64,000 nt of DNA from Bacteroidota bacterium (GTDB lineage Bacteria > Bacteroidota > Bacteroidia > UKL13-3), in contig CANHVU010000004.1 of NCBI GenBank assembly GCA_947464275.1, forward strand, positions 1 to 64,000, read 5' to 3'. Below are positions 1 through 64,000 of this stretch, piece after piece. The position numbers and the translations under genes were made by a program. Within the stretch, counting starts at the first letter, position 1; every line of letters begins with the position of its first letter. The notes beneath the pieces were generated by a model, which ran no database searches, was not told the DNA's origin, and saw nothing but the letters and a program-made list of their open reading frames with translations.

Positions 1-1859
1 AATTACAAATAGAAGGAACCAGCAATACCATTGGTTTTAAAAAATTTGATTACAGTTATGCTATTTATAAAAACAATGCCTTAGTTAGTCAAAGCGGAAA
101 CTATCCTTACCGAACCATCAATAGTAAAACTACCGAACAAGAACAATTTACTCATTTTATTGAAAATGGATTTGAACATTTGCAATACAAAAACGATAAC
201 CAACTTACTGTTATAGTGAGTAAAAAAGATGATACTTTTTACGAACCATTGGGTTTGTTCTCACTTATTTTTACCTTTTTTACATTATTACTTATTTTCT
301 CTTTATCAATTTACGCGGTAGTAAATTCAAGATTTTTAAAGGGTTACAAACTAATCAAATCAAAGGCTTACCGTTTTGTAAAACATTTTATCAATAGGTT
401 TTTATTTATAAAAGATCCTGATGTGGTATTGATTAGAACCAGAATTCAAGTATCTATTATTTTAATTGTATTTATCACTTTAAGCATTACAGCTTATGTA
501 ACCATTAGTTTTATACAATCGGAATACAATACCAAACAAAACGAAAAACTAAGTAGAAAAATACGCAGTGTGGTTAACACACTTCAAGGCGAGGCAAGCG
601 ATTATATTATTAAAAATAAGCAAAACGAAACCAAGGCTTACTTAAACCAATTAGCCGATTTTTATGATACCGATATTAGTATTTATAACTTAAATGGAAA
701 ATTGGTTGCTAGTAGCATAAGCAAGGTTTTTGACGAAGGTGTTATAGCCGATTTAATTAACCCAACTGCTTATTACCACTTGTATTCTTTAAAAGAATCG
801 CAGTTTAGCCAAGCAGAACGCATTGCCGATTTTAGTTACATAGCAGCTTATGTTCCTATTTATAAAAACGAAAACGATTTAATAGGTTATGCGCAATTGC
901 CTTATTTTAGCAAACGTGCCGATTTATTGAGCGAAATCTCAAGTATTGTAGTTGGCTTTATTAACTTATATGCATTGTTATTTATTGTAATTGGAATCAT
1001 TGCTTATATCATTTCGCACAATATTTCTTATCCGCTTATTTTAATCCAAAAACAATTAAGTACTACCAATTTAGGCAAGAAAAACGAACCTATTTTATGG
1101 AATAGAAAAGACGAAATAGGCGACTTGGTGAAGCAATATAATTTAATGATTGATAAGCTTGAGGAAAGTGCCAATAAATTGGCACAAAGTGAACGTGAAG
1201 GGGCTTGGAGAGATATTGCAAGGCAAATAGCCCATGAAATAAAAAATCCGCTTACGCCTATGAAGCTAAGTGTACAACATTTGCAACGAGCTTGGAAAGA
1301 TCAACACCCAAAACTAGAAGAAACTTTTCATAAAGTAAGCAAAACCATTATTACTCAAATTGATGTATTAAACGATTTGGCAAGCGAGTTTAGCAATTAC
1401 GCAAAAATGCCAACTCCTGAGTTTGAAAACATACTTTTAAAAGATGCTTTACAACCCATTATTGACCTCCATCAGAACGATGATAATATTAAAATCATCA
1501 ATCAAATACCAGAAGACCTTTATGTTCATTTTGACAATAATTATTTAAACAGAACTTTTACCAACTTAATAAAAAATGCTTCGCAAGCCATTCCTGATGA
1601 TAAAAAAGGTCTAATTGATATTAGTGCCACCATAGATGAAGCACAAGTAAAAATACACATAAGCGATAACGGAAAAGGCATAAGCAAGGCAGATGCTGAT
1701 AAAATATTTACACCTTATTTCAGTACTAAAATTTACGGTATGGGCTTGGGTTTACCAATGGTAAAAAACATGATTGAAGCAGCAGGTGGTAAAATTAGCT
1801 TTACCAGCAAAGAAAATGAAGGAACTGTTTTTGAAATAATATTACCTCTAGCGAATTAG
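1..1859 (+). CDS. Sensor histidine kinase, NtrY-like, 5' end outside window
   Basis: The reading frame is open from base 3, so the gene starts upstream of the window; the TTG at 180 is not the real start. About 618 residues are visible. A membrane segment lies near bases 255-320, a second near 445-510, a sensor region follows, a third membrane segment lies near 950-1015 and a HAMP-like linker follows. The kinase core is complete: H-box AHEIKNPLTPMK with the phospho-acceptor His at 1233, N-box NLIKNASQ, G1 box DNGKGIS, F box and G2 box GMGLGLPMV. The layout resembles the NtrY family, which phosphorylates a response regulator. No regulator gene is visible in the window. The signal sensed is unknown. 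Confidence 0.9.
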   Translation, partial: LQIEGTSNTIGFKKFDYSYAIYKNNALVSQSGNYPYRTINSKTTEQEQFTHFIENGFEHLQYKNDNQLTVIVSKKDDTFYEPLGLFSLIFTFFTLLLIFSLSIYAVVNSRFLKGYKLIKSKAYRFVKHFINRFLFIKDPDVVLIRTRIQVSIILIVFITLSITAYVTISFIQSEYNTKQNEKLSRKIRSVVNTLQGEASDYIIKNKQNETKAYLNQLADFYDTDISIYNLNGKLVASSISKVFDEGVIADLINPTAYYHLYSLKESQFSQAERIADFSYIAAYVPIYKNENDLIGYAQLPYFSKRADLLSEISSIVVGFINLYALLFIVIGIIAYIISHNISYPLILIQKQLSTTNLGKKNEPILWNRKDEIGDLVKQYNLMIDKLEESANKLAQSEREGAWRDIARQIAHEIKNPLTPMKLSVQHLQRAWKDQHPKLEETFHKVSKTIITQIDVLNDLASEFSNYAKMPTPEFENILLKDALQPIIDLHQNDDNIKIINQIPEDLYVHFDNNYLNRTFTNLIKNASQAIPDDKKGLIDISATIDEAQVKIHISDNGKGISKADADKIFTPYFSTKIYGMGLGLPMVKNMIEAAGGKISFTSKENEGTVFEIILPLAN

Positions 1860-1865
1860 TGTAAT

Positions 1866-1980
1866 TTGGGCGTAACCCGCTTCCAACCCCAAAAGCCAAA
1901 AAGCGGGTCGGGTCATTCGCTCCAATCTTTTTTGCTTCATGCTTCGCAAAAAAGGATTTCCGCTGCTACCCCTTACGCAA
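1866..1980. repeat. Cloverleaf-shaped intergenic repeat
   Basis: This 115-base GC-rich island folds into a three-way junction. The closing stem is GCGTAA (1870-1875) with TTACGC (1973-1978). Hairpin one pairs CCCGCTT (1876-1882) with AAGCGGG (1901-1907). Hairpin two pairs AATCTTTTTTGC (1924-1935) with GCAAAAAAGGATT (1946-1958), leaving one bulged G. From memory, elements with this GGGCGTWACCCG...GGGTCGGG...CCGCT...CCCTTACGC layout recur between genes in many Bacteroidota. I know no established name or function. It lies after the kinase stop, so it could act as an RNA structure in that transcript or be a non-autonomous mobile repeat. Confidence 0.7.
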
Positions 1981-2089
1981 TTGTTTTCATCATTTAAAGG
2001 GCATGCTAGCTAATAACTTTTATTATGATTTTCCTTTTTACGTTTCAATAAGCTCAACGCCTTAAATTTAACATCTTCATCAATTTGAC

Positions 2090-2177
2090 ACCACAAAATA
2101 CAAATAAAAGCCATAATGTCTTTTATTTTCTTTTTATTTTACCACAAAATACAAATATTAAGCCATATTGTCTTTTA
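2090..2177. repeat. Two direct copies of a 36-base sequence upstream of hsp20
   Basis: Copy one (2090-2125) and copy two (2141-2177) both start ACCACAAAATACAAATA and both continue with AAGCCATA, TGTC and TTTTA, with two or three differences. The start-to-start distance is 51 bases. They fill the middle of the 385-base gap between the kinase and the Hsp20 gene. They may be a duplicated regulator-binding site or a simple tandem duplication; the sequence alone does not decide. Confidence 0.7.
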
Positions 2178-2244
2178 AAATTCAGTTGGAAAACTTTTTG
2201 ATTATTAGAAAATATCAATCAAAAACAATTAAACAACAAACAAT

Positions 2245-2694
2245 ATGAAATTTTTAAAATTAAATCCAGCTCGCGAGTACTTTATTGAAAACTCAGTACC
2301 TTCTCAATTTTTCAACTCTGTTGATACCATTTTTAACCACAACCTAGGTAAGTTTGAGCGCGATGTTCACTTTACTCCAAGAGTTGACATAACCGAAGAT
2401 GAGCACAATTTTACTTTACATGTGCAATTGCCAGGTGTAAAAAAAGAAAATGTGAATGTAGAGATAGTAAAAAACACCCTTGTTATTAGTGGTGAACGCA
2501 GTTTTAGAAAAGAAAACGATACGCGTAAATTCCACACTATTGAGTCGTTTGAAGGTAAGTTTAAACGTAGTTTCCACTTAAACGAAAGCATTGACAAAAA
2601 CCAAATTGATGCTAAAATGGAAGATGGTATTTTAACCATTGAACTTAAAAAAGTAGAAAACAAAACAGAAAAAATGGCTGTAGCTATTAAATAA
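2245..2694 (+). CDS. Small heat shock protein, Hsp20 family
   Basis: This 149-residue protein is a typical Hsp20 (alpha-crystallin type) ATP-independent chaperone that holds unfolding proteins in the cytoplasm. The alpha-crystallin domain runs from about residue 40 to 143. It contains PRVDITEDE, the LPGVKKENVNVEI strand and the consensus A-x-x-x-x-G-x-L segment (KMEDGILTIELKK). The length is normal for the family. A strong terminator follows 32 bases after the stop. It is likely heat-induced like its relatives. I see no clear sigma-32 or CIRCE element upstream, only the direct repeats at 2090-2177. Confidence 0.95.
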   Translation: MKFLKLNPAREYFIENSVPSQFFNSVDTIFNHNLGKFERDVHFTPRVDITEDEHNFTLHVQLPGVKKENVNVEIVKNTLVISGERSFRKENDTRKFHTIESFEGKFKRSFHLNESIDKNQIDAKMEDGILTIELKKVENKTEKMAVAIK

Positions 2695-2726
2695 TTGGTT
2701 CAAAAAACAAATAGCATATAGTAAGC

Positions 2727-2761
2727 AAAAAGCCTATCCGAATAAATTTGGATAGGCTTTT
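2727..2761. terminator. Bidirectional terminator between hsp20 and the acyl-CoA reductase
   Basis: A 12-base-pair stem (AAAAGCCTATCC with GGATAGGCTTTT) has A and T runs on its two sides and sits between two convergent genes, so it can stop transcripts from both sides. Confidence 0.85.
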
Positions 2762-2769
2762 CTCTTTTA

Positions 2770-3789
2770 TTATAAATTCAGCAAAAATGCTATTGTATCA
2801 ACATTATCAGCATAATCCCAAAGTTCTGGCTGTTGGGTTTTTCCAAATGGAATATTATAACCTAAATCTATTTTACTAACCACGCATTGAATTTCATCTT
2901 TACGTGCTTCAAGAGTATCTTTTACTTCATCTAAACTTTCGTAATACTCGTAAAATAAACTTGCCAAAGGAGATGCCATGGCTTTGTCTTCTTTTAAATT
3001 AATCAGCCCATTTTCTAAAAAATCATCCTGATTCAATAACCAAATTGATTTATGGTACATTAAGTTATTGCCGTATTTATTGTGTTTTAAATACTCATCG
3101 TAATCGTGGGTATTTTCAAAAAATAAAGCCATATCAAAACCTTTAGGTAAGTATAATTTACTTACATTTCTGCAACCCAAACCAAAGTAAGTAAAAATAT
3201 CTTTGGCTAATAGTTTCATTTCCTCATCGGTTTCATGGCCAGTTAAAACTGCGACACTGTTGCGATTTTTACGTAAAATATTAGGAAACTTACTAAAATA
3301 ATACTCAAAATAACGGTTGCTATTATTGCTGCCTGTGGCAATTACTGCATCATAATTACTTTCTAGTTTTTCATCGTCTTTAAGCAATTTTATTTTATCG
3401 GCAAAAGCAGGTTCAATCTGCATTAATGCAGCAACTATAAATTTAGGTAAAATTTTATCATCGCTACTTAATTTAACAATGGCTTTATGTCCGCAAAGTA
3501 ATACACATATCAAATCGTGTAACCCAACCAAAGGAATATTACCGGCCATCACTATGGCTACTGTTTTTTCGTTTACAGGTTTTTCAAAATCATATTTTTC
3601 AATCCATTGGTTCATTTTATGCTCGCTTAAAGCATCGGCCCAAGCTTGTAAAGCTAGGCGTTGGCTTTCTTCGGTAAACCAATTATTATATAAGTAGGCT
3701 TCAACTATGGCCTTATGTGCATTATTAGCAGCATCTTGTAAAAAATTTCCTAGTTGAATAAAAGCTTGTACACGTTGTTGAAAAGTCAT
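2770..3789 (-). CDS. LuxC-type acyl-CoA reductase
   Basis: This 339-residue protein matches the LuxC acyl-CoA reductase family (aldehyde-dehydrogenase fold), which reduces fatty acyl-CoA or acyl-protein to aldehyde with NADPH. A likely catalytic Cys206 lies in GLGCRNVS. The segments VAIVMAGNIPLVGLHD (about 77-92) and ATGSNNSNRYFEYYF are typical of the family. There are no luciferase genes nearby, so bioluminescence is not implied. The gene is divergent from the ferredoxin at 3890 across 100 bases. From memory, this pair is often adjacent in Bacteroidota, which suggests a shared role in acyl or aldehyde metabolism. The actual substrate is unknown. Confidence 0.85.
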   Translation of the reverse strand: MTFQQRVQAFIQLGNFLQDAANNAHKAIVEAYLYNNWFTEESQRLALQAWADALSEHKMNQWIEKYDFEKPVNEKTVAIVMAGNIPLVGLHDLICVLLCGHKAIVKLSSDDKILPKFIVAALMQIEPAFADKIKLLKDDEKLESNYDAVIATGSNNSNRYFEYYFSKFPNILRKNRNSVAVLTGHETDEEMKLLAKDIFTYFGLGCRNVSKLYLPKGFDMALFFENTHDYDEYLKHNKYGNNLMYHKSIWLLNQDDFLENGLINLKEDKAMASPLASLFYEYYESLDEVKDTLEARKDEIQCVVSKIDLGYNIPFGKTQQPELWDYADNVDTIAFLLNL

Positions 3790-3889
3790 GTTATTTAGAA
3801 CGATTCTATTTTTAGATTTGAGAGAACAAAACTAATCTTGCAGTAGTTAAATACAATAGAAAAAAACAAAAATTAATTTATAACATATT

Positions 3890-4234
3890 ATGGCAATAAT
3901 GATAACTGACGAATGCATCAACTGCGGTGCATGCGAACCTGAATGTCCAAACAATGCAATTTACGAATCGGGAGCTGAGTGGGCTTGGAAAGATGGAAAT
4001 AGTTTAAGTGGAAGTGTTGATATTGATGGCGAAACGGTTGAAGCAAGTTCACGTTTTGCTCCTAAATCAGACGATACTTACTATATTGTAACAGGTAAAT
4101 GTACAGAGTGTGTTGGTTTCCATGAGGAACCTCAATGTGCTGCTGTTTGCCCTGTTGATTGCTGCTTACCTGATCCAGATAACGTAGAAACACAAGAACG
4201 CTTATTAGAAAAGAAACACAGAATGCATTTATAA
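3890..4234 (+). CDS. Ferredoxin with two 4Fe-4S clusters
   Basis: This 114-residue electron carrier has two cluster motifs. The first is C9-x2-C12-x2-C15-x3-C19-P. The second uses C71, C74, C83 and C87 with the enlarged C-x8-C spacing seen in Allochromatium-type 2[4Fe-4S] ferredoxins. Two more cysteines (C91, C92) follow. About 50 residues separate the motifs, an acidic insert with [14 protein letters not shown]. The start ATG at 3890 puts the first motif at residue 9, as is usual. The gene is divergent from the acyl-CoA reductase and ends in its own terminator. It probably donates low-potential electrons; its partner is not identified. Confidence 0.93.
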
Positions 4235-4257
4235 TCAACAAATGATATTTCAGTTTA

Positions 4258-4289
4258 TAAAAAGGCCGTTTTTTTAAGCGGCCTTTTTT
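4258..4289 (+). terminator. Terminator of the ferredoxin gene
   Basis: The stem AAAAAGGCCG pairs with CGGCCTTTTT around a T/A loop, 24 bases after the ferredoxin stop, and is followed by T residues. Confidence 0.85.
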
Positions 4290-4317
4290 GTAGTATAAAA
4301 TTTACAAAAAGTATGTG

Positions 4318-4344
4318 TTGGTTTTAGATTTTTTTATATTATTG
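4318..4344 (+). promoter_or_regulatory. Candidate Bacteroidota promoter of the lipoprotein gene
   Basis: TTG (4318-4320), a 16-base spacer and TATTATTG (4337-4344) match the phylum consensus TTG / TAnnTTTG with one difference. The start codon lies 33 bases downstream. This was read by eye only. Confidence 0.35.
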
Positions 4345-4376
4345 TAAAGTCTAGATAATAAAAAAATCAATTCGAA

Positions 4377-4844
4377 ATGAAAAAACACCTACTCCTATTT
4401 TCCATATTAACCTTTTTAGCAAGCTGCGATGAAACACCTAGTAATAGCGGTGAACTTAAGACTGATGTTCCCCATCAATTTAAAGATCCTTACATAAAAA
4501 TGCTTGACCTATGTGGCGATTGGGAAGTAACTTTTAAAGTACATAAAATTAATAACAAGCGCCATACAGAAAAAGTAATAAAGGAAAAATGGAAAATTAA
4601 ACATGAAAGTAACAGGGTTATTTTAAATGTAATATCTGGAAATACTAAAGGTTGGAGTACAGTAAAACGTTTTGAGGGTGAAATTACTGGAGATAAACTT
4701 ACGGTTGAAGGTGAAAATTTAAATGTATTTACTATGTATGAAATAAACATACTAAACGAAAAGGAATTAAACGGAATTAAAAACGTTATTTTTCCTGATC
4801 CTGCAAGCGTGGACTATAAATTTACAGCTGTTAAAGTTAATTAA
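4377..4844 (+). CDS. Lipoprotein, lipocalin-like fold suspected
   Basis: I do not recognise a named family. The 155-residue product begins with a lipoprotein signal peptide ending in LASC (Cys17), so it should be lipid-anchored in the envelope. The mature part starts with a low-complexity linker. It continues with alternating short strands (DLCGDWEVTFKVHK, RVILNVIS, FEGEITGDKLTVEG, YKFTAVKV), a pattern often seen in small lipocalin-like beta-barrels of Bacteroidota. The 28 bases to the patatin gene make a joint transcript likely. Function unknown. Confidence 0.75.
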   Translation: MKKHLLLFSILTFLASCDETPSNSGELKTDVPHQFKDPYIKMLDLCGDWEVTFKVHKINNKRHTEKVIKEKWKIKHESNRVILNVISGNTKGWSTVKRFEGEITGDKLTVEGENLNVFTMYEINILNEKELNGIKNVIFPDPASVDYKFTAVKVN

Positions 4845-4872
4845 TAGATTAGTAATAAAATAGGTTTAGATA

Positions 4873-5649
4873 ATGGGAAAATTCGGCTTGGTTTTATCTG
4901 GTGGAGGAGCCAGGGGATTTGCTCATCTAGGAGTAATTAAGGCCTTAGAGGAGGTAGATATTATTCCAAGCATTATTTCAGGAACTAGCGCAGGTGCAAT
5001 TGTAGCTGCTTTTTATGCTGCTGGTTTTAATCCTGAAGAAATTATAGAAATAGCATTACAAGGTAATTTTTTTAGCTTTTCGAATTTGTTATTAAATAAA
5101 TCTGGTTTATTTAAAATGCAGTCGTTTGAAAAAATTTACAAAACACATTTCAAACAAAACTTAATTGAGAAATTACCTATACCGATTTGTATTACTGCTA
5201 CTGATATCATTAAAGGTAAATCAAAATATTTCACAACTGGAAGTGTATCAAAAGCACTTTTGGCATCATCTTGTTTACCTATGGTATTTGAACCAATAAA
5301 ATATAATGATACATTATATTTAGATGGAGGAATTTTAAATAATTTACCTGTTGAGCCAGTTATTGGAAAGTGTGATTTTATTATTGGTGTACATACCAAC
5401 GAAATGAGTTTAAAAGCTGAAAATTTTCACATGAAAGATATTTTGGATAGAAGTTTTCACTTAGCCATGAGTAAAACAGTATATGATAAAATACACTTGT
5501 GCGATTTATTTATTGAACCACCCGAAATGAGTAAATATGGTTTATTTGAGGTGAAAAAAGCTGAAGAAATATTTTTATTTGCTTATCAATACACCAAAGA
5601 GTTTTTACAATCGAAGGAAGTATTTGAAAAAATCGAAGATTTAATATGA
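4873..5649 (+). CDS. Patatin-like phospholipase, RssA type
   Basis: This 258-residue patatin-family serine acyl hydrolase is probably a cytoplasmic or membrane-associated lipase. All three landmarks are present: the oxyanion loop GGGARG (residues 10-15), the nucleophile Ser39 in GTSAG and the catalytic Asp (about 151) in DGGILNN. The size matches short RssA-like proteins without a porin domain. It follows the lipoprotein gene in the same direction. The substrate is not predictable. Confidence 0.93.
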   Translation: MGKFGLVLSGGGARGFAHLGVIKALEEVDIIPSIISGTSAGAIVAAFYAAGFNPEEIIEIALQGNFFSFSNLLLNKSGLFKMQSFEKIYKTHFKQNLIEKLPIPICITATDIIKGKSKYFTTGSVSKALLASSCLPMVFEPIKYNDTLYLDGGILNNLPVEPVIGKCDFIIGVHTNEMSLKAENFHMKDILDRSFHLAMSKTVYDKIHLCDLFIEPPEMSKYGLFEVKKAEEIFLFAYQYTKEFLQSKEVFEKIEDLI

Positions 5650-5849
5650 TGAAATTAGACAATTTAGTTGAATTGAATTCATCATTTTAAATTAAGAATA
5701 AGCGAAAAGATAAACGCCTACTTAATTTTTTTAATGACAAAATGTGATTCAACAAATGGCTATACATTATGGTAAAGAATGAAGATTTAGCCAACTAATT
5801 AGAATTTGAACGTGTTGTTGTTTAGAGCATACTAAAACTAATGGAAGAA

Positions 5850-5896
5850 ATTTGTTCAAAACTTAGTTGGAATAAAAGATATTTGTTCAAAACTTA
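5850..5896. repeat. Two direct copies of ATTTGTTCAAAACTTA
   Basis: Identical 16-base copies at 5850-5865 and 5881-5896 are 31 bases apart. The second ends four bases before the next start codon. They could be a binding site or a small duplication. The rest of the 250-base gap from 5650 shows nothing else I can name. Confidence 0.65.
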
Positions 5897-5900
5897 CTAA

Positions 5901-6362
5901 ATGAAAAACATTTCAAAAAAAGATATTTTCTTTGTTGGCAACCAATTAGTTTTATTCCTATTTTATGTAATACCTACTCCTGCCTATCAATTAAAATATG
6001 ATAGCAAAATAGCAGAGAATGTCTTTTTTATTATTACACTCTCAGGCATTTTATTAATTGGGATTTCATTGCTTTTGCTCAACAAAAATTTAACACCTTT
6101 TCCCTCTCCAAAACAAAATAGTGAATTAATAAAAACTGGAGTTTATAAAGTTATACGACATCCAATATACACTGGTTTAATACTGACTACATTTTTTTAT
6201 GCGCTTTATTCACACAGTTTATTAAAGATAGTCATAGCAATTATCCTTTTTATATTATTTTATTTTAAATCAAAATATGAAGAAATTCTATTGGGTGATA
6301 AGTTTCCTGAATATTATAATTACTCAAAAAACACATATAGATTTTTCCCATTTATTTTATGA
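5901..6362 (+). CDS. Membrane methyltransferase, isoprenylcysteine O-methyltransferase-like
   Basis: This 153-residue integral membrane protein has four or five hydrophobic segments. Its C-terminal half carries the signature of the ICMT/PEMT superfamily: GVYKVIRHPIYTG, then a conserved Glu in KYEEILLGDKFPEYYNY. These residues bind S-adenosylmethionine in characterised relatives. Bacterial members have no prenylated protein substrate, and their targets (lipids, quinols or small molecules) are mostly unknown. The gene stands alone between a repeat and a bidirectional terminator. Confidence 0.82.
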   Translation: MKNISKKDIFFVGNQLVLFLFYVIPTPAYQLKYDSKIAENVFFIITLSGILLIGISLLLLNKNLTPFPSPKQNSELIKTGVYKVIRHPIYTGLILTTFFYALYSHSLLKIVIAIILFILFYFKSKYEEILLGDKFPEYYNYSKNTYRFFPFIL

Positions 6363-6370
6363 TAATTTTA

Positions 6371-6404
6371 TACAAAAAGAGCCGTAAAAACGGCTCTTTT
6401 TGTA
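6371..6404. terminator. Bidirectional terminator
   Basis: A 14-base-pair stem, TACAAAAAGAGCCG with CGGCTCTTTTTGTA, lies between the convergent methyltransferase and TPR genes. Confidence 0.88.
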
Positions 6405-6418
6405 TAACTAATAATTGA

Positions 6419-7030
6419 TTATTTTATTAACGACAAACCTTCCAAAGAAGAAGTATCATTTGGTGCTATTAATAAAACTCTGTTAAACAATTGTTTTGCT
6501 TCCTTAGGTTTACTTAATCTATAATTTGTCCACGCTAACATATGTAAACCATCGTAAGAAAATGGATATAAATTAACCAATAATGTAAAACATTTATGCG
6601 CTTTTTCATATAGTTTTCCATTATAATAAATCATACCTAAGGCATATAGAGCAAAGCTATTATTGGGGTCTAATTTTAAAATAGCTTGGTATTGAAATAC
6701 TACTTCATCCCATTCGTTTAAAACTGATAATGGATAAATATAGCCGAACTTTGCTTCAAGCGAAAAAGGCATTAATTCCATGGCTATCTTGTAGTATTGT
6801 TTTGATTCTTTTTGTAAACCAGCACAATAGTTAAGCCAACCTAGTCTAAGATTTATTTCGTAAGATGAGGGACTGTAAACTTCAATCATTTTACTTATTG
6901 CTGATGTGTAATTACTTTTGTTTTCAAATCCTAAACTAGAGGCGAAAGCGGTTTTAACTTTATCATCTTGAGCATTAGCAAAGCCAATAAAAGTTAAAGT
7001 AATAAAAAGTGATAAAATTGTTTTTTTCAT
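6419..7030 (-). CDS. Exported TPR-repeat protein
   Basis: This 203-residue protein has a Sec signal peptide (MKKTILSLFITLTFIGFANA, cleavage probably before QDD), followed by about four tetratricopeptide-like helical pairs. The phrases WLNYCAGLQKESKQYYKIAM, LDPNNSFALYALGMIYY and AWTNYRLSKPKEAKQLF have the usual TPR spacing. It is therefore probably a periplasmic scaffold. Its start lies one base from the stop of the outer-membrane barrel gene, so the two are translated from one message with the urea-transporter fusion. No enzyme motif is visible. Confidence 0.85.
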   Translation of the reverse strand: MKKTILSLFITLTFIGFANAQDDKVKTAFASSLGFENKSNYTSAISKMIEVYSPSSYEINLRLGWLNYCAGLQKESKQYYKIAMELMPFSLEAKFGYIYPLSVLNEWDEVVFQYQAILKLDPNNSFALYALGMIYYNGKLYEKAHKCFTLLVNLYPFSYDGLHMLAWTNYRLSKPKEAKQLFNRVLLIAPNDTSSLEGLSLIK

Positions 7031-7031
7031 A

Positions 7032-7928
7032 TTATAAATTGTATTTGATTCCTAAAAAAATAGAGTTAAAATGATAATCTGTTTTTGATAAATGATCTTG
7101 CTTTCTTTCAAATTGATATACGCCAAACATATATAAATTATTGGCAAATTCGTATCTTATATTAATATTTGTTCTATCATATGATTTATCAGCAGAGTTG
7201 TATATAACAAATCCGTTTTGGTCACTATAATTTACTTGATTAGTATAAAAATAATCAGCACTAATATTAACCTCCTCCGAAATAGCAAAACTTATAGATG
7301 GTTTAAAAAATGTACTAATATTTGAGTTGTTTACAAAATGATATAGACCTAATCCAAAAACCAATTTTTCATTGTTTTTTAAATCATATAATACTTCTCC
7401 TCCTAGTTGTAATTGATCTTGTTTTTCTGATAAATTATTAAGATTGCTGCATGCAATTGAAGGTTTTAAATATAATTTTTTTATGGCTACAGTTGCATGC
7501 ATTAGAACTAAATAATTGTTGTTATTAATTAATTCATTAGAAATGCGAGCTCTACTATTCAAATAAGAACCAGCAAAACCCATTTTAAACTTTTTATTAA
7601 ATTTGTATTCTAAATTAGCATAATAGCCCGCCTGACTCACATTTCCCCAAAAATTATCTTGACTCAAATAATAATAATTATGGAAAAGTGTTAACTTTTT
7701 AGCAAGTTGATGCTGCAAACCAATTAAACCAGCATGTAAATTACCCGTAGTATCCATATTACTACTCCATTTAACCCCTGACTCCACGTAAATTTGATTA
7801 AATAAATTAGTTTTTCCTAACCGCATTATTCCTGCAGGTTTTTTGAAACTATTATTCATTAAATTTACTTCCTTAGCCCAAATTGGATTAAAGCACAAAA
7901 ACATTATTATTATTATAAAACTTCGCAT
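7032..7928 (-). CDS. Outer-membrane beta-barrel protein, YaiO-like suspected
   Basis: This 298-residue protein has a signal peptide (RSFIIIIMFLCFNPIWA). It is followed by repeated amphipathic strands with aromatic ends such as LTLFHNYYYLSQDNFWG, LEYKFNKKFKMGFAGSYL and INIRYEFANNLYMFGVYQF. It ends in the hydrophobic strand SIFLGIKYNL, as outer-membrane barrels do. The fold is inferred from this pattern. The YaiO family is my best guess because that family is often joined to TPR domains, and a TPR gene is next door. The start overlaps the end of the transporter gene by 16 bases, which implies translational coupling. Confidence 0.7.
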   Translation of the reverse strand: MRSFIIIIMFLCFNPIWAKEVNLMNNSFKKPAGIMRLGKTNLFNQIYVESGVKWSSNMDTTGNLHAGLIGLQHQLAKKLTLFHNYYYLSQDNFWGNVSQAGYYANLEYKFNKKFKMGFAGSYLNSRARISNELINNNNYLVLMHATVAIKKLYLKPSIACSNLNNLSEKQDQLQLGGEVLYDLKNNEKLVFGLGLYHFVNNSNISTFFKPSISFAISEEVNISADYFYTNQVNYSDQNGFVIYNSADKSYDRTNINIRYEFANNLYMFGVYQFERKQDHLSKTDYHFNSIFLGIKYNL

Positions 7929-10117
7929 ATTGCTTTAAATTTAACACCATTAATGGTTGATTCAAATTGTTGTATTTTAGCATCTAACAAGGTAATTGTA
8001 CCTGTTAAATGTTTATTAAGCATAAAGGCAGATTTTAAATTAATATTGCTTTGTAAAACAATATTTCTCGTATACATGTAGTCATCAATTGAAAAATATG
8101 TTAACCTGTATTCTGCTTTAAGTATATTTTTAAAAGGTAAAATAAAATCATTCGCAAGCCTATTCATTGGTTTAAAAACATCATATATTGGCAATGAATC
8201 ACTTATAACCATATCCTGATAATAACTAAACAATATTTTATGAGCATTGATATAAAAACTATATAGTAAGCTATTTTTATTCCCTTCAAATGAAGTGAAA
8301 TAAAATTGATGACTATCCATACAAAACCAAGCCGTTGATTTAGTATTGTAACAGTATATATAAGAGTAATTATTAATATCGGTAAATACTTCCCATTTTA
8401 CTAACTCTGATTTTCCGCTTTCGAACTTTAAATCCCAATTCAATTTTTTACCTGGTATTAAGTAAAAGGCACTTTTCAGTAGTGAATTAATTGTGGCATT
8501 AGCTACAATATCGTTCTCTTTCGGAATTCCATTACTGTAATAAACGTATTTATTACTCTCCTTTACTATATAATTACTAAGAGGATATTTTATAGTAGTT
8601 GCGGCTAAAACTGCTGTACTCTGTAGCTGAAAATGAACATGAGGCTCAGGAGAACGACCCGAACTCCCGTTGCTAGCTAAAACCTGACCTTTATAAACAT
8701 AATCGTTTACAGCCACTTTGAAACTTTCCTTTTTAATATGGCTAATTTTACTGTACAGAAATTCTGCATGTTTAATAATGATAGTGTTACCCCAATTTTG
8801 TTGTAAATTAACATCACCTATTAAATTATCATCAATACCATCAATAATATCAACTACATAGCCATCTGCAGGAGCCAAAACTGGTAATGAGTAACAATAA
8901 TAATCTTCTAAATTTGTTCCAGGTAACCTAAAGGTTTTTAATTCATCATCCTTTATAACAAAATCCCAAGCATATTGATATTCTTTTTTATGGGTAATAT
9001 TTCCATTTTGTCCTTGCGAAATAAACCATTCTCCATAAAATGGTAAGCCTATTTTTAAATATACCTCATCGTTAAACCTTGCTTTTTCATTTAGGTATCT
9101 GTACAAATTTTTTTCTGGAGAAAATAATTGAACTTGAGTTAATTTAAGTTTATCAGCCTTTACTCTATTGTATAAAAAATAAAGAACCATAATAACCATT
9201 AAATTAAAAGGTAATGACAAAACAGGCAATCCAAAAGAACCTAAAATAGTAGCTGAAGCTGCAATAATCATTGAAATTATGGGTGCAGCAACGATTACCA
9301 ATAAAAATGAATATGAATTTGATAACAAAAAATACCCACCAATGGCGATGGCAGCCAAAATAAAATTGAAACCTATGTAGGTATAGTTAATTAGGCCAAT
9401 ATTACCTTGAAGTAAAATAAAAAAATAGTATCCACTCAAAAAACCTACTACAGAAAGCATAAATGCAATTCGGGAGAAAATTAATAAGCCAATTACAATT
9501 AAAACACCTGCAACAATATTATATTGAAAAATAATTGCCCCTAATGATTTTAAATAAACATCAATGATTTGAGGTAATTCAATATTATCGTAGAAGTGAT
9601 ATGCATTCACCATATCGCTCCCTCCTAGTTTCATTAGGTCATTATAAATAAAAATACTGCTATCGCTGTCTATTAATGATGTAAAATGTGGAGTAGCCAA
9701 AATTATTAACCAAACAGTAAACAGAAATGGCAAACTTAAAAATGGTAATTTTTTATTAGCTTGAAGTCCAGCAATAACAATGGTTAATACGAAACATAAA
9801 AAACTAGCGAATGCTGAAAATAGTAACAATTGCCAACTTGGTGCATAAGTATAACCTATAAACAAACCAACCAATAAACTATTGAAACCATAATAACCTT
9901 TTTGAATATAATGATGATTATAATTTAAAATATTGGCAAAAAAATTAGTTAAGACAACTGATAACAAGCCAAACAAACCAACATAAATATTAATAAATGA
10001 GGCCAAGATAACCAATGAGGCAAGCCAATAACTATCAGCTAAAAATAGTTGAGAGTAACTGTTTACTAATCCTTGGGTATGTAAATTAAAATAATATGAT
10101 AGCTTGGCTTTATTCAA
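7913..10117 (-). CDS. Urea transporter fused to M23 peptidase
   Basis: This 734-residue fusion has an N-terminal membrane part (about 25-320) that resembles the bacterial urea-transporter family. It has about ten hydrophobic segments and the paired signature LPFLSLPF (124-131) and LPVLSLPF (297-304) of the family's internal repeat. Residues 350-500 form an M23 (LytM-type) zinc endopeptidase domain: candidate ligands His376 and Asp385, His460 in KISHI, and PHVHF (His493, His495). The last 230 residues are unassigned. In M23 the first motif is normally HxxxD; here the spacing is wider. The gene starts with TTG at 10117, since a stop lies two codons upstream. It leads a three-gene unit with the barrel and TPR genes. 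Confidence 0.85.
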   Translation of the reverse strand: MNKAKLSYYFNLHTQGLVNSYSQLFLADSYWLASLVILASFINIYVGLFGLLSVVLTNFFANILNYNHHYIQKGYYGFNSLLVGLFIGYTYAPSWQLLLFSAFASFLCFVLTIVIAGLQANKKLPFLSLPFLFTVWLIILATPHFTSLIDSDSSIFIYNDLMKLGGSDMVNAYHFYDNIELPQIIDVYLKSLGAIIFQYNIVAGVLIVIGLLIFSRIAFMLSVVGFLSGYYFFILLQGNIGLINYTYIGFNFILAAIAIGGYFLLSNSYSFLLVIVAAPIISMIIAASATILGSFGLPVLSLPFNLMVIMVLYFLYNRVKADKLKLTQVQLFSPEKNLYRYLNEKARFNDEVYLKIGLPFYGEWFISQGQNGNITHKKEYQYAWDFVIKDDELKTFRLPGTNLEDYYCYSLPVLAPADGYVVDIIDGIDDNLIGDVNLQQNWGNTIIIKHAEFLYSKISHIKKESFKVAVNDYVYKGQVLASNGSSGRSPEPHVHFQLQSTAVLAATTIKYPLSNYIVKESNKYVYYSNGIPKENDIVANATINSLLKSAFYLIPGKKLNWDLKFESGKSELVKWEVFTDINNYSYIYCYNTKSTAWFCMDSHQFYFTSFEGNKNSLLYSFYINAHKILFSYYQDMVISDSLPIYDVFKPMNRLANDFILPFKNILKAEYRLTYFSIDDYMYTRNIVLQSNINLKSAFMLNKHLTGTITLLDAKIQQFESTINGVKFKAICEVL

Positions 10118-10195
10118 CTTTTAGTTTGACGATTAAAATAAAAAACACATTCGGTTAGTATTAACATTTCACCATTAATAGAAACAGTCTTTCAT

Positions 10196-10236
10196 AAAAA
10201 AGATGTCGAACTTAATAAAAAAGTTCAACATCTTTT
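10196..10236 (-). terminator. Terminator of the PLP-decarboxylase operon
   Basis: The stem AAAAGATGTCGAACTT pairs with AAGTTCAACATCTTTT with one mismatch and lies 22 bases beyond the stop of the decarboxylase gene on the minus strand. It also separates that operon from the urea-transporter operon. Confidence 0.8.
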
Positions 10237-10257
10237 GTGATTTATTACCTATAAAAA

Positions 10258-11616
10258 TTACAACTTAAATTCACTTAAATAGCTAGGTGTAACTTCTAAA
10301 CTATTCATGTATTCTAATGTTTCTTTTTTTCTAATTAAATGTGGCTTACCTTCCATATCAATAATCACTACATTTGGTCTCATTGAAATAAACTGCATCC
10401 ACTGAGTCATGTTATATGCACCAACAGTATGTACAACCACATTATCACCTTTTTTCATTGGTGGTAAAGTTACATTTTCTCTAATAACATCAATATTCAT
10501 GCACAAAGGACCATAAATAACAGAATCTTCGGTGTAATGACTAAACTCTTGAGCTGGAGATATTTTATGTTCGTACCAAAATGAGGTAAATAATAAATTT
10601 ACACCAAAGTCCATTATGGTAGCTTTACGTCCATCACTTAGGCGTTTATTAGCTAAAACAGTTCCTAATAAATAACCTGCATCATCAACCAACGATCGAC
10701 CACTTTCTAATATTAATAATGGCAATTCATCTTTACTATAATCAGAATTTAATAATGCTGAACAAATTGCTTCTGCATAATCATCAAAAGTAGGAACAGT
10801 ATCAGCACCCATTAGATATGATCCTTTTAAAGTATTGCGAGATGCAAATCCTCCTCCCATATCAATGTAAGAAATATTTTTTCCAAACTTGGCTTTAATA
10901 TGAAAAGCTAAGTCAGAAAGTTTGGTAGCAGCCACAGCATAAGCACTTGGTGTTAACATAAAAGTACCAATATGTGAATGCAAACCTATTAAATCCATTT
11001 TATCAGTTAAAATAATTTTATTAATGGCATCCCATGCTTGTCCACTTTCATAATTAAATCCAAACCTATCCCACATCGGATAAACACCAGTATCCATGTT
11101 AACCCTAATAGCAACTTTTGGTCGTTTTTTTAATTCTTCAGTTAATTCTATTATTCTATAAAGTTCATCAAGATGGTCAATGTGAATCATTGATTCATTA
11201 TTAATGGCTAGGATTAAATCTTCATCTGTTTTATCAGGACCATTGAATATAATTTTATTTCCAGGAACTCCGTTCAATAATGCTTTATTATACTCAAATC
11301 CAGAAACAACTTCCGACCAACTTCCTTCTTGATGAAACACATTACAAATTGCATTATTATAATGAGTTTTGTAACTCCAAGCAAATTGCACTTTAGGGTA
11401 ACGCGTTGTAAAAGCACGAACCGCATCCTTGTATGTTTTGCGAATTGTTTGCTCACTCATAACAAACAATGGAGAACCAAATTCGGCTATTAAATCTTTA
11501 ACTTTAGCTCCATCAATATTTGTAAATGGAGTATATTCTGTACGAGTACCGTACTTGTTCATTACGCCAGTATTTAACTTTTTAATTACTGGTCTTTCAT
11601 ATCTAATTTTTTCCAT
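10258..11616 (-). CDS. PLP-dependent decarboxylase, fold-type III (DAP/ornithine decarboxylase-like)
   Basis: This is a 452-residue fold-type III enzyme (alanine racemase barrel plus C-terminal sheet). The PLP lysine lies in AWSYKTHYN; the histidine motif HSHIGTF, the glycine-rich phosphate site DMGGGFASR, ESGRSLVDD and the active-site Cys in GPLCMNID follow in order. It should decarboxylate an amino acid or an amino-acid conjugate. A regular lysA lies at 42409, so this is not the main diaminopimelate decarboxylase. I chose the ATG at 11616; an earlier in-frame codon at 11682 would translate repeat DNA. It is last in an operon after the PqqD-like and ATP-grasp genes. Substrate unknown. Confidence 0.88.
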   Translation of the reverse strand: MEKIRYERPVIKKLNTGVMNKYGTRTEYTPFTNIDGAKVKDLIAEFGSPLFVMSEQTIRKTYKDAVRAFTTRYPKVQFAWSYKTHYNNAICNVFHQEGSWSEVVSGFEYNKALLNGVPGNKIIFNGPDKTDEDLILAINNESMIHIDHLDELYRIIELTEELKKRPKVAIRVNMDTGVYPMWDRFGFNYESGQAWDAINKIILTDKMDLIGLHSHIGTFMLTPSAYAVAATKLSDLAFHIKAKFGKNISYIDMGGGFASRNTLKGSYLMGADTVPTFDDYAEAICSALLNSDYSKDELPLLILESGRSLVDDAGYLLGTVLANKRLSDGRKATIMDFGVNLLFTSFWYEHKISPAQEFSHYTEDSVIYGPLCMNIDVIRENVTLPPMKKGDNVVVHTVGAYNMTQWMQFISMRPNVVIIDMEGKPHLIRKKETLEYMNSLEVTPSYLSEFKL

Positions 11617-11634
11617 TGGATTTATATTTTTTAG

Positions 11635-11763
11635 GCCTCTGGCGGCTAGCCTCTGGCAATTTTTGTTTAATTTTTTTTGCAACTAGCTGATGGCAGCTGA
11701 CTATTTTGATTCATAACAATAACATTTTTTCGCTAGGGGCTAACAGCTAGTGGCTAACAGCTA
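11635..11763. repeat. Seven-base-period repeat region
   Basis: The 150-base spacer between the ATP-grasp and decarboxylase genes holds GCCTCTGGC twice, 14 bases apart (11635-11643, 11649-11657), and GGCTAACAGCTA twice, 14 bases apart (11738-11749, 11752-11763). Between them are looser AGCTGA and GGCAGCTGA units. A 14-base step is two 7-base units, the same period as the arrays at 21469 and 33970. Confidence 0.75.
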
Positions 11764-11766
11764 TTT

Positions 11767-12813
11767 TTAAAGTTCCCCTATTGTTGAAATTTGCTCAAAT
11801 TCTTTTAGGTCAACAATCATATCATATGAATACCTAATGAACATTTTACCTATTTCGTAATCTCCAAAAGGTTCAACAGATTTACCTAAAGCTAATTTAA
11901 CCAATGCCTCGGGCTGATTATGGCCACAACCGGCAGCTAAATATACCCATGCTGGAAAACGTGGATTTATTTCAAGTAAATAGTATTTGTTTTCAGCAGT
12001 TTTAATAAACTCTAGCTCCATTCCACCTCTCCACTTTGATGAAGAAATTACATTTTTAGCAATATTTACCAATTCATCATCATCTAATGAAATACCTGCC
12101 CAAGCCTTGCCTTTATCTGTAATAAACAATTTACGCATAGGTACTGCACTAATTGCATTTCCTTTTCCATCGCCCAGTGCAGTAACATTTACTTCACTTC
12201 CAAATACATACTCTTGAATAATAATAGGTAAACCCCATTTAGCGCTCAATTTATTAAAATAATTAGCTACTTGTTCAGGATTGTATGCAATATAAGCCTC
12301 ATAAAACTTTCCCTTAACCACCATTGGGTATGAAAATTCAGTGGCAATGGCACTTATTTCATTGGTACTAAACATCATTTTACTGTAAGGAACACTTACT
12401 CCATGTTTTTGTCCAAATTCATATAAATTGGCTTTATGTCTTTCGTCAAACTGTTCTTGAGTTGGTAAAAACATGCTAATCCCTAGTTCTGTTTTTAACC
12501 TTTGCTCAAGTTTCATAAAATTAGCTAATTCAGCATCAAAATTAGGTATTACCACATCTACATTTTCTTGGTTATTGATATAACTTAATCGTTCCATCAA
12601 TGAATCAACTCCTGCACTTGGTAATGGTATTTGATATGACTTATTAACTAAATCGTGCATGTATAAACCTGGTTCAAGGGTTTCGTAACTTAGCCCAATT
12701 ATATTTACATCAAAATCTTTACTTTCTTTTAAAGCACGAATTACGGGTATTCCTGGTCCAGGACTATCAATATTATTAAGTCCAGATACTGCGACTGTTA
12801 TTTTAGGTTTCAT
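11767..12813 (-). CDS. ATP-grasp ligase
   Basis: This 348-residue protein has an N-terminal Rossmann-like domain (ITVAVSGLNNIDSPGPGIPV), a central ATP-grasp domain and the magnesium/ATP site MELEFIK...YYLLEINPRFPAW. The lysine motif YPMVVKGKF is also present. ATP-grasp enzymes join a carboxylate to an amine or thiol through an acyl-phosphate. The overall layout is like CarB or D-Ala-D-Ala ligase relatives, without a biotin or carbamoyl domain. The gene lies 19 bases downstream of the PqqD-like gene and upstream of the decarboxylase. Its neighbours suggest that it attaches an amino acid to a peptide or carrier; that part is inference. Confidence 0.88.
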   Translation of the reverse strand: MKPKITVAVSGLNNIDSPGPGIPVIRALKESKDFDVNIIGLSYETLEPGLYMHDLVNKSYQIPLPSAGVDSLMERLSYINNQENVDVVIPNFDAELANFMKLEQRLKTELGISMFLPTQEQFDERHKANLYEFGQKHGVSVPYSKMMFSTNEISAIATEFSYPMVVKGKFYEAYIAYNPEQVANYFNKLSAKWGLPIIIQEYVFGSEVNVTALGDGKGNAISAVPMRKLFITDKGKAWAGISLDDDELVNIAKNVISSSKWRGGMELEFIKTAENKYYLLEINPRFPAWVYLAAGCGHNQPEALVKLALGKSVEPFGDYEIGKMFIRYSYDMIVDLKEFEQISTIGEL

Positions 12814-12832
12814 AGTATTTTATAATTTATTA

Positions 12833-13081
12833 CTATTCCCCCTCGTCACCCACTTGATTATTTTGAAGCATCATTACAAAATCGTAATAATCTTTTTCAA
12901 AAGTAGATTCATCAGCATTGTATTTACTTAAAATAGCTTTTCTGATATCATCTTTACCCTTTTCGTCCTTTAGCATTCTTATTATTTCTAATCCAATTGG
13001 ATTAGTGCTAAACGAATCACCTGTAGTTGGATTGAATATAAATCCAGATTCGCTAATGGCTACATTTTTTTTTATTTTCAT
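12833..13081 (-). CDS. PqqD-like small protein (RiPP recognition element fold)
   Basis: This 82-residue protein looks like the PqqD family. It begins KIKKNVAISESGFIFNP, continues TGDSFSTNPIGLEIIRML and ends in helices (DESTFEKDYYDFVMML). PqqD folds bind leader peptides of ribosomally made natural products and present them to modifying enzymes. It leads an operon with an ATP-grasp ligase and a PLP decarboxylase. No radical-SAM enzyme and no obvious precursor peptide are near. The acidic tail ends in GDEGE, so a terminal Gly-Glu is free for modification, as in LysW-type amino-group carriers. The family call is by pattern only. Confidence 0.8.
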   Translation of the reverse strand: MKIKKNVAISESGFIFNPTTGDSFSTNPIGLEIIRMLKDEKGKDDIRKAILSKYNADESTFEKDYYDFVMMLQNNQVGDEGE

Positions 13082-13208
13082 GAGCGTATTATTTATAATT
13101 AACTTTTGCTAATTTGTAATACAAATAAAATCTTCTCTCTAAAAATAAATGTTATAATTTTGTATAATTAAGTTATAAAATTATGAAAAAGTATAAGTTT
13201 CCTCTATT

Positions 13209-15305
13209 TTAATTTTTAATACACTTAAACGTTTGAACGTTTGAACCTGATTCAATTTGGAGAATATATATGCCATTTGACAGTTTTTGTACCTCAGGAA
13301 TTTCAATTAGGTTATCGCCTATAATTAGGTTGGCTTCATAATTTATTACTTTGGAGCCCCAATTATTTAATAACGTAATATTGGCACTAGAACCTGTTTC
13401 TGAAAATATGTTAATGTTTAAAAAATTAGTAAATGGATTTGGACTTACCACTACTTTTTCACTTGTAATTTTAGCAACTTTCTCAACTCTACTATAACTG
13501 AAATTACCATCAAAATCAATTTGTTTGATTCTATAGTATAAAATATTATTTGAATTCATTGAACCAATTTCATCAGTAATGTTATATGATTTGATACTGT
13601 TACTATTACCCGCACCCTTAACTTCACTAATTTTTATCCAATTATTGCCATCGTAACTTTTTTCTACTTCAAATTTATTGTTATTAATTTCACTTGCAGT
13701 TTTCCAATTTATTAGCACATTGGCAGGATTTATAAATTTGGCATTTAACGATAACCATTTTACAGGTAATGAAACTATACCACTATTAAAATAAGTTGTT
13801 GTATTGTAATTAGATATGTTTGAAACTCCATTGTACTCCACTATTGCAAAGTAATAACTGGTTGTATTATTTAAACCTGTAACATCACAAGAGCTGCCAG
13901 TTCCATTATATACTACAAAACAATTATTTCCAAGATTAGAACCACTTCCAAAAACTGAATTGGCAGTATAAGCCACAGTATCAATAGGTAAAGAATTAAC
14001 TGCACTTCCAGCTTTACAAATAACTAATCTTCTTACACCATTACCCGTTTTCCAACTTAAGTTTACTGTATTTGTTCCATTATTTGTATATGAAAAATCA
14101 GTTGATGCGATAGTAGGCTCATTGTGAATTGCACCGCCCCATATACGTTGAGCATATTGAGGACTGTCAATAAATGGATTTCTGTTTCCTTGAATTGCAG
14201 CTATAGCATTGTTTCTCTTTATTTCTTTATCACTAACAGGATCAAGATTATGCCAACTTAATAGTAAGCTTAACTGCCAAGGTTTAAAAACAGGATAGTT
14301 ATTCCCAGCCAATATATCTGTCGCGCCTGCATTTGAGGTCCAAGAAGCAATCAAGTTTTCATACCTAGTAGCCATAAAAAAATAACCTCTTGCTAAGTCA
14401 CCTTTATACTCATCAATTGGCTCAAAAACAACTCCAGTATAGCCAAAATTGTTGGTACTAGTACCTAATTTTCCGCCATAAAGGCTAGTATAAGTTGCAT
14501 TTGTTACATACCCATAGGGGTAGTTATTTCTCATGCCATTTACTTTTCCATCAGAAGCAAATACATGGTTTAATTCTGTTACCATAGGACTTGCTGAATT
14601 AAACCAACTTTGAGGAAATGAATGTTCTCGATTATAACAATTACCTTCTACAGAATATGTACCACATTGATTACTCACCAATGTATATTCATAAGGAGAT
14701 GCTTGGTCAAGTCTTGTACTGTATATGTCCCAAACTTTTCCATTTGGCTGAACATCGGTAGTAGCGTATGCATTCCAAACACCAGGAGTATAACTAACTG
14801 ATGTAGCTCCAACAGAAATTTTATTATAAAGAGCCGTTTTTAAAGCAGCTCCCCTAACATTTCCAATGGTATTAAAATAAGTATTTACTCCTGTAGGAAT
14901 TGTTGTTGCAATGCATGTTCCGCTAACTGAAACACTAACTGAAGCAGAACCAATACTGCTATTTAATATTGCATTTGAAGTACTTGGATAACTTGCTACC
15001 AATGTGGGACTAAAGCGAACAAATATTTTTGTATTAGCGATTGTGCCGGCCAATGGTGTCAGTGTTATTTTATTGCCATACCCATAATTATAATTTAATG
15101 AAACCTCAAAGGCGGCTGAAGATGAGATAACTATTGGTGCTGTTAATGAAGTTCCAGAAACCGAATAATTTAAACTTGATGAACTATTATATGGATATAC
15201 ATTTCCAAATGAAGGAATTGATGTAATGTTGGTTATTATAGAACCAGCTTTTGTAAATTTACTAAATACAACTAAAAAAATGACTAAGAATGTTTTTGCG
15301 CTCAC
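13209..15305 (-). CDS. Secreted endonuclease I with T9SS sorting tail
   Basis: From the GTG at 15305 the product is 698 residues with a clean signal peptide (SAKTFLVIFLVVFSKFTKA). A Bacteroidota beta-sandwich domain follows (about 20-135). Then comes an endonuclease I (EndA/NucM) domain with CYNREHSFPQSWF, ELNHVFASDG and LARGYFFMATRYEN. A fibronectin-like part follows. The C-terminal T9SS type-A sorting domain has SPNPFTNFLNI and ends GIYILQIESG...FKCIKN. It should be exported and digest extracellular DNA. An in-frame TTG at 15338 is possible, but that region holds a near-perfect promoter, so I prefer the later start. A terminator lies upstream at 15372. Confidence 0.93.
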   Translation of the reverse strand: MSAKTFLVIFLVVFSKFTKAGSIITNITSIPSFGNVYPYNSSSSLNYSVSGTSLTAPIVISSSAAFEVSLNYNYGYGNKITLTPLAGTIANTKIFVRFSPTLVASYPSTSNAILNSSIGSASVSVSVSGTCIATTIPTGVNTYFNTIGNVRGAALKTALYNKISVGATSVSYTPGVWNAYATTDVQPNGKVWDIYSTRLDQASPYEYTLVSNQCGTYSVEGNCYNREHSFPQSWFNSASPMVTELNHVFASDGKVNGMRNNYPYGYVTNATYTSLYGGKLGTSTNNFGYTGVVFEPIDEYKGDLARGYFFMATRYENLIASWTSNAGATDILAGNNYPVFKPWQLSLLLSWHNLDPVSDKEIKRNNAIAAIQGNRNPFIDSPQYAQRIWGGAIHNEPTIASTDFSYTNNGTNTVNLSWKTGNGVRRLVICKAGSAVNSLPIDTVAYTANSVFGSGSNLGNNCFVVYNGTGSSCDVTGLNNTTSYYFAIVEYNGVSNISNYNTTTYFNSGIVSLPVKWLSLNAKFINPANVLINWKTASEINNNKFEVEKSYDGNNWIKISEVKGAGNSNSIKSYNITDEIGSMNSNNILYYRIKQIDFDGNFSYSRVEKVAKITSEKVVVSPNPFTNFLNINIFSETGSSANITLLNNWGSKVINYEANLIIGDNLIEIPEVQKLSNGIYILQIESGSNVQTFKCIKN

Positions 15306-15309
15306 TCTG

Positions 15310-15338
15310 CAAATATATTGAAAATACGTAGTTGACAA
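15310..15338 (-). promoter_or_regulatory. Promoter of the endonuclease gene
   Basis: On the minus strand TTG (15338-15336), an 18-base spacer and TATATTTG (15317-15310) match the Bacteroidota consensus exactly. The GTG start at 15305 follows within a few bases, so the transcript would have almost no leader. Confidence 0.5.
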
Positions 15339-15371
15339 TATTACATTATGATTAGTTTTTTCTTAAAAACT

Positions 15372-15408
15372 AAAAAGCCTAATTTGATTATTCAAATTAG
15401 GCTTTTTT
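15372..15408 (-). terminator. Terminator of the Cys/Lys-rich protein gene
   Basis: The stem AAAAAGCCTAATTTGA pairs with TCAAATTAGGCTTTTT. It lies 12 bases beyond the stop codon at 15420 on the minus strand. Confidence 0.87.
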
Positions 15409-15419
15409 ATAATATTTAA

Positions 15420-15734
15420 CTACTTAGTTTCTTCTACTTTTTCTTTAGCATCTTTTTTGTCTTTATCACAGCTTTTATCTTTTTTCTTATCTCCACAACA
15501 AGCTTTTTTCTCCTCTTTTTTATCACAACTTTTTGCTGATGATTTTTTGTCGGCACAACATGATTTTTTTTCTTTCTTGGTTTCAGCTTTAGCCGGTTTT
15601 TCATCTTCAGGATTTCCTGAAACAACTTCAGTTGGTGGAGTTGAAACCAAAACTTCTGATTTAGGACTTACATTTTGCGCTTTACTTGCAAAAGAAATTG
15701 CTGCAAATGCAGCTACTATTAAAAACTTTTTCAT
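15420..15734 (-). CDS. Secreted Cys/Lys-rich small protein, possibly metal-binding
   Basis: This 104-residue product has a Sec signal peptide (MKKFLIVAAFAAISFASKAQ). After a neutral linker the last 55 residues are a charged tail with four cysteine sites in a repeated context: SCCADKK, KSCDKK, ACCGDKK and SCDKD. Six cysteines lie among about 23 lysines. Paired cysteines in a soluble, unstructured, exported chain suggest binding of a soft metal such as copper or zinc, or disulfide cross-linking. I know of no characterised homologue. It is a single-gene unit with its own terminator. Confidence 0.85.
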   Translation of the reverse strand: MKKFLIVAAFAAISFASKAQNVSPKSEVLVSTPPTEVVSGNPEDEKPAKAETKKEKKSCCADKKSSAKSCDKKEEKKACCGDKKKDKSCDKDKKDAKEKVEETK

Positions 15735-15831
15735 TTTATTTTATTGATTAATTTATAATCAAATTTAATTATGTATTTTACAATTGCAATAAAAATTTAC
15801 AGAAACAATCTTAAAAATTACCTAAATTTTA

Positions 15832-16305
15832 CTATTGATGATGATAAGGTTCGCCTTTTATAATGGTAAAGCACCTGTACAATTGTTCAATAAAAATTAA
15901 TCTGATAAGTTGGTGAGAAAAAGTAAATGCAGATAATGACAACTTTGCATTAGCTCTATTATATATCGTTTCATCAAAACCAAAAGCACCGCCAATTATA
16001 AATACTAAACTACTTTGCTGAATGCTTAAATTTTCAATGTAATTGGCAAGTTGAATTGAATTATAAGTTTTACCATTTTCATCAAGTAAAATTACAAAGT
16101 CTGTTGATTTTAATTGTTTTAAAATTATTTCTGCCTCTGCCTTTTTAGTTTGAATAATATCTTTACTTTTAAGTTTAGTAGGTAATTCAAAAATTTTATT
16201 TTCAAATTTACAATAATGTGTCAGTCGTTTTGAAAACTCAACAAAACCCTCATTTACAAAACTAAAATGTGTTTTACCTAACTGTAATAGCGTTACTTTT
16301 ACCAT
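15832..16305 (-). CDS. rlmH: 23S rRNA (pseudouridine-1915-N3)-methyltransferase RlmH
   Basis: This 157-residue SPOUT methyltransferase methylates pseudouridine 1915 in helix 69 of 23S rRNA after the 70S ribosome forms. The SAM-binding knot is visible as VFIIGGAFGFDE, followed by LSLSAFTFSHQLIRLIFIEQLYR and the conserved tail IIKGEPYHH. The length is exactly that of the family. The start overlaps the M48 protease gene by seven bases, so the two are co-translated. Confidence 0.97.
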   Translation of the reverse strand: MVKVTLLQLGKTHFSFVNEGFVEFSKRLTHYCKFENKIFELPTKLKSKDIIQTKKAEAEIILKQLKSTDFVILLDENGKTYNSIQLANYIENLSIQQSSLVFIIGGAFGFDETIYNRANAKLSLSAFTFSHQLIRLIFIEQLYRCFTIIKGEPYHHQ

Positions 16306-17102
16306 TTTTCTGAATCTGTTTTAGGTAATAATTTTTTTATTGCTAAATAATTCTCTTCAAACTTATTTCCTTTTTTACCACCAAGTTCACGCCAATGATT
16401 TAGCATATTTTCCTTTCTGTTTTCTGGAGCAGGGTGTGTACTTAAAAAATCCAACTCTTCTTCTGTATGATTATCTTTTTGTAACTTTTCAAAAAAACCA
16501 TTTGCTTCACTGGCATCATAAACCGTGTTGTATAAGTAATTTATTGAAAATTCGTCTGCCTGTGCCTCGTTATCCCTATTAAATTTTAAGCCAATCAAAC
16601 TTTGGGCAATATTAACTAAACCGCTTCCATCTCCAAAAACTAAACTTACTAGCGATGATAATCCAAGTTGTTTTGCCATATTATCAATGGAATGTCGCTT
16701 ATCTGCGTGTGCTATTTCGTGACCTAATACTCCAGCTAACTGAGCTTCATTATCTAGGTAATTTATTAAACCAGTGTAAACATAAATTTTACCACCAGGC
16801 AAACAAAAGGCATTTAAAACTGAATCGTTTATTATTTTCAATTCCCATTTAAAATCATCAGCATGGATAACCTTACCCGATTTTAAAATACGTTCTATAA
16901 TTAAATTGATGCTTTTGTATAATTCTTTATTTTCTTTTTCATCTAAAATTTGGTCAGCGTAAATGGCATCATATTGGTTTTGAGCTGATTTACCCATTTC
17001 TATATCAACCTCAGTGCTAATATAGTTTTTCCAACTATCGCCACACGAACTGAATACAACCATTAAGGCAAAAAATATGACTATATTTTTAGTAATTTTC
17101 AT
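16299..17102 (-). CDS. M48-family zinc metalloprotease, lipoprotein
   Basis: This 267-residue protein has a lipobox ending at Cys20 (MVVFSSC), so it is anchored in the envelope. The zinc site is HEIAH (His128, Glu129, His132), with the third ligand in NEAQADEFS. The size and layout fit the BepA/LoiP-like M48 group, which degrades or matures envelope proteins. NAFCLPGGKIYVYTGL is the usual substrate-strand motif. It is upstream of and overlaps rlmH. The substrate is unknown. Confidence 0.93.
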   Translation of the reverse strand: MKITKNIVIFFALMVVFSSCGDSWKNYISTEVDIEMGKSAQNQYDAIYADQILDEKENKELYKSINLIIERILKSGKVIHADDFKWELKIINDSVLNAFCLPGGKIYVYTGLINYLDNEAQLAGVLGHEIAHADKRHSIDNMAKQLGLSSLVSLVFGDGSGLVNIAQSLIGLKFNRDNEAQADEFSINYLYNTVYDASEANGFFEKLQKDNHTEEELDFLSTHPAPENRKENMLNHWRELGGKKGNKFEENYLAIKKLLPKTDSEKW

Positions 17103-17158
17103 GTCTGATTTTTTCTACGAATTTAACAACATTATTAATATTATAAATAAATGACTTT

Positions 17159-17185
17159 TTGCAATGGCTTATAGTTTTATATTCG
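17159..17185 (+). promoter_or_regulatory. Candidate promoter of the first TonB-dependent receptor
   Basis: TTG (17159-17161), a 16-base spacer and TATATTCG (17178-17185) differ from TAnnTTTG at one base. The ATG lies 16 bases further. The divergent M48 gene starts 57 bases upstream of the TTG. Confidence 0.4.
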
Positions 17186-17201
17186 CCACACTTTTTAAAA
17201 A

Positions 17202-19556
17202 ATGAAAAAACAATATATTTTAAGTTTTATAGCGGTAATTTTTAGCATGCAATTGCTTGCTCAGCAAGGCAGAATTAAAGGTTTGGTAGTTGATAAAGAT
17301 AATGGCGAACCTATCATTTCGTGTAATATAAAGTTAACTGAAATTACGCCAAACAATGAAGTTAGTGTAAAGAAACCTATTATAGTACAAACCGATAACA
17401 ATGGAATTTATGTAGTAACCAAAATTCCTTTTGCTAAATATAATGTTCGTTTTGCTTTTATTGGTTATGAAATCCAAAATCAAACCATAGATGTGAACGA
17501 TGAAGAACCTATTCAGTTAAACTTTAATGTAACCAAAAAGAAAAATCAACTAAATGAGGTTACAATTAGTGGTGAAAAAGAAAAAGCCAGAGAAAACGTT
17601 AATATTTCTACCAATGTTATTACCCAAAAAGAATTATCTCGTCTTCCTACTTTTGGTGGCGAACCTGATTTAGTTCAATATTTACAAGTTTTGCCTGGGG
17701 TTAACTTTAGTGGCGACCAAGGCGGACAGCTTTATATTCGTGGAGGTTCTCCAGTAATGAATAAAGTAATGCTTGATGGCATGATAATTTATAACCCTTT
17801 TCACTCCATAGGTTTATTTAGTATTTTTGATGCTGATTTAATAAAAACTGCGGATGTTAGTGCTGGTGGATACAATGTTCAGCATGGAGGCAGAATTTCG
17901 GGTGTAATTGATGTAAGTACTAGAGATGGAAACAAAAAAGATTTTTCAGGTAAAATTAGTATCAATCCTATTACCGCCAAATTTCATATTGAAGCTCCTC
18001 TAACTAAATATACCGAAGGTGGTGGATCTTCTTCTTATATTATTTCGTACAAAACTTCTTATTTAGACAAAACAGCACCAATTCTATATAAAAATGCTGA
18101 TCCTGAAAATGGATTACCATACTCATTTAACGATTTATTTGGTAAATACTCGTTTACTGGTGCGAATGGAAGTAAAGCTAGTTTTTTTGGTTTTAGGTTT
18201 GATGATAACTCAGAATTTAACAAGTTAAAATACAATTGGAACAATGTTGGTTTAGGAGGAAATTTATTAATTATTCCTGATGGAAGTAGTACAATAATTA
18301 ATATTGCTGGAGGTTATTCTAATTACTTAATAAACTTAACCGAGTCAAATGGTAGACCGCGTTCTAGTGGAATTAACAGTTTCAATACTTTATTTAGCTT
18401 CACCAATTTTTTTGGTAAAGACGATCTAAAATATGGATTTGAAGTAGTTGGATTCAATACAATATACAAATATTTAAATTCAACAGGTCGTAATATTGAT
18501 CAAGAAAATAGTAACACGGAGGCCTCAGGATATGTTAAGTACAAAAAAGTAATTGGAAGTCGTCTGGTAATTGAACCAGGAATCAGAATGGTATATTATG
18601 CATCTTTGTCTGAAAGCAGTTTTGAGCCAAGAATCGGAGTTAAATATAATGCCAATTCAATTTTAAGGTTTAAAGGAGCAGCTGGCTTGTATTCGCAAAA
18701 TTTAATTAGCGCAGTTAGTGATCAAGATGTGGTAAATTTATTTTATGGATTTTTATCTAATCCTGATGGTATTTCGAGAAATGGTTCATTAGCAAATAAT
18801 ACCAGCCGTTTGCAAAAAGCATGGCATACCGCATTTGGGTTTGAACTTGATATTATAAATACACCAAAACATAAACTAAATTTAAATAGTGAGGCCTTTT
18901 ACAAAAACTTTAATCAAATAATTAGCATTAATAGGTATAAAATTTTTGAAAACAACCTTACTAATGCCAGTAGACCTGAATTACAAAGGTTGGATTATAT
19001 AGCTGAACAAGGATTAAGTTATGGTGCAGATGCTACCATTAAATATGAAACCAGAAAATTAAATATTTGGGCAGTATATTCATTAACCTACGTAACTCGA
19101 AACGATGGAGTGGTTGGTGAATATGTCCCACATTTTGACAGACGACATAATTTTAATGTAGTTGTAAACCAAAGTTGGGGTAATAAAAAGAATCCAACTG
19201 CTTGGACAGCTAACTTACGTTGGAATTTTGGTTCAGGTTTTCCATTTACACAAACCCAAGGATTATATGAAAAACTTAATTTTGCGGGTGGTATTAGCAC
19301 AAATCCAATAGTTCAAAATGGAAATTTAGGCGTGTACTATGATCAAATCAATACTGGTCGTTTACCATATTTTCATCGTTTAGATGTTTCTCTTTCTCGC
19401 AAATTTAATATCAGCAAAACTTCAGTATTAAACATAACTGCTGCTGCTACCAATGTTTATAACCGCGAAAATATATTTTATTTTGATGTGCTTAATTACA
19501 AAAGAATCAATCAATTACCTTTCTTACCAACTTTAGGTTTTAGTTTAACTTTTTAA
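17202..19556 (+). CDS. TonB-dependent outer-membrane receptor
   Basis: This 784-residue receptor has a signal peptide (to about residue 20) and a carboxypeptidase-regulatory-like beta-sandwich (GRIKGLVVDKDNGEPI, 22-110). A plug domain follows, with LYIRGGSPVMNKVMLDG and YNVQHGGRISGVIDVSTRDG, then a 22-strand barrel ending LPTLGFSLTF. Such proteins import siderophores, vitamin B12 or glycans with energy from TonB. No SusD partner is adjacent, so it is not a classical SusC glycan importer. The ligand is unknown. It is a single-gene unit bounded by a candidate promoter and a terminator. Confidence 0.94.
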   Translation: MKKQYILSFIAVIFSMQLLAQQGRIKGLVVDKDNGEPIISCNIKLTEITPNNEVSVKKPIIVQTDNNGIYVVTKIPFAKYNVRFAFIGYEIQNQTIDVNDEEPIQLNFNVTKKKNQLNEVTISGEKEKARENVNISTNVITQKELSRLPTFGGEPDLVQYLQVLPGVNFSGDQGGQLYIRGGSPVMNKVMLDGMIIYNPFHSIGLFSIFDADLIKTADVSAGGYNVQHGGRISGVIDVSTRDGNKKDFSGKISINPITAKFHIEAPLTKYTEGGGSSSYIISYKTSYLDKTAPILYKNADPENGLPYSFNDLFGKYSFTGANGSKASFFGFRFDDNSEFNKLKYNWNNVGLGGNLLIIPDGSSTIINIAGGYSNYLINLTESNGRPRSSGINSFNTLFSFTNFFGKDDLKYGFEVVGFNTIYKYLNSTGRNIDQENSNTEASGYVKYKKVIGSRLVIEPGIRMVYYASLSESSFEPRIGVKYNANSILRFKGAAGLYSQNLISAVSDQDVVNLFYGFLSNPDGISRNGSLANNTSRLQKAWHTAFGFELDIINTPKHKLNLNSEAFYKNFNQIISINRYKIFENNLTNASRPELQRLDYIAEQGLSYGADATIKYETRKLNIWAVYSLTYVTRNDGVVGEYVPHFDRRHNFNVVVNQSWGNKKNPTAWTANLRWNFGSGFPFTQTQGLYEKLNFAGGISTNPIVQNGNLGVYYDQINTGRLPYFHRLDVSLSRKFNISKTSVLNITAAATNVYNRENIFYFDVLNYKRINQLPFLPTLGFSLTF

Positions 19557-19578
19557 AATAAGTTATTCAATATTTTAT

Positions 19579-19611
19579 AAGCCATTACAAATCAATTGTA
19601 GTGGCTTTTTT
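19579..19611 (+). terminator. Terminator of the TonB receptor gene
   Basis: The stem AAGCCATTACAA pairs with TTGTAGTGGCTT with one mismatch and is followed by six T residues. Confidence 0.8.
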
Positions 19612-19664
19612 GTTGCATAAATATTTTTAATAATCCATTAAGCTACACACATTTTCTGCACTTA

Positions 19665-19696
19665 TTTGGCTAATTTTCAAGCATGCTTGATATTTG
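19665..19696 (+). promoter_or_regulatory. Candidate ileS promoter with a palindrome
   Basis: TTTG (19665-19668), a 20-base spacer and GATATTTG (19689-19696) differ from the consensus at one base. The perfect palindrome CAAGCATGCTTG (19679-19690) overlaps the box and could be an operator. No T-box structure is visible. Confidence 0.3.
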
Positions 19697-19768
19697 GTTT
19701 ATCAAACGTTATTTTCGCGCCACCTTTAAAAATCCAAATCGGGTTTTTATACAATTTTTTAAAACAAA

Positions 19769-22700
19769 ATGACCAAATACAAAGAATATAAAAAACTTGA
19801 TTTTCCTGCTTTTGAGCAAGAAATATTAAAGTTTTGGGCCGATGAAAAAATATTTGAAAAAAGTGTAGCTAATCGTAAAAGTGCAAAACCATTTGTGTTT
19901 TACGAAGGGCCGCCAAGTGCCAATGGAATGCCTGGTATTCATCATGTTATGAGTAGGGCTATCAAAGATATTTTTTGTAGATACAATACGTTAAAAGGTT
20001 TTCAAGTAAAACGTAAAGCTGGTTGGGATACACATGGTTTGCCTGTAGAGTTACAGGTGGAAAAAGCTATGGGAATTACCAAAGAAGATATTGGTAAAAC
20101 CATTTCGATAGAAGATTATAACGAAGCATGCCGCAAGGATGTAATGAAATATACGGATGTGTGGAATGAATTAACTACCCGCATAGGTTATTGGGTAGAT
20201 TTGAATGACCCATACATTACTTACGAAAACAGTTATATCGAAAGTCTTTGGTGGTGTTTAAAACAATTACACAATAAAGGTTATTTGTACAAAGGTTACA
20301 CCATTCAGCCATATTCGCCTGCAGCGGGAACTGGTTTGAGTTCACATGAATTAAACCAACCTGGAACTTACAAAGATGTAAAAGACATGACTGCTGTAGC
20401 CATGTTTAAGATATTGGATACAGATTTTTTGACTAATTTGTCGGTAGCTGAGCGTAGTCGAAGCTATTTCCTAGCTTGGACTACCACGCCTTGGACATTG
20501 CCATCGAACACAGCATTGGCTGTAGGCCCAAAAATTGATTATGTTTTAGTAAAAACAATCAGCCAATTTAGTCATGAAGAAGTAAATGTAATTTTAGCAA
20601 AAAATTTAGTTGGAAAATACTTTAAACCTGAACAAGCTGATTTAAAATTTGAAGATTACAAAGCAGGCGATAAATTGGTTCCATACCAAATTTTGGCTGA
20701 ATATAAAGGCAAAGATTTAGCAGGTATCAAATACGAGCAATTATTGCCATTTGATGGCATTAAAGTAGAAAACGGAAAAAGCTTTGAGGTAATTACAGGC
20801 GATTTTGTTACCACTGAAGATGGAACTGGAATGGTGCATATTGCGCCAAGTTTTGGTGCAGACGATTTCAGGGTTGCGCAGCAAAATGGAATTGGTTCAT
20901 TAACTCTGGTTGACAAACGTGGTAAGTTTTTAGCTGAGGTAAAAGACGATTTGTTCCTTTATGGCGAAGAGTATGTAAAAGAGGCTTATTTAACCGAAAC
21001 TGAAAAAGAAGCTGCTTTGGCTTTGCAAAAAGATAAATTACAAGGTTTTATAAAAGATACCAGCAAGCTTAACTATTTAAGTGTAGATGAGCGTATTACA
21101 TTAAAACTTCAAAACGAAAATAAGTTATTTAAAAAAGAAAAATACGACCATACTTATCCGCATTGTTGGAGAACTGATAAGCCAATTTTATATTATCCTT
21201 TAGAAAGTTGGTTTATTAAAACCACTGCTGTTAAAGATAAATTGGTGGAGAACAATGCCAAAATTAACTGGAAACCAGCAAGTACCGGAACTGGAAGATT
21301 TGGAAATTGGTTAGAAAATTTGGTTGATTGGAATTTGTCTCGTTCTCGTTATTGGGGAACTCCGCTTCCAATTTGGAGAACCGAAGATGGTTTAGAAGAA
21401 AAATGCATTGGCTCAAAAGCTGAATTAACTGCTGAATTTGAAAAAGCAGTAAAAGCAGGATTTAACCAAAATTCGAAATTCGAAATTCGAAATTCGAATT
21501 TAGAGATCGACTTACATAAGCCTTTTGTTGATGAAATAGTTTTGGTTTCAGAATCAGGTAAACCAATGAAACGCGAAGCAGATTTAATTGATGTTTGGTT
21601 TGATAGTGGTGCTATGCCTTATGCCCAATGGAATTTTATGGGCAAAGACTCAACCGAAGAAGCTAAAGCGCAATTTGAATCAGCTTACCCAGCTGATTAT
21701 ATTGCCGAAGGAGTTGACCAAACACGTGGTTGGTTCTTTACTTTGCATGCATTGGCAGTTTTATTGAACGATTGTTCAGAAGAAATAAAAACATTTAATC
21801 AAAAAACTGGAAACCCAGGAATTGCATTTAAAAATGTAATTGCTAATGGCCTTGTATTAGATAAAAATGGCCAAAAAATGAGCAAACGTTTGGGCAATGT
21901 GGTTGATCCCTTTACTACTATTGCTAAATATGGTGCCGATGCAACACGTTGGTACATGATTAGTAATAACGATCCTTGGGATAACTTAAAATTTGATTTA
22001 GATGGAATTGGAGAGAGCCAACGTAAGTTTTTTGGAACTTTATACAATACCTATTCGTTTTTTGCTATTTATGCCAATATTGATGGTTTTGTTTACGATA
22101 GCAGTAATATAGTTGCTGTAAAAGAACGTACTGAACTTGATCGTTGGATTATCAGTAAACTAAATAGTTTGATAAAATTGGTGAGCGAGAAAATGGATGA
22201 TTACGATCCAACTCCTGCTGCTAGAGCTATTGAAGAATTTGTGGGCGATCATCTTTCTAATTGGTACGTACGCTTAAGCCGCAGACGTTTTTGGAAAGGC
22301 GAAATGAACGATGAGAAAAAAGCTGCTTACGAAACTTTATACGAGTGTTTAGAAACTGTCAGTCAGTTAATGAGCAGTGTCGCGCCTTTTTTTGCCGATT
22401 GGTTATACCGCAACTTGAACGAAAGTTTAATTGATTCAGGTAAAAACAACTTGCAGTCAGTTCATTTAACTGATTTAAAAATAGCTGATAGTCAATTAAT
22501 TGATTTAACTCTTGAAGAGCAAATGGATTACGCGCAGCGCATTTCATCATTGGTTTTATCAATCAGGAAAAAAGAAAATATTAAAGTTCGTCAGCCTTTG
22601 CAACGCATTTTAATTCCTGTTGTTGACCAAAGGATAAAAGACGAAATTACGCATGTTAAAGACTTGATTTTAGCCGAAGTAAACGTTAAGGAATTAGAAT

Positions 22701-23236
22701 ATATTGATGCAATTGATAAATCTATTAAACCTAATTTTAAAACTTTAGGTAAAAAAGTAGGTGCAAAAATGAAAGATGTAGCTGCTGCCATAACCGCTTT
22801 TGACCAAAATAAAATTCAAGAATTGGAGCAAAATGGAACGTTAAACCTTGAAATTGAAGGCGAAACATTCGAAATTTTACTAACAGATGTGGAAATATTA
22901 TCGAAGGAAATTACAGGATATAAAGTAGCCAATGAAGGAAAAATTACTGTAGCCTTGGATATAGAAATGGACGAAGCCTTGCTGAATGAAGGAATAGCCC
23001 GTGAAGTGATCAGTAAATTACAAACTTTAAGAAAAGAATCTGGCTTAGCAGTTATGGACAAAATAAATGTTCAAATAGCTGACAATGTTTATACAAACGC
23101 ATCGTTATCTGCTTATAATTCATATATTTGCAGCGAAATTTTAGCGAATTCTATACAAGTAGTTGAAAATGTGACAGATGGAGTTGATATAGATATAAAC
23201 GAAAACCTTGTAAAAGTAAAAATAATTAAAGCTTAA
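19769..23236 (+). CDS. ileS: Isoleucyl-tRNA synthetase
   Basis: This 1155-residue class I synthetase charges tRNA-Ile. The HIGH-like motif is PGIHH (about 55-59), as in the long Bacteroidota/eukaryote-like IleRS. The editing domain carries YFLAWTTTPWTLPSNTA, the KMSKR signature lies near residue 706 and the anticodon-binding region follows. Two oddities lie inside the gene: a short palindromic element encoding SVAERSRS at residues about 225-233, just before the conserved editing strand, and a 42-base, six-unit 7-base repeat encoding NSKFEIRNSNLEI near residues 567-581. Both keep the frame. The next gene starts six bases after the stop. Confidence 0.98.
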   Translation: MTKYKEYKKLDFPAFEQEILKFWADEKIFEKSVANRKSAKPFVFYEGPPSANGMPGIHHVMSRAIKDIFCRYNTLKGFQVKRKAGWDTHGLPVELQVEKAMGITKEDIGKTISIEDYNEACRKDVMKYTDVWNELTTRIGYWVDLNDPYITYENSYIESLWWCLKQLHNKGYLYKGYTIQPYSPAAGTGLSSHELNQPGTYKDVKDMTAVAMFKILDTDFLTNLSVAERSRSYFLAWTTTPWTLPSNTALAVGPKIDYVLVKTISQFSHEEVNVILAKNLVGKYFKPEQADLKFEDYKAGDKLVPYQILAEYKGKDLAGIKYEQLLPFDGIKVENGKSFEVITGDFVTTEDGTGMVHIAPSFGADDFRVAQQNGIGSLTLVDKRGKFLAEVKDDLFLYGEEYVKEAYLTETEKEAALALQKDKLQGFIKDTSKLNYLSVDERITLKLQNENKLFKKEKYDHTYPHCWRTDKPILYYPLESWFIKTTAVKDKLVENNAKINWKPASTGTGRFGNWLENLVDWNLSRSRYWGTPLPIWRTEDGLEEKCIGSKAELTAEFEKAVKAGFNQNSKFEIRNSNLEIDLHKPFVDEIVLVSESGKPMKREADLIDVWFDSGAMPYAQWNFMGKDSTEEAKAQFESAYPADYIAEGVDQTRGWFFTLHALAVLLNDCSEEIKTFNQKTGNPGIAFKNVIANGLVLDKNGQKMSKRLGNVVDPFTTIAKYGADATRWYMISNNDPWDNLKFDLDGIGESQRKFFGTLYNTYSFFAIYANIDGFVYDSSNIVAVKERTELDRWIISKLNSLIKLVSEKMDDYDPTPAARAIEEFVGDHLSNWYVRLSRRRFWKGEMNDEKKAAYETLYECLETVSQLMSSVAPFFADWLYRNLNESLIDSGKNNLQSVHLTDLKIADSQLIDLTLEEQMDYAQRISSLVLSIRKKENIKVRQPLQRILIPVVDQRIKDEITHVKDLILAEVNVKELEYIDAIDKSIKPNFKTLGKKVGAKMKDVAAAITAFDQNKIQELEQNGTLNLEIEGETFEILLTDVEILSKEITGYKVANEGKITVALDIEMDEALLNEGIAREVISKLQTLRKESGLAVMDKINVQIADNVYTNASLSAYNSYICSEILANSIQVVENVTDGVDIDINENLVKVKIIKA
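20443..20466 (+). repeat. Short palindromic element inside ileS
   Basis: Arms TAGCT (20445-20449) and AGCTA (20462-20466) flank the core GAGCGTAGTCGA. I recall elements with a core GAGCG-x-AGTCGA and inverted arms as widely dispersed in Bacteroidota genomes. Here the element is translated as SVAERSRSY within the editing domain. Confidence 0.65.
21469..21510 (+). repeat. Six-unit 7-base repeat inside ileS
   Basis: Four exact copies of AAATTCG (21469-21496) are followed by AATTTAG and AGATCGA. Forty-two bases equal six units and also fourteen codons, so the frame is kept. Confidence 0.8.
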
Positions 23237-23242
23237 ATTATA

Positions 23243-24373
23243 ATGGCAAAAAAAGTTGTGAAAAAAGCTGCTGCAAAAAAAGCAGTGAAAAAAGTTGTGA
23301 AAAAGCAAGTAGCCAAAAAAGCTGTTGCCAAAAAAGTTACGCCAGCTAAAAAAGCATTACCAGCTAAAGCAGTAAAAAAGGTAGTTAAAAAAGCCGCTGC
23401 TAAAAAAGTGGTTAAAAAAGCTGTTACCAAAGTTGCTCCCAAAAAATTAGCAAAAGTGGTTAAAAAATCAACTCCTGTAAAAGCAGTTAAAAAAGTTATT
23501 GCTAAAAAGGCAATTGCTAAAAAAGTAACAACGCCAGCTAAAAAAGTTGCTGCTAAAAAAGCAGTAGTAGTAAAAAGAGTAGCTATTAAAAAAGTGGCAA
23601 AAAAGGCGGTAGTTGCAAGTAAAAAAGTTGCTACCAAGGTTTCTAAAGTTGTAGCCAAAAAAGCTATTAAAACTGTTACAAAACCAGTTGCAAAAAAGGC
23701 AACTAAAGTGGTTAAAAAAGCAGTGGTAAAGCCAGTAGTAGTTACCAAAGTAAAAGCTAAAGTTACTAAAGCAGTAGTTGCAGCAAAAACTAAAGTAGCA
23801 TCAAAACCAACAAAACCTGCTGTAGTAGCTAAAAAAGTTTCAAAAAAATCGGTTTTGGTTAATAAGCCAATAAGCAAAAAAGTAGTAGCTAAAAAAGTTA
23901 CACCAATTGCAAAACCAAAGGTTGAGAAAAAACAAGCTAAAGAAATAAAAGAACCAGCTCCTTACCGTCCAGAAATGAAACAGTTGGAAATGGCTACTGA
24001 GGCAAAACGCTACAGTGATGCAGATTTAGCTGAGTTTAAAGATATCATTGTTAAAAAAATGGCTTCGGCTAAAGCTGAGTTAGCCAACTTATTAGACCAA
24101 ATGCAAAATCCAAATGCAAATGGTGGAAACGATACTGATAGTAGTTATCAAACTTTAGAAGATGGACAATCGAGCAGTGAAAAAGAGCAATTAAGTCAAT
24201 TAGCTGCTCGTCAACGTAAGTTTATTGAAAACTTAGATAATGCATTATCTCGTATTGAGAATAAAACTTATGGTATTTGTAAAGTTACAGGTAAATTAAT
24301 CGCTAAAGAGCGTTTAAGAGCCGTTCCTCATACTACTTTAAGTATGGAAGCTAAGCTTCAACAGTATAAATAA
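23243..24373 (+). CDS. TraR/DksA-family protein with histone-H1-like N-terminal tail
   Basis: This is a 376-residue two-part protein. Residues 1-225 are almost only Lys, Ala, Val and Thr in irregular repeats like KKVVKKAVAKK, as in histone H1 tails and AlgP or Hc1-like proteins, and should bind nucleic acid. Residues 230-376 are a TraR/DksA-like domain with a coiled coil and the segment YGICKVTGKLIAKERLRAVP. Of the four zinc cysteines only one remains (GIC), as I remember for Bacteroidota homologues. The protein probably acts on RNA polymerase or the nucleoid; the combined role is inference. It starts six bases after ileS and is likely co-transcribed. Confidence 0.9.
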   Translation: MAKKVVKKAAAKKAVKKVVKKQVAKKAVAKKVTPAKKALPAKAVKKVVKKAAAKKVVKKAVTKVAPKKLAKVVKKSTPVKAVKKVIAKKAIAKKVTTPAKKVAAKKAVVVKRVAIKKVAKKAVVASKKVATKVSKVVAKKAIKTVTKPVAKKATKVVKKAVVKPVVVTKVKAKVTKAVVAAKTKVASKPTKPAVVAKKVSKKSVLVNKPISKKVVAKKVTPIAKPKVEKKQAKEIKEPAPYRPEMKQLEMATEAKRYSDADLAEFKDIIVKKMASAKAELANLLDQMQNPNANGGNDTDSSYQTLEDGQSSSEKEQLSQLAARQRKFIENLDNALSRIENKTYGICKVTGKLIAKERLRAVPHTTLSMEAKLQQYK

Positions 24374-24395
24374 TTTTTTTAAAAATATATAAAAA

Positions 24396-24435
24396 TTAAT
24401 AGAGACGTAATGTATTATTGCGTCTCTATTTTTTT
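24396..24435 (+). terminator. Terminator after the DksA-like gene
   Basis: AATAGAGACG pairs with CGTCTCTATT around a short loop and is followed by a T run. It lies just before the lspA start and partly overlaps an in-frame TTG at 24418, which is therefore not the lspA start. Confidence 0.8.
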
Positions 24436-24444
24436 AAGCAAATA

Positions 24445-25101
24445 ATGAAAAACAAACACGTGGTTTACCCAATTGCTATTGGGATTATATTATTAATTAT
24501 TGACCAATGGAGCAAAGTTTATGTAAAAACGCATTTTAACTTAAGCGAAGAAGTAAATGTGGTTGGAAATTGGTTTAAACTTCATTTCCTAGAAAACTAC
24601 GGAATGGCTTTTGGTATTGAGTTTGGAGGCGATTGGGGTAAAATTATACTCACATTGTTTCGCATTATTTTTTGTGGAGTAATAGTATATTACATAAATG
24701 GGTTAATTAAAGCTAAGTCTCATTTGGGTTATACCATTAGTTGGACAATGATTTTAGTGGGAGCTTTAGGGAATATTATTGATTCGGTATTTTATGGCGT
24801 ATTGTTTTCAAAAAGCGATTATTGGAGTTTAGCTACTTTTTTACCTGCCGATGGTGGTTATGCCTCGTGGTTCCACGGTTCGGTAGTCGATATGCTTTAT
24901 TTCCCAATTCTTCATGGTACATTTCCATCGTGGTTACCAGTTTGGGGTGGTGAAAGTTTTGAGTTTTTTAGACCAGTGTTTAATGTGGCAGATGCAACTA
25001 TTAGCGTTGGTTTTGTATTGATATTATTGTTTCAAAAAGAATTTGCTGAACAATCAGCACCCAAGGACCAGGTTGATACTTTAGAGGAGGTTGGGGAATA
25101 A
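24445..25101 (+). CDS. lspA: Lipoprotein signal peptidase II
   Basis: This 218-residue membrane aspartyl protease removes the signal peptide of prolipoproteins after lipidation. It has four transmembrane segments. The catalytic aspartates lie in the conserved blocks VVDMLYF and FNVADATISVG. It is longer than the E. coli enzyme because of a periplasmic insert of about 45 residues (near FYGVLFSKSDYW to the SVVD block), which I recall as usual in Bacteroidota. The ATG at 24445 gives MKNKHVVYPIAIG; an earlier TTG sits inside a terminator. Confidence 0.97.
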   Translation: MKNKHVVYPIAIGIILLIIDQWSKVYVKTHFNLSEEVNVVGNWFKLHFLENYGMAFGIEFGGDWGKIILTLFRIIFCGVIVYYINGLIKAKSHLGYTISWTMILVGALGNIIDSVFYGVLFSKSDYWSLATFLPADGGYASWFHGSVVDMLYFPILHGTFPSWLPVWGGESFEFFRPVFNVADATISVGFVLILLFQKEFAEQSAPKDQVDTLEEVGE

Positions 25102-25173
25102 TCAATTAGCAATTGACAAGTAATAATATAACAGTCTAACTACTCACAACTCAAAAATCAACAATAAAAATAT

Positions 25174-25953
25174 ATGGAATTTGAATTTATATTAGTAAAC
25201 CCCAATTACGATAAGCATATTGCTTTAATTCAATTAAATAGACCAAAAGAATTAAATGCATTGAACTTACAATTGATGTTAGAGCTGAAAAAGGCTTTAC
25301 AGCAATTAGATGACAATGACGATGTGCGTTGTATAATCATTACTGGAAATGAACAAGCTTTTGCGGCTGGTGCCGATATAAAGCAAATGGAAAGTAAAAA
25401 TGCCATTGATTTATTAAAAATTGATCAGTTTGAAACTTGGGATCAAATTAGAAAAACTAAAAAACCAATTATAGCTGCTGTGAGCGGTTTTGCTTTAGGC
25501 GGTGGCTGCGAGTTAGTAATGACTTGCGATATGGTAGTAGCTAGCGAAACTGCTAAATTTGGTCAGCCTGAAATAAAATTGGGCATTATGCCTGGGGCTG
25601 GAGGAACCCAACGTTTAACTAAAGCTGTAGGCAAAGCGTTGGCTATGGAAATGGTATTAACAGGTAAGTTTATTAGTGCCGAAGAAGCATTAAGTGCTGG
25701 ATTGATTAACCGCGTAGTGCCAACTGAATTGTATTTAGAAGAAGCTGTTAAAATGGCAAAAGAAATTACTATTCAAAGTCCAATTGCCATTCGTTTGGCT
25801 AAAGAAAGTGTATTAAAAGCTTTTGACAGTGGCTTACAAGAAGGTTTATATTTTGAACGTAAAAACTTTTACATGTGTTTTGCTTCAGAAGATCAAAAAG
25901 AAGGCATGAAAGCCTTTGTTGAAAAACGCAAACCTATTTTTGAGGGAAAATAA
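25174..25953 (+). CDS. Enoyl-CoA hydratase/isomerase family protein
   Basis: This 259-residue crotonase-fold enzyme adds water to 2-enoyl-CoA in fatty-acid or amino-acid breakdown. The oxyanion-hole segments AFAAGADIKQM and ALGGGCELVMTCDM are present, as are the two expected catalytic Glu positions (CELVMTCD and GQPEIKLGIMPGAGGTQRL). The length is normal. The 72-base spacer from lspA has a loose 7-base texture. The gene ends at a bidirectional terminator shared with tRNA-His. Confidence 0.94.
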   Translation: MEFEFILVNPNYDKHIALIQLNRPKELNALNLQLMLELKKALQQLDDNDDVRCIIITGNEQAFAAGADIKQMESKNAIDLLKIDQFETWDQIRKTKKPIIAAVSGFALGGGCELVMTCDMVVASETAKFGQPEIKLGIMPGAGGTQRLTKAVGKALAMEMVLTGKFISAEEALSAGLINRVVPTELYLEEAVKMAKEITIQSPIAIRLAKESVLKAFDSGLQEGLYFERKNFYMCFASEDQKEGMKAFVEKRKPIFEGK

Positions 25954-25970
25954 TTTAATAATTCTGAAAT

Positions 25971-26006
25971 AAAAAAAGGTTTTATACTATGTATAAAACC
26001 TTTTTT
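25971..26006. terminator. Bidirectional terminator between the hydratase gene and tRNA-His
   Basis: A 16-17 base-pair stem, AAAAAAGGTTTTATAC with GTATAAAACCTTTTTT, carries T runs in both readings. It lies directly beyond the 3' end of tRNA-His. Confidence 0.88.
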
Positions 26007-26009
26007 GTT

Positions 26010-26087
26010 TGGGGTGGAATATGGGGCTCGAACCCACGACCTCCTGAACCACAATCAGGCGCTCTAACCGACTGAGCTAAAACCACC
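26010..26087 (-). tRNA. tRNA-His (anticodon GTG)
   Basis: On the minus strand the D arm is GCTCAGTCGGTTAGAGC. The anticodon stem CCTGA/TCAGG holds the loop TTGTGGT with anticodon GTG, and the T arm is GTGGG-TTCGAGC-CCCAT. The histidine-specific G at -1 (26087) and C73 (26013) are present, and CCA is encoded (26012-26010). In the acceptor stem GTGGTTT faces ATTCCAC, which leaves two adjacent U-U oppositions (pairs 5-68 and 6-67). Confidence 0.93.
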
Positions 26088-26284
26088 GTTTATTAATCAA
26101 ACTCTTTTCGTTTGATGGGCTGCAAATGTATAAATTTTAAAAACAAAAACAACCTTTTTTTTAAATTTAATTTCAAGTATTTGGTTTCTAATTGAATGTT
26201 ATTTTAACTCAATTGTTAATTTTTAAAATGAAGAATAAAAGTAATTTTTATATTTTACTATTAATGTTATATTGCAGTTGAAAA

Positions 26285-26716
26285 ATGCAAAAAAATATTT
26301 TTAAAATCTTTTTTACAACCCTTTTAATATTGTCTTTTACGAGACTATCTGCCCAAAATGAGGTTAAAGATACCACCTTGCATTTATTCACCCAAAAAGG
26401 ATACGCAAGTTATTACGCTCGTAAGTTTGAAAAACGAAAAACCGCAAATGGTGAAAGATATAAAAGAAGAGAACTTACTGCAGCGCACAGAACACTTCCA
26501 TTTAATACAAAAGTTAAAGTATCCAATCCAAAAAATGGACGTTGGGTTATCGTTAGAATAAATGACAGAGGACCTTTTCATAAGAAAAGAATAATTGATG
26601 TGTCAGAGAGGGCAGCAAGACATTTGGGGATTTTTGGACATGGGCATTCAATGGTAATTATTCATGAAGTACCAGATAGTGCTCAAATTTGGTCAAATCA
26701 ATCGCAACACTACTAA
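26285..26716 (+). CDS. RlpA-like double-psi beta-barrel protein
   Basis: This 143-residue exported protein has a signal peptide (residues 1-23, ending LSAQ). It has one RlpA-type double-psi beta-barrel: GYASYYARKFEKRKTANGE, ELTAAHRTLPFNTKVKV and VRINDRGPFHKKRIIDVSERAARHLG. Conserved His, Asp and Asp residues are present. RlpA of Pseudomonas cleaves denuded glycan strands at the septum. This protein lacks the SPOR domain of the proteobacterial version, as short Bacteroidota forms do. It is monocistronic by spacing. Confidence 0.9.
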   Translation: MQKNIFKIFFTTLLILSFTRLSAQNEVKDTTLHLFTQKGYASYYARKFEKRKTANGERYKRRELTAAHRTLPFNTKVKVSNPKNGRWVIVRINDRGPFHKKRIIDVSERAARHLGIFGHGHSMVIIHEVPDSAQIWSNQSQHY

Positions 26717-26792
26717 TTAATTTATTGTTATAGATTAACTTTTATTTATATGTTTAAGTTTATTTTTGTTTACAAACAAATAATAAATTAAA

Positions 26793-27650
26793 ATGAATTC
26801 AATAAAAAAAATTATTGCAGCAGATTGGGTAGAAATGGGCGGAATTCCATTACGACAACCGCTGCCAAATGGATTAATAAATAATATTGGACCATTATTA
26901 CTAATTCACCATCATAAATCAACAATTCATGCCGGTTCCAAACCTACCGATGTTGGAGTTGGTCCTCATCCACATACTGGTTTTGCACCTGTTACTTTTA
27001 TTTTTGAAGGAAATGTAAATCACAGAGATTCAAGAGGTCATAATTCAATTGTGGAGGCTGGTGGGGTTCAATGGATGAATGCAGGTAAAGGGATTATTCA
27101 CAGTGAAAGACCTTCAGCTGAATTTGCTGCAGAAGGAGGTGTGCAAGAAATTATTCAAATTTGGATTAATTCACCTGCTAAATACAAACAAGAACAGCCT
27201 AAATATTTTGCATTGAATAAACACGAAATTCCAGTTATTGAAGAACAAAATTTAACAATAAAAGTAGTTGCAGGAAAGTATAATCAAATTCAAGGATTTA
27301 GTGAAATTCAAAGTCCCATGACCATTTTAGAGGTACATAGCGATGGAAAAGCAAGTCATACTTTTCAATTTACCAAAGGCTATGAACATGCTATTTACAA
27401 TTTGGATGAAGCATTTAATGCAGAAGGAAATCTAGTTAATGGTTCTCACTTGGTAATTATCGATAATGAAACAACCGAGCTAACCGTAAATTTTGATAAA
27501 CCAACTAGACTTTTGGTTTTTGATATGGAAGCAATTAATGAACCTATTGCTACTTACGGCCCTTTTGTAATGAACACTCAATCGGAAATAATGCAGGCCA
27601 TGCGAGATTATCAAATGGGAAAAATGGGTATTTTAATTGAAGAATTTTAA
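26793..27650 (+). CDS. Pirin family protein
   Basis: This 285-residue bicupin of the pirin family has the N-terminal motif HPHTGFAPVTFIFEG, HRDSRGHNSIVEAGGVQWM and NAGKGIIHSERP. The histidines bind the iron. Bacterial pirins include quercetinases and redox or metabolic regulators; the function here is not predictable. A perfect TAnnTTTG box (26761-26768) lies 24 bases before the ATG without a clear TTG at the right distance. It ends at a bidirectional terminator shared with dnaB. Confidence 0.93.
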   Translation: MNSIKKIIAADWVEMGGIPLRQPLPNGLINNIGPLLLIHHHKSTIHAGSKPTDVGVGPHPHTGFAPVTFIFEGNVNHRDSRGHNSIVEAGGVQWMNAGKGIIHSERPSAEFAAEGGVQEIIQIWINSPAKYKQEQPKYFALNKHEIPVIEEQNLTIKVVAGKYNQIQGFSEIQSPMTILEVHSDGKASHTFQFTKGYEHAIYNLDEAFNAEGNLVNGSHLVIIDNETTELTVNFDKPTRLLVFDMEAINEPIATYGPFVMNTQSEIMQAMRDYQMGKMGILIEEF

Positions 27651-27653
27651 ATA

Positions 27654-27690
27654 AAAAGTGGCTGTTTAATTAAAAACAGCCACTTCAAAT
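27654..27690. terminator. Bidirectional terminator between pirin and dnaB genes
   Basis: AAGTGGCTGTTT pairs with AAACAGCCACTT between two convergent genes, with A and T residues on the flanks. Confidence 0.85.
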
Positions 27691-29262
27691 TTAGAAAGGA
27701 GCATCTCCATTAAATGTCATTGGCCCTTCATCATCTACATCGCTATCCCAATTAATACTAGAACTAACCGTAATTGTTCCATTATTGCCATTATTATCAT
27801 TATAGTCTGGAATTGCATAATTATCAAAGTCGGTTTTATCAGCAAATTTAGTGTACTTGCCAATAAATCTTAATCTTACATCATGGAGTTCACCATTCCT
27901 ATGCTTGGCTACCATTATTTCTGCTTCATCAGCGCAAGGAGTTCCATCATCCCATTCGGTTAATTTATAGTATTGCGGACGGTAAATAAACATTACCATA
28001 TCTGCATCTTGCTCAATGGAACCTGATTCACGTAAATCGGAAAGAATAGGCCTGCCTGTTCCTGTTCCTGGTGAAGCACTCCCTCCTCCTCCACGTTTTT
28101 CACTTTGACGACTTAGCTGAGCTAAAGCTAAAACAGGCACATCAAGTTCTTTTGCTAAAGCCTTTAAACTTCTTGAAATATAACTTACTTCTTGCTCACG
28201 ATTACCATTTTTATTATTCGAATCATCACCACGCATTAGTTGCAAATAATCTATAATAATCATTTGAATATTATTCTGTTGTTTTAACCTTCTACATTTT
28301 GCACGAAGCTCAAATACTGAAATAGCAGGTGTATCATCAATAAATATTGGTGCTTCGCTTAACTTAGCTATTTTAGAATTCAACTGCTGCCATTCGTGGT
28401 CTGCTAAAATTCCTTTTTTCAACTTGTCTGATTCTATTTCAGCTTCTGCACTTATCATACGGTTTGCCAATTGCTTAGAACTCATTTCTAGTGAAAAAAT
28501 AGCTACAGCCCTTGGTGTTTCGGTATTTGATAAACAAGCATTGCGAGCAACACTCAATACAAATGCAGTTTTACCCATACCAGGTCGGGCGGCAATAATT
28601 ATTAAATCAGATTTCTGAAATCCAGAAGTAACTCTATCTAATTTACTAAATCCAGAAGGAATGCCTGTTAATCCACCTTCTTTTCCTCTTAACTCATCAA
28701 TTTCATTAATAGCTTCTTGCATTACGCTACTAATGTTACGGTAATCTTTTTTAATATTTCCTTGCGAAACTTCAAATAGTTTTCGTTCAGCGCTATCTAA
28801 TAATTCAAAGGCATCCGTGCCATCTTCATAAGCCTCAGTTCCAATTTCACCACTTATTCTGATCAACTCACGTTGCAAAAATTTTTGAGCAATAATTCTA
28901 GAGTGGTATTCTATGTTAGCTGCACTTGCTACGCGATTAGTTAAAGAAGTAACGTAGTATGCACCTCCAGACATTTCTATATTACCTTTCTTTTTAAGTT
29001 CATGGCTAACAGTTAAAATATCAACTGCACTTCCATTTTGCCATAAATTTAAAATAGCTTCATATATATTTTTATGTTTGGGATCGTAAAAACTATCTGG
29101 TTTTAGAACTTCAGCAACAATATTAATGGCATCTTTTTCTAGAAGTAAAGCACCTAAAACTGCTTGCTCTAATTCGGGTGCTTGTGGTGGTAATTTTCCC
29201 GTCTCAAAAATTTGAGCATTTGTAAGTGTTCTTTTCTTTCTATTTGCAACTATTTCCGCCAT
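27691..29262 (-). CDS. dnaB: Replicative DNA helicase DnaB
   Basis: This 523-residue hexameric helicase unwinds DNA at the replication fork. The N-terminal DnaB domain (LPPQAPELEQAVLGALLLE) is followed by the RecA-like motor with Walker A GRPGMGKT (about 230), IFSLEMS, Walker B MIIIDYLQLM, and LSDLRESGSIEQDADMVMF. No intein interrupts the motor. The C-terminal 40 residues are a Asn/Gly/Asp-rich tail as in related species. The gene is divergent from the lipoprotein gene at 29670 across 407 bases. Confidence 0.97.
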   Translation of the reverse strand: MAEIVANRKKRTLTNAQIFETGKLPPQAPELEQAVLGALLLEKDAINIVAEVLKPDSFYDPKHKNIYEAILNLWQNGSAVDILTVSHELKKKGNIEMSGGAYYVTSLTNRVASAANIEYHSRIIAQKFLQRELIRISGEIGTEAYEDGTDAFELLDSAERKLFEVSQGNIKKDYRNISSVMQEAINEIDELRGKEGGLTGIPSGFSKLDRVTSGFQKSDLIIIAARPGMGKTAFVLSVARNACLSNTETPRAVAIFSLEMSSKQLANRMISAEAEIESDKLKKGILADHEWQQLNSKIAKLSEAPIFIDDTPAISVFELRAKCRRLKQQNNIQMIIIDYLQLMRGDDSNNKNGNREQEVSYISRSLKALAKELDVPVLALAQLSRQSEKRGGGGSASPGTGTGRPILSDLRESGSIEQDADMVMFIYRPQYYKLTEWDDGTPCADEAEIMVAKHRNGELHDVRLRFIGKYTKFADKTDFDNYAIPDYNDNNGNNGTITVSSSINWDSDVDDEGPMTFNGDAPF

Positions 29263-29669
29263 GCTACTTATACTTTTCTTTATTACTTTTCTCCCAAAAA
29301 TGTATTAAAATGTTCTAGTACCCAAATTGAAAAATGATATACACATAAAAAAGATAGTGTTAGTTAACTGTTAATAACAGTTATATTCATTTCTATTTAC
29401 CTGATTTTGATACCAATTTTATACACATTTTAAATAAGTAAATTTTATAAATAGCTCATGTTTATAGCAACGAATTTCAATGAAGTAATAATTTCTTAAC
29501 AATAAAAGTTGGCAATAAAATTTGATTCAAAAACCTTGTGAAACATAAAACTAAATGAAATATGGGTAATAAAAATTACAATTAAATTCAATGAGTTACT
29601 TTTATTTAAAACTATTTCTTTTAAAATTAAATTTAATTACATTTATTGTAACAAATATTAAATAAAAAT
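29263..29669. promoter_or_regulatory. AT-rich divergent promoter region with a 19-base palindrome
   Basis: This 407-base gap separates dnaB (minus) from the lipoprotein operon (plus). It contains the near-perfect palindrome TAACTGTTA-A-TAACAGTTA at 29365-29383, about 100 bases upstream of dnaB. The arms are nine bases with one central base. It looks like a repressor-binding site. I see no gene, no DnaA-box cluster and no clear promoter in the rest. Confidence 0.5.
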
Positions 29670-30080
29670 ATGCAGTTTAAAAATATTTTGGTAATTGCAA
29701 TAACTGTTTCCATTTTTTCATGCGAAACTAAACAGCAAAAAATAAAAAATGAAATAGTTGTGTTTAAAGAATTTTCTGATTCTTTATTAAGAGTGAATAA
29801 GCATTATGTTGAAGTATTATATGGCGATACCAACTTATTTAATATTACAGACCCTTCTAATCCTGCATTAAGTTTTAACGATACTGCAATTCAACTGCAT
29901 TCTAATATTTTTGATACCACCACAGAGTATACTCAAAAAGTAATGATGCAAACTTTGAAAAGATATAATGAATTGGAACAAAAATATGATACACTTAAAC
30001 ATTTAATGGATAAAAATACTATTCAAATATTTGAAACGATTAAAAATAATATAAATACAATTAAACAACCAGTTAAGTAA
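29670..30080 (+). CDS. Small lipoprotein of unknown function
   Basis: This 136-residue product has a lipoprotein signal ending IFSC (Cys18). The mature part is charged and helical (QKIKNEIVVFKEFSDSLL, TLKRYNELEQKYDTLKHLM, IFETIKNNINTI), so a coiled coil is likely. It lies seven bases upstream of the membrane-fusion protein gene and is surely co-transcribed. The pairing suggests a role beside that exporter component; I recognise no family. Confidence 0.75.
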   Translation: MQFKNILVIAITVSIFSCETKQQKIKNEIVVFKEFSDSLLRVNKHYVEVLYGDTNLFNITDPSNPALSFNDTAIQLHSNIFDTTTEYTQKVMMQTLKRYNELEQKYDTLKHLMDKNTIQIFETIKNNINTIKQPVK

Positions 30081-30086
30081 TTATAA

Positions 30087-31325
30087 ATGAAAAAACATAG
30101 AGGGAAATTTATAGCATTAGCTGTATTAATTGCGATGGCTACCATTTATTGGGTGGTAATAAAAAAGGTGGATGAAAATCAAATAATGGTTTTGGTAGAA
30201 GAAGGAAGTTTTGATGTAACAGTTTTAAATACTGGTGAATTACGTGCAAAAAATTATACTGAAATTTCTGCTCCAAGTGCTTTACGACAAGTAGGAATTT
30301 GGCAAGTCAAAATTAGTAACTTAGTTGCCGAAGGTACTGTAGTAAAAGAGGGAGAATTTGTAGCTGAGTTAGATAAAACTGAGATTATGAATAAAATTAA
30401 TGAAGAACAGTTGAATGTACAAAAAAAACAATCTGAATTTAAATCTACTCAACTTGATACAACCTTAACCATGCGCGATGCTAGAGATGAGTTGTTTAAC
30501 TTAAAATACGCAGTAGAAGAAAGAAAACTAACTAAAGAACAATCTATTTATGAGCCACCTGCTGTATTGAGACAAGCCGAAATTGAATATGAAAAAGCTA
30601 TAAGAAACTACGATCAAAAAAAAGAAAACTATAAAACCAAGCAACAACAGAGCGTTACCAAAATGCAAATTATAGGAAATGAATTAACTAAGGCTCAAAA
30701 TAGATTATCGGAACTAACTACTACTTTAGCTCAGTTTACCATTACTGCACCCAAAAGTGGAATGGTAATTTATGCCAAAGAATGGGATGGAAAGAAAAAA
30801 ATAGTTGGAAGTACTGTTAATACTTGGGATCCAACCGTAGCAAACTTACCCGATTTAAGAACAATGGAAAGTATAACCTATATTAATGAAGTAGATATTC
30901 AAAAAGTTAAAACTAATCAATTGGTTAATATTGGGCTTGATGCTCAAACAGGTAAAAAACTACAAGGTATTGTTAAATCGGTGGCTAGTATTGGTGAACA
31001 AAAACCTAATAGTGAAGCAAAAGTATTTGAAGTTGTAATTGATGTTACTTCAATTGATACTTCATTGAGACCAGCTATGACCACTTCTAACAGTATTTCA
31101 ACTAATACCTTAAAAAATGTATTGAGTATTCCAATAGAATGTGTGCATACCGAAGGAACTAAAAGTTTTGTTTATAAACTCGATGACAAAAAAGCCGTTA
31201 AACAAGAAGTTAAAATTGGGGCTAGCAATGAAACACATACAGTAATACTAAAAGGATTGCTAGCTAAAGAAGCTGTTTATTTATCAATACCAAAAGATAC
31301 TTTAGGCATAAAATGGGCAAATTAA
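30087..31325 (+). CDS. HlyD-type periplasmic adaptor (membrane-fusion protein)
   Basis: This 412-residue adaptor has an N-terminal membrane anchor (IALAVLIAMATIYWVVI) and a split biotinyl-lipoyl domain (EISAPSALRQVGIWQVKI...VVKEGEFVAELD, then TITAPKSGMVIYAK). A long alpha-hairpin lies between them (about 105-225, rich in Lys, Gln and Glu), and beta-barrel and proximal domains follow. Adaptors of this type link an inner-membrane pump or ABC transporter to a TolC channel. Neither partner is adjacent, which is unusual. The lipoprotein at 29670 precedes it. Confidence 0.9.
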   Translation: MKKHRGKFIALAVLIAMATIYWVVIKKVDENQIMVLVEEGSFDVTVLNTGELRAKNYTEISAPSALRQVGIWQVKISNLVAEGTVVKEGEFVAELDKTEIMNKINEEQLNVQKKQSEFKSTQLDTTLTMRDARDELFNLKYAVEERKLTKEQSIYEPPAVLRQAEIEYEKAIRNYDQKKENYKTKQQQSVTKMQIIGNELTKAQNRLSELTTTLAQFTITAPKSGMVIYAKEWDGKKKIVGSTVNTWDPTVANLPDLRTMESITYINEVDIQKVKTNQLVNIGLDAQTGKKLQGIVKSVASIGEQKPNSEAKVFEVVIDVTSIDTSLRPAMTTSNSISTNTLKNVLSIPIECVHTEGTKSFVYKLDDKKAVKQEVKIGASNETHTVILKGLLAKEAVYLSIPKDTLGIKWAN

Positions 31326-31354
31326 TTTTACTAATTTCTTAAAACAAAAAAAAC

Positions 31355-31594
31355 ATGAGCAATAACGATATATTAAAAAAGCTAAGGGTAGCACTACAAT
31401 TGAAAAATACTGATATAATAGAAATATTAAAGTTAGTAGATTTTAAAATTTCTGAGAGTGAATTAGGTGCACTTTTTCGCAAGGAGGACCACCCAAAATA
31501 CATGGACTGTGGTGACCAAATTTTACGTAATTTTTTAAATGGTTTAGTAATTCATTTACGTGGCCCACGAGAGGATGGTAAATTAGTTGAATAA
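31355..31594 (+). CDS. DUF1456 family protein, single repeat
   Basis: This 79-residue protein matches one DUF1456 (YehS-like) unit: NNDILKKLRVALQLKNTDI, then ISESELGALFRKEDHPKYMDCGDQILRNFLNGL. E. coli YehS is about twice this length with two such units, so this is a one-unit form. Function unknown. It lies 29 bases after the adaptor gene and may share its message; a terminator follows. Confidence 0.88.
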   Translation: MSNNDILKKLRVALQLKNTDIIEILKLVDFKISESELGALFRKEDHPKYMDCGDQILRNFLNGLVIHLRGPREDGKLVE

Positions 31595-31640
31595 TAAGAA
31601 ATTACTGGCGCATAGTTAACTTAATGAAGCTAATTTAAGA

Positions 31641-31678
31641 AGCATAATGAAAACAAATTTCATTGTGCTTTTTTTTTA
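31641..31678 (+). terminator. Terminator of the lipoprotein-adaptor-DUF1456 unit
   Basis: AGCATAATGAAA pairs with TTTCATTGTGCT (one G-U) and is followed by eight T residues. The rest of the 432-base gap from 31595 to 32026 holds the tRNA-Lys terminator, tRNA-Lys and about 130 bases in which I see nothing. Confidence 0.85.
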
Positions 31679-31806
31679 TAAAACTCAAAAAGGAATTGAT
31701 GTTAGTTTTTATACGTTTTGATTTGAAAACGCTATGATAATTATGTAGAAATATTAAAACAGTATTTCAAAAAATAACCCTATTTTAACTAATATGTTTT
31801 GGAGCA

Positions 31807-31836
31807 TAAAAAAAGCTCTGAATTTCTTCAGAGCTT
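31807..31836 (-). terminator. Terminator of tRNA-Lys
   Basis: On the minus strand AAGCTCTGAA and TTCAGAGCTT form a 10-base-pair stem with a GAAA loop, followed by a run of T. It starts a few bases after the 3' end of tRNA-Lys. Confidence 0.88.
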
Positions 31837-31841
31837 CTCAG

Positions 31842-31914
31842 TGATCCCGCTGGGATTCGAACCCAGGACCCCTACATTAAAAGTGTAATGCTCTACCAGC
31901 TGAGCTACGGAATC
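31842..31914 (-). tRNA. tRNA-Lys (anticodon TTT)
   Basis: On the minus strand the acceptor GATTCCG pairs with CGGGATC with one wobble. The D arm is GCTCAGCTGGTAGAGC, the anticodon loop CTTTTAA gives TTT, and the T arm is CTGGG-TTCGAAT-CCCAG. The discriminator base is A. CCA is not encoded, unlike in the tRNA-His of this window. Confidence 0.96.
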
Positions 31915-32026
31915 TTGCTATCAGTTATCCTTTTTAGCGGGTGCAAATATAGCCCTCTTTCTTTACTATGCAACCTCTTTTTGAAATATTTTTTTATTAT
32001 TTATATTTTACCATGAAGCAAATTTC

Positions 32027-33940
32027 TTATTCACTTAATTCTAGCCATTTTAACTCTTTTTCATCTATGCTATTATTGACTTCTATCAGTTCTTTTCCCA
32101 TTGTAATTATGTCGTCTGTACTAGCATTGGGAGCACTTAATTTAGTTTCTAAATCATTTTTTTTATTATGCAATGCAGCTAAATCTTTTTCTAATTGTTC
32201 AAATAAACGTTGTTCGTTAAAAGTTAATTTACGTTTATTGGAAGCTACTTGTTCTATTTTTATGGGTTCGGCTTTAACTGCCGCTGCGTTGGCAGCTTTG
32301 TTTGCATTGCTTTTGGCTAATAGTGCTTCAGCCTGAATTTCTTCTTGTTCATTTAAATACTCTTGGTAATTACCATTAAACGGACGAATTTTTCCATTGC
32401 CTTCAAATACAAATAAACTATCTACAATGGTATCCATAAAATACCTATCATGGGTAACCACCATAATACAGCCTTCATATTCTTCTAAGAACTCCTCTAA
32501 TACGTTTAAAGTTTCAATATCCAAATCGTTGGTTGGTTCATCTAACACTAAAAAATTAGGCTTACTCATTAATATAGTAAGTAAATACAACCTTCGTTTT
32601 TCACCGCCACTTAATGAACTTACATAATTGTGTTGTTTTTTAGGATCGAATAAAAAACGGGTTAGCAAAGTTTTAGCAGTAAGCTTTTCACCTTTGGTCA
32701 TCTCCACATATTCGGCTATATCAGTTATTACTTCAATCACACGTTTATCATCCTTTAGCTGCATGCCAAGTTGATTATAATAACCCACTTTTACAGTATC
32801 GCCCAAGCTAATTTTACCACCATCAGGTTGCTCAGTACCTAAAAGCATATTTAAAAACGTAGTTTTACCTACTCCATTATTTCCAATAATTCCAATTCGT
32901 TCCCCTGGTTTGAATATATAAGTAAAGTCTTCACAAATTTTCAAATCGTCAAAAGATTTTTTCAATTGTTGGACTTCTAAAATTTTAGAACCCAATCTTT
33001 CCATTTTCATTTTTATTTCCACCTTAGCATCATCGCGCTTATACGATGCTTTTTCTTTGGTTTCATAAAAGTCCTCTATCCTACTTTTCGATTTAGTGGT
33101 TCTAGCCTTAGGTTGTTTACGCATCCATTCTAACTCCTTACGCATGTGCTTTCTTGCAGCATCAGCCTCCTTATCTAAATACTCTTCTCGTTGGGCTTTT
33201 TTCTCTAAAAAGTATGCGTAATTGCCTTTGTGGGTATATAAATTGCCTTCGGCCAATTCAATAATTTCATTACAAACTTTATCTAAAAAATACCTGTCGT
33301 GTGTTACCAAAAGTAAGGTGGTATTATTAACAGTTAAGTAAGTTTCTAGCCATTCTATCATTTTTAAATCTAGATGATTGGTAGGTTCATCCATAATAAT
33401 AAAATCTGGCTGTTGAACCAAAACGGTAGCTATAGCTAAACGTTTCTTTTGCCCACCACTTAAACTTGCAATACTACTATGCAAGTGATTGTGCAAGTTT
33501 AATTGTTGTAAAATGGTTTTTATTTTTGTTTCAATATCCCATGCATTATTCAAATCCATTGCTTCCATAGCATACTGAAGTTGGTTTTGATTGTCGATAT
33601 TTTCAGGATCTTTGTCTAGAATTTCAATTACTTCCTCATACCTAGCTACACAATTTAGTAATTCGTTATCACTTTTATATATGGCCGACCAAACATCATC
33701 GGTTTGGTAAAATTGCGGATCTTGTTCAATATATGCCCAACGTATATTTTTATCGATAACAATTTGTCCTTCGTCACCTTTATCTCTGCCTGTAAGTATG
33801 TTTAATAAACTGGTTTTACCCGAGCCATTTTTAGCTATTAAAGCTACTCTTTGTCCTTTGGTTACTGTAAAAGTAATATTACTGAATAAATGTCTTTCGC
33901 CATAATATTTCGAAAGGTTTTCAGCGCGTAAATAATTCAT
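32027..33940 (-). CDS. ABC-F family ATPase, Uup-like
   Basis: This 637-residue cytoplasmic protein has two ABC nucleotide-binding domains and no membrane part. Walker A motifs are AKNGSGKT and GNNGVGKT, and the signature motifs are LSGGQKKR and LSGGEKRR. A charged linker (about 240-310) joins the domains. The C-terminal coiled coil (about 565-637) is the Uup-type DNA-binding or ribosome-binding extension. ABC-F proteins act on the ribosome; Uup also influences transposon excision. The C-terminal coiled coil and housekeeping setting speak against an antibiotic-resistance type. Confidence 0.92.
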   Translation of the reverse strand: MNYLRAENLSKYYGERHLFSNITFTVTKGQRVALIAKNGSGKTSLLNILTGRDKGDEGQIVIDKNIRWAYIEQDPQFYQTDDVWSAIYKSDNELLNCVARYEEVIEILDKDPENIDNQNQLQYAMEAMDLNNAWDIETKIKTILQQLNLHNHLHSSIASLSGGQKKRLAIATVLVQQPDFIIMDEPTNHLDLKMIEWLETYLTVNNTTLLLVTHDRYFLDKVCNEIIELAEGNLYTHKGNYAYFLEKKAQREEYLDKEADAARKHMRKELEWMRKQPKARTTKSKSRIEDFYETKEKASYKRDDAKVEIKMKMERLGSKILEVQQLKKSFDDLKICEDFTYIFKPGERIGIIGNNGVGKTTFLNMLLGTEQPDGGKISLGDTVKVGYYNQLGMQLKDDKRVIEVITDIAEYVEMTKGEKLTAKTLLTRFLFDPKKQHNYVSSLSGGEKRRLYLLTILMSKPNFLVLDEPTNDLDIETLNVLEEFLEEYEGCIMVVTHDRYFMDTIVDSLFVFEGNGKIRPFNGNYQEYLNEQEEIQAEALLAKSNANKAANAAAVKAEPIKIEQVASNKRKLTFNEQRLFEQLEKDLAALHNKKNDLETKLSAPNASTDDIITMGKELIEVNNSIDEKELKWLELSE

Positions 33941-33969
33941 GCCGCAAGTTTAAACTAAATAAAACAATA

Positions 33970-34380
33970 ATTATGAATTATGAAGGATGAATGTTAGATT
34001 TTGAATGTTGGATGTTGAAATTAGAATTGAGAGATGAGAGTTGGGAAAAAGCAAGTAATGAAGTATGAAGTATGAAGTATGAATTATGAATTATGAAATG
34101 GGAATGGAGGTATGAGAGTTGGGAGATGAAAAATTGGTAAAAACCATTTAAGCAAATAATCAAATAAACAGTTAAACAAAAATGAAGTATAAAGTATGAA
34201 ATGAGAATTAGGAATTAAGAGGTGAAAAATAAGCAATAGTTAATTAAGAACAATCCCTAAATCAACAAATCTCTAACTTAACTATCCAACGATTAACCAA
34301 TTAAGCAATATAACCATCCATTAATCAAAAAACAACAAATCTCTAAATCCTAAATTAAACAATTAACCAATTGCATTGTA
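33970..34380. repeat. Degenerate array of 7-base units
   Basis: This 411-base non-coding stretch lies between the divergent ABC-F and SRPBCC genes. Bases 33970-34137 divide into 24 consecutive 7-base units in one phase, G/A-rich on the plus strand, for example AAGTATG three times (34061-34081) and AATTATG twice (34082-34095). From about 34183 units continue, then change to an A/C-rich type. CAACAAATCTCTAA occurs at 34263 and again at 34333, exactly 70 bases or ten units apart. It codes for nothing convincing. Confidence 0.85.
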
Positions 34381-34389
34381 TTATAAGGC

Positions 34390-34842
34390 ATGAGAGAATA
34401 TGTATTAGAAAAAACAACACAAATAAACAAACCATTGGCAGAGGTTTTTGAGTTTTTTAGCAAAGCTGAGAATTTAAATAAAATTACACCTTCACAAGTT
34501 TATTTTAAAATACTCACTCCTTCACCCATTCCAATGGCCAAAGGTACTTTAATTGATTACCGTATTAAACTAAATGGCATTCCATTCAAATGGAAAACTG
34601 AGATAAGTGAGTGGAATCCTCCATTTAAATTTGCAGACCAACAATTAAAAGGTCCATACACTAAATGGTACCATGAACACTTTTTTGAAGAAAAAAATGG
34701 CATCACTATTATGACTGATAAAGTAACTTATCTTTCAAAAGGTTGGATATTAGCTCCATTTTTACATTGGCTTTTTGTAGATAAAAAAGTAAAAGAAATT
34801 TTTGAGTTTAGAGAAATTGAACTAATGAAAATATTCAAATAA
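34390..34842 (+). CDS. SRPBCC (START-like) family protein
   Basis: This 150-residue single-domain protein has the helix-grip fold pattern: TTQINKPLAEVFEFFSKAENLNKITP, then strands and the closing helix VDKKVKEIFEFREIELMKIF. Such proteins bind lipids or other hydrophobic ligands, or act in polyketide cyclisation. The member here resembles the cell-division-inhibitor-like or CDP-paratose-associated SRPBCC group; its ligand is unknown. It follows the 7-base array directly and ends at a terminator. Confidence 0.87.
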   Translation: MREYVLEKTTQINKPLAEVFEFFSKAENLNKITPSQVYFKILTPSPIPMAKGTLIDYRIKLNGIPFKWKTEISEWNPPFKFADQQLKGPYTKWYHEHFFEEKNGITIMTDKVTYLSKGWILAPFLHWLFVDKKVKEIFEFREIELMKIFK

Positions 34843-34880
34843 AACGGTATCATTCATTTTAAAAGAACAAATAACATTAT

Positions 34881-34926
34881 AACAAGGTATTGGGATATTT
34901 AATTACCCGATGCCTTGTTTTTTTTA
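34881..34926 (+). terminator. Terminator of the SRPBCC gene
   Basis: AACAAGGTATTGGG pairs with CCCGATGCCTTGTT with two imperfect pairs and is followed by nine or more T. An in-frame TTG at 34915 lies inside it and is not used as a start. Confidence 0.83.
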
Positions 34927-34950
34927 TTTAAATTGTATACTTTCTCATCA

Positions 34951-35250
34951 ATGTCTTCAACAAAAAATATAAATCAAAAAAAATGTGAACACTGCCAAAA
35001 ATGGACAGATGGAAACAAAGCTTTTTGTGAGTTTTGCGGGGAAATTCTTGATTTTGGTTATAGAAAAGACTTATATGAGTTAGAAAAAAAATGGCAAAAT
35101 CAGTCGTTATTAATGGATGATTTTAAGATAAAAAATTCTGATAAAAATAAATTTCTTTTTGTGATCGAAAAATTAATTCAAGGAGGTCAAGCAATTATCA
35201 TTGGAATTATAACGTTGGTTACAATTGTTTTAATGGCTTTACCAGGCTAG
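34951..35250 (+). CDS. Zinc-ribbon membrane protein
   Basis: This 99-residue protein starts at the ATG at 34951. A zinc ribbon of the form CEHC...CEFC lies at residues about 12-31, followed by a charged helix and one C-terminal transmembrane segment (GQAIIIGIITLVTIVLMALPG). The ribbon should face the cytoplasm. I know no function. The next gene starts five bases later and encodes a small membrane protein, so the two probably work together. Confidence 0.75.
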   Translation: MSSTKNINQKKCEHCQKWTDGNKAFCEFCGEILDFGYRKDLYELEKKWQNQSLLMDDFKIKNSDKNKFLFVIEKLIQGGQAIIIGIITLVTIVLMALPG

Positions 35251-35255
35251 GAAGC

Positions 35256-35612
35256 ATGATTAAATTAAATAATTTATATTTGGTTATTCCCTTATTTCTT
35301 TGGTTTGCCCATCAAATTTTAGTAATAAGTTTAATTAATATCAAATGGTTGGATTGCTATTTAGACGATCTCGTTGTATTACCAATATTACTTGGAATTT
35401 CATTAATTATTCAGCAAAATTTTATTTCTAATTATTCATTTATTTTTCATTTAAAAACAATCGTTTTTTGTATCTTTTACTTTAGTTTAGCTTTTGAGGT
35501 AATTATTCCAATTTTCAATCAACATTACACTTCAGATTGGAAGGATTCAGTTGCTTATGCAATTGGAGGCTTCTATTTTTATTTTTTTCAAAATAAGCCA
35601 AAATCAAATTAA
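35256..35612 (+). CDS. Small integral membrane protein
   Basis: This 118-residue protein has about four hydrophobic segments (LYLVIPLFLWFAHQILVISL, LVVLPILLGISLIIQ, IVFCIFYFSLAFEVIIPIF, DSVAYAIGGFYFYFF). A short aromatic-acidic loop (WLDCYLDDL) lies after the first. It is probably co-transcribed with the zinc-ribbon protein. I do not recognise the family with certainty. The 188 bases after it up to coaE show nothing clear. Confidence 0.7.
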   Translation: MIKLNNLYLVIPLFLWFAHQILVISLINIKWLDCYLDDLVVLPILLGISLIIQQNFISNYSFIFHLKTIVFCIFYFSLAFEVIIPIFNQHYTSDWKDSVAYAIGGFYFYFFQNKPKSN

Positions 35613-35800
35613 TAAGCTGTAAAACTATTAGGTCTCAATTATAGAATTGTTCGGAGATTTTGAAATTCAAAGGCTATAACTTGATGGTTGATGGAATATT
35701 ATCTTACTAACTAAATTTATTTAAAAAGTAGGCTTTAGTTTGTAACGAAAAAAAACGCAAAGTTTAACAAAATTGAACTAATAAATTTTTTTAACAATTA

Positions 35801-36391
35801 TCAATTTATAAATACCTTATTCAATTTAACCACTTGTTCTATTAATGAATGTTTGTCATCGTTTATGATTTCAAAATTTGCTTTAGCTAATTTCTCTTCT
35901 TGTGTAAACTGATTATTCATGCGTGCTTGCACTTGTTCTTGAGTAATATTATCGCGGTGCATGGTGCGTTCAATTCGCAATTGCAAAGGAGCGGTAACTA
36001 CTATATACTTTTCTAAACCTTTATAACTATCTGTTTCAAACATCAATGCTGCTTCTTTAATAATATAAGGAACACCCAGTTTTTTTTGCTCCATAATCCA
36101 ATTATCAAAATCAGCAAATACAGTAGGATGAACCGTTTTATTTAATTCAGTTAGTAATGCTTTATTGTTAAATGCAATGGCCGAAATATGCACTCTGTTT
36201 AAACTTCCATCAGTAAAATAACTTTCTCTACCAAACAACCTTTTAACAGTACTAATTATTTCATCATGAGTAATCATGAGTATCTTTGCCCTATCATCTG
36301 CATTATAAATAGGAATTCCTAATTGTTTAAAAATATTACATACCAAAGATTTTCCGCTTCCTATGCTTCCGGTAACCCCAATTTTTTGCAT
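35801..36391 (-). CDS. coaE: Dephospho-CoA kinase
   Basis: This 196-residue enzyme phosphorylates dephospho-CoA in the last step of coenzyme A synthesis. The P-loop GVTGSIGSGKS lies at the very N-terminus from the ATG at 36391. IYNADDRAK, HPTVFADFDNW and the LID segment RTMHRDNITQEQVQARMNNQ follow. An upstream TTG at 36421 would lie in the yajC terminator. The gene is in the order nusB, DUF1573, yajC, coaE. Confidence 0.96.
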   Translation of the reverse strand: MQKIGVTGSIGSGKSLVCNIFKQLGIPIYNADDRAKILMITHDEIISTVKRLFGRESYFTDGSLNRVHISAIAFNNKALLTELNKTVHPTVFADFDNWIMEQKKLGVPYIIKEAALMFETDSYKGLEKYIVVTAPLQLRIERTMHRDNITQEQVQARMNNQFTQEEKLAKANFEIINDDKHSLIEQVVKLNKVFIN

Positions 36392-36404
36392 ATTCAAAAC
36401 TAAA

Positions 36405-36439
36405 TAAAAAAAGTCAGACAAAGATGCCTGACTTTTTTT
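36405..36439 (-). terminator. Terminator between yajC and coaE
   Basis: AAAAAAGTCAG pairs with CTGACTTTTTT with a 10-base loop. It follows the yajC stop by 19 bases on the minus strand, so coaE depends on readthrough or its own promoter. Confidence 0.82.
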
Positions 36440-36457
36440 AAAAATTTTTTAATAAAA

Positions 36458-36787
36458 CTATTTTTTAGTTTCTTCTTTTTTAACTGGATTTAAAGCTTGA
36501 GTAGCTTCTAAGCTCACTGCACTTTTGTTAATACGTAAACGAGTACCTTCGCTTTCAATAATTAAATGGGCTTCGTGAACTTCTACCACTTTAGCTTGAA
36601 TACCACCAAGTGTTACAATTTTTGAACCTTTTTCAATTGATTCAATTAATTTTTTTTGGTCTTTTTGTTTCTTCATTTGAGGACGAATCATAAAGAAATA
36701 AAAAATGGCAATCATTGGAACAAAAAATATCATTTGTTCCCATCCGCCACCTTTGGTAGCAGCTGCTTGTAATAAAGTTAAATTCAT
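36458..36787 (-). CDS. yajC: Preprotein translocase accessory subunit YajC
   Basis: This 109-residue protein has one N-terminal membrane helix (MIFFVPMIAIFYFFMIRPQ). The usual RPQMKKQKDQKKLIESIEKGSKIVTLGGIQAKV follows, with a small beta domain. YajC associates with SecDF in protein export. The gene is 29 bases downstream of the DUF1573 lipoprotein gene. Confidence 0.96.
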   Translation of the reverse strand: MNLTLLQAAATKGGGWEQMIFFVPMIAIFYFFMIRPQMKKQKDQKKLIESIEKGSKIVTLGGIQAKVVEVHEAHLIIESEGTRLRINKSAVSLEATQALNPVKKEETKK

Positions 36788-36816
36788 GGTTTTTATTTGT
36801 GTTATTATTTTAATAA

Positions 36817-37290
36817 TTAATGTGCTTGTGTTGCAGAGCCTTGTTTTGGTGTTACTTCGCCTTTAATTAAAAGCATGGTATTGGTTGGCGTGGTATTAGC
36901 CACTACAGTAACCGTTTTTTCTGCATGGTTTGGCTTACCTTCGCTGTTAAAAGTTACATCAATTTCCCCACCTTGGCCAGGTGCAATTGGTTCTTTGGGC
37001 CAATTTGGAACTGTACAACCGCAGCTTGCTGAGGCATTGGTAATTAACAATGGATTTTTACCTGTATTTTTAAACTTAAATTTATAATTTACAAGTTCAC
37101 CTTCTTTAATTGTACCAAAATCAAACATATTTTGTTCAAAAGTTATCTCCGTTGCATTTTCATTCTCAGCAGTTGGATTTTCGGCAGTAGCTGTATTGTT
37201 TACTATTTCAGCACCTACTTGTTTGCTTGATTCATTATTGCCGCAGGCAATAGCCATTAAAACTAAAGTTGAAATAATTACTTTTTTCAT
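36817..37290 (-). CDS. DUF1573 lipoprotein
   Basis: This 157-residue protein has a lipoprotein signal ending AIAC (Cys16). After a Thr/Glu/Asn linker comes a DUF1573 immunoglobulin-like domain: FDFGTIKEGELVNYKFKFKN, the conserved SASCGCTVPNWP, and PGQGGEIDVTFNS. The Cys-Gly-Cys may bind metal or form disulfides. The family is very common in Bacteroidota; its function is unknown. It is between nusB and yajC. Confidence 0.93.
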   Translation of the reverse strand: MKKVIISTLVLMAIACGNNESSKQVGAEIVNNTATAENPTAENENATEITFEQNMFDFGTIKEGELVNYKFKFKNTGKNPLLITNASASCGCTVPNWPKEPIAPGQGGEIDVTFNSEGKPNHAEKTVTVVANTTPTNTMLLIKGEVTPKQGSATQAH

Positions 37291-37332
37291 TGTATAAATT
37301 TAAATTAATTTGATTAAATCCTATCTATTAAA

Positions 37333-38277
37333 CTACTCCACCAGGCCTCTACCTGTTTTGTTAATTTTATTTTCTTTGCGCAATTCTAATTGAACTTTAT
37401 CTAAAACACCATTCATAAAAGTATGACTATTAGGACTGCTGTATAGTTTAGCTATTTCTAAATACTCATTAATACTTACTTTTATAGGTATTTGATTAAA
37501 ATTAAGTATTTCGCACATAGCCATTTTCATTAGTAACATATCTACAGTTGCAATTCTATCTGCGTCCCAATTTTGGGTTTTTGAACTAATTAATTCAATT
37601 AAAGCATCTTCTTGCTCCAAAGTTTCTAAAAATAAATTAGACACAAAAGTAGTATCTTCATATTTATCATTATAAAAACCTGGTAAAATTTCAGCTCCTT
37701 TATTTTGCTTAATAGAAGCTAAAGTTTTTTGAAATGCAATTAGAACCATTACCTCATCATCCTCCCAGTTAATAAACTGTTCTTCCATGTAATGATTAAA
37801 AACTTCGCTATCTGCTACCAAACTCTCAACCAACTCCAACAAAATTTGTTTTTCGGCAAACACCGAAGTATCTGCTTCTTTAGTGGCATCAACTATAGTT
37901 TCAATAGCTTTTACTTCAGTCAAAATTTGACGAAAGAAATCATTGCTTTTAGTCCAATCTAATTTTCTTGCTTTAATCTTTTCTTGTAAAATAATATCAT
38001 TTTCAAGTAAGGAAATAGCTGCATTGTTATAAATTGCTTTTAAAAATGCCATTTGCTCGGGCTGAGGAATATGTTTGTTATTTTGAAGTTCTATTTCTTT
38101 ACCCACAAAAAATTTGAACTCAATAAGGAAAGACATCAAAAATACATATACATCATATGCTTTATCGAGTGATTTTACAAGGTTATTTTTAGCCACCGCC
38201 CTACTCGTTGACTGATCTTGTTTGTAAGCGTATAATGCTTGAAAGGTTTTAATTCGTAAAAAACGTCTGAATAGCAT
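37333..38277 (-). CDS. nusB: Transcription antitermination protein NusB
   Basis: This 314-residue protein is the long Bacteroidota form of NusB, about twice the E. coli length. It starts MLFRRFLRIKTFQALYAYKQ. The C-terminal half has the family core VDMLLMKMAMCEILNFNQIPIKVSINEYLEIAKLY (read in parts) and ends in NSHTFMNGVLDKV. NusB with NusE binds boxA RNA and helps complete transcription of rRNA operons. The extra middle part is helical. It leads the nusB, DUF1573, yajC group. Confidence 0.95.
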   Translation of the reverse strand: MLFRRFLRIKTFQALYAYKQDQSTSRAVAKNNLVKSLDKAYDVYVFLMSFLIEFKFFVGKEIELQNNKHIPQPEQMAFLKAIYNNAAISLLENDIILQEKIKARKLDWTKSNDFFRQILTEVKAIETIVDATKEADTSVFAEKQILLELVESLVADSEVFNHYMEEQFINWEDDEVMVLIAFQKTLASIKQNKGAEILPGFYNDKYEDTTFVSNLFLETLEQEDALIELISSKTQNWDADRIATVDMLLMKMAMCEILNFNQIPIKVSINEYLEIAKLYSSPNSHTFMNGVLDKVQLELRKENKINKTGRGLVE

Positions 38278-38363
38278 AGCTATTATTTTGGGTATGTATG
38301 CTAATTTATATAAAATTCTGTAGGCTTAGCAATACATTTTTTAAATTACCTAAAGAACTATTT

Positions 38364-38402
38364 TGAAAAACTAAGCCTAGTTTTATGCTAGGCTTAGTTA
38401 GT
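38364..38402 (-). terminator. Terminator of the leucine-dehydrogenase gene
   Basis: AACTAAGCCTAG pairs perfectly with CTAGGCTTAGTT, with T residues on the minus-strand 3' side. It lies 15 bases beyond the stop. Confidence 0.86.
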
Positions 38403-38416
38403 TTTAATATTATTTA

Positions 38417-39484
38417 CTAGTAAGTTGAACCTACACGCATCATATCATGTATGCGTTTTTCAGCCAATTCTGTAGCAGCTTTTTGTGTATGTACTTTATC
38501 TTTATCCGATTTTTGGAAAATGGCTAAAGTAGTATCATAAATTTTTTCTGTGTTACTAAATGCAGTTTCACGGTTATAACCGATGTGTTCTTGGTAAACA
38601 TTGATTAAACCACCAGCATTAATTAAGAAATCAGGTGCATAGGCAATACCTTTTTCCATTAACATTGGGCCATGAATATTTTCGTCAGCCAATTGATTAT
38701 TAGCAGCACCAGCTACTACTTTACATTTTAGTTTATTAATATTAACCGAATCTAAAATAGCACCTAAAGCACAAGGAGCAAAAACATCAACATCTAAACC
38801 GTAAATTTCATCACCTTTAACTACAGTTGCTCCAAAATCTTTACTATATTTTTTAAGCATTTCTTCGTTAATATCGGTAATAAAAAGTTTAGCACCTTCT
38901 TTGTGTAAATACTCTAACAAATGGCCACCTACTTTACCAATACCTTGAACAGCTACTTTTTTACCAGCTAAACTATCCGTTCCAAAAGCATGTTTAACAG
39001 CTGCTTTCATACCTACAAAAACACCATAAGCAGTAACAGGGCTTGGATCTCCTCCGCCTCCCATACTTTCTGGTAAACCAACTACGTGGCTTGTTTCCAT
39101 GTTAACATACTCCATATCACGGGTAGTAGTATTAACATCTTCAGCTGTTATGTACTTACCATTAAGGTTTTCTACAAAACGGCCAAATTTACGCATTAAT
39201 GCTTCTGTTTTAAGAGTTTTTGCATCACCAATAATAACAGCTTTAGCACCCCCCAAGTTCAATCCAGAAATAGATGCTTTGTAAGTCATACCTCGGCTTA
39301 AACGCAATACATCATTCACTGCATCTGCTTCGCTGGTGTAATTCCAAACTCGCGTTCCGCCTAAACCTGGTCCTAAAACCGTGTTGTGAATGGCAATAAT
39401 TGCCTTCAATCCAGTGTATTCGTCTTGGCAAAATACTATTTGCTCATGATCGTGTTTTTGCAACTGAGAGAAAATATCTGACAT
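38417..39484 (-). CDS. Leu/Glu/Phe/Val dehydrogenase
   Basis: This 355-residue NAD-dependent amino-acid dehydrogenase is most like leucine dehydrogenase. The substrate domain has GPGLGGTRVW and the catalytic lysine region MTYKASISGLNLGGAKAVI. The NAD domain has VAVQGIGKVGGHLLEYL with GxGxxG. It would convert branched-chain amino acids and 2-oxoacids. I chose the ATG at 39484 over an in-frame TTG at 39511. Monocistronic, with its own terminator. Confidence 0.93.
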   Translation of the reverse strand: MSDIFSQLQKHDHEQIVFCQDEYTGLKAIIAIHNTVLGPGLGGTRVWNYTSEADAVNDVLRLSRGMTYKASISGLNLGGAKAVIIGDAKTLKTEALMRKFGRFVENLNGKYITAEDVNTTTRDMEYVNMETSHVVGLPESMGGGGDPSPVTAYGVFVGMKAAVKHAFGTDSLAGKKVAVQGIGKVGGHLLEYLHKEGAKLFITDINEEMLKKYSKDFGATVVKGDEIYGLDVDVFAPCALGAILDSVNINKLKCKVVAGAANNQLADENIHGPMLMEKGIAYAPDFLINAGGLINVYQEHIGYNRETAFSNTEKIYDTTLAIFQKSDKDKVHTQKAATELAEKRIHDMMRVGSTY

Positions 39485-39597
39485 AATTTTTTGTATTTTA
39501 AAAGGCTGCAAAACTATGCTTATTTTTCATATTTCATAATGTGATATTTTATGATTTAAAGTCTTGTCTTTTCTAATTAAACTAATTAGTTAGTTCC

Positions 39598-39632
39598 ATA
39601 AAAAAAGCACACCTAAATTAGATGTGCTTTTT
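39598..39632 (-). terminator. Terminator of clpC
   Basis: AAAAAGCACA pairs with TGTGCTTTTT, extended by imperfect pairs, two bases beyond the clpC stop. On the minus strand it is followed by a T run. Confidence 0.85.
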
Positions 39633-39634
39633 GC

Positions 39635-42220
39635 TTACTCTTCCGTTTTATCAATTGGAGCATCTTTCTTTTTGCGCTCTTTTTTCTTAATAGTAGTAAT
39701 TTTTAACTCATCGGCATTGGCCTCTTTGTCGTAATCTACTTCTATTGTTTCACCTTCGCCTGTTTGTTGTAATAATAATTGCTCGGCTATTCCATCTTCC
39801 ACATACTTTTGAATTGTTCTTGCTAAAGGTCTAGCTCCTAAATCTGCATCAAATCCTTTTTCAGCTAAAAATGCTTTTGCCGAATCGGTTATGCTAAATT
39901 TAAATCCTAGTTCTTCAACTCGACTAATCAATTTACTTAAGTTAATATCTAAAATTTTAGTAATTGCTTCTTTATCTAACGAGTTAAATACAATTACATC
40001 GTCTACTCTATTTAAAAACTCTGGCGAGAAGAAACGTTTTAAAGCATTTTCAATGACCAATTTTGAATCTTTTTGTGCATTTGCATCTTTACTTGGCGTA
40101 CCAAAACCAACACCTGCACCAAAATCTTTCAATTGGCGACTACCAATATTCGAAGTCATGATGATAATAGTATTTCTAAAATCAATTTTACGACCTAAAC
40201 TATCAGTTAAAAATCCTTCGTCTAATACTTGTAAAAGTAAATTAAATACATCTGGATGTGCTTTTTCTACCTCATCCAACAAAATAACTGCATAAGGTTT
40301 TCTTCTAACTTTTTCGGTTAACTGACCACCTTCTTCGTAACCTATGTATCCTGGAGGCGCTCCAACCAAACGGCTAACAGCAAATTTCTCCATATACTCA
40401 CTCATGTCAATACGAATCATAGCATCATCGGTATCGAACAAGTAGCGAGCCAATACTTTTACCATTTCTGTTTTTCCAACCCCTGTTGGGCCTAAAAATA
40501 TAAACGAACCTATTGGTTTATTTGGATTTTTTAAACCTGAACGGCTGCGTTGAACAGCTTTTGCTAATTTTTTAATTGCATCATCTTGTCCAATTACTTT
40601 ACCACTCAACTCAGTTCCCATTTTTAATAAACGTTCGCCCTCGCTTTGCGCAATGCGTTTTACAGGAACTCCAGTCATCATAGCTATAACTTCAGCCACA
40701 TCGTCTTCACTAACGTTATAACGTTGGTTTTTCGATTCTTCTTCCCACTTAGCTTTTTCAGTTTCAAGTTGCTCTAATAAATGTTTTTCTTTATCACGTA
40801 GTTTTGCAGCCTCTTCATATTTTTGGCTTTTAACTACTTGATTTTTTTCTATTTTTATATCTTCAACTTGTTTTTCAAGTTCAATAATAGCAGCAGGAAC
40901 ATGGATATTACTTAAATGAACACGTGCACCTACTTCGTCTAATACATCAATTGCTTTATCTGGCAAATGTCTGTCAACCATGTAACGTGTGCTCATACTT
41001 ACACAAGCGTTAATAGCTTCTGGCGTGTAAGTTACACTGTGGTGAGCTTCGTATTTATCTTTAATGTTAGTCAATATTTGAATAGATTCTTCAGGAGTAG
41101 CAGGTTCAACCATTACTATTTGGAATCTACGTTCTAATGCACCATCTTTTTCAATATATTGGCGGTATTCATCTAAAGTGGTAGCACCAATACATTGTAT
41201 TTCGCCACGGGCTAAAGCAGGTTTAAACATGTTTGATGCATCTAAACTTCCGCTTGCACCACCTGCGCCAACTATAGTGTGTATTTCGTCAATAAATAAA
41301 ATTACATCTGGACTTTTTTCCAACTCATTCATTACTGCTTTCATACGCTCTTCAAACTGACCACGGTATTTTGTACCTGCCACCATGCTAGCCATATCAA
41401 GCATTACCACTCTTTTATTGAATAGAATTCGGCTTACTTTACGTTGAATAATGCGTAATGCTAAACCTTCGGCAATGGCAGTTTTACCCACACCTGGTTC
41501 GCCAATTAATACAGGATTATTCTTTTTCCTTCGCGATAAAATTTGTGAAACTCTTTCAATTTCTTTTTCGCGGCCAACTATAGCATCAATTTTACCTTCT
41601 TCGGCAGCTTTGGTTAAATCTCTACCAAAATTATCTAATACAGGTGTTTTTGATTTTGGATCAATTCTACGTGTAGGTTCTTGCTTGCGTTCAGATTCTC
41701 TTCCAGCGCCCGCGCCAGCAAAATAATCATCTTCGTCAGCAGGCAGTTCATTACGAGGATTTGATTTTTTGCTATCAAAATCTTCATCAATTCTGTTTTC
41801 AATAGCTTGTTTAAAAATGTCGTAATTAATGCCAAATTGAGATAAGATTTGAGAAGCCAAATTATCTTCATCCCTTAATATAGAAAGCAATAAATGCTCG
41901 GTTCCTATAATATCAGTTTTAAAGATTTTAGCTTCTAAATAAGTAATTTTCAATACTTTTTCTGCCTGCTTGGTAAGCGGTATATTAACAAAATTGGTAT
42001 TATTACTTGCAGTACTTCTAATCGAGTCTTCAATAGTTCTTTTCAACTTTGAGTTATCTACACCCAAAGCCTTCAAAATTTTTAAAGCCTTGCCTTCGCC
42101 TTCTCTAATAAGGCCTAATAATAAGTGTTCAGTTCCAATATAATCATGGCCCAAGCGAATTGCTTCTTCTCGGCTATAACTAATTACATCTTTTACACGT
42201 GGTGAAAATTTAGCTTCCAT
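39635..42220 (-). CDS. clpC: ClpC-type AAA+ unfoldase
   Basis: This 861-residue hexameric AAA+ protein unfolds substrates for the ClpP protease. It has two N-terminal Clp repeats (SREEAIRLGHDYIGTEHLLLG and its second copy), a first AAA domain with GEPGVGKT, a UVR-like middle coiled coil (QKYEEAAKLRDKEKHLLEQ) and a second AAA domain with GPTGVGKT. The tail is lysine-rich. I chose the ATG at 42220 because relatives begin MEAKF; another ATG lies at 42244. No CtsR or McsAB genes are near. Confidence 0.96.
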   Translation of the reverse strand: MEAKFSPRVKDVISYSREEAIRLGHDYIGTEHLLLGLIREGEGKALKILKALGVDNSKLKRTIEDSIRSTASNNTNFVNIPLTKQAEKVLKITYLEAKIFKTDIIGTEHLLLSILRDEDNLASQILSQFGINYDIFKQAIENRIDEDFDSKKSNPRNELPADEDDYFAGAGAGRESERKQEPTRRIDPKSKTPVLDNFGRDLTKAAEEGKIDAIVGREKEIERVSQILSRRKKNNPVLIGEPGVGKTAIAEGLALRIIQRKVSRILFNKRVVMLDMASMVAGTKYRGQFEERMKAVMNELEKSPDVILFIDEIHTIVGAGGASGSLDASNMFKPALARGEIQCIGATTLDEYRQYIEKDGALERRFQIVMVEPATPEESIQILTNIKDKYEAHHSVTYTPEAINACVSMSTRYMVDRHLPDKAIDVLDEVGARVHLSNIHVPAAIIELEKQVEDIKIEKNQVVKSQKYEEAAKLRDKEKHLLEQLETEKAKWEEESKNQRYNVSEDDVAEVIAMMTGVPVKRIAQSEGERLLKMGTELSGKVIGQDDAIKKLAKAVQRSRSGLKNPNKPIGSFIFLGPTGVGKTEMVKVLARYLFDTDDAMIRIDMSEYMEKFAVSRLVGAPPGYIGYEEGGQLTEKVRRKPYAVILLDEVEKAHPDVFNLLLQVLDEGFLTDSLGRKIDFRNTIIIMTSNIGSRQLKDFGAGVGFGTPSKDANAQKDSKLVIENALKRFFSPEFLNRVDDVIVFNSLDKEAITKILDINLSKLISRVEELGFKFSITDSAKAFLAEKGFDADLGARPLARTIQKYVEDGIAEQLLLQQTGEGETIEVDYDKEANADELKITTIKKKERKKKDAPIDKTEE

Positions 42221-42408
42221 GTTATAATTCCAAAATTTTTTCATTTAACTATTAACTAGTCAAATTCAGTTCCAAATATGTTGTATGCAATTTAGTAAGC
42301 TTGGTTAATATATTTTACTTATTTATTCACAAACTAAATTTTGCTGTACATTTATTTTATTATCAACGGCTTATTATTCATTTTGTTTCAAAATAGTTAA
42401 AAACAAAA

Positions 42409-43626
42409 TTACCAATTCATGGCAACCTCATTTTGTATAATATCTGCCATTGTTTCTCGTTTTCTTATTAAATGAGCTTGGTTATTGTAAATCAAAACTT
42501 CGGCTGGTCTAAACCTAGCGTTATAGTTACTACTCATGGTTATTCCATATGCGCCAGCATTTAAAAAACACAAAATATCGCCTTCTGATACTTCATTTAA
42601 TTTCCTATCCCAAGCAAATGTGTCAGTTTCGCAAATATAACCAACCACCGTGTAAATTCTTTCTTTGCCTTCGGGGTTACTTAAGTTTACAATATGATGA
42701 TATGAATCGTAAAGCATTGGCCTTATTAAATGGTTCAAACCACTGTTTACGCCAACAAAAACAGTGGCGGTAGTTTGCTTAATTACATTTGCTTTAACCA
42801 AAAAGTAACCGCTTTCGCTCACTAAAAATTTTCCTGGCTCGAACCAAAGTTCCAAATCTTTGCCATATTCTTTGCAAAATTCGGTAAAACGATTGCTTAA
42901 GCTTTTTCCTAATTCTTCTATATCGGTAGTAATGTCGTTTGGTTTATAAGCCACTTTAAAACCACTACCAAAATCAATAAAATCTAATTCAGTAAAATCT
43001 TTAGCCGCATCAAATAAAATTTCGGCACCTTGTAAAAACACACCAGCGTCCAAAATGTCACTTCCGGTATGCATGTGCAAACCATTTACGTGAATATTAT
43101 GCGATTTTACCACGCGCAATACATGGCGTAATTGGTAAACAGAAATTCCAAATTTTGAATCAATATGTCCTGTTGAAATTTTACTATTTCCGCCAGCTAA
43201 AATATGTGGATTTAAACGAATACAACATGGAACTGAATGCCCATATTTACTTCCAAATTGCTCTAAAATAGAGATATTATCAATATTGATATGAACGCCT
43301 AATTCTACTGCTTGTTCTATTTCTTCAAAACCAACACAATTAGGAGTAAAAATAATTTCATTAGGTAAAAAACCTGCGTTTAAACCCAAATGTACTTCGT
43401 TAATTGATACCGTATCTAAACCACTGCCTTGTTGTTTTAATAATTGTAAAATGGCCGAATTATTTAAAGCCTTACATGCGTACTTTATCTTTATATTTAA
43501 TGGTTTAAATGCGTTAACTAACTTGTTAAACTGGTTAATAATAGTTTCTGCGTGATACACGTAAACAGGTGCATCATAAGTTTGAGCAATCTGTAATAAT
43601 TGTTCGTTTAGTTCTTGATTAATCAT
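42409..43626 (-). CDS. lysA: Diaminopimelate decarboxylase
   Basis: This 405-residue fold-type III PLP enzyme makes L-lysine from meso-diaminopimelate. The PLP lysine lies in KYACKALNN, the histidine motif is HMHTGSDI and the phosphate site FIDFGSGFKV. EPGKFLVSESG and the Cys motif YICETDTFAWDR follow, then the C-terminal NYNARFRPAEVL, all as in LysA. The ATG at 43626 is used; an earlier in-frame start at 43677 would lie in a terminator. A second, divergent fold-type III decarboxylase is at 10258. Confidence 0.95.
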   Translation of the reverse strand: MINQELNEQLLQIAQTYDAPVYVYHAETIINQFNKLVNAFKPLNIKIKYACKALNNSAILQLLKQQGSGLDTVSINEVHLGLNAGFLPNEIIFTPNCVGFEEIEQAVELGVHINIDNISILEQFGSKYGHSVPCCIRLNPHILAGGNSKISTGHIDSKFGISVYQLRHVLRVVKSHNIHVNGLHMHTGSDILDAGVFLQGAEILFDAAKDFTELDFIDFGSGFKVAYKPNDITTDIEELGKSLSNRFTEFCKEYGKDLELWFEPGKFLVSESGYFLVKANVIKQTTATVFVGVNSGLNHLIRPMLYDSYHHIVNLSNPEGKERIYTVVGYICETDTFAWDRKLNEVSEGDILCFLNAGAYGITMSSNYNARFRPAEVLIYNNQAHLIRKRETMADIIQNEVAMNW

Positions 43627-43667
43627 TAAAATTTGTTGGATAAAGTTCGAGGCTGCAATATGCAACA

Positions 43668-43704
43668 AAAAAGGCAATTTACAATTGAGTAAACTGCCTT
43701 TTAA
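43668..43704 (-). terminator. Terminator between the 43747 gene and lysA
   Basis: AAAAGGCAATTTAC pairs with GTAAACTGCCTTTT with one mismatch, 43 bases beyond the upstream gene's stop on the minus strand. Confidence 0.83.
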
Positions 43705-43746
43705 AATTTTTAATTGACAAAATTATTTTATTAAATGATTTTTATT

Positions 43747-44430
43747 TTAATAAGAATCGGGATTGGGGTGTGTTAAAAATCCTAAGGTTTTATTAGTTGG
43801 CATTCCGCTACTGTAACTCATTAAATTTTTTTGCTCTAAGGAAATAAACTGCATGTTTTCAAAGTTTGGTACCATTAAATCAAAATGAAGTGCAAAATTA
43901 ATTGATTCAATGATAATTTTATATGCAGATTCCGAGTTAAATTCTTGTTTTTCAAAGTCGTTAAATAAATACGAAAGTTGCTTTTTCCCCTCTAGGAAAA
44001 AATGATTTTCAAAATTGATGAAAAATCTTCCAACCAAAAATCCAGCATCAGCCTCACGGTTATACTTTATTGAATCACTTAAAAAATTATAGATTTGAAT
44101 TAATCCACAAAATTCTCTTAATTTATTTTTATGAACATATTTTGTTTTAGTAATAAAATGTTCATTATCAAAATCAAATACATTGGTGTGCATCATAAAA
44201 ACCAATGTATCGCCACTAAATTTCAAATGAAATTCAAAAGGAGTTTTTTCAATAAAACTTACTTCAATATGTTTATCAGCTTCGGATATTGGCGAAGCTA
44301 ATTCAGAAACAATTGCCTTAACACTAGCTTTAAAAATTTCAAAAGCATCTTTTGTATTTCTAAAGGTTAACTGTTTTGTTGAAGATTTGAGTAGTAGTGT
44401 ATCTTTAATTTTTTCTAATTCGATATCCAT
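43747..44430 (-). CDS. Conserved-looking cytoplasmic protein of unknown function
   Basis: I do not recognise this 227-residue protein. It has no signal peptide or membrane segment. It is mixed alpha/beta and rich in Phe, with a central FLVGRFFINFENHFFLEGKKQLSYLF block that looks structurally constrained. It starts four bases after the DUF4783 gene stop, so the two form an operon that ends at the terminator before lysA. The type of protein and its good codon use suggest a real gene. No function can be assigned. Confidence 0.75.
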   Translation of the reverse strand: MDIELEKIKDTLLLKSSTKQLTFRNTKDAFEIFKASVKAIVSELASPISEADKHIEVSFIEKTPFEFHLKFSGDTLVFMMHTNVFDFDNEHFITKTKYVHKNKLREFCGLIQIYNFLSDSIKYNREADAGFLVGRFFINFENHFFLEGKKQLSYLFNDFEKQEFNSESAYKIIIESINFALHFDLMVPNFENMQFISLEQKNLMSYSSGMPTNKTLGFLTHPNPDSY

Positions 44431-44434
44431 TTGG

Positions 44435-44800
44435 TTATTCCCTTTCTACTTTAAGTTCGTGAATTAAGTTATCTTTCATAAAAATATACAACCTTAATTT
44501 TAGTCCAGATGCAGTTTCATAACTTGCAATAGCATATTTGGCGCCCTGTGCAGAAGCACCTCTGTGTTTAATGGTAATAACTTTGGAAGGATATTTATCA
44601 AAGAATTTTTTCAACATTTGTTCTGCTTGTGCCTTACTACAAAGACTTTCAGTTTCAAGCAAAGTTATTTCAACATTGGCATTTAAATACTTTGTAACAG
44701 CATCACTATTATTGGTTTTTATGGTTGTTACCACATCATCAAAAACATCGGCTTTGCTAATAAAAGGAATAAGCAATAAAAAAAATAATATACGTTTCAT
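44435..44800 (-). CDS. DUF4783 exported protein
   Basis: This 121-residue protein has a signal peptide (MKRILFFLLLIPFISKADV). It has an NTF2-like fold pattern: a helix DVVTTIKTNNSDAVTKYLN, then AEQMLKKFFDKYPSKVITIKHRGAS and strands to the end. It fits the Bacteroidota DUF4783 family, whose role is unknown. It is the first gene of a two-gene unit with the 43747 protein. The 181 bases to the divergent TonB receptor hold both promoters. Confidence 0.88.
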   Translation of the reverse strand: MKRILFFLLLIPFISKADVFDDVVTTIKTNNSDAVTKYLNANVEITLLETESLCSKAQAEQMLKKFFDKYPSKVITIKHRGASAQGAKYAIASYETASGLKLRLYIFMKDNLIHELKVERE

Positions 44801-44981
44801 AATTTATAAGCTTGAAAAATTTAACAATGCAAGCATAAACAAAATTTTACTAAAACCGTGCCATTGTTAAAAAATTCACCAAAGACATGGTTTTTTGAAT
44901 ATTTTTTTTGTAGCAACATTAACTTAATTATGCAATGCAAATTGAAAATTATATTTTGCCACGTTTTTAAAAATAAAATTA

Positions 44982-47828
44982 ATGAAATTTATTTACGCAG
45001 TTATTGCTTTATTTATTATAAATACATACAGTTTTGCCCAAAATACTGGTTTTATTACAGGTAAAATTATTGATGCCAAACGAAACGAAACTTTAATTGG
45101 GGTGACCATTGTGGTTAAAGGAACATCATATGTTACCCAAACAAATGCTGAAGGTGTCTTTACCTTAAAAAACATAAAGGCCGGTGAATATAATATTGAA
45201 ATAAAATATTTAGGTTATAAAACTGTTTTAAAAACTGAAGTAAAAGTTAAAGCTGGACAAACTAACAATATTGGTACAATTGAAATGGCTATAGCCAGTA
45301 CCAACATGGATGAAGTAGTTATTGTTGGTAAAAAGCCTTTGATTGATGTTGATAAACCTCAAACTATCAATACCATAAGTCAAGATAATATAGAATTAGC
45401 TCCATCTCGTCAGTTACAACAAATAGTTAATACGCAGCCAGGTGTGGTTCAGTCGCCTGCTGGAGTAAATATTCGTGGTGGCAGAAGTTATGAAACAGGT
45501 ACTTACATTGACGGTGTAAATGTAACTGATCCATTAGCAGGAACTGGTTTTGGATTAGATATTGGTTCAAATGCCATCAGCGAAATAGAAGTTACCACAG
45601 GTGGAATTGGTGCAGAGGTTGGAGATGCCACAGCTGGTGTAATTAGCACAAAAACGAAACGTGGAGGCGATAAATACGAGGTAAGTGCAAGTTACAAAAG
45701 AGATGATTTTGGTTTTAACAAAAATTCACGAGCTAATTGGAATAGCCAAGTGGCTGAACTAAATGTGAGTGGTCCTTTAATGAAAAAAACACTTAAAAAT
45801 AAAGTAAAATTTTCAGTTGCACTAAGAACTGCATTTAGTGATGAGTTTTATAGAAACCCTGCTAATCAAGTAGTATCTTCATTATACAGCAATACTAACC
45901 TTACGCCATACCAGGATAATAGATGGAGTGCTTTTGTGAAAGTTAACTACGATTTAAAAAACAATAAAAAGTTTACCTTTAGTTTATTACGCTCCATTAC
46001 GGTTAATCAAGATATCAATATGTTGCGTATCTTTGGTAATGATGTGCCTTTTCAGCCTGGTTATCAATATAATTTTAGCAAGCAAATGGATAATGCCAAT
46101 ACATTTACCCACGATGCTTACATGCAAGTTATCAATTATAAGCAATCAGTAAATAAGCGTTTTAGCTTTGATGTAACTGGTTCAAGATTTTTTGTGCAAT
46201 TAAGGGCAGATGCAAATGGTAGAGATTGGCGCCCAAGTAATGTAGATCAAGTTTTTGATGCGGGTTCAATCAATTTATTTCCAACTTCTATTTTCTTACC
46301 TACTGCGGGTTCAAATGTTACTTTTGTTCAATTGCCTGATGGATTTAACAATAACAATGGTATTGCTAGTTTGTGGCATCATCATTACCTAGAAGAATAC
46401 GTATTAAAAAGTCAAGGAAACTTATACTCACGTAATTCGTTGAATAAACTAACCTTTGGTTTTGAAATGAAGTTTCAAGAAATGCTTTGGATAGATATCA
46501 TTCGCCCATGGATTGGCGCCCCAATTACGCTCTCTGATGGCAGCCAATCACAATCATTTAGATTGGGACAACAAAGCGATGTTTGGAAAGTAAATCCACA
46601 AAGAGGTGGATTTTATGTAACAGACCAAATCAAATATAAAGGTTTAGTAGCTAGCATTGGTGGAAGATTCGAATATTGGGCACCTGGCAAATATATTGAT
46701 GATGCAGTTGCCAATCAAAAATCACCAATTAGGGATGAAATTAGACAAGATTATTTGGCATTTAGTACACAAATAGGTGATATGCGATACAAGTTCAGAT
46801 TTTTACCCAAAATATCTGCTAGTTTCCCTATTGCCGAAAATAAAATGTTGTATTTTAATTATGGCCATACCACTATTTTACCACATCCTTCATTTATTTA
46901 TCCCGGCTTAAATCCATTATACCAAGACAGAAGTACTGCAGCTGCTGTTGGTAATCCAAATTTAAATCCTGAGGTTGATATTAGTTACGAAATTGGCTTA
47001 CGCTCACAATTAACCAATAATGACGCTTTAACAATTTCAGCGTATTGGAAAGACAAATATGAGTTTATTACCACCGCTTCTGTAATTGTAAAAGATATTA
47101 CAGGTAGAGATGTAACCAGAACCATGCGTATTAATTCTGACTTTGCAAGAAGCAGGGGGGTGGAATTAGGGTATATTAAGCGTATTGGTAATTGGTATCA
47201 AGGTCAAGCATCGTTTACATACATGGTAACAACGGGACAAAGTGCTAGTGCAAACGAAAAATTAAAAGAATTACTTGCAAGTGGAACCATTGAAGATACA
47301 AAAGAATACTATTTACCTTGGGATATTCCTTTTGATTTTAAAACTAATCATGTATTTAAAATTAATAGAAAAAAGGGGTTGTTTAATAAAAAATGGCTCA
47401 ATAATATGAGTTTTTATTTCGAAACAGTTACTCGTTCAGGAATAAGGTATACTCCAGCCATTTTCTCAAGAAATGATCCACAAACTGGTAGACCAATTTA
47501 TGTTACGGACCCCAATCCAGATGCACGTTGGAGCAAAGTAGGTGAGTATTGGTTTTGGGCTGATTTTACTTTTACAAAATTTATTAAAATTAAAAAAACA
47601 AATTTGGCTTGGAATATCCAAGTTAGTAACATTTTTGATAATCAAAATGCTTCTATCATTAATTCAGTTACGGGGACTGCTTACCAAAATGGTGATAATG
47701 TTCCTGAAACATGGACTGATCCACGTTTTATAGATCCACGATTAGGAAATGGTGGCCCACCTCCAACAAATCCCGCTAGGTATTTGCAGCAACGCCATAT
47801 TGTTTTGGGTGTTTCCATAAAATTTTAA
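44982..47828 (+). CDS. TonB-dependent outer-membrane receptor
   Basis: This 948-residue receptor has a signal peptide (residues 1-18) and a carboxypeptidase-regulatory-like domain (GFITGKIIDAKRNETLIG, 22-105). It has a plug with VNIRGGRSYETGTYIDG and GAEVGDATAGVISTKTK, and a barrel that ends HIVLGVSIKF. It is about 160 residues longer than the receptor at 17202 and unrelated in the barrel. There is no SusD or specific enzyme beside it, so the imported ligand is unknown. A TATATTTTG box lies at 44950-44958, 24 bases before the start, without a clear TTG partner. Confidence 0.94.
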   Translation: MKFIYAVIALFIINTYSFAQNTGFITGKIIDAKRNETLIGVTIVVKGTSYVTQTNAEGVFTLKNIKAGEYNIEIKYLGYKTVLKTEVKVKAGQTNNIGTIEMAIASTNMDEVVIVGKKPLIDVDKPQTINTISQDNIELAPSRQLQQIVNTQPGVVQSPAGVNIRGGRSYETGTYIDGVNVTDPLAGTGFGLDIGSNAISEIEVTTGGIGAEVGDATAGVISTKTKRGGDKYEVSASYKRDDFGFNKNSRANWNSQVAELNVSGPLMKKTLKNKVKFSVALRTAFSDEFYRNPANQVVSSLYSNTNLTPYQDNRWSAFVKVNYDLKNNKKFTFSLLRSITVNQDINMLRIFGNDVPFQPGYQYNFSKQMDNANTFTHDAYMQVINYKQSVNKRFSFDVTGSRFFVQLRADANGRDWRPSNVDQVFDAGSINLFPTSIFLPTAGSNVTFVQLPDGFNNNNGIASLWHHHYLEEYVLKSQGNLYSRNSLNKLTFGFEMKFQEMLWIDIIRPWIGAPITLSDGSQSQSFRLGQQSDVWKVNPQRGGFYVTDQIKYKGLVASIGGRFEYWAPGKYIDDAVANQKSPIRDEIRQDYLAFSTQIGDMRYKFRFLPKISASFPIAENKMLYFNYGHTTILPHPSFIYPGLNPLYQDRSTAAAVGNPNLNPEVDISYEIGLRSQLTNNDALTISAYWKDKYEFITTASVIVKDITGRDVTRTMRINSDFARSRGVELGYIKRIGNWYQGQASFTYMVTTGQSASANEKLKELLASGTIEDTKEYYLPWDIPFDFKTNHVFKINRKKGLFNKKWLNNMSFYFETVTRSGIRYTPAIFSRNDPQTGRPIYVTDPNPDARWSKVGEYWFWADFTFTKFIKIKKTNLAWNIQVSNIFDNQNASIINSVTGTAYQNGDNVPETWTDPRFIDPRLGNGGPPPTNPARYLQQRHIVLGVSIKF

Positions 47829-47851
47829 AAATAATTACAAAAACTTATTTA

Positions 47852-47888
47852 AACGTCACTAAGGTAAATCTAAGTGGCGTTTTTTTTA
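47852..47888 (+). terminator. Terminator of the second TonB receptor gene
   Basis: AACGTCACTAAG and CTAAGTGGCGTT form an imperfect stem followed by eight T residues, 23 bases after the stop. Confidence 0.75.
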
Positions 47889-48030
47889 TTTCATTAATAA
47901 AATTTCAAAAAAATAAAACAAAATACACTAAATTACATAATTCTAAAATTCAGCAACTTACGAAATTTTATAGTTATTAGATTATTAATATTTTATATAT
48001 ATTTTGTATTTTTAATTTCATTCTTTATTA

Positions 48031-48070
48031 TTGAGCAATAAAAGTACTCAATATTCAAAAAAAGTACTCA
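48031..48070. promoter_or_regulatory. Twin AAAGTACTCA sites before the polysaccharide-locus regulator
   Basis: AAAGTACTCA occurs at 48041-48050 and 48061-48070, exactly 20 bases or two helical turns apart. TTGAG at 48031-48035 mirrors CTCAA at 48047-48051. The pair lies about 95 bases before the regulator gene and could be its own operator. The rest of the 335-base gap from 47829 is AT-rich and holds only the terminator. Confidence 0.5.
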
Positions 48071-48163
48071 TCTATTTTGACACAACCTTAAATTGTGACT
48101 CACCAAGCGAAGCTGTAATTTATATTCATTGTTTCGTTCCAATAATACCAATTAATTTAACAA

Positions 48164-48697
48164 ATGTTAGACGCTTTAATCACATCAAAAACAAGAATAA
48201 AGCTATTACTTAAATTTTTTTTAAACAGCAATAACCGCGACTATTTGAGGAGCTTAGAAAGCGAGTTTGGTGATTCGTCAAATTCCATCAGGCAAGAACT
48301 AAATAAACTGGAAGCAGCAGGTTTATTACAAAGTGAAAATAACGGTAATAAGAAAATTTTTAATGCAAATATTAAACACCCATTATTTCCTGAGATCAAT
48401 AGTATTCTCATGAAATTTACTGGATTAGACCAACTTCTTTTACTTGTTATTAATAGACTTGGCGATTTACATGAAGTATATCTTATTGGTGATTTAGGAA
48501 GGGGAATTGATAGTGAGTTAATCGATTTAGTATTTGTTGGAAACATTAATAGAGAATACCTCAATAAACTTATAGAAAAAGCCGAAAAACACATTCATAA
48601 AAAAATTAGGTACGTGTTTTACAATGTTGATGAATTTTATAGTAAAAAAGATAAAATCATCAATGATAACGATTTATTACTTTGGAAATATTCTTAA
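48164..48697 (+). CDS. Winged-helix regulator with degenerate nucleotidyltransferase-like domain
   Basis: This 177-residue protein has an N-terminal ArsR-like winged helix (residues 1-75: LRSLESEFGDSSNSIRQELN, then LEAAGLLQSENNGNKKIF). The C-terminal half resembles a minimal nucleotidyltransferase: VYLIGDLGRGIDSELIDLVFVG, then INREYLNKLIEKAEKHI. The usual GSxxxG and DxD catalytic pattern is altered, so catalysis is doubtful. It is the first gene of the polysaccharide locus, 25 bases before the dehydrogenase, and probably controls it. From memory, similar proteins precede capsule loci in other Bacteroidota. Confidence 0.82.
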   Translation: MLDALITSKTRIKLLLKFFLNSNNRDYLRSLESEFGDSSNSIRQELNKLEAAGLLQSENNGNKKIFNANIKHPLFPEINSILMKFTGLDQLLLLVINRLGDLHEVYLIGDLGRGIDSELIDLVFVGNINREYLNKLIEKAEKHIHKKIRYVFYNVDEFYSKKDKIINDNDLLLWKYS

Positions 48698-48722
48698 ATT
48701 TAAATAAAAAATATACAATATT

Positions 48723-50000
48723 ATGGATAAAATAGCAATCATTGGCCTTGGATATGTTGGCCTACCCTTAGCAGTTGAATTCGGAAAAAAAGTACACGCT
48801 GTTGGCTTCGATATCAATCAAAATCGTGTAAACGAATTAAATAATGGTCATGATAGAACATTAGAAATAGCTGATGCCGATTTAAAAGCTACACTAGCCA
48901 ATAATAGTGCCACAGCAAGTTTTAAATGTAGTACTAATTTAGAGGATATCAAGGACTGTAATTATTACATTGTTACCGTACCAACTCCTACTGATAAAAA
49001 CAATAGACCAGACTTAACTCCACTTTATAAAGCAAGTGAAACAGTAGGGAAAGTTTTGAAAAAAGGTGATACAGTAATTTATGAATCTACGGTATATCCG
49101 GGTGTTACTGAAGATGAATGTATTCCTGTGTTAGAAAAAATTTCAGGTTTAAAATTTAATATTGATTTTTTTGCTGGATATTCTCCAGAAAGAATTAATC
49201 CAGGTGATAAAGAACATACTGTAACCAAAATTTTAAAAGTAACTTCTGGATCTACTCCTGAGGTAGCTGAAAAAGTTGATCAACTTTATAGAACAATAAT
49301 AGTTGCTGGTACACATAAAGCTAGCAGTATTAAAGTGGCAGAGGCAGCTAAAGTAATTGAGAATTCACAACGTGATATCAATATTGCTTTTGTTAATGAG
49401 TTATCGAAAATTTTTAATTTAATGGGTATTAGTACTAACGATGTGTTAGAAGCTGCTGGTACCAAATGGAATTTTTTAAAATTTAAACCAGGTTTAGTTG
49501 GTGGACATTGTATAGGCGTTGATCCTTATTACTTAGCTCAAAAAGCCCAAGAAGTAGGTTATCATCCTGAAATTATTTTAGCAGGTAGGAGATTAAATGA
49601 TAGTATGGGCGCTTATGTTGCTACCGAAACTATCAAATTAATGATAAAAAAAGACATCAAGGTAAAAAATGCCAATGTTTTAATGTTAGGCTTTACCTTC
49701 AAAGAAAATTGTCCTGATGTTCGTAACACCAAAGTTATTGACATTATAAATGAACTAAATACTTACAATGTTAACTTAACAGTAGTTGACCCTTGGGCAG
49801 AACCTGCAGAGGTTAAACACGAGTATAATTTGTTAACTCAAAAAGAAATGCCAGCAAATATTAAATTTGATGCTGTTGTTTTTGCAGTTGGTCATAATGA
49901 ATTTAAAACTATAGATATTTTTAGCTATTTAAATACCAACCATGTGATTTTTGATGTTAAAGGACTTTTAGATAGGAACTTGGTAGACGGAAGTTTGTAA
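48723..50000 (+). CDS. UDP-N-acetylhexosamine 6-dehydrogenase (TviB/WbpO type)
   Basis: This 425-residue nucleotide-sugar dehydrogenase oxidises C6 of a UDP-sugar in two NAD-dependent steps. The NAD site is [18 protein letters not shown]. The catalytic region is [20 protein letters not shown] with the nucleophile Cys, and the C-terminal domain has [18 protein letters not shown]. The details fit the TviB/WbpO group that makes UDP-GalNAc or UDP-GlcNAc uronic acid rather than UDP-glucose dehydrogenase. The epimerase that follows supports this. Confidence 0.92.
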
Positions 50001-50153
50001 GAAAATACCAGGAAGTTATTTAGGTATAAACAGGTTTAGCAAATTATTTACTTACAAAAAACTTACTGTAATTACATTTAAACCTATTAAACCACAATAT
50101 CTACTACCTTATTGACATCAAGTAGCTAAATCATATAAACCCAATAAACAAAA

Positions 50154-51179
50154 ATGTTCAACCCCAAATTATACAATATCCCCTACCATACCCAAGATTT
50201 ATCAAAATATAAATTTTTAATTACTGGTGGTGCCGGTTTTATTGGAAGTAATATTGTAGAGTATTTAATTAAATATAATGCTGGCCATGTGCGTGTATTA
50301 GATAATCTTTCGAACGGTTATTTTGATAATATCAAGGATTTCATGAGCTTGCCTAATTTCGAATTTATTTTAGGCGATATTCGTGATTTAGATACATGCA
50401 AAAAAGCAATGGAAGGTATTGATTTTGTGAGTCATCAAGCTGCTCTTGGTTCAGTACCTCGTTCTATTGCAGACCCAATAACATCGAATGAAGTTAATGT
50501 AGGTGGATTTTTAAATATTTTGACAGCAGTGAAAGATGCAAGCAATATTAAACGTATGGTTTATGCTGCATCATCATCTACTTATGGCGATAGTCCAGAA
50601 TTACCCAAAAGAGAGGGGAATGAAGGAAACCCATTATCACCATACGCAGTTACCAAATTAGTGAATGAACTTTATGCCGATGTATATAGCAAAGTATATG
50701 GATTAAATACTATTGGTTTGCGCTACTTTAACGTTTTTGGTCCAAAGCAAAACCCCAATAACCCTTATGCTGCAGTAATCCCTATTTTCTGCAAAGCATT
50801 TATTGAAGGTAAGCAACCAATAATTAATGGTGATGGGTTAACAAGTCGTGATTTTACTTTTGTAGAAAATGCTGTGCAAGCCAATATTCGTGCAATGCTT
50901 TTAGGTGTTGATAACCAAAGTTTAGAGTCAAATACGCTAAACAAACATGAGGTTATGAATATGGCATGTGGTGATCAAGTAACACTTAATGAAATGATTG
51001 AAATGTTAAATCAGTTAAGCGGACAACAAATAAAACCAATTTATGGACCTGAACGAAAAGGTGATGTTAAACATTCAAAAGCCAGTATCGATAAAATTTC
51101 AACTATTCTTAATTATGAACCCCAATATCGTTTTAAAAAGGGTTTAGAAATTGTTTTTGAATGGTATAAAACACAATAA
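50154..51179 (+). CDS. UDP-N-acetylglucosamine 4-epimerase (TviC/WbpP type)
   Basis: This 341-residue extended SDR has FLITGGAGFIGSNIVEYL, the triad in SSSTYGDSP and SPYAVTK, and QAALGSVPRSIADPITSN, which is a hallmark of WbpP/TviC. These enzymes interconvert UDP-GlcNAc and UDP-GalNAc or their uronic acids. Together with the preceding dehydrogenase it should yield UDP-GalNAcA. The 153-base spacer upstream shows no clear promoter. Confidence 0.93.
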   Translation: MFNPKLYNIPYHTQDLSKYKFLITGGAGFIGSNIVEYLIKYNAGHVRVLDNLSNGYFDNIKDFMSLPNFEFILGDIRDLDTCKKAMEGIDFVSHQAALGSVPRSIADPITSNEVNVGGFLNILTAVKDASNIKRMVYAASSSTYGDSPELPKREGNEGNPLSPYAVTKLVNELYADVYSKVYGLNTIGLRYFNVFGPKQNPNNPYAAVIPIFCKAFIEGKQPIINGDGLTSRDFTFVENAVQANIRAMLLGVDNQSLESNTLNKHEVMNMACGDQVTLNEMIEMLNQLSGQQIKPIYGPERKGDVKHSKASIDKISTILNYEPQYRFKKGLEIVFEWYKTQ

Positions 51180-51231
51180 ATGATCAGCAGAAATTTTTAA
51201 TTTTTCTTTTGAACAAAATTTTATTATTTCC

Positions 51232-52185
51232 ATGTTAGAAAAAAACACCAAAATATACATTGCAGGGCATAAAGGAATGGTAGGAAGTGCCATTGCTAGG
51301 ATATTAAATACCAATGGCTATACCAATATAATAGGTAAATCAAGCAAAGAACTTGACTTGAAAAATCAAGCTGAGGTTTTTAATTTTATCCAAACAGAAA
51401 AACCTGAAATAATTATTGATGCAGCAGCTAAAGTTGGTGGAATTTTGGCCAATAATAATTATCCATATCAGTTTTTAATGGATAATATGCTCATTCAAAA
51501 TAACTTAATTAGTGCTGCACATGAATTGAATTGTAAAAAATTCATTTTTTTAGGTAGCTCATGTATATACCCTAAGTTAGCACCTCAACCTTTGCAAGAA
51601 GATTGCCTACTTACTTCAAGTTTAGAACCCACCAACGAATGGTATGCCATCGCAAAAATTTCAGGAGTAAAATTATGTGAAGCCATTAGGAAACAATTTA
51701 ATAAGGATTTTGTAAGCTTAATGCCTACAAACCTTTACGGCCCTTTCGATAATTTTGACTTAGAAACATCACATGTACTGCCTGCCATGATTCGAAAGTT
51801 TCATGATGCAAAACTGAATAACCATGCTGATGTAACACTTTGGGGAAGCGGTACTCCTATGCGTGAATTTTTACATGTAGATGATATGGCAAAAGCAGTT
51901 GTGTTTGCTGTTGAAAATACATTACCTGAAAACTTATATAATGTTGGTACAGGATTAGATTTAACAATTAAGGAACTAGCTGAAACTATTCAAAGTGCTG
52001 TTGGGCATACTGGGAAAATTATTTGGGACTCATCAAAACCTGATGGAACTCCACGTAAATTAATGGATATTTCAAAAATGCACAAGGTTGGCTGGAAACA
52101 TCAAATAGACCTTAAAAATGGAATTTCAGAAACATATCAATGGTTTTTGCAAAATGTAAATAATGTAAAGGAAGTGAAAATGTGA
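51232..52185 (+). CDS. fcl: GDP-L-fucose synthase
   Basis: This 317-residue SDR epimerises and reduces GDP-4-keto-6-deoxymannose to GDP-L-fucose. The NADP site is IYIAGHKGMVGSAIARIL. The catalytic region has FLGSSCIYPKLAPQPLQED, with the family's Cys and Ser and a later Tyr-x3-Lys (WYAIAK). It acts after gmd, which lies downstream at 52760; the usual order is gmd before fcl. The two are separated by a four-helix-bundle gene. Confidence 0.95.
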   Translation: MLEKNTKIYIAGHKGMVGSAIARILNTNGYTNIIGKSSKELDLKNQAEVFNFIQTEKPEIIIDAAAKVGGILANNNYPYQFLMDNMLIQNNLISAAHELNCKKFIFLGSSCIYPKLAPQPLQEDCLLTSSLEPTNEWYAIAKISGVKLCEAIRKQFNKDFVSLMPTNLYGPFDNFDLETSHVLPAMIRKFHDAKLNNHADVTLWGSGTPMREFLHVDDMAKAVVFAVENTLPENLYNVGTGLDLTIKELAETIQSAVGHTGKIIWDSSKPDGTPRKLMDISKMHKVGWKHQIDLKNGISETYQWFLQNVNNVKEVKM

Positions 52186-52282
52186 TGAAGGGTTAATCGG
52201 TTATTTGTTGGAACGGTTAAGAAGTAAATATTATTTTAAAAAACTAAATATTTAAATAAATAAAAGTCAAACAATATAAGAA

Positions 52283-52672
52283 ATGTATCATATTTATTCA
52301 TTTGAAAAACTTGACGTTTACATTCTTGCCAGAAAATTCAAAATAGATATTAAATTGATGAGTAGGTTATTTCCAAATGAAGAAAGATTCGATTTAACAA
52401 GTCAAATTAATAGGTCATCAGCTAGTATTTCAGCAAATATTGCAGAAGGTTCCGGTAGGTCATCGAATTTTGATCAAGCCCATTTTACAAATATTTCATA
52501 TACATCAGCTTTAGAAACTATTGACCATTTAAATACTGCGTTAGATATGAACTATATAAATATGGAAAAATATACCGAATTGCGAATTAATTTATATTCA
52601 ATTTTAAATAAATTAAATGCCCTATATAAATTTCAAATTAATAATAAAGATACTTTAAAAAAACGAGTATAA
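52283..52672 (+). CDS. Four-helix-bundle protein (S23/Avd-like)
   Basis: This 129-residue helical protein has the pattern of the free-standing four-helix-bundle family related to 23S rRNA intervening-sequence proteins and to Avd of diversity-generating retroelements. It shows FEKLDVYILARKFKIDI, LTSQINRSSASISANIAEGSGR and SYTSALETIDHLNTALDM. No reverse transcriptase or variable repeat is near. It interrupts the fcl-gmd pair and is flanked on both sides by spacers with a repeat-like texture, so it may be a recent insertion. Function unknown; RNA or DNA binding is plausible. Confidence 0.85.
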   Translation: MYHIYSFEKLDVYILARKFKIDIKLMSRLFPNEERFDLTSQINRSSASISANIAEGSGRSSNFDQAHFTNISYTSALETIDHLNTALDMNYINMEKYTELRINLYSILNKLNALYKFQINNKDTLKKRV

Positions 52673-52759
52673 GTAATAGATAGCTTAATCAGTTTTTTGT
52701 TATCAGGTTGAACAATTAACCGATAAACAAATAAACAATTAACCCCTAAAGAAAAAAAT

Positions 52760-53893
52760 ATGAAAGTAGCACTTATAACAGGAATCACCGGACAAGATGG
52801 AGCTTATTTAGCCGAATTTTTATTGAAAAAAGGATACTTTGTGCATGGTATCAAACGCAGAAGTTCTTTATTTAACACTGACAGAATTGATCATTTGTAT
52901 CAAGACCCTCACGAAAAAAATGTAAATCTAAAATTACATTATGGCGATTTAACAGATAGTAGTAATTTAATTAGAATTATTCAGGAAACACAACCTGATG
53001 AAATCTATAACTTAGCTGCTATGAGCCATGTTCATGTAAGTTTTGAAGAACCTGAATATACTGCCAATGCTGATGGTATTGGAACTTTACGTATTTTAGA
53101 AGCATTACGCATTTGTGGTTTAACTGAAAAAACAAAAGTATATCAAGCATCTACTTCTGAATTATATGGTTTGGTACAGGCAGTTCCTCAAAGTGAAACA
53201 ACACCATTTTACCCTCGTTCACCTTATGCAGTAGCTAAAATGTATGCCTATTGGATTACAGTAAACTACCGCGAAGCTTATAACATGTTTGCGTGTAACG
53301 GTATTTTGTTTAACCATGAAAGTCCATTGCGTGGCGAAACATTTGTTACACGTAAAATTACCCGCGCTGCTAGTAAAATTGTGTTGGGTATGCAAGATAA
53401 ATTATTTTTAGGTAACCTTAATGCGCAACGCGATTGGGGACATGCCAAAGATTATGTAGAGGCAATGTACTTAATTTTACAACAAGAAAAACCTGAGGAT
53501 TATGTAATAGCAACAGGTGTAACTACTACTATTCGAAAATTTGTTCAAATGGCGTTTAATGAAGTTGGTATTACCATTGCTTTTAAAGGTGAAAACGAAA
53601 ATGAAGTTGGATATATTGAACATATCAATAATGAAAAATTAAATTCAAAAAATATAACTACTACTTTAAATATAGGTGATGAAATTGTAGCAGTGGATCC
53701 ACGTTACTTTAGACCTACTGAAGTGGAATTATTAATTGGTGACCCTACCAAAAGCCAAACAAAATTGGGCTGGAAACCAAAATATGATTTACCAATGTTA
53801 GTGGAAGATATGATGCAATCTGATTTAAAATTAATGCAACGCGAGTTGTTTTTAAAGCAAGCTGGTCACAAAGTATTAAGTCAGTTTGAATAA
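52760..53893 (+). CDS. gmd: GDP-mannose 4,6-dehydratase
   Basis: This 377-residue SDR converts GDP-D-mannose to GDP-4-keto-6-deoxy-D-mannose, the first step to GDP-fucose. It has [36 protein letters not shown], the STSELYG and [11 protein letters not shown] triad segments, [16 protein letters not shown] and [13 protein letters not shown]. The length is normal. It is downstream of fcl and in the same direction. Confidence 0.97.
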
Positions 53894-53936
53894 ATATTGC
53901 TTTTTAAAAATAAAAAATTAAATAAATAAAAAACAT

Positions 53937-54809
53937 ATGAGAAGTTACAGTAAAGCTAAAGTAATCTCTGAGATTGGTTGCAATCACATGGGACAATTTG
54001 AAATTGCAAAAGATTTAATTAAACTTTCGAAAGATTGTGGTGCAACTGTTGCAAAATTTCAAAAAAGAAACAACAAGGAATTATTAACAGAGGAACAATA
54101 TAATGCACCTCATCCAAATCCTTATAATTCATATGGCGACACTTATGGCGCTCATAGAGAGTTTTTAGAATTTAACACTGATCAACATTTTGAATTAAAA
54201 AAATATGCTGAAAGTATTGGCATTGAATATTCAACTTCTGTATGGGATGTTACCTCTGCAAAGGAAATAATTGAAGTGAATCCAGGTTTAATTAAAGTTC
54301 CATCGGCTTGTAATAACAATTACGAAATGATGAAAGAATTAAGAGATAATTATACTGGTGAAGTTCATATTTCATTTGGTATGACAACTCAAGAAGAGGA
54401 AAAAGAAGTAATTGAATTTTTTGAAAAAACTAACACAGCTAAATCTAGATTAGTAATTTACTCTTGTACTTCAGGTTACCCGGTTCCTTTTAAAGATGTG
54501 TGCTTATTAGAAATTAACAGACTTTATAACACTTACGAAAGCAGAGTAAAAGAAATTGGTTTTTCAGGTCATCATTTAGGTATTGCCATTGATACTGCTG
54601 CTTATGTATTAGGTGCAAAATGGATTGAAAGACATTTTACAAAAGACAGAACTTGGAAAGGAACTGACCACGCAGCTTCACTAGAAGTACCCGGTTTACA
54701 AAAACTAATTAGAGATTTAGAACATACTTACGATGCTTTAAATTATAAAAATACCGAAATATTAGATATTGAATCGGTTCAAAGAGAAAAATTAAAAAAT
54801 AGAAAATAG
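53937..54809 (+). CDS. NeuB-like sialic-acid synthase family protein, short form
   Basis: This 290-residue TIM-barrel enzyme of the NeuB family condenses phosphoenolpyruvate with a sugar. The typical parts are VISEIGCNHMGQFEIAKDL, VAKFQKRN, IKVPSACNNNYEMM, GFSGHHLGIAIDTAA and WIERHFTKDRTWKGTDHAASL. The C-terminal antifreeze-like (SAF) domain of classical NeuB is missing; the usual length is about 340-350. The product is therefore an unassigned nonulosonate or related keto-acid sugar. Its stop overlaps the GTG start of the cytidylyltransferase by one base. Confidence 0.9.
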   Translation: MRSYSKAKVISEIGCNHMGQFEIAKDLIKLSKDCGATVAKFQKRNNKELLTEEQYNAPHPNPYNSYGDTYGAHREFLEFNTDQHFELKKYAESIGIEYSTSVWDVTSAKEIIEVNPGLIKVPSACNNNYEMMKELRDNYTGEVHISFGMTTQEEEKEVIEFFEKTNTAKSRLVIYSCTSGYPVPFKDVCLLEINRLYNTYESRVKEIGFSGHHLGIAIDTAAYVLGAKWIERHFTKDRTWKGTDHAASLEVPGLQKLIRDLEHTYDALNYKNTEILDIESVQREKLKNRK

Positions 54810-55537
54810 TGAAAGAAATATTAGCTATTATTCCTGCAAGAGGCGGCAGTAAAGGATTACCTAATAAAAATATTTTACCTTTATTAGGTCATCCACTTAT
54901 TGCCTATAGTGTAAAAGCAGCTTTAGATTCTAAGTTAATTACACGTGTAATTGTATCAACCGATTCGGAAGCAATTGCAAATGTAGCTGCCCAGTATGGT
55001 GCTGAAATTGCTTTTATGCGACCTGCTGAATTTGCACAAGATTTAAGTACTGACTTAGATGTTTTTGAACACGCTTTAAATTGGTTTGATATCAATCAAA
55101 ACTACAAACCCGATTTAGTTGTTCAATTGCGTCCAACCTCTCCTATAAGAAAGGCCCAATTAATAGATGATTGTATCACAAAACTCATTAATTCGGATGC
55201 AGATAGCTTAAGAATTGTTACTCCAAGCCCAATTACTCCATACAAAATGTGGAGAATTGAAGACGAAAGTCTTCCAATGATTCCATTATTAAGTATTGCA
55301 GGTACTGACGAACCTTATAATGAACCTCGTCAAAGATTGCCTCAAACTTATTGGCAAATTGGTACGCTTGATGTAATCAGACCAGAGGTAATTCTTAATA
55401 AAAAAAGTATGTCGGGTAAAGTAATTATGCCTCATATTGTTGGAAATGAATGGGCAATTGATATTGACGATATGTCGAGCTTTATTAAGGCTGCTGATGT
55501 AATTTTATCTGATAATTTTGTTAAATTCAATGACTGA
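54809..55537 (+). CDS. CMP-sugar synthetase (acylneuraminate cytidylyltransferase family)
   Basis: This 242-residue enzyme transfers CMP to a 2-keto-3-deoxy sugar acid. The nucleotide-binding start is LAIIPARGGSKGLPNKNILPLLG; VIVSTDSEAIANVA, LRPTSPIR and WAIDIDD follow. The GTG start at 54809 shares a base with the NeuB stop (TAGTG), and the next gene overlaps its end by eight bases. The chain of overlaps shows tight coupling with the pathway genes. Substrate unknown. Confidence 0.93.
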   Translation: MKEILAIIPARGGSKGLPNKNILPLLGHPLIAYSVKAALDSKLITRVIVSTDSEAIANVAAQYGAEIAFMRPAEFAQDLSTDLDVFEHALNWFDINQNYKPDLVVQLRPTSPIRKAQLIDDCITKLINSDADSLRIVTPSPITPYKMWRIEDESLPMIPLLSIAGTDEPYNEPRQRLPQTYWQIGTLDVIRPEVILNKKSMSGKVIMPHIVGNEWAIDIDDMSSFIKAADVILSDNFVKFND

Positions 55538-56504
55538 GTTTTATAATAAACCTGTTGTAGTTTTTGGTGCAGGTTCTATAGGCGAAAGGCATATAAGAAA
55601 TTTATGGGCTTTAGGTTTTAAAAACATATTTGTTTTTAGGCAAAGAAATCTTCCATTTAGAGACATTGCTGATGCCAAAGTTACTGTAATAAAAACTTGG
55701 GAAGAAGTACAACAAATTAATCCATTTGCAGCTGTAATTACTTCTCCTACGAGTTTACACATTAGTCAAGCACAAAAATGTGTTGAGTTAGGAATTCATG
55801 TATTAATTGAAAAACCGCTTTCAAGCGAAATTGAATCACTTGACCAATTTGAAAATATGGTAAAAAAACACCATGTTTTTGTGTATGTAGGTTACATGAA
55901 TCGATTCCATCCATTAATTTTAAAAATTAAAGAAATTATTTCTCAAAAAACCTTTGGTAATTTAATTTCAATTCAAAGCAAATGGGCCGAATACCTTCCT
56001 GATTGGCATCCATGGGAAGATTATAGAGAGTCGTATGCAGCCAGAAAAGAATTAGGTGGTGGAGTTGCCCTTACCTTATCACACGATATTGATATGGCAC
56101 TTTTCCTTGCTAATGACCAAATAAAAAAATACGCAGTTGTAAAAAATTATAAAAGCAATCTTGAATTAAATGTGGAGTCAGGTGCCGATTTCTTGATGCT
56201 ATTTAATAATGACATTACTGCCAATATTCACCTTAATTTTTATGAAAAGGTAAAAGAACGCTTTTTAAAGCTTGTTTTTGATGAAGCAAGCATTCAATTT
56301 GATTTTTTCACTTCTACCTTAACCATTAAAAAACAAGAAGGTGAAACAAAAGAAGTACTTGAGAATTTTGATAGAAATGATTTGTTTTTAAGTCAAACAA
56401 AATATTTCTTTGATAAAATAGAATCAGGATTCCAGATAGAAGAATCTATCAGCCAAATTAACGATTCAAGATTAATAATAGCCATGTGCAACAATGAACA
56501 ATAA
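55530..56504 (+). CDS. Gfo/Idh/MocA family oxidoreductase
   Basis: This 324-residue NAD(P)-dependent sugar oxidoreductase starts at the ATG at 55530. The Rossmann motif is VVVFGAGSIGERHIRNLW, then VITSPTSLHISQAQKCVELG and the catalytic EKPLSS segment. YMNRFHPLILKIKEII is the substrate-side lysine/histidine region replaced by family variants. The overlap with the cytidylyltransferase stop is eight bases, and with the next SDR eleven bases. It probably modifies the CMP-sugar or its precursor, as in some nonulosonate clusters. Confidence 0.9.
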   Translation: MTEFYNKPVVVFGAGSIGERHIRNLWALGFKNIFVFRQRNLPFRDIADAKVTVIKTWEEVQQINPFAAVITSPTSLHISQAQKCVELGIHVLIEKPLSSEIESLDQFENMVKKHHVFVYVGYMNRFHPLILKIKEIISQKTFGNLISIQSKWAEYLPDWHPWEDYRESYAARKELGGGVALTLSHDIDMALFLANDQIKKYAVVKNYKSNLELNVESGADFLMLFNNDITANIHLNFYEKVKERFLKLVFDEASIQFDFFTSTLTIKKQEGETKEVLENFDRNDLFLSQTKYFFDKIESGFQIEESISQINDSRLIIAMCNNEQ

Positions 56505-57321
56505 TCCGAATTCAATAGACAATAAAGTAATTTTTGTTACGGGAGCTTTAGGCCAAATAGGCAAAGAAATTTCCTTTAGTTTTTTAAAACAAAATGCCAA
56601 AGTAATTTTTACCGATATTACTTTAGGTGCTAAAGATAATTTCATAAAAGAACTTAACGAACTTAATATTGACCCTAATAATTATCTTTTTCAAAGTTTA
56701 GATATTACTTCTGAAGAAAATTGTATTGAGGCAGTTGAGGCCTCGGTTAATAAGTTTTCTAAAATTGATGTGTTAATTAACAATGCCGCAATTGATGCAA
56801 AGTTTGATAAAGAAGGTACATCAAAAGTAAATAAAAGCAGATTTGAGTTTTATCCGCTCGATGCGCTAAAAAAATCGGTAGAAGTGAACTTGGTAGGAAC
56901 AGTAATTATTACGCAAGTAATGTGCCGCCAAATGCTAAAACAAGGTCATGGAAATATTATTAATGTGGCATCTACATATTCAGTAGTTTCTCCAAACCAA
57001 AGTTTATACGACTTTGGCGAGGGCATTAGTAATTACAAGCCAATTGACTATATTGCATCAAAAAGTTTTATACCTAATTTCACCAGGTATATTGCCACCT
57101 TTTATGCCAACGATGGAATAAGATGTAATGCCATAGTTCCACATGGTATTTTTAACAATCACCCTGAAGCATTTTTGAAAAACTGGGCTAAACTATCGCC
57201 TATGGGAAGAATGTGTAATAGGGAAGAATTAAATGGACCATTTACCTTCCTAGCATCCGATGGAAGTAGTTACATGACCGGTGCTGTCATTAATGTAGAT
57301 GGAGGTTGGACTGCATGGTAA
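56494..57321 (+). CDS. Short-chain dehydrogenase/reductase
   Basis: This 275-residue classical SDR has VIFVTGALGQIGKEISFSF (TGxxxGxG variant), NNAAID, and the Tyr-x3-Lys in the segment PIDYIASKSF. VASTYSVVSPNQSLYDFGEG precedes the active site and the C-terminal GGW closes the fold. Its place between the oxidoreductase and KdsC-like genes suggests oxidation or reduction of the same sugar, like PtmA of Campylobacter legionaminic-acid loci. The substrate is not known. It overlaps the next gene by seven bases. Confidence 0.9.
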   Translation: MNNNPNSIDNKVIFVTGALGQIGKEISFSFLKQNAKVIFTDITLGAKDNFIKELNELNIDPNNYLFQSLDITSEENCIEAVEASVNKFSKIDVLINNAAIDAKFDKEGTSKVNKSRFEFYPLDALKKSVEVNLVGTVIITQVMCRQMLKQGHGNIINVASTYSVVSPNQSLYDFGEGISNYKPIDYIASKSFIPNFTRYIATFYANDGIRCNAIVPHGIFNNHPEAFLKNWAKLSPMGRMCNREELNGPFTFLASDGSSYMTGAVINVDGGWTAW

Positions 57322-57794
57322 CAAAAATAAAATTATTTATTACCGATGTTGATGGTGTACTTACCGATGCTGGTATGTATTACACCGAAAGTGGTGATGA
57401 GTTTAAAAAATTCAATACCCATGATGGTATGGCTTTTCAAATGCTAAGAGAAGCTGGAATAAAAACAGCAATTATTACTTCCGAATCTACATCAATTGTA
57501 GAACGAAGAGCCGCCAAATTAAAAGTAGATTACCTTTATCAAGGAAAAAGAGATGGTGGTAAACTACAAGCCGCCATTGAAATTTGCGAAAAAGAAGGTA
57601 TTTCATTAAATGAAGTATCGTATATTGGAGATGATATTAACTGCCTAGATTTACTCTCGGCTGTTCAATACAAAGCATGTCCAGCCAATGCAACAAAAAC
57701 AATAAAATCAATTCCAAACATTGTATTATTAAACACCAAAGGTGGTGATGGTGCTGTAAGAGAATGGGTTGAATTATTACTTGAAGAAAACTAG
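57315..57794 (+). CDS. KdsC-like HAD phosphatase
   Basis: This 159-residue HAD-superfamily phosphatase has the motif I DVDGVLTDAGMYY, motif II TSE, the Lys in GKRDGGKLQAA and motif IV GDDINCLDLL. It is of the KdsC type (C0 cap, tetramer), which removes phosphate from 2-keto-3-deoxy sugar acid phosphates. In this locus it probably acts on the product of the NeuB-like gene rather than on KDO 8-phosphate. The ATG at 57315 is used; a TTG at 57306 is in frame but lies inside the SDR gene. Confidence 0.9.
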   Translation: MVTKIKLFITDVDGVLTDAGMYYTESGDEFKKFNTHDGMAFQMLREAGIKTAIITSESTSIVERRAAKLKVDYLYQGKRDGGKLQAAIEICEKEGISLNEVSYIGDDINCLDLLSAVQYKACPANATKTIKSIPNIVLLNTKGGDGAVREWVELLLEEN

Positions 57795-57796
57795 TT

Positions 57797-59365
57797 ATGG
57801 ATTTAAATAAAAATATAAAATTTGGTTTTAGTTATTTAAAAGGCGAAATGCAAAGCATGCTGGGGCTTAATATAAACTCAACTCCTACTGCGCGTCTTGC
57901 ACTTAACCAATGGATTAGTAAAACTGATAAAAACAATAACAATTCAAAAGAAATATTAATAACTGCGCTACGCAACCATACTTGGATTGAATGGGCTGCA
58001 TATGCTGCCTGTGTTTTTAAAAATATGGGTTATAACTCTACCCTTTTATTTAGAAAATCGGAGGTAGCTAAATTTTACACAGAAAAACCCTCTTTTCTAA
58101 ACTTTTGGGAAGGAGTGAAAAATATTCCAGGTATCACTTTGGTTGATATTGAATCAGCTCCTTTTGACAAACAAACTTACGATCGTTTTATTCAAATGCC
58201 TGATGAGTATTATGCTGCAGCTACTGCCTATGATTTTCATGTTGAAAAAGAAGACATTATTAATAATATAGATCCTGCTTACGCCCCTGCAACCAAAGTT
58301 TTAAAAATTAAAACGGCCCAAATAACTTCTGTTTTAAAAGAATTATACAAAAGTAAAAAATACCATCGTACCATTTTATACAGTGGTATTATCAGTGATT
58401 CGAGAGGTGCCATGGATGTTTCGCTTGAAAGTAAACAAGAATTAGTGTGTGTTGAAGGTTGGTCGTGGCGTTCAGGACATGTAATATATAATTACAATGC
58501 ACCGGCTTTAGAATACAATGTAAAAGGTTGGATGAATTCGCTTGGTGCTTGGAATGAGCAAAAAGAAAAGGAAATCAATTCGTACATCAAATTTTTAGAT
58601 GGTGAAAAAGTAAATGAACCAGGTTGGCTTGATAATTTTTACTTAGTACAGCGTTCAAAAATAAATGCTGAATTTTCAAAAGAGTTAAACGACTTTATTC
58701 AAGGCGATGCACCTATTGCTGTTTTAGCTCCCAATGTCATTGGTGATAGTTCATTGTTAAATAGAGAAACTATTTTTTCAAGTTTAAGAACTTGGATGAA
58801 AAGTATCATTACTTATTTTAAAAACAATCCTGATAAAAAATTAATAATCAGAGCTCATCCTGCTGAAGTTTGGGTAGCCGATTATAAATTAAAAATTAGA
58901 ATTGGAGAGTTAGCACAAGAATTGTGTAAGGACATTCCAAATATTTTTATTTTGGATGGACGAGACAAAACAAATACGTTCTCATTACTTCCTTATGCCA
59001 GAGTGGGACTTATTTGGCTAAGCTCAGTTGGTTTTGATATGGTAATTAGAGGTTTGCCTGTAATTGCTGCCGCAGAACCTAAATATGCAGGACTTGGAAT
59101 TGTAGAGGAACCAAAAACACAAGAGGAATATTTTGAAATGTTAAATGCATTTATGCAAACTCAACATCGTCCTAAACCTGAACAAATTCAAAAAGGTAAA
59201 GAATTTCAATACATGGTATTCAAAGGATTTTCATTTCAAGCACAAGGTACCACATATAGAGCTAACAGTTGTCAAATAGGAAATATGCCTAATCAAGAAG
59301 AACATGATAGATTTTATAAAATTTTAGTAGGGCAAGAACCTGCACCAGATTTAATAAATGCTTAA
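57797..59365 (+). CDS. Putative capsule glycosyltransferase, KpsC/KpsS-like
   Basis: This 522-residue cytoplasmic protein starts two bases after the KdsC-like stop. Its C-terminal half has the motif KLIIRAHPAEVW and IWLSSVGFDMVIRGLPVIAAAEPKYAGLG, which recall KpsC/KpsS-type and CDP-glycerol-type GT-B transferases. The N-terminal part (ILITALRNHTWIEWAAYAACV) fits a GT-B Rossmann domain. It is the first gene after the CMP-sugar set, so it may transfer that sugar. The family call is tentative; substrate and linkage are unknown. Confidence 0.7.
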   Translation: MDLNKNIKFGFSYLKGEMQSMLGLNINSTPTARLALNQWISKTDKNNNNSKEILITALRNHTWIEWAAYAACVFKNMGYNSTLLFRKSEVAKFYTEKPSFLNFWEGVKNIPGITLVDIESAPFDKQTYDRFIQMPDEYYAAATAYDFHVEKEDIINNIDPAYAPATKVLKIKTAQITSVLKELYKSKKYHRTILYSGIISDSRGAMDVSLESKQELVCVEGWSWRSGHVIYNYNAPALEYNVKGWMNSLGAWNEQKEKEINSYIKFLDGEKVNEPGWLDNFYLVQRSKINAEFSKELNDFIQGDAPIAVLAPNVIGDSSLLNRETIFSSLRTWMKSIITYFKNNPDKKLIIRAHPAEVWVADYKLKIRIGELAQELCKDIPNIFILDGRDKTNTFSLLPYARVGLIWLSSVGFDMVIRGLPVIAAAEPKYAGLGIVEEPKTQEEYFEMLNAFMQTQHRPKPEQIQKGKEFQYMVFKGFSFQAQGTTYRANSCQIGNMPNQEEHDRFYKILVGQEPAPDLINA

Positions 59366-59397
59366 TCAATTTTTTTCATTTTATCAATATCCTCAGT

Positions 59398-60693
59398 TTG
59401 ATTCGCAAAACACAAAATCTATATCATTTAATCAATGAAAAATTCTTAAAAAAGAACAAATCTTTTTTAAAATATTTTTCCTCTAATATACTTTCAGTTC
59501 CCGTTTCTTTAGTAACAGGTTTTATTAACTTTAGAAATATTGACCCTGTGTATATGGGCATGTGGGCTACTGTAACTATTTTTGAAGTTTATTCCAATTT
59601 TTTAAGGTTAGGTGTAGTTAATGGAATGAACCGTGAATTGCCTTTTGCATTAGGGCAAGGCGATAATACAAAAGCTGAAAAATATGCGGCCACTACGCAA
59701 ATGTTTTCGCTTTTCAATGGATTAATATTACTGTTAATCGCTCCTTTAATCATTAAAGGAATCAATATAGATGAATCTTATTATGCATGTTTAGCCGTTG
59801 TATTAATCAAGGCTTGTTTATCGTTTTACACTACTTATCTTACTGGAACATTTCGTTCAGATGACCAATTTGGAAAATTAGCCAATATTACCATGATTGG
59901 ATTAGGGGGCAAACTTTTACTTTGCCCTTTGGTGTTTTTAGGCTTCAATGGATTTTTATCCTACGAGTTAATTTTAATTCTACTAAATGCAGCTTTATTG
60001 CATAAATTTAGACCTATAAAAATTAAACCCCAATTTCATATTCCCGAAATGAAAAGGTTAATATTAACTGGATTTCCATTATTTGTTACCTCCTATCTTT
60101 TGGGCATTATTGATACTCTTCCTCGATTATTTATTATTAAAGATGGAAACGAAAAACTACTTGGTTTATATGCGCCTGTGCTAATGTTAGTAAACACCAT
60201 GATTATTTTTCCAGGTACCATTACCAATTTTTTATATCCTAAGTTTTCCTACAAAATTGGAATGAATGTACCTGCTAAGGTTATTTGGAAACAATACCTT
60301 CAGGTAATTGCCTTGTCTTTTTTGGGAATTTCATTTACTGTTTTTATTGGCTACTTTGTAGTTGACTATTTTGCGACTATTTTTCCGAAATATGCCTTGT
60401 CAACACCTTATTTAAAAGCGGGTCTTTTAATTTGTCCTTTCCTTGTTTATAAAATGGGTAATACCATCAATGGCGTACTTAGAAAACCCCAGTCCATGCT
60501 ATCCTATGCATTGTTCTATGGAGGAATTCAGGTATTTAGTTATTTTATTTTACTTTCATTTATGAACGATGTTTTACTTAAAGTAATTTACTCGCAGGTA
60601 ATTACTGGATTTGCTACATTAATTTTTAGTCTTACAGTGAACTATAAATTAGTTACTGCTTACGATTTAGAAAATATTAAACCTACCATTTAA
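59398..60693 (+). CDS. Wzx-type polysaccharide flippase
   Basis: This 431-residue membrane protein has about twelve to fourteen transmembrane segments and belongs to the oligosaccharide-flippase superfamily. The N-terminal amphipathic segment before KYFSSNILSVPVSLVTGF is usual for Wzx. It should move undecaprenyl-linked repeat units to the periplasmic side. The only start I can find is TTG at 59398, as no in-frame ATG occurs before the first membrane helix. Confidence 0.88.
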   Translation: MIRKTQNLYHLINEKFLKKNKSFLKYFSSNILSVPVSLVTGFINFRNIDPVYMGMWATVTIFEVYSNFLRLGVVNGMNRELPFALGQGDNTKAEKYAATTQMFSLFNGLILLLIAPLIIKGINIDESYYACLAVVLIKACLSFYTTYLTGTFRSDDQFGKLANITMIGLGGKLLLCPLVFLGFNGFLSYELILILLNAALLHKFRPIKIKPQFHIPEMKRLILTGFPLFVTSYLLGIIDTLPRLFIIKDGNEKLLGLYAPVLMLVNTMIIFPGTITNFLYPKFSYKIGMNVPAKVIWKQYLQVIALSFLGISFTVFIGYFVVDYFATIFPKYALSTPYLKAGLLICPFLVYKMGNTINGVLRKPQSMLSYALFYGGIQVFSYFILLSFMNDVLLKVIYSQVITGFATLIFSLTVNYKLVTAYDLENIKPTI

Positions 60694-60710
60694 TTAATTA
60701 ATTAATCACT

Positions 60711-61979
60711 TTGAATTTAACTCTTTTAGCCAGAAAAAGGCTAGTTTTTTTTGCCGTCATATTTTACGCATTTATTTGTACCATTGGTATTTTTGATCAC
60801 TTTTATATTTATATCATTTCAGATAAATATTTTTTTTGGATGGCTACAGTAATGCTAATTATACCATACATTGGTAGTAGCGGTTATGGAATACCTAATT
60901 TCAGATTAAATTGGTGGGCTTTTTTAATATTATTATTTATGGCAATTATTGGCTTCATCCAGCCTAATTTTAAATCAACAGAATACCAATATGATTTATT
61001 TTGCTACCTCCGTTTTTTTATCTTTGTACTGATTGGTTTTCAAAGGGAATTCTTTACAACCATTAAAAAAGCAATGTTTATTACATTAGTAGTAGGTATT
61101 TGTGCAAATATTTTTGGTTTACTAAGTGCCGAAACATTTGTTAGAGCATTGGTTGAAGAAAAAACATTAGCCTATAAAATGCAGTATATGTTAATACCTG
61201 CCTTTTATTATTTATTTTTATACGATACATTAACCAAAGCAGAACGGAGAATTGTTATCATCGCTATTTGTATTTATGGAATAGAACAAATTTTATTTCA
61301 AAAAAGATTACCTACTTTAAGGGTAGTTATTTACTTAGCTTTTTATACCTTTTCATTAACTTTATTTGGTAAAAATGGAGGTATTAAAACTGGAGTAATT
61401 ATACAAAGAATTGGTTTATTTATAATTGGGATTTTTGTAGCAATACAAATGGTATCCGTTATCGGTTTCAAGGTAGATGAATACTTTACCTTGCTAATTG
61501 AACGCTTTTATGGGAAAGGAGAAAACGTGAGCGAAACTTTAGAAGAAGATTCAAGATGGGAAATTGGAAATATTTTTTACGAATCACTTTGGAATTCAGG
61601 TGAATTATTCACAGGTAGAGGTTTAGGCGGAATAGTTTATGATCAAACATTTATTAAAGATGATGAAAATGGATTTACCTATCGTTCTGCAGCAGAACTA
61701 GGAATTCCAACTATGCTTTTAAAAGGAGGCTTAATATTTGTTGGATTATTTGCCATATATTTAGTAAAAATTGGAAAGCTTTATAAAAAAGTAAAACAAA
61801 ATGTTTATTTATATGCTGCTTGGATAAATGTAATAATTTGGTTTTTATTCCTATACCCTGAAGGATTTATTGGAAACTTCTACAATCCTTTTGAAATATT
61901 ATTAGCTTATTCGATTGGAATGTTATTGTCATTTAAAATTAAAGACATGAAAGAGTATGAACCTAACCCCCATTATTAA
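60711..61979 (+). CDS. O-antigen polymerase/ligase-like membrane protein (Wzy)
   Basis: This 422-residue protein has about ten transmembrane segments and a large periplasmic loop (about 255-325). The loop carries ERFYGKGENVSETLEEDSR, then a region like WNSGELFTGRGLGG and RSAAELGIPTML. These are the features of Wzy/WaaL-like polymerases, which join repeat units. Start is TTG at 60711; an in-frame stop lies 12 bases upstream. Its end overlaps the acetyltransferase start by 23 bases. Confidence 0.82.
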   Translation: MNLTLLARKRLVFFAVIFYAFICTIGIFDHFYIYIISDKYFFWMATVMLIIPYIGSSGYGIPNFRLNWWAFLILLFMAIIGFIQPNFKSTEYQYDLFCYLRFFIFVLIGFQREFFTTIKKAMFITLVVGICANIFGLLSAETFVRALVEEKTLAYKMQYMLIPAFYYLFLYDTLTKAERRIVIIAICIYGIEQILFQKRLPTLRVVIYLAFYTFSLTLFGKNGGIKTGVIIQRIGLFIIGIFVAIQMVSVIGFKVDEYFTLLIERFYGKGENVSETLEEDSRWEIGNIFYESLWNSGELFTGRGLGGIVYDQTFIKDDENGFTYRSAAELGIPTMLLKGGLIFVGLFAIYLVKIGKLYKKVKQNVYLYAAWINVIIWFLFLYPEGFIGNFYNPFEILLAYSIGMLLSFKIKDMKEYEPNPHY

Positions 61980-62556
61980 ATATTTTAAATTACCATTAAT
62001 TATTATAAGTAATAAGGTCGAATTGCTTTATGCTAAATTGTTAAAATTTAATTACCAATTACAGGGGGTTGAATTTGGGAGTAAAACCATGTTTTATGGT
62101 AAACCGCATATAAGAATTTTAGCCAATACCCAAATCAAAATTGGCAATAATTGTAGGTTTAGGTCAGGCCATACCTCCAATTTAATTGGTATTAATAGGC
62201 CATGTATATTATCTACTCATGGTGGTAACAATAATAAAATTATAATAGGCAATGATTGTGGCTTTAGTGGAACAGTTATTGGTGCATTTACTCAGATTAC
62301 CATTGGTAATAATGTTAAATGCGGTGCCAATACCTTAATAACCGATTCTGATTGGCACCAAGAAGACCCTAGATCCGGCCCACCAAAACCTATTGTAATT
62401 GGCGATAATGTTTGGTTAGGGGTAAATGCTGTTGTATTAAAAGGGGTTACCATTGGAGAAAATACAGTCATAGGAGCCAATAGTTTAGTAGTAAAGGATA
62501 TTCCTGCCAATGTAATAGCTGCAGGAAATCCTTGTAAAGTAATTAAATCACTTTAA
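61957..62556 (+). CDS. Left-handed beta-helix acyltransferase
   Basis: This 199-residue hexapeptide-repeat protein shows repeated I-G-x-x-x-x units (IKIGNNCRF, IIIGNDCGFSG, ITIGNNVKCG, IVIGDNVWLG, VTIGENTVIGA) and the C-terminal PANVIAAGNPCKVI. SDWHQEDP gives the catalytic His. It belongs to the WcaF/Maa-type acetyltransferases that add acetyl groups to polysaccharide sugars. The overlap with the polymerase gene is 23 bases. Confidence 0.93.
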   Translation: MNLTPIIKYFKLPLIIISNKVELLYAKLLKFNYQLQGVEFGSKTMFYGKPHIRILANTQIKIGNNCRFRSGHTSNLIGINRPCILSTHGGNNNKIIIGNDCGFSGTVIGAFTQITIGNNVKCGANTLITDSDWHQEDPRSGPPKPIVIGDNVWLGVNAVVLKGVTIGENTVIGANSLVVKDIPANVIAAGNPCKVIKSL

Positions 62557-62559
62557 TAA

Positions 62560-63636
62560 ATGACCAATCAAAAAGTAATTTTTTGGATTAGCGATACAGA
62601 TACCTTACTTAAAGGAGAAAAGCCAGCATACGGAATTGGGGGTGCCAATGTACAGTTGGCATTTTGGGCAAACACCTTTGCCAATAAAGGTTTTAAAGTA
62701 TATGCACTTACCCGTAGCTTCAAAAACAATGGAGCCATTATTCGTGGTGTTCAATATATTTGGCATCCTGTAATTAGATATATTGGTAAATTCGTCAATT
62801 ACTTTACCATGATTACTTTACTATTGGTAATTCATCCTAAGTTGGTTTTTACAAGAGCCAAGGTCGGAGAATTGGCTTTTTTAAGTTTTTTAAGCAAGTT
62901 GTTTAGTTTTAAATTGGTACACATGTTAGCTAGCGATGATGATGTATTGGTTAATAACAAAATTGGTAAAACCAAATTTCAAAATGCAATTGATAAAATT
63001 GACTACATCATTGCTCAAAATCAAATTCAAAAAGATTATTACAATCAATCGTTTAAAAAGGTCAATATTCCAATTATTCCAAATATATGGAACGAGAAAA
63101 TTGGCACCTCTAATTTAAATAAAACCAACTACGATTTTATTTGGGTAGCAAATATTGGCGATAACAAACGCCCCCTTTGGTTTGTTAATTTAGCAGCTCA
63201 ATTACCACAATATAAATTTGCGTTGGTAGGCTCACCTTTTAATCAATCTTTATTTAATGAGTGCAAAGCCAAAGCTGCCTTATTAACTAACCTAGAGATA
63301 TTAGGTTATAAATCATTATTTGAAGTAAATGAATTGGTAGCTTGCTCAAAAGTACTGGTTTGTACTTCTATTATCGAAGGATTTCCAAATACCTTTTTGC
63401 AGGCATTGAGTGTTAATGTGCCTTTACTTTCAACAGTTGACCCTAGTGATATCATTAAAAATTATCAAATAGGAAGAACTGTAGAAAACGAAGAAGAGTT
63501 AGCATTAAAAGCACTCCAATTAATGGAAAATAAAGAAATGTATGCCAACTATAAGTCCAACATCATTTCGTATTTTTCCAATACACATTCACCTGAAGTA
63601 AACTATCAAATTATTAAACAGTATATAGGAATTTAA
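62560..63636 (+). CDS. GT4-family glycosyltransferase
   Basis: This 358-residue GT-B glycosyltransferase has YGIGGANVQLAFWANTFANKG in the N-terminal domain. The C-terminal nucleotide-sugar site includes FIWVANIGDNKRPLWFVNLA, LEILGYKSLFEVNELVACSKV, and the E-x7-E type motif SIIEGFPNTFLQALSVNVPL. It should add one sugar of the repeat unit. Start lies three bases after the acetyltransferase stop, and the next glycosyltransferase begins directly at its stop. Confidence 0.93.
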   Translation: MTNQKVIFWISDTDTLLKGEKPAYGIGGANVQLAFWANTFANKGFKVYALTRSFKNNGAIIRGVQYIWHPVIRYIGKFVNYFTMITLLLVIHPKLVFTRAKVGELAFLSFLSKLFSFKLVHMLASDDDVLVNNKIGKTKFQNAIDKIDYIIAQNQIQKDYYNQSFKKVNIPIIPNIWNEKIGTSNLNKTNYDFIWVANIGDNKRPLWFVNLAAQLPQYKFALVGSPFNQSLFNECKAKAALLTNLEILGYKSLFEVNELVACSKVLVCTSIIEGFPNTFLQALSVNVPLLSTVDPSDIIKNYQIGRTVENEEELALKALQLMENKEMYANYKSNIISYFSNTHSPEVNYQIIKQYIGI

Positions 63637-64000
63637 ATGAAAGTCATCATCTTATTTTCCGAAAGTTTACATTATGGATTAGCTGCTGCTAGTAGGGTAA
63701 TGGCCTATGCAAAAGGATTGCAAGAAAGTGGTGCAGAGGTAGAAATAGTAATGCCATATACTTTTGTTAAGAAAAATATAACACCATTTGAACAAGATGG
63801 ACAATTTAATGGGGTAAATTATAAATACCTCAGTTTTACGAATTATAATCCCTTCGAAAAATATCCTAAAGGCATTTCACACGCCATAGCCATATCAAAA
63901 ACTTACTTAAGCTATATCCTTTATTTTATTTATTTTTTAACCAATAAAAGCAATTACCAAGTACTTTTTATTTATAAATTTAGTTCATTCTTGACCTATT
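63637..64000 (+). CDS. Glycosyltransferase, 3' end outside window
   Basis: The frame is open from ATG 63637 to the right edge (121 codons visible). The N-terminal MKVIILFSESLHYGLAAASRVM and YAKGLQESGAEVEIVMPY are typical for the acceptor domain of GT4 glycosyltransferases. A hydrophobic stretch (YLSYILYFIYFL) follows. The start is directly after the previous gene's stop, so it belongs to the same operon. The donor domain lies beyond the window. Confidence 0.85.
   Translation, partial: MKVIILFSESLHYGLAAASRVMAYAKGLQESGAEVEIVMPYTFVKKNITPFEQDGQFNGVNYKYLSFTNYNPFEKYPKGISHAIAISKTYLSYILYFIYFLTNKSNYQVLFIYKFSSFLTY

Follow-up and report, generated by a model that had tools for sequence, protein, structure and literature searches.

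What task could unite a small leader-binding protein, an amide-forming ligase and an amino acid decarboxylase? This question is raised by a stretch of 64,000 nucleotides from a Bacteroidota bacterium, which we call the window. A sequence-only reading of the window had noticed the three genes in a row. All three open reading frames are present and were correctly typed, and the unit is real and syntenic, but it is only half of a run of six consecutive genes on the minus strand. The features are as follows.

12833 to 13081, minus strand: PqqD-like protein of 82 aa, a stand-alone RRE-type (leader-binding) fold by homology (Pfam PF05402).
11767 to 12813, minus strand: ATP-grasp carboxylate-amine ligase of the carbamoyl-phosphate-synthase-like group, 348 aa (Pfam and PDB matches).
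10258 to 11616, minus strand: PLP decarboxylase of the alanine-racemase fold, FslC-like, 452 aa from its ATG (PF02784, PF00278).
10198 to 10236, minus strand: hairpin between the decarboxylase and channel genes, a possible intrinsic terminator (16-bp stem, U-rich 3' side).
7913 to 10117, minus strand: urea-transporter-fold (UT) channel (about residues 1-346), M23 zinc peptidase (about 351-530) and a C-terminal part, 734 aa in all (Pfam, model).
7032 to 7928, minus strand: predicted outer-membrane beta-barrel, 298 aa (alignment with the protein of locus L036, model).
6419 to 7030, minus strand: secreted TPR protein, 203 aa (PF07719, 6.3e-17).

The last three genes, at 7913-10117, 7032-7928 and 6419-7030, had been missed; they lie on the same strand and belong to the unit in most relatives. 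The statement that no transporter adjoins the set was wrong, because the next genes encode a protein of transporter fold and a predicted outer-membrane channel. The Pfam scans of neighbouring genes, as far as these were tested, showed no radical-SAM gene, in agreement with the sequence-only reading. The decarboxylase frame was listed as 10258-11682 on the minus strand, from a TTG, and the ATG at 11616 is the indicated start because the homologues are about 452 aa long.

Across the 60 loci, the first three junctions have median gaps of -4, 18 and 10 bp (n = 54, 59 and 58). The decarboxylase/channel junction measures 140 bp in the window against a median of 10 bp (58 loci), and it holds the hairpin (10236-10198; -20.6 kcal/mol, z -6.35, equalled by 0 of 200 shuffles). 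One terminator had been proposed after the three genes. A strong U-rich hairpin does stand there, just 3' of the decarboxylase gene, but it is absent from the list of the consensus terminator scan, and we read it as a possible terminator. It suggests that the two halves of the operon are perhaps transcribed separately in the window's lineage.

The first four genes co-occur in the same 34 of 395 Bacteroidota genomes, spread over 27 genera, at levels of at least 50 bits for the PqqD-like protein, E 1e-60 for the ATP-grasp enzyme, 1e-75 for the decarboxylase and more than 330 bits for the UT-M23 fusion. At the same levels they were found in 0 of the 361 other genomes among the matches listed, that is, among up to 5 candidates per genome for the ligase, 2 for UT-M23, 14 for PqqD and 4 for the decarboxylase. 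Among the same listed matches, none of the 395 genomes has the biosynthetic trio without UT-M23. Gene order is the same in all 34 positive genomes, and all gaps are below 400 bp in 30. In one genome (G062) the UT and M23 parts lie in separate frames; in another (G309) an FG-GAP gene separates the PqqD and ligase genes, which lie 1.9 kb from each other, and the fusion ends at 532 aa. A survey of synteny had been named beforehand as a point at which the three-gene idea could fail, and the three genes are syntenic elsewhere.

Gene content, gene order and strict co-occurrence are established for this sample. Co-occurrence points to a shared task and says nothing on which task it is. Even if the details proposed below are wrong, the 34/34 linkage assigns the ATP-grasp enzyme, the decarboxylase and the transporter to a shared pathway, where automatic annotation would probably say carbamoyl-phosphate-synthase-like protein, diaminopimelate decarboxylase and urea transporter. 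We found no published description of the operon in the open-licence literature. The gene set is sharply bounded and deeply conserved in a major bacterial phylum, and every part suits ordinary expression tests. A defence-system reading was dropped, none of the six proteins having a match in PADLOC (defence systems) at 0.001.

Our preferred reading, to which we give a probability of roughly 0.37, is that the six genes make and export a small amino-acid-derived molecule by way of a peptide or other carboxylate carrier. In the cytoplasm, the PqqD-like protein would present the carrier to the ATP-grasp enzyme, which would couple an amino acid to the carrier as an amide. The FslC-like decarboxylase would strip the free carboxylate from the bound amino acid. 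The M23 domain, tethered at the cytoplasmic face of the UT-fold channel, would cut the product off and pass it to the channel, and the product would cross the inner membrane and leave through the TPR protein and the outer-membrane barrel. The existence of the carrier, the order of the steps, release by M23, the direction of transport and the identity of the product are what this pathway supposes. In its favour are the four-gene co-occurrence, the FslC-like motifs, the intact M23 site, the inside charge bias, the altered pore and a likeness to pearlin pathways, each described below. Against it count the lack of a precursor near the operon and of a conserved C-terminus or Lys/Cys column in the PqqD-like protein, the small margin between the FslC and LysA models, and the presence of free-amino-acid enzymes in the FigC clade (PMC7857480).

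The fit of the small protein to the PqqD profile was another point on which the first interpretation could have fallen, and the protein does pass PF05402, scoring 38.6 bits (E 1.4e-9) where the cut-off is 23.4. The best solved matches of its profile are the lasso-peptide B1 proteins TbiB1 (5v1u, E 2.7e-11) and TfuB1 (4e-8); the likeness to lasso systems lies in this match, but their cyclase and B2 protease families are absent among the six genes. A six-frame search found the PqqD-like gene in 59 of 60 loci, and in the remaining one (L062) the sequence starts inside the next gene. The C-termini vary in length and residue, with no conserved tail, and no Lys or Cys column of the alignment exceeds 70%. 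Amino-group carriers of the LysW type have a conserved C-terminal Glu, and such a carrier was considered as the window protein ends in GE. We rejected it: a C-terminal attachment site of this type is unlikely because the C-terminus is not conserved.

The ATP-grasp protein scores above the cut-offs of PF15632, PF02655 and PF02786, has PDB matches to 1a9x and 2pn1, and shows 52-78% identity across 21 aligned relatives. Spread of the ligase on plasmids was rejected: among 72,556 plasmid records there was a single match at 1e-20, a distant one (28% identical) on a Streptomyces plasmid, and among the 15 features in the incomplete table for that plasmid none is named decarboxylase, transporter or PqqD.

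The decarboxylase matches PF02784 (2.1e-29) and PF00278 (1e-12), and its best PDB match by profile is 7kh2, an N-citrylornithine decarboxylase (268 bits). K83, H215, E304, R307, C372, D376 and Y401 are kept in 58 of 58 sequences, one protein split in two frames (L041) and one at a contig end (L063) being left out. Thus the residue set of alanine-racemase-fold PLP decarboxylases, with Schiff-base Lys, catalytic Cys and cofactor residues, is complete in all 58. The motifs W-x-R-F-G and C-M-[NQ]-x-D also occur in all 58, and both are found in FslC, whereas the LysA Arg position is occupied by Thr or Ser in every one.

The enzyme is free for another task, as had been proposed, because the genome has its own LysA: the separate lysA gene at 42409-43677 reaches 381.6 bits with TIGR01048 against a cut-off of 297.9. 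The operon decarboxylase fails this model (219 bits). FslC is its best NCBIfam model by a margin of only 9 bits over lysA (228 versus 219), both models match 22 of 22 members, and the score of 228 is far from the cut-off of 500 of the FslC model NF041039. The modelled citrate contacts of FigC, named as H357 and R387 in PMC7857480, have given way to Ile and Gln in all 22 operon decarboxylases compared. The models and these indirect comparisons support the view that the decarboxylase is neither LysA nor a citrylornithine decarboxylase.

FslC/FigC acts on an N-acylated ornithine, and FigC clusters with SbnH, AcsE, MccE and BtrK, enzymes that decarboxylate an amino acid while it is bound to citrate, to a microcin intermediate or to a carrier. 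The same large clade includes LysA-type and D-ornithine enzymes, whose substrates are free amino acids (PMC7857480). The proposal that an amino acid is attached and then decarboxylated fits this chemistry, but the peptide or carrier that it names has no counterpart in our results. By profile scores and printed alignments, which were our basis for comparison with FslC, BtrK, SbnH and MccE, the window enzyme is closer to FslC (189 bits) than to BtrK (92 bits).

Three known systems can be compared with the operon. In rhizoferrin synthesis, FslC/FigC is the closest solved relative (7kh2) and has W-x-RFG, NGP and CM motifs in common with our enzyme, but the model score is below cut-off, the citrate-contact residues are replaced, and no NIS synthetase is seen among the six genes. 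In butirosin synthesis, BtrK, a PLP enzyme of the alanine-racemase fold, decarboxylates a carrier-bound amino acid (PMC7857480), and a single clade is described that takes in both BtrJ-like and carbamoyl-phosphate-synthase ATP-grasp enzymes (PMC4431377). The operon is thus like BtrI/BtrJ/BtrK in the fold and role of the decarboxylase and in the clade of the ligase, but among the six genes checked there is no BtrI-like acyl carrier protein with a phosphopantetheine site. In the pearlin pathways (tgl, tmo), an RRE protein works with an amide-forming loading enzyme, a tailoring enzyme, a membrane metalloprotease that frees the product from its carrier, and a transporter (PMC9303977).

Pearlins are amino acids built on the C-terminus of a carrier peptide. 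In our operon the loader would be the ATP-grasp enzyme and not a tRNA-dependent PEARL; the six genes include no lantibiotic-dehydratase-like loading enzyme and no other ligase family. Tailoring would be PLP decarboxylation, and the protease would be the M23 domain fused to the UT-fold channel. The RRE protein and membrane-bound metalloprotease have counterparts alike in kind by homology. The operon resembles the logic of the pearlin and BtrI/BtrJ/BtrK pathways but falls outside both. If the preferred reading is true, amide-carrier biosynthesis would extend past the tRNA-dependent PEARL enzymes. The fusion, with its M23 domain in the cytoplasm, would also be, to our knowledge, the first UT-fold protein employed in exporting a biosynthetic product. 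It is rather unlikely, however, that the operon is all that this comparison could make of it: a new class of carrier-peptide assembly in which an RRE-guided ATP-grasp enzyme and an FslC-like decarboxylase build an amine on the carrier, and one polypeptide serves as releasing protease and exporting channel, its cytoplasmic M23 domain cleaving the product directly into a re-tuned UT pore, with an outer-membrane exit of its own.

Neither a precursor nor a pearlin-like carrier gene was found adjoining the operon. Among 693 short ORFs (18-77 codons, within 3 kb) compared across 60 loci by blastp-short, none was found to be conserved, in line with the sequence-only statement that no precursor adjoins the genes; such a search would miss poorly conserved or distant genes. 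The only cross-lineage pair is antisense to PqqD. This result favours another possible, if doubtful, explanation, which needs no carrier. From soluble substrates, the ligase and decarboxylase would produce a small conjugate in free form, an amide or a diamine that resembles a metallophore or an osmolyte; PqqD would act solely as a protein partner of the ligase, UT and barrel would export the product, and M23 would trim or regulate. FslC, SbnH and AcsE do decarboxylate citryl amino acids in siderophore pathways (PMC7857480). The upstream neighbours also hint at metal or envelope stress. Seven of the 60 loci have three such neighbours (15-68 bp away, one 261 bp): an ECF sigma factor, a small protein that belongs to no family, and a protein of periplasmic type. 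All three periplasmic-type proteins scanned pass a Metal_resist or LTXXQ cut-off, and a sigma factor cut-off was passed in 1. Six of the 60 loci have an AraC regulator 40-151 bp upstream, with sub-cut-off HMA matches in both proteins scanned, but only one Cys is kept of the two usual in an HMA motif. A strictly kept RRE-type protein and intact peptidase would be wasteful without a peptide, and the loss of the citrate contacts also argues against this explanation, as does the fact that no NIS synthetase is seen among the six genes.

The fusion matches PF03253 (3.7e-55, 187.6 bits) and PF01551 (1.4e-12), and both domains are present in 20 of 20 members. Its model (pLDDT 89.2) aligns with urea transporters at Z 37.7 and rmsd 2.7 over 313 residues of 9j22, and its M23 part reaches Z of about 14 with LytM-type domains, the fold comparison effectively covering residues up to 530. 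M23 peptidases are normally outside the cytoplasm, and usually wall hydrolases. The best structural neighbours here are LytM, DipM, EnvC and similar domains, and genes for barrels and TPR proteins belong to the envelope. Seven of the 60 loci encode a secreted protein of one family 9-110 bp upstream, with a type IX tail in the one scanned. The operon might be a cell-envelope system: M23 would cleave peptidoglycan from the periplasmic side, and the wall or a secreted protein would receive a modified amino acid or amine made by the cytoplasmic genes.

We consider this improbable. Urea transporters have their termini inside, and with this orientation and loop limits set by hand, Lys plus Arg per residue is 0.119 on the N-terminal side and 0.031 on the opposite side, a bias whose direction is shared by all 55 fusions and all 4 stand-alone transporters. 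No transmembrane helix is evident in the model beyond the UT fold, although 2 of 55 fusions have a 19-residue stretch above 1.6 on the Kyte-Doolittle scale after residue 351. The charge distribution supports, as an indirect test, an M23 domain that faces the cytoplasm. Against a cytoplasmic M23 domain, and so against our preferred reading, speak the usual location of M23 peptidases and a stand-alone M23 relative in the same genome, which has an N-terminus like that of a secreted protein.

In LacS, a transporter carries an IIA domain as a regulatory appendage. The M23-fold domain could likewise regulate the channel in an operon for regulated solute uptake, the two being alike in kind (transporter plus C-terminal cytoplasmic domain, same superfamily), and 7 of 20 members show weak biotin/lipoyl matches. 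This is very improbable: the five metal and catalytic residues of M23 (H376, D385, H460, H493 and H495) are kept in 58 of 58 sequences, and the biosynthetic trio keeps to the fusion in the genomes surveyed. The spacing is H-x8-D, where H-x3-D is usual for M23; with the residue set intact, peptidase function is predicted.

Finally, the pore appears altered, as the comparison with urea transporters (UT/SLC14) indicates. In those transporters a pore Gln, Glu and Thr bind urea. Compared in 55 fusions (L048, L063 and three proteins below 600 aa, L038, L101 and L114, left out, as for topology), the Glu is kept in none, but in 4 of 4 stand-alone transporters. The Gln is kept in 45 of 55, the first Thr position holds Thr in 2 and Ser in 50, and the second holds Thr in 7, Ser in 30 and Val in 14. 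A convincing urease alpha (199 bits) was found in 1 of 34 positive genomes, with five more at 23-25 bits. Urea nutrition is unlikely because the pore Glu is lost and urease is rare; urea uptake for nitrogen beside unrelated neighbours, for which the certain and complete UT fold speaks, is nearly refuted by these data and the strict gene linkage. UT channels carry very small neutral solutes, which is hard to square with the amine product of our preferred pathway.

That pathway would end at the outer membrane. The protein of locus L036 was modelled as TPR plus a barrel of about 14 strands (pLDDT 87.7), with Z of about 20 to FadL-family proteins, CymA and OmpG, and the window protein aligns with it. 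Models and indirect tests thus support the prediction that 7032-7928 encodes an outer-membrane barrel. The barrel profile exceeds 100 bits in 38 of 60 loci, with a signal-like N-terminus in all 38; in the 60 loci it was not found in L101 and L116, and L048 and L063 end too early. Eighteen further loci have shorter proteins, in two other clusters, read as barrels by eye and from weak profile matches. TPR models match the N-terminus in 12 of 20 aligned barrel members, the window barrel having no such match. The separate TPR gene is present in 54 of 60 loci; of the six where it was not found, three lie at contig ends (L048, L063, L067); by a simple rule, 54 of 56 TPR proteins have a signal-like N-terminus.

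The sequence-only reading had proposed three ORFs, for a PqqD-like protein, an ATP-grasp ligase and a PLP decarboxylase; their places and families were borne out, as was a separate LysA in the genome (381.6 bits against the LysA cut-off of 297.9). The extent of three genes was too small, and three more genes on the same strand come after:

7913-10117, minus strand, fusion of a UT domain and an M23 peptidase domain (Pfam)
7032-7928, minus strand, fifth gene, without a Pfam match
6419-7030, minus strand, TPR gene (Pfam)

Among the Pfam, NCBIfam and PADLOC family models encountered, none names this six-gene unit. Since the homologues of the decarboxylase are about 452 aa long, its start is probably the ATG at 11616, not the TTG at 11682. 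On another contig the genome encodes a further decarboxylase with the same fold, its third.

The genes for the ligase, the decarboxylase, UT-M23 and PqqD were each searched for independently in one set of 395 Bacteroidota genomes that includes the genome of the window. Their co-occurrence is thus a test separate from the comparison of neighbourhoods. The ligase was found at an E value of 1e-60 in 34 of the 395 genomes, and the decarboxylase (at 1e-75), UT-M23 and PqqD (at 50 bits or more) were found in the identical 34 genomes. At those levels none of the four was found in the remaining 361 genomes among the best few candidates scored per genome, a procedure that a very diverged copy could escape. 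The next match to UT-M23 (147 bits) was a peptidase without the channel; PqqD matches at 30-40 bits occurred in ten other genomes and, as a second copy, in two of the positive ones. The positive genomes span 27 genera. Gene order was identical in all 34, and every gap was below 400 bp in 30, the exceptions being genomes G062, G297, G309 and G178. Contig C1 of G178 carries the operon near each end, with identical ligase, PqqD and decarboxylase scores, probably because the ends of a circular chromosome overlap in the assembly.

We also compared 60 loci: the window, 13 from a species scan, 20 from relatives and 26 from elsewhere in the phylum. All were selected by the presence of the ligase, and 7 of the 34 positive genomes lie outside this set. 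The species scan covered 84,980 species and gave 19 loci, six of which were omitted as 87-99% identical; the 19 were titled Bacteroidetes, Bacteroidales, Flammeovirgaceae, Chitinophaga, Ignavibacteria or Balneolaceae, in a scan that detects close relatives only and so does not speak for absence from other phyla. PqqD was present in 59 of the 60 loci (the remaining contig begins within the ligase) and UT-M23 in 58, the contig stopping short in the other two. The TPR gene occurred in 54, and a barrel profile scored above 100 bits in 38, while another 18 had a shorter protein that resembles a barrel; these counts are not independent, several loci coming from one genus.

The decarboxylase retains its PLP and catalytic residues in 58 of 58 sequences. 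By profile, its nearest relative in the PDB was FslC/FigC (268 bits), the next being a LysA (199), and the motifs W-x-R-F-G and C-M are common to it and FslC/FigC in all 58. In NCBIfam the window's protein scored 228 bits with FslC and 219 with lysA, a small margin with both values far under the cut-offs, that for LysA being 297.9. The LysA Arg, which we take to bind the far end of diaminopimelate, is replaced by Thr or Ser in 58 of 58. In 22 of 22 sequences, Ile and Gln stand in place of FigC H357 and R387, which are modelled as holding citrate (PMC7857480). In the same paper, FigC clusters with SbnH, AcsE, MccE and BtrK, in which an amino acid already joined to something is decarboxylated. 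From this grouping and the lost citrate residues, the likeliest substrate would therefore be an amino acid joined to a partner other than citrate, and the neighbouring ligase would do the joining.

The ligase belongs to the ATP-grasp enzymes, in the carbamoyl-phosphate-synthase-like group; PMC4431377 places carbamoyl phosphate synthases in a single clade with BtrJ-like enzymes. Its two substrates are not readable from sequence alone. The best solved matches of the PqqD-like profile were the lasso-peptide B1 proteins TbiB1 (2.7e-11) and TfuB1 (4e-8), and a PqqD structure was matched weakly (0.075). Gly13, Phe16, Gly21 and Asn27 are invariant among 59 sequences, and position 23 is Ser or Thr in all of them. 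Since that alignment has no Cys or Lys column at 70% and the C-terminus is variable, the protein looks like a leader binder rather than a covalent carrier.

We therefore consider, with a probability of a little over one in three, that an amino acid would be assembled on a peptide or other carrier and decarboxylated there, that the channel-bound peptidase would free the product, and that the product would then be exported. The main rival, a pathway of free small molecules without a carrier, is only slightly less probable. According to PMC7857480, the FigC clade also contains diaminopimelate and D-ornithine decarboxylases, whose amino acids are not joined to anything, and for this reason we place slightly less weight on a carrier and slightly more on its absence. 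Among working examples of carrier-bound assembly, the pearlin pathway comes closest: it has an RRE protein and a transporter, and its membrane-bound metalloprotease was shown to cleave the modified residue from the carrier (PMC9303977). In contrast, the loading enzyme here is of another kind and the carrier was not found. The 693 short ORFs within 3 kb of the operon contained no conserved family, a search that a fast-changing or distant carrier gene would escape. Searches of an open-access collection, judged by titles and abstract starts, gave no description of the operon or the UT-M23 fusion. Since carrier-bound assembly with release and export is already known, we count the unit as a variation on a known theme.

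In the UT-M23 model, which is of high confidence (pLDDT 89.2), residues 2-346 matched urea transporters (Z 37, about 313 residues aligned) and residues 351-530 LytM-type M23 domains (Z about 14). All 58 of 58 sequences have the M23 residues H376, D385, H460, H493 and H495. With loop limits set by hand from the model, Lys and Arg per residue were 0.119 on the N-terminal side and 0.031 on the other, and the bias had the same direction in 55 of 55 fusions and in all four stand-alone transporters of the phylum. Both ends of the UT fold lie on one side, no further membrane helix is evident after it in the model, and a hydrophobic stretch in the C-terminal part occurs in 2 of 55 fusions. In human UT proteins both ends are cytoplasmic. 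Thus the charge bias, the same-side ends and the lack of a further helix in the model predict that the peptidase should be cytoplasmic, an unusual location for M23. A plain urea importer was rejected, because the pore Glu, kept in 4 of 4 stand-alone transporters, is found in 0 of 55 fusions, and a convincing urease alpha in 1 of the 34 positive genomes. The Glu position holds Ala (37), Leu (8), Phe, Ser, Gly, Ile, Tyr or Met, and 45 of 55 retain the Gln that corresponds to it in the other half. A secreted-looking M23 protein without a channel (locus L134:3462-4421, contig C47 of G000) is encoded in the same genome as an operon; its peptidase domain scored 146 bits with the UT-M23 profile.

The model of the fifth-gene orthologue at locus L036 (pLDDT 87.7) has a TPR part and, after it, a barrel with about 14 strands, which matched FadL-family channels, CymA and OmpG at Z about 20. 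In the window this protein is shorter, and nothing in it matched TPR. A simple rule based on hydrophobicity gave signal-like starts in 38 of 38 fifth genes and 54 of 56 TPR genes.

A strong hairpin (z -6.35) follows the decarboxylase in the window and is absent from the consensus terminator scan; elsewhere the median gap at the junction with UT-M23 is 10 bp. Upstream of the operon, an ECF-type cassette with a Metal_resist/LTXXQ protein occurs in 7 of 60 loci and an AraC regulator in 6 of 60, with a weak HMA match in the two that were scanned (0.0018 and 0.066). At most, these regulators hint at metal or envelope stress. In 7 of 60 loci (for example L105:6417-7262 and L114:5926-7911), PqqD is preceded at a distance of 9-110 bp by a secreted protein, the same family each time, and in G309 a longer FG-GAP protein stands between PqqD and the ligase; such a protein may belong to the set as its seventh component or be a target. 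In the window the next gene upstream (13209-15338) encodes an endonuclease I that carries a type IX secretion tail, and no relative outside the window has it in the same cluster. The ligase/decarboxylase spacer (11620-11770) has two terminator-like matches on the plus strand, and inspection by eye shows in it short, imperfect copies of a repeat of the form TAGCTG..GGCAGCTA.
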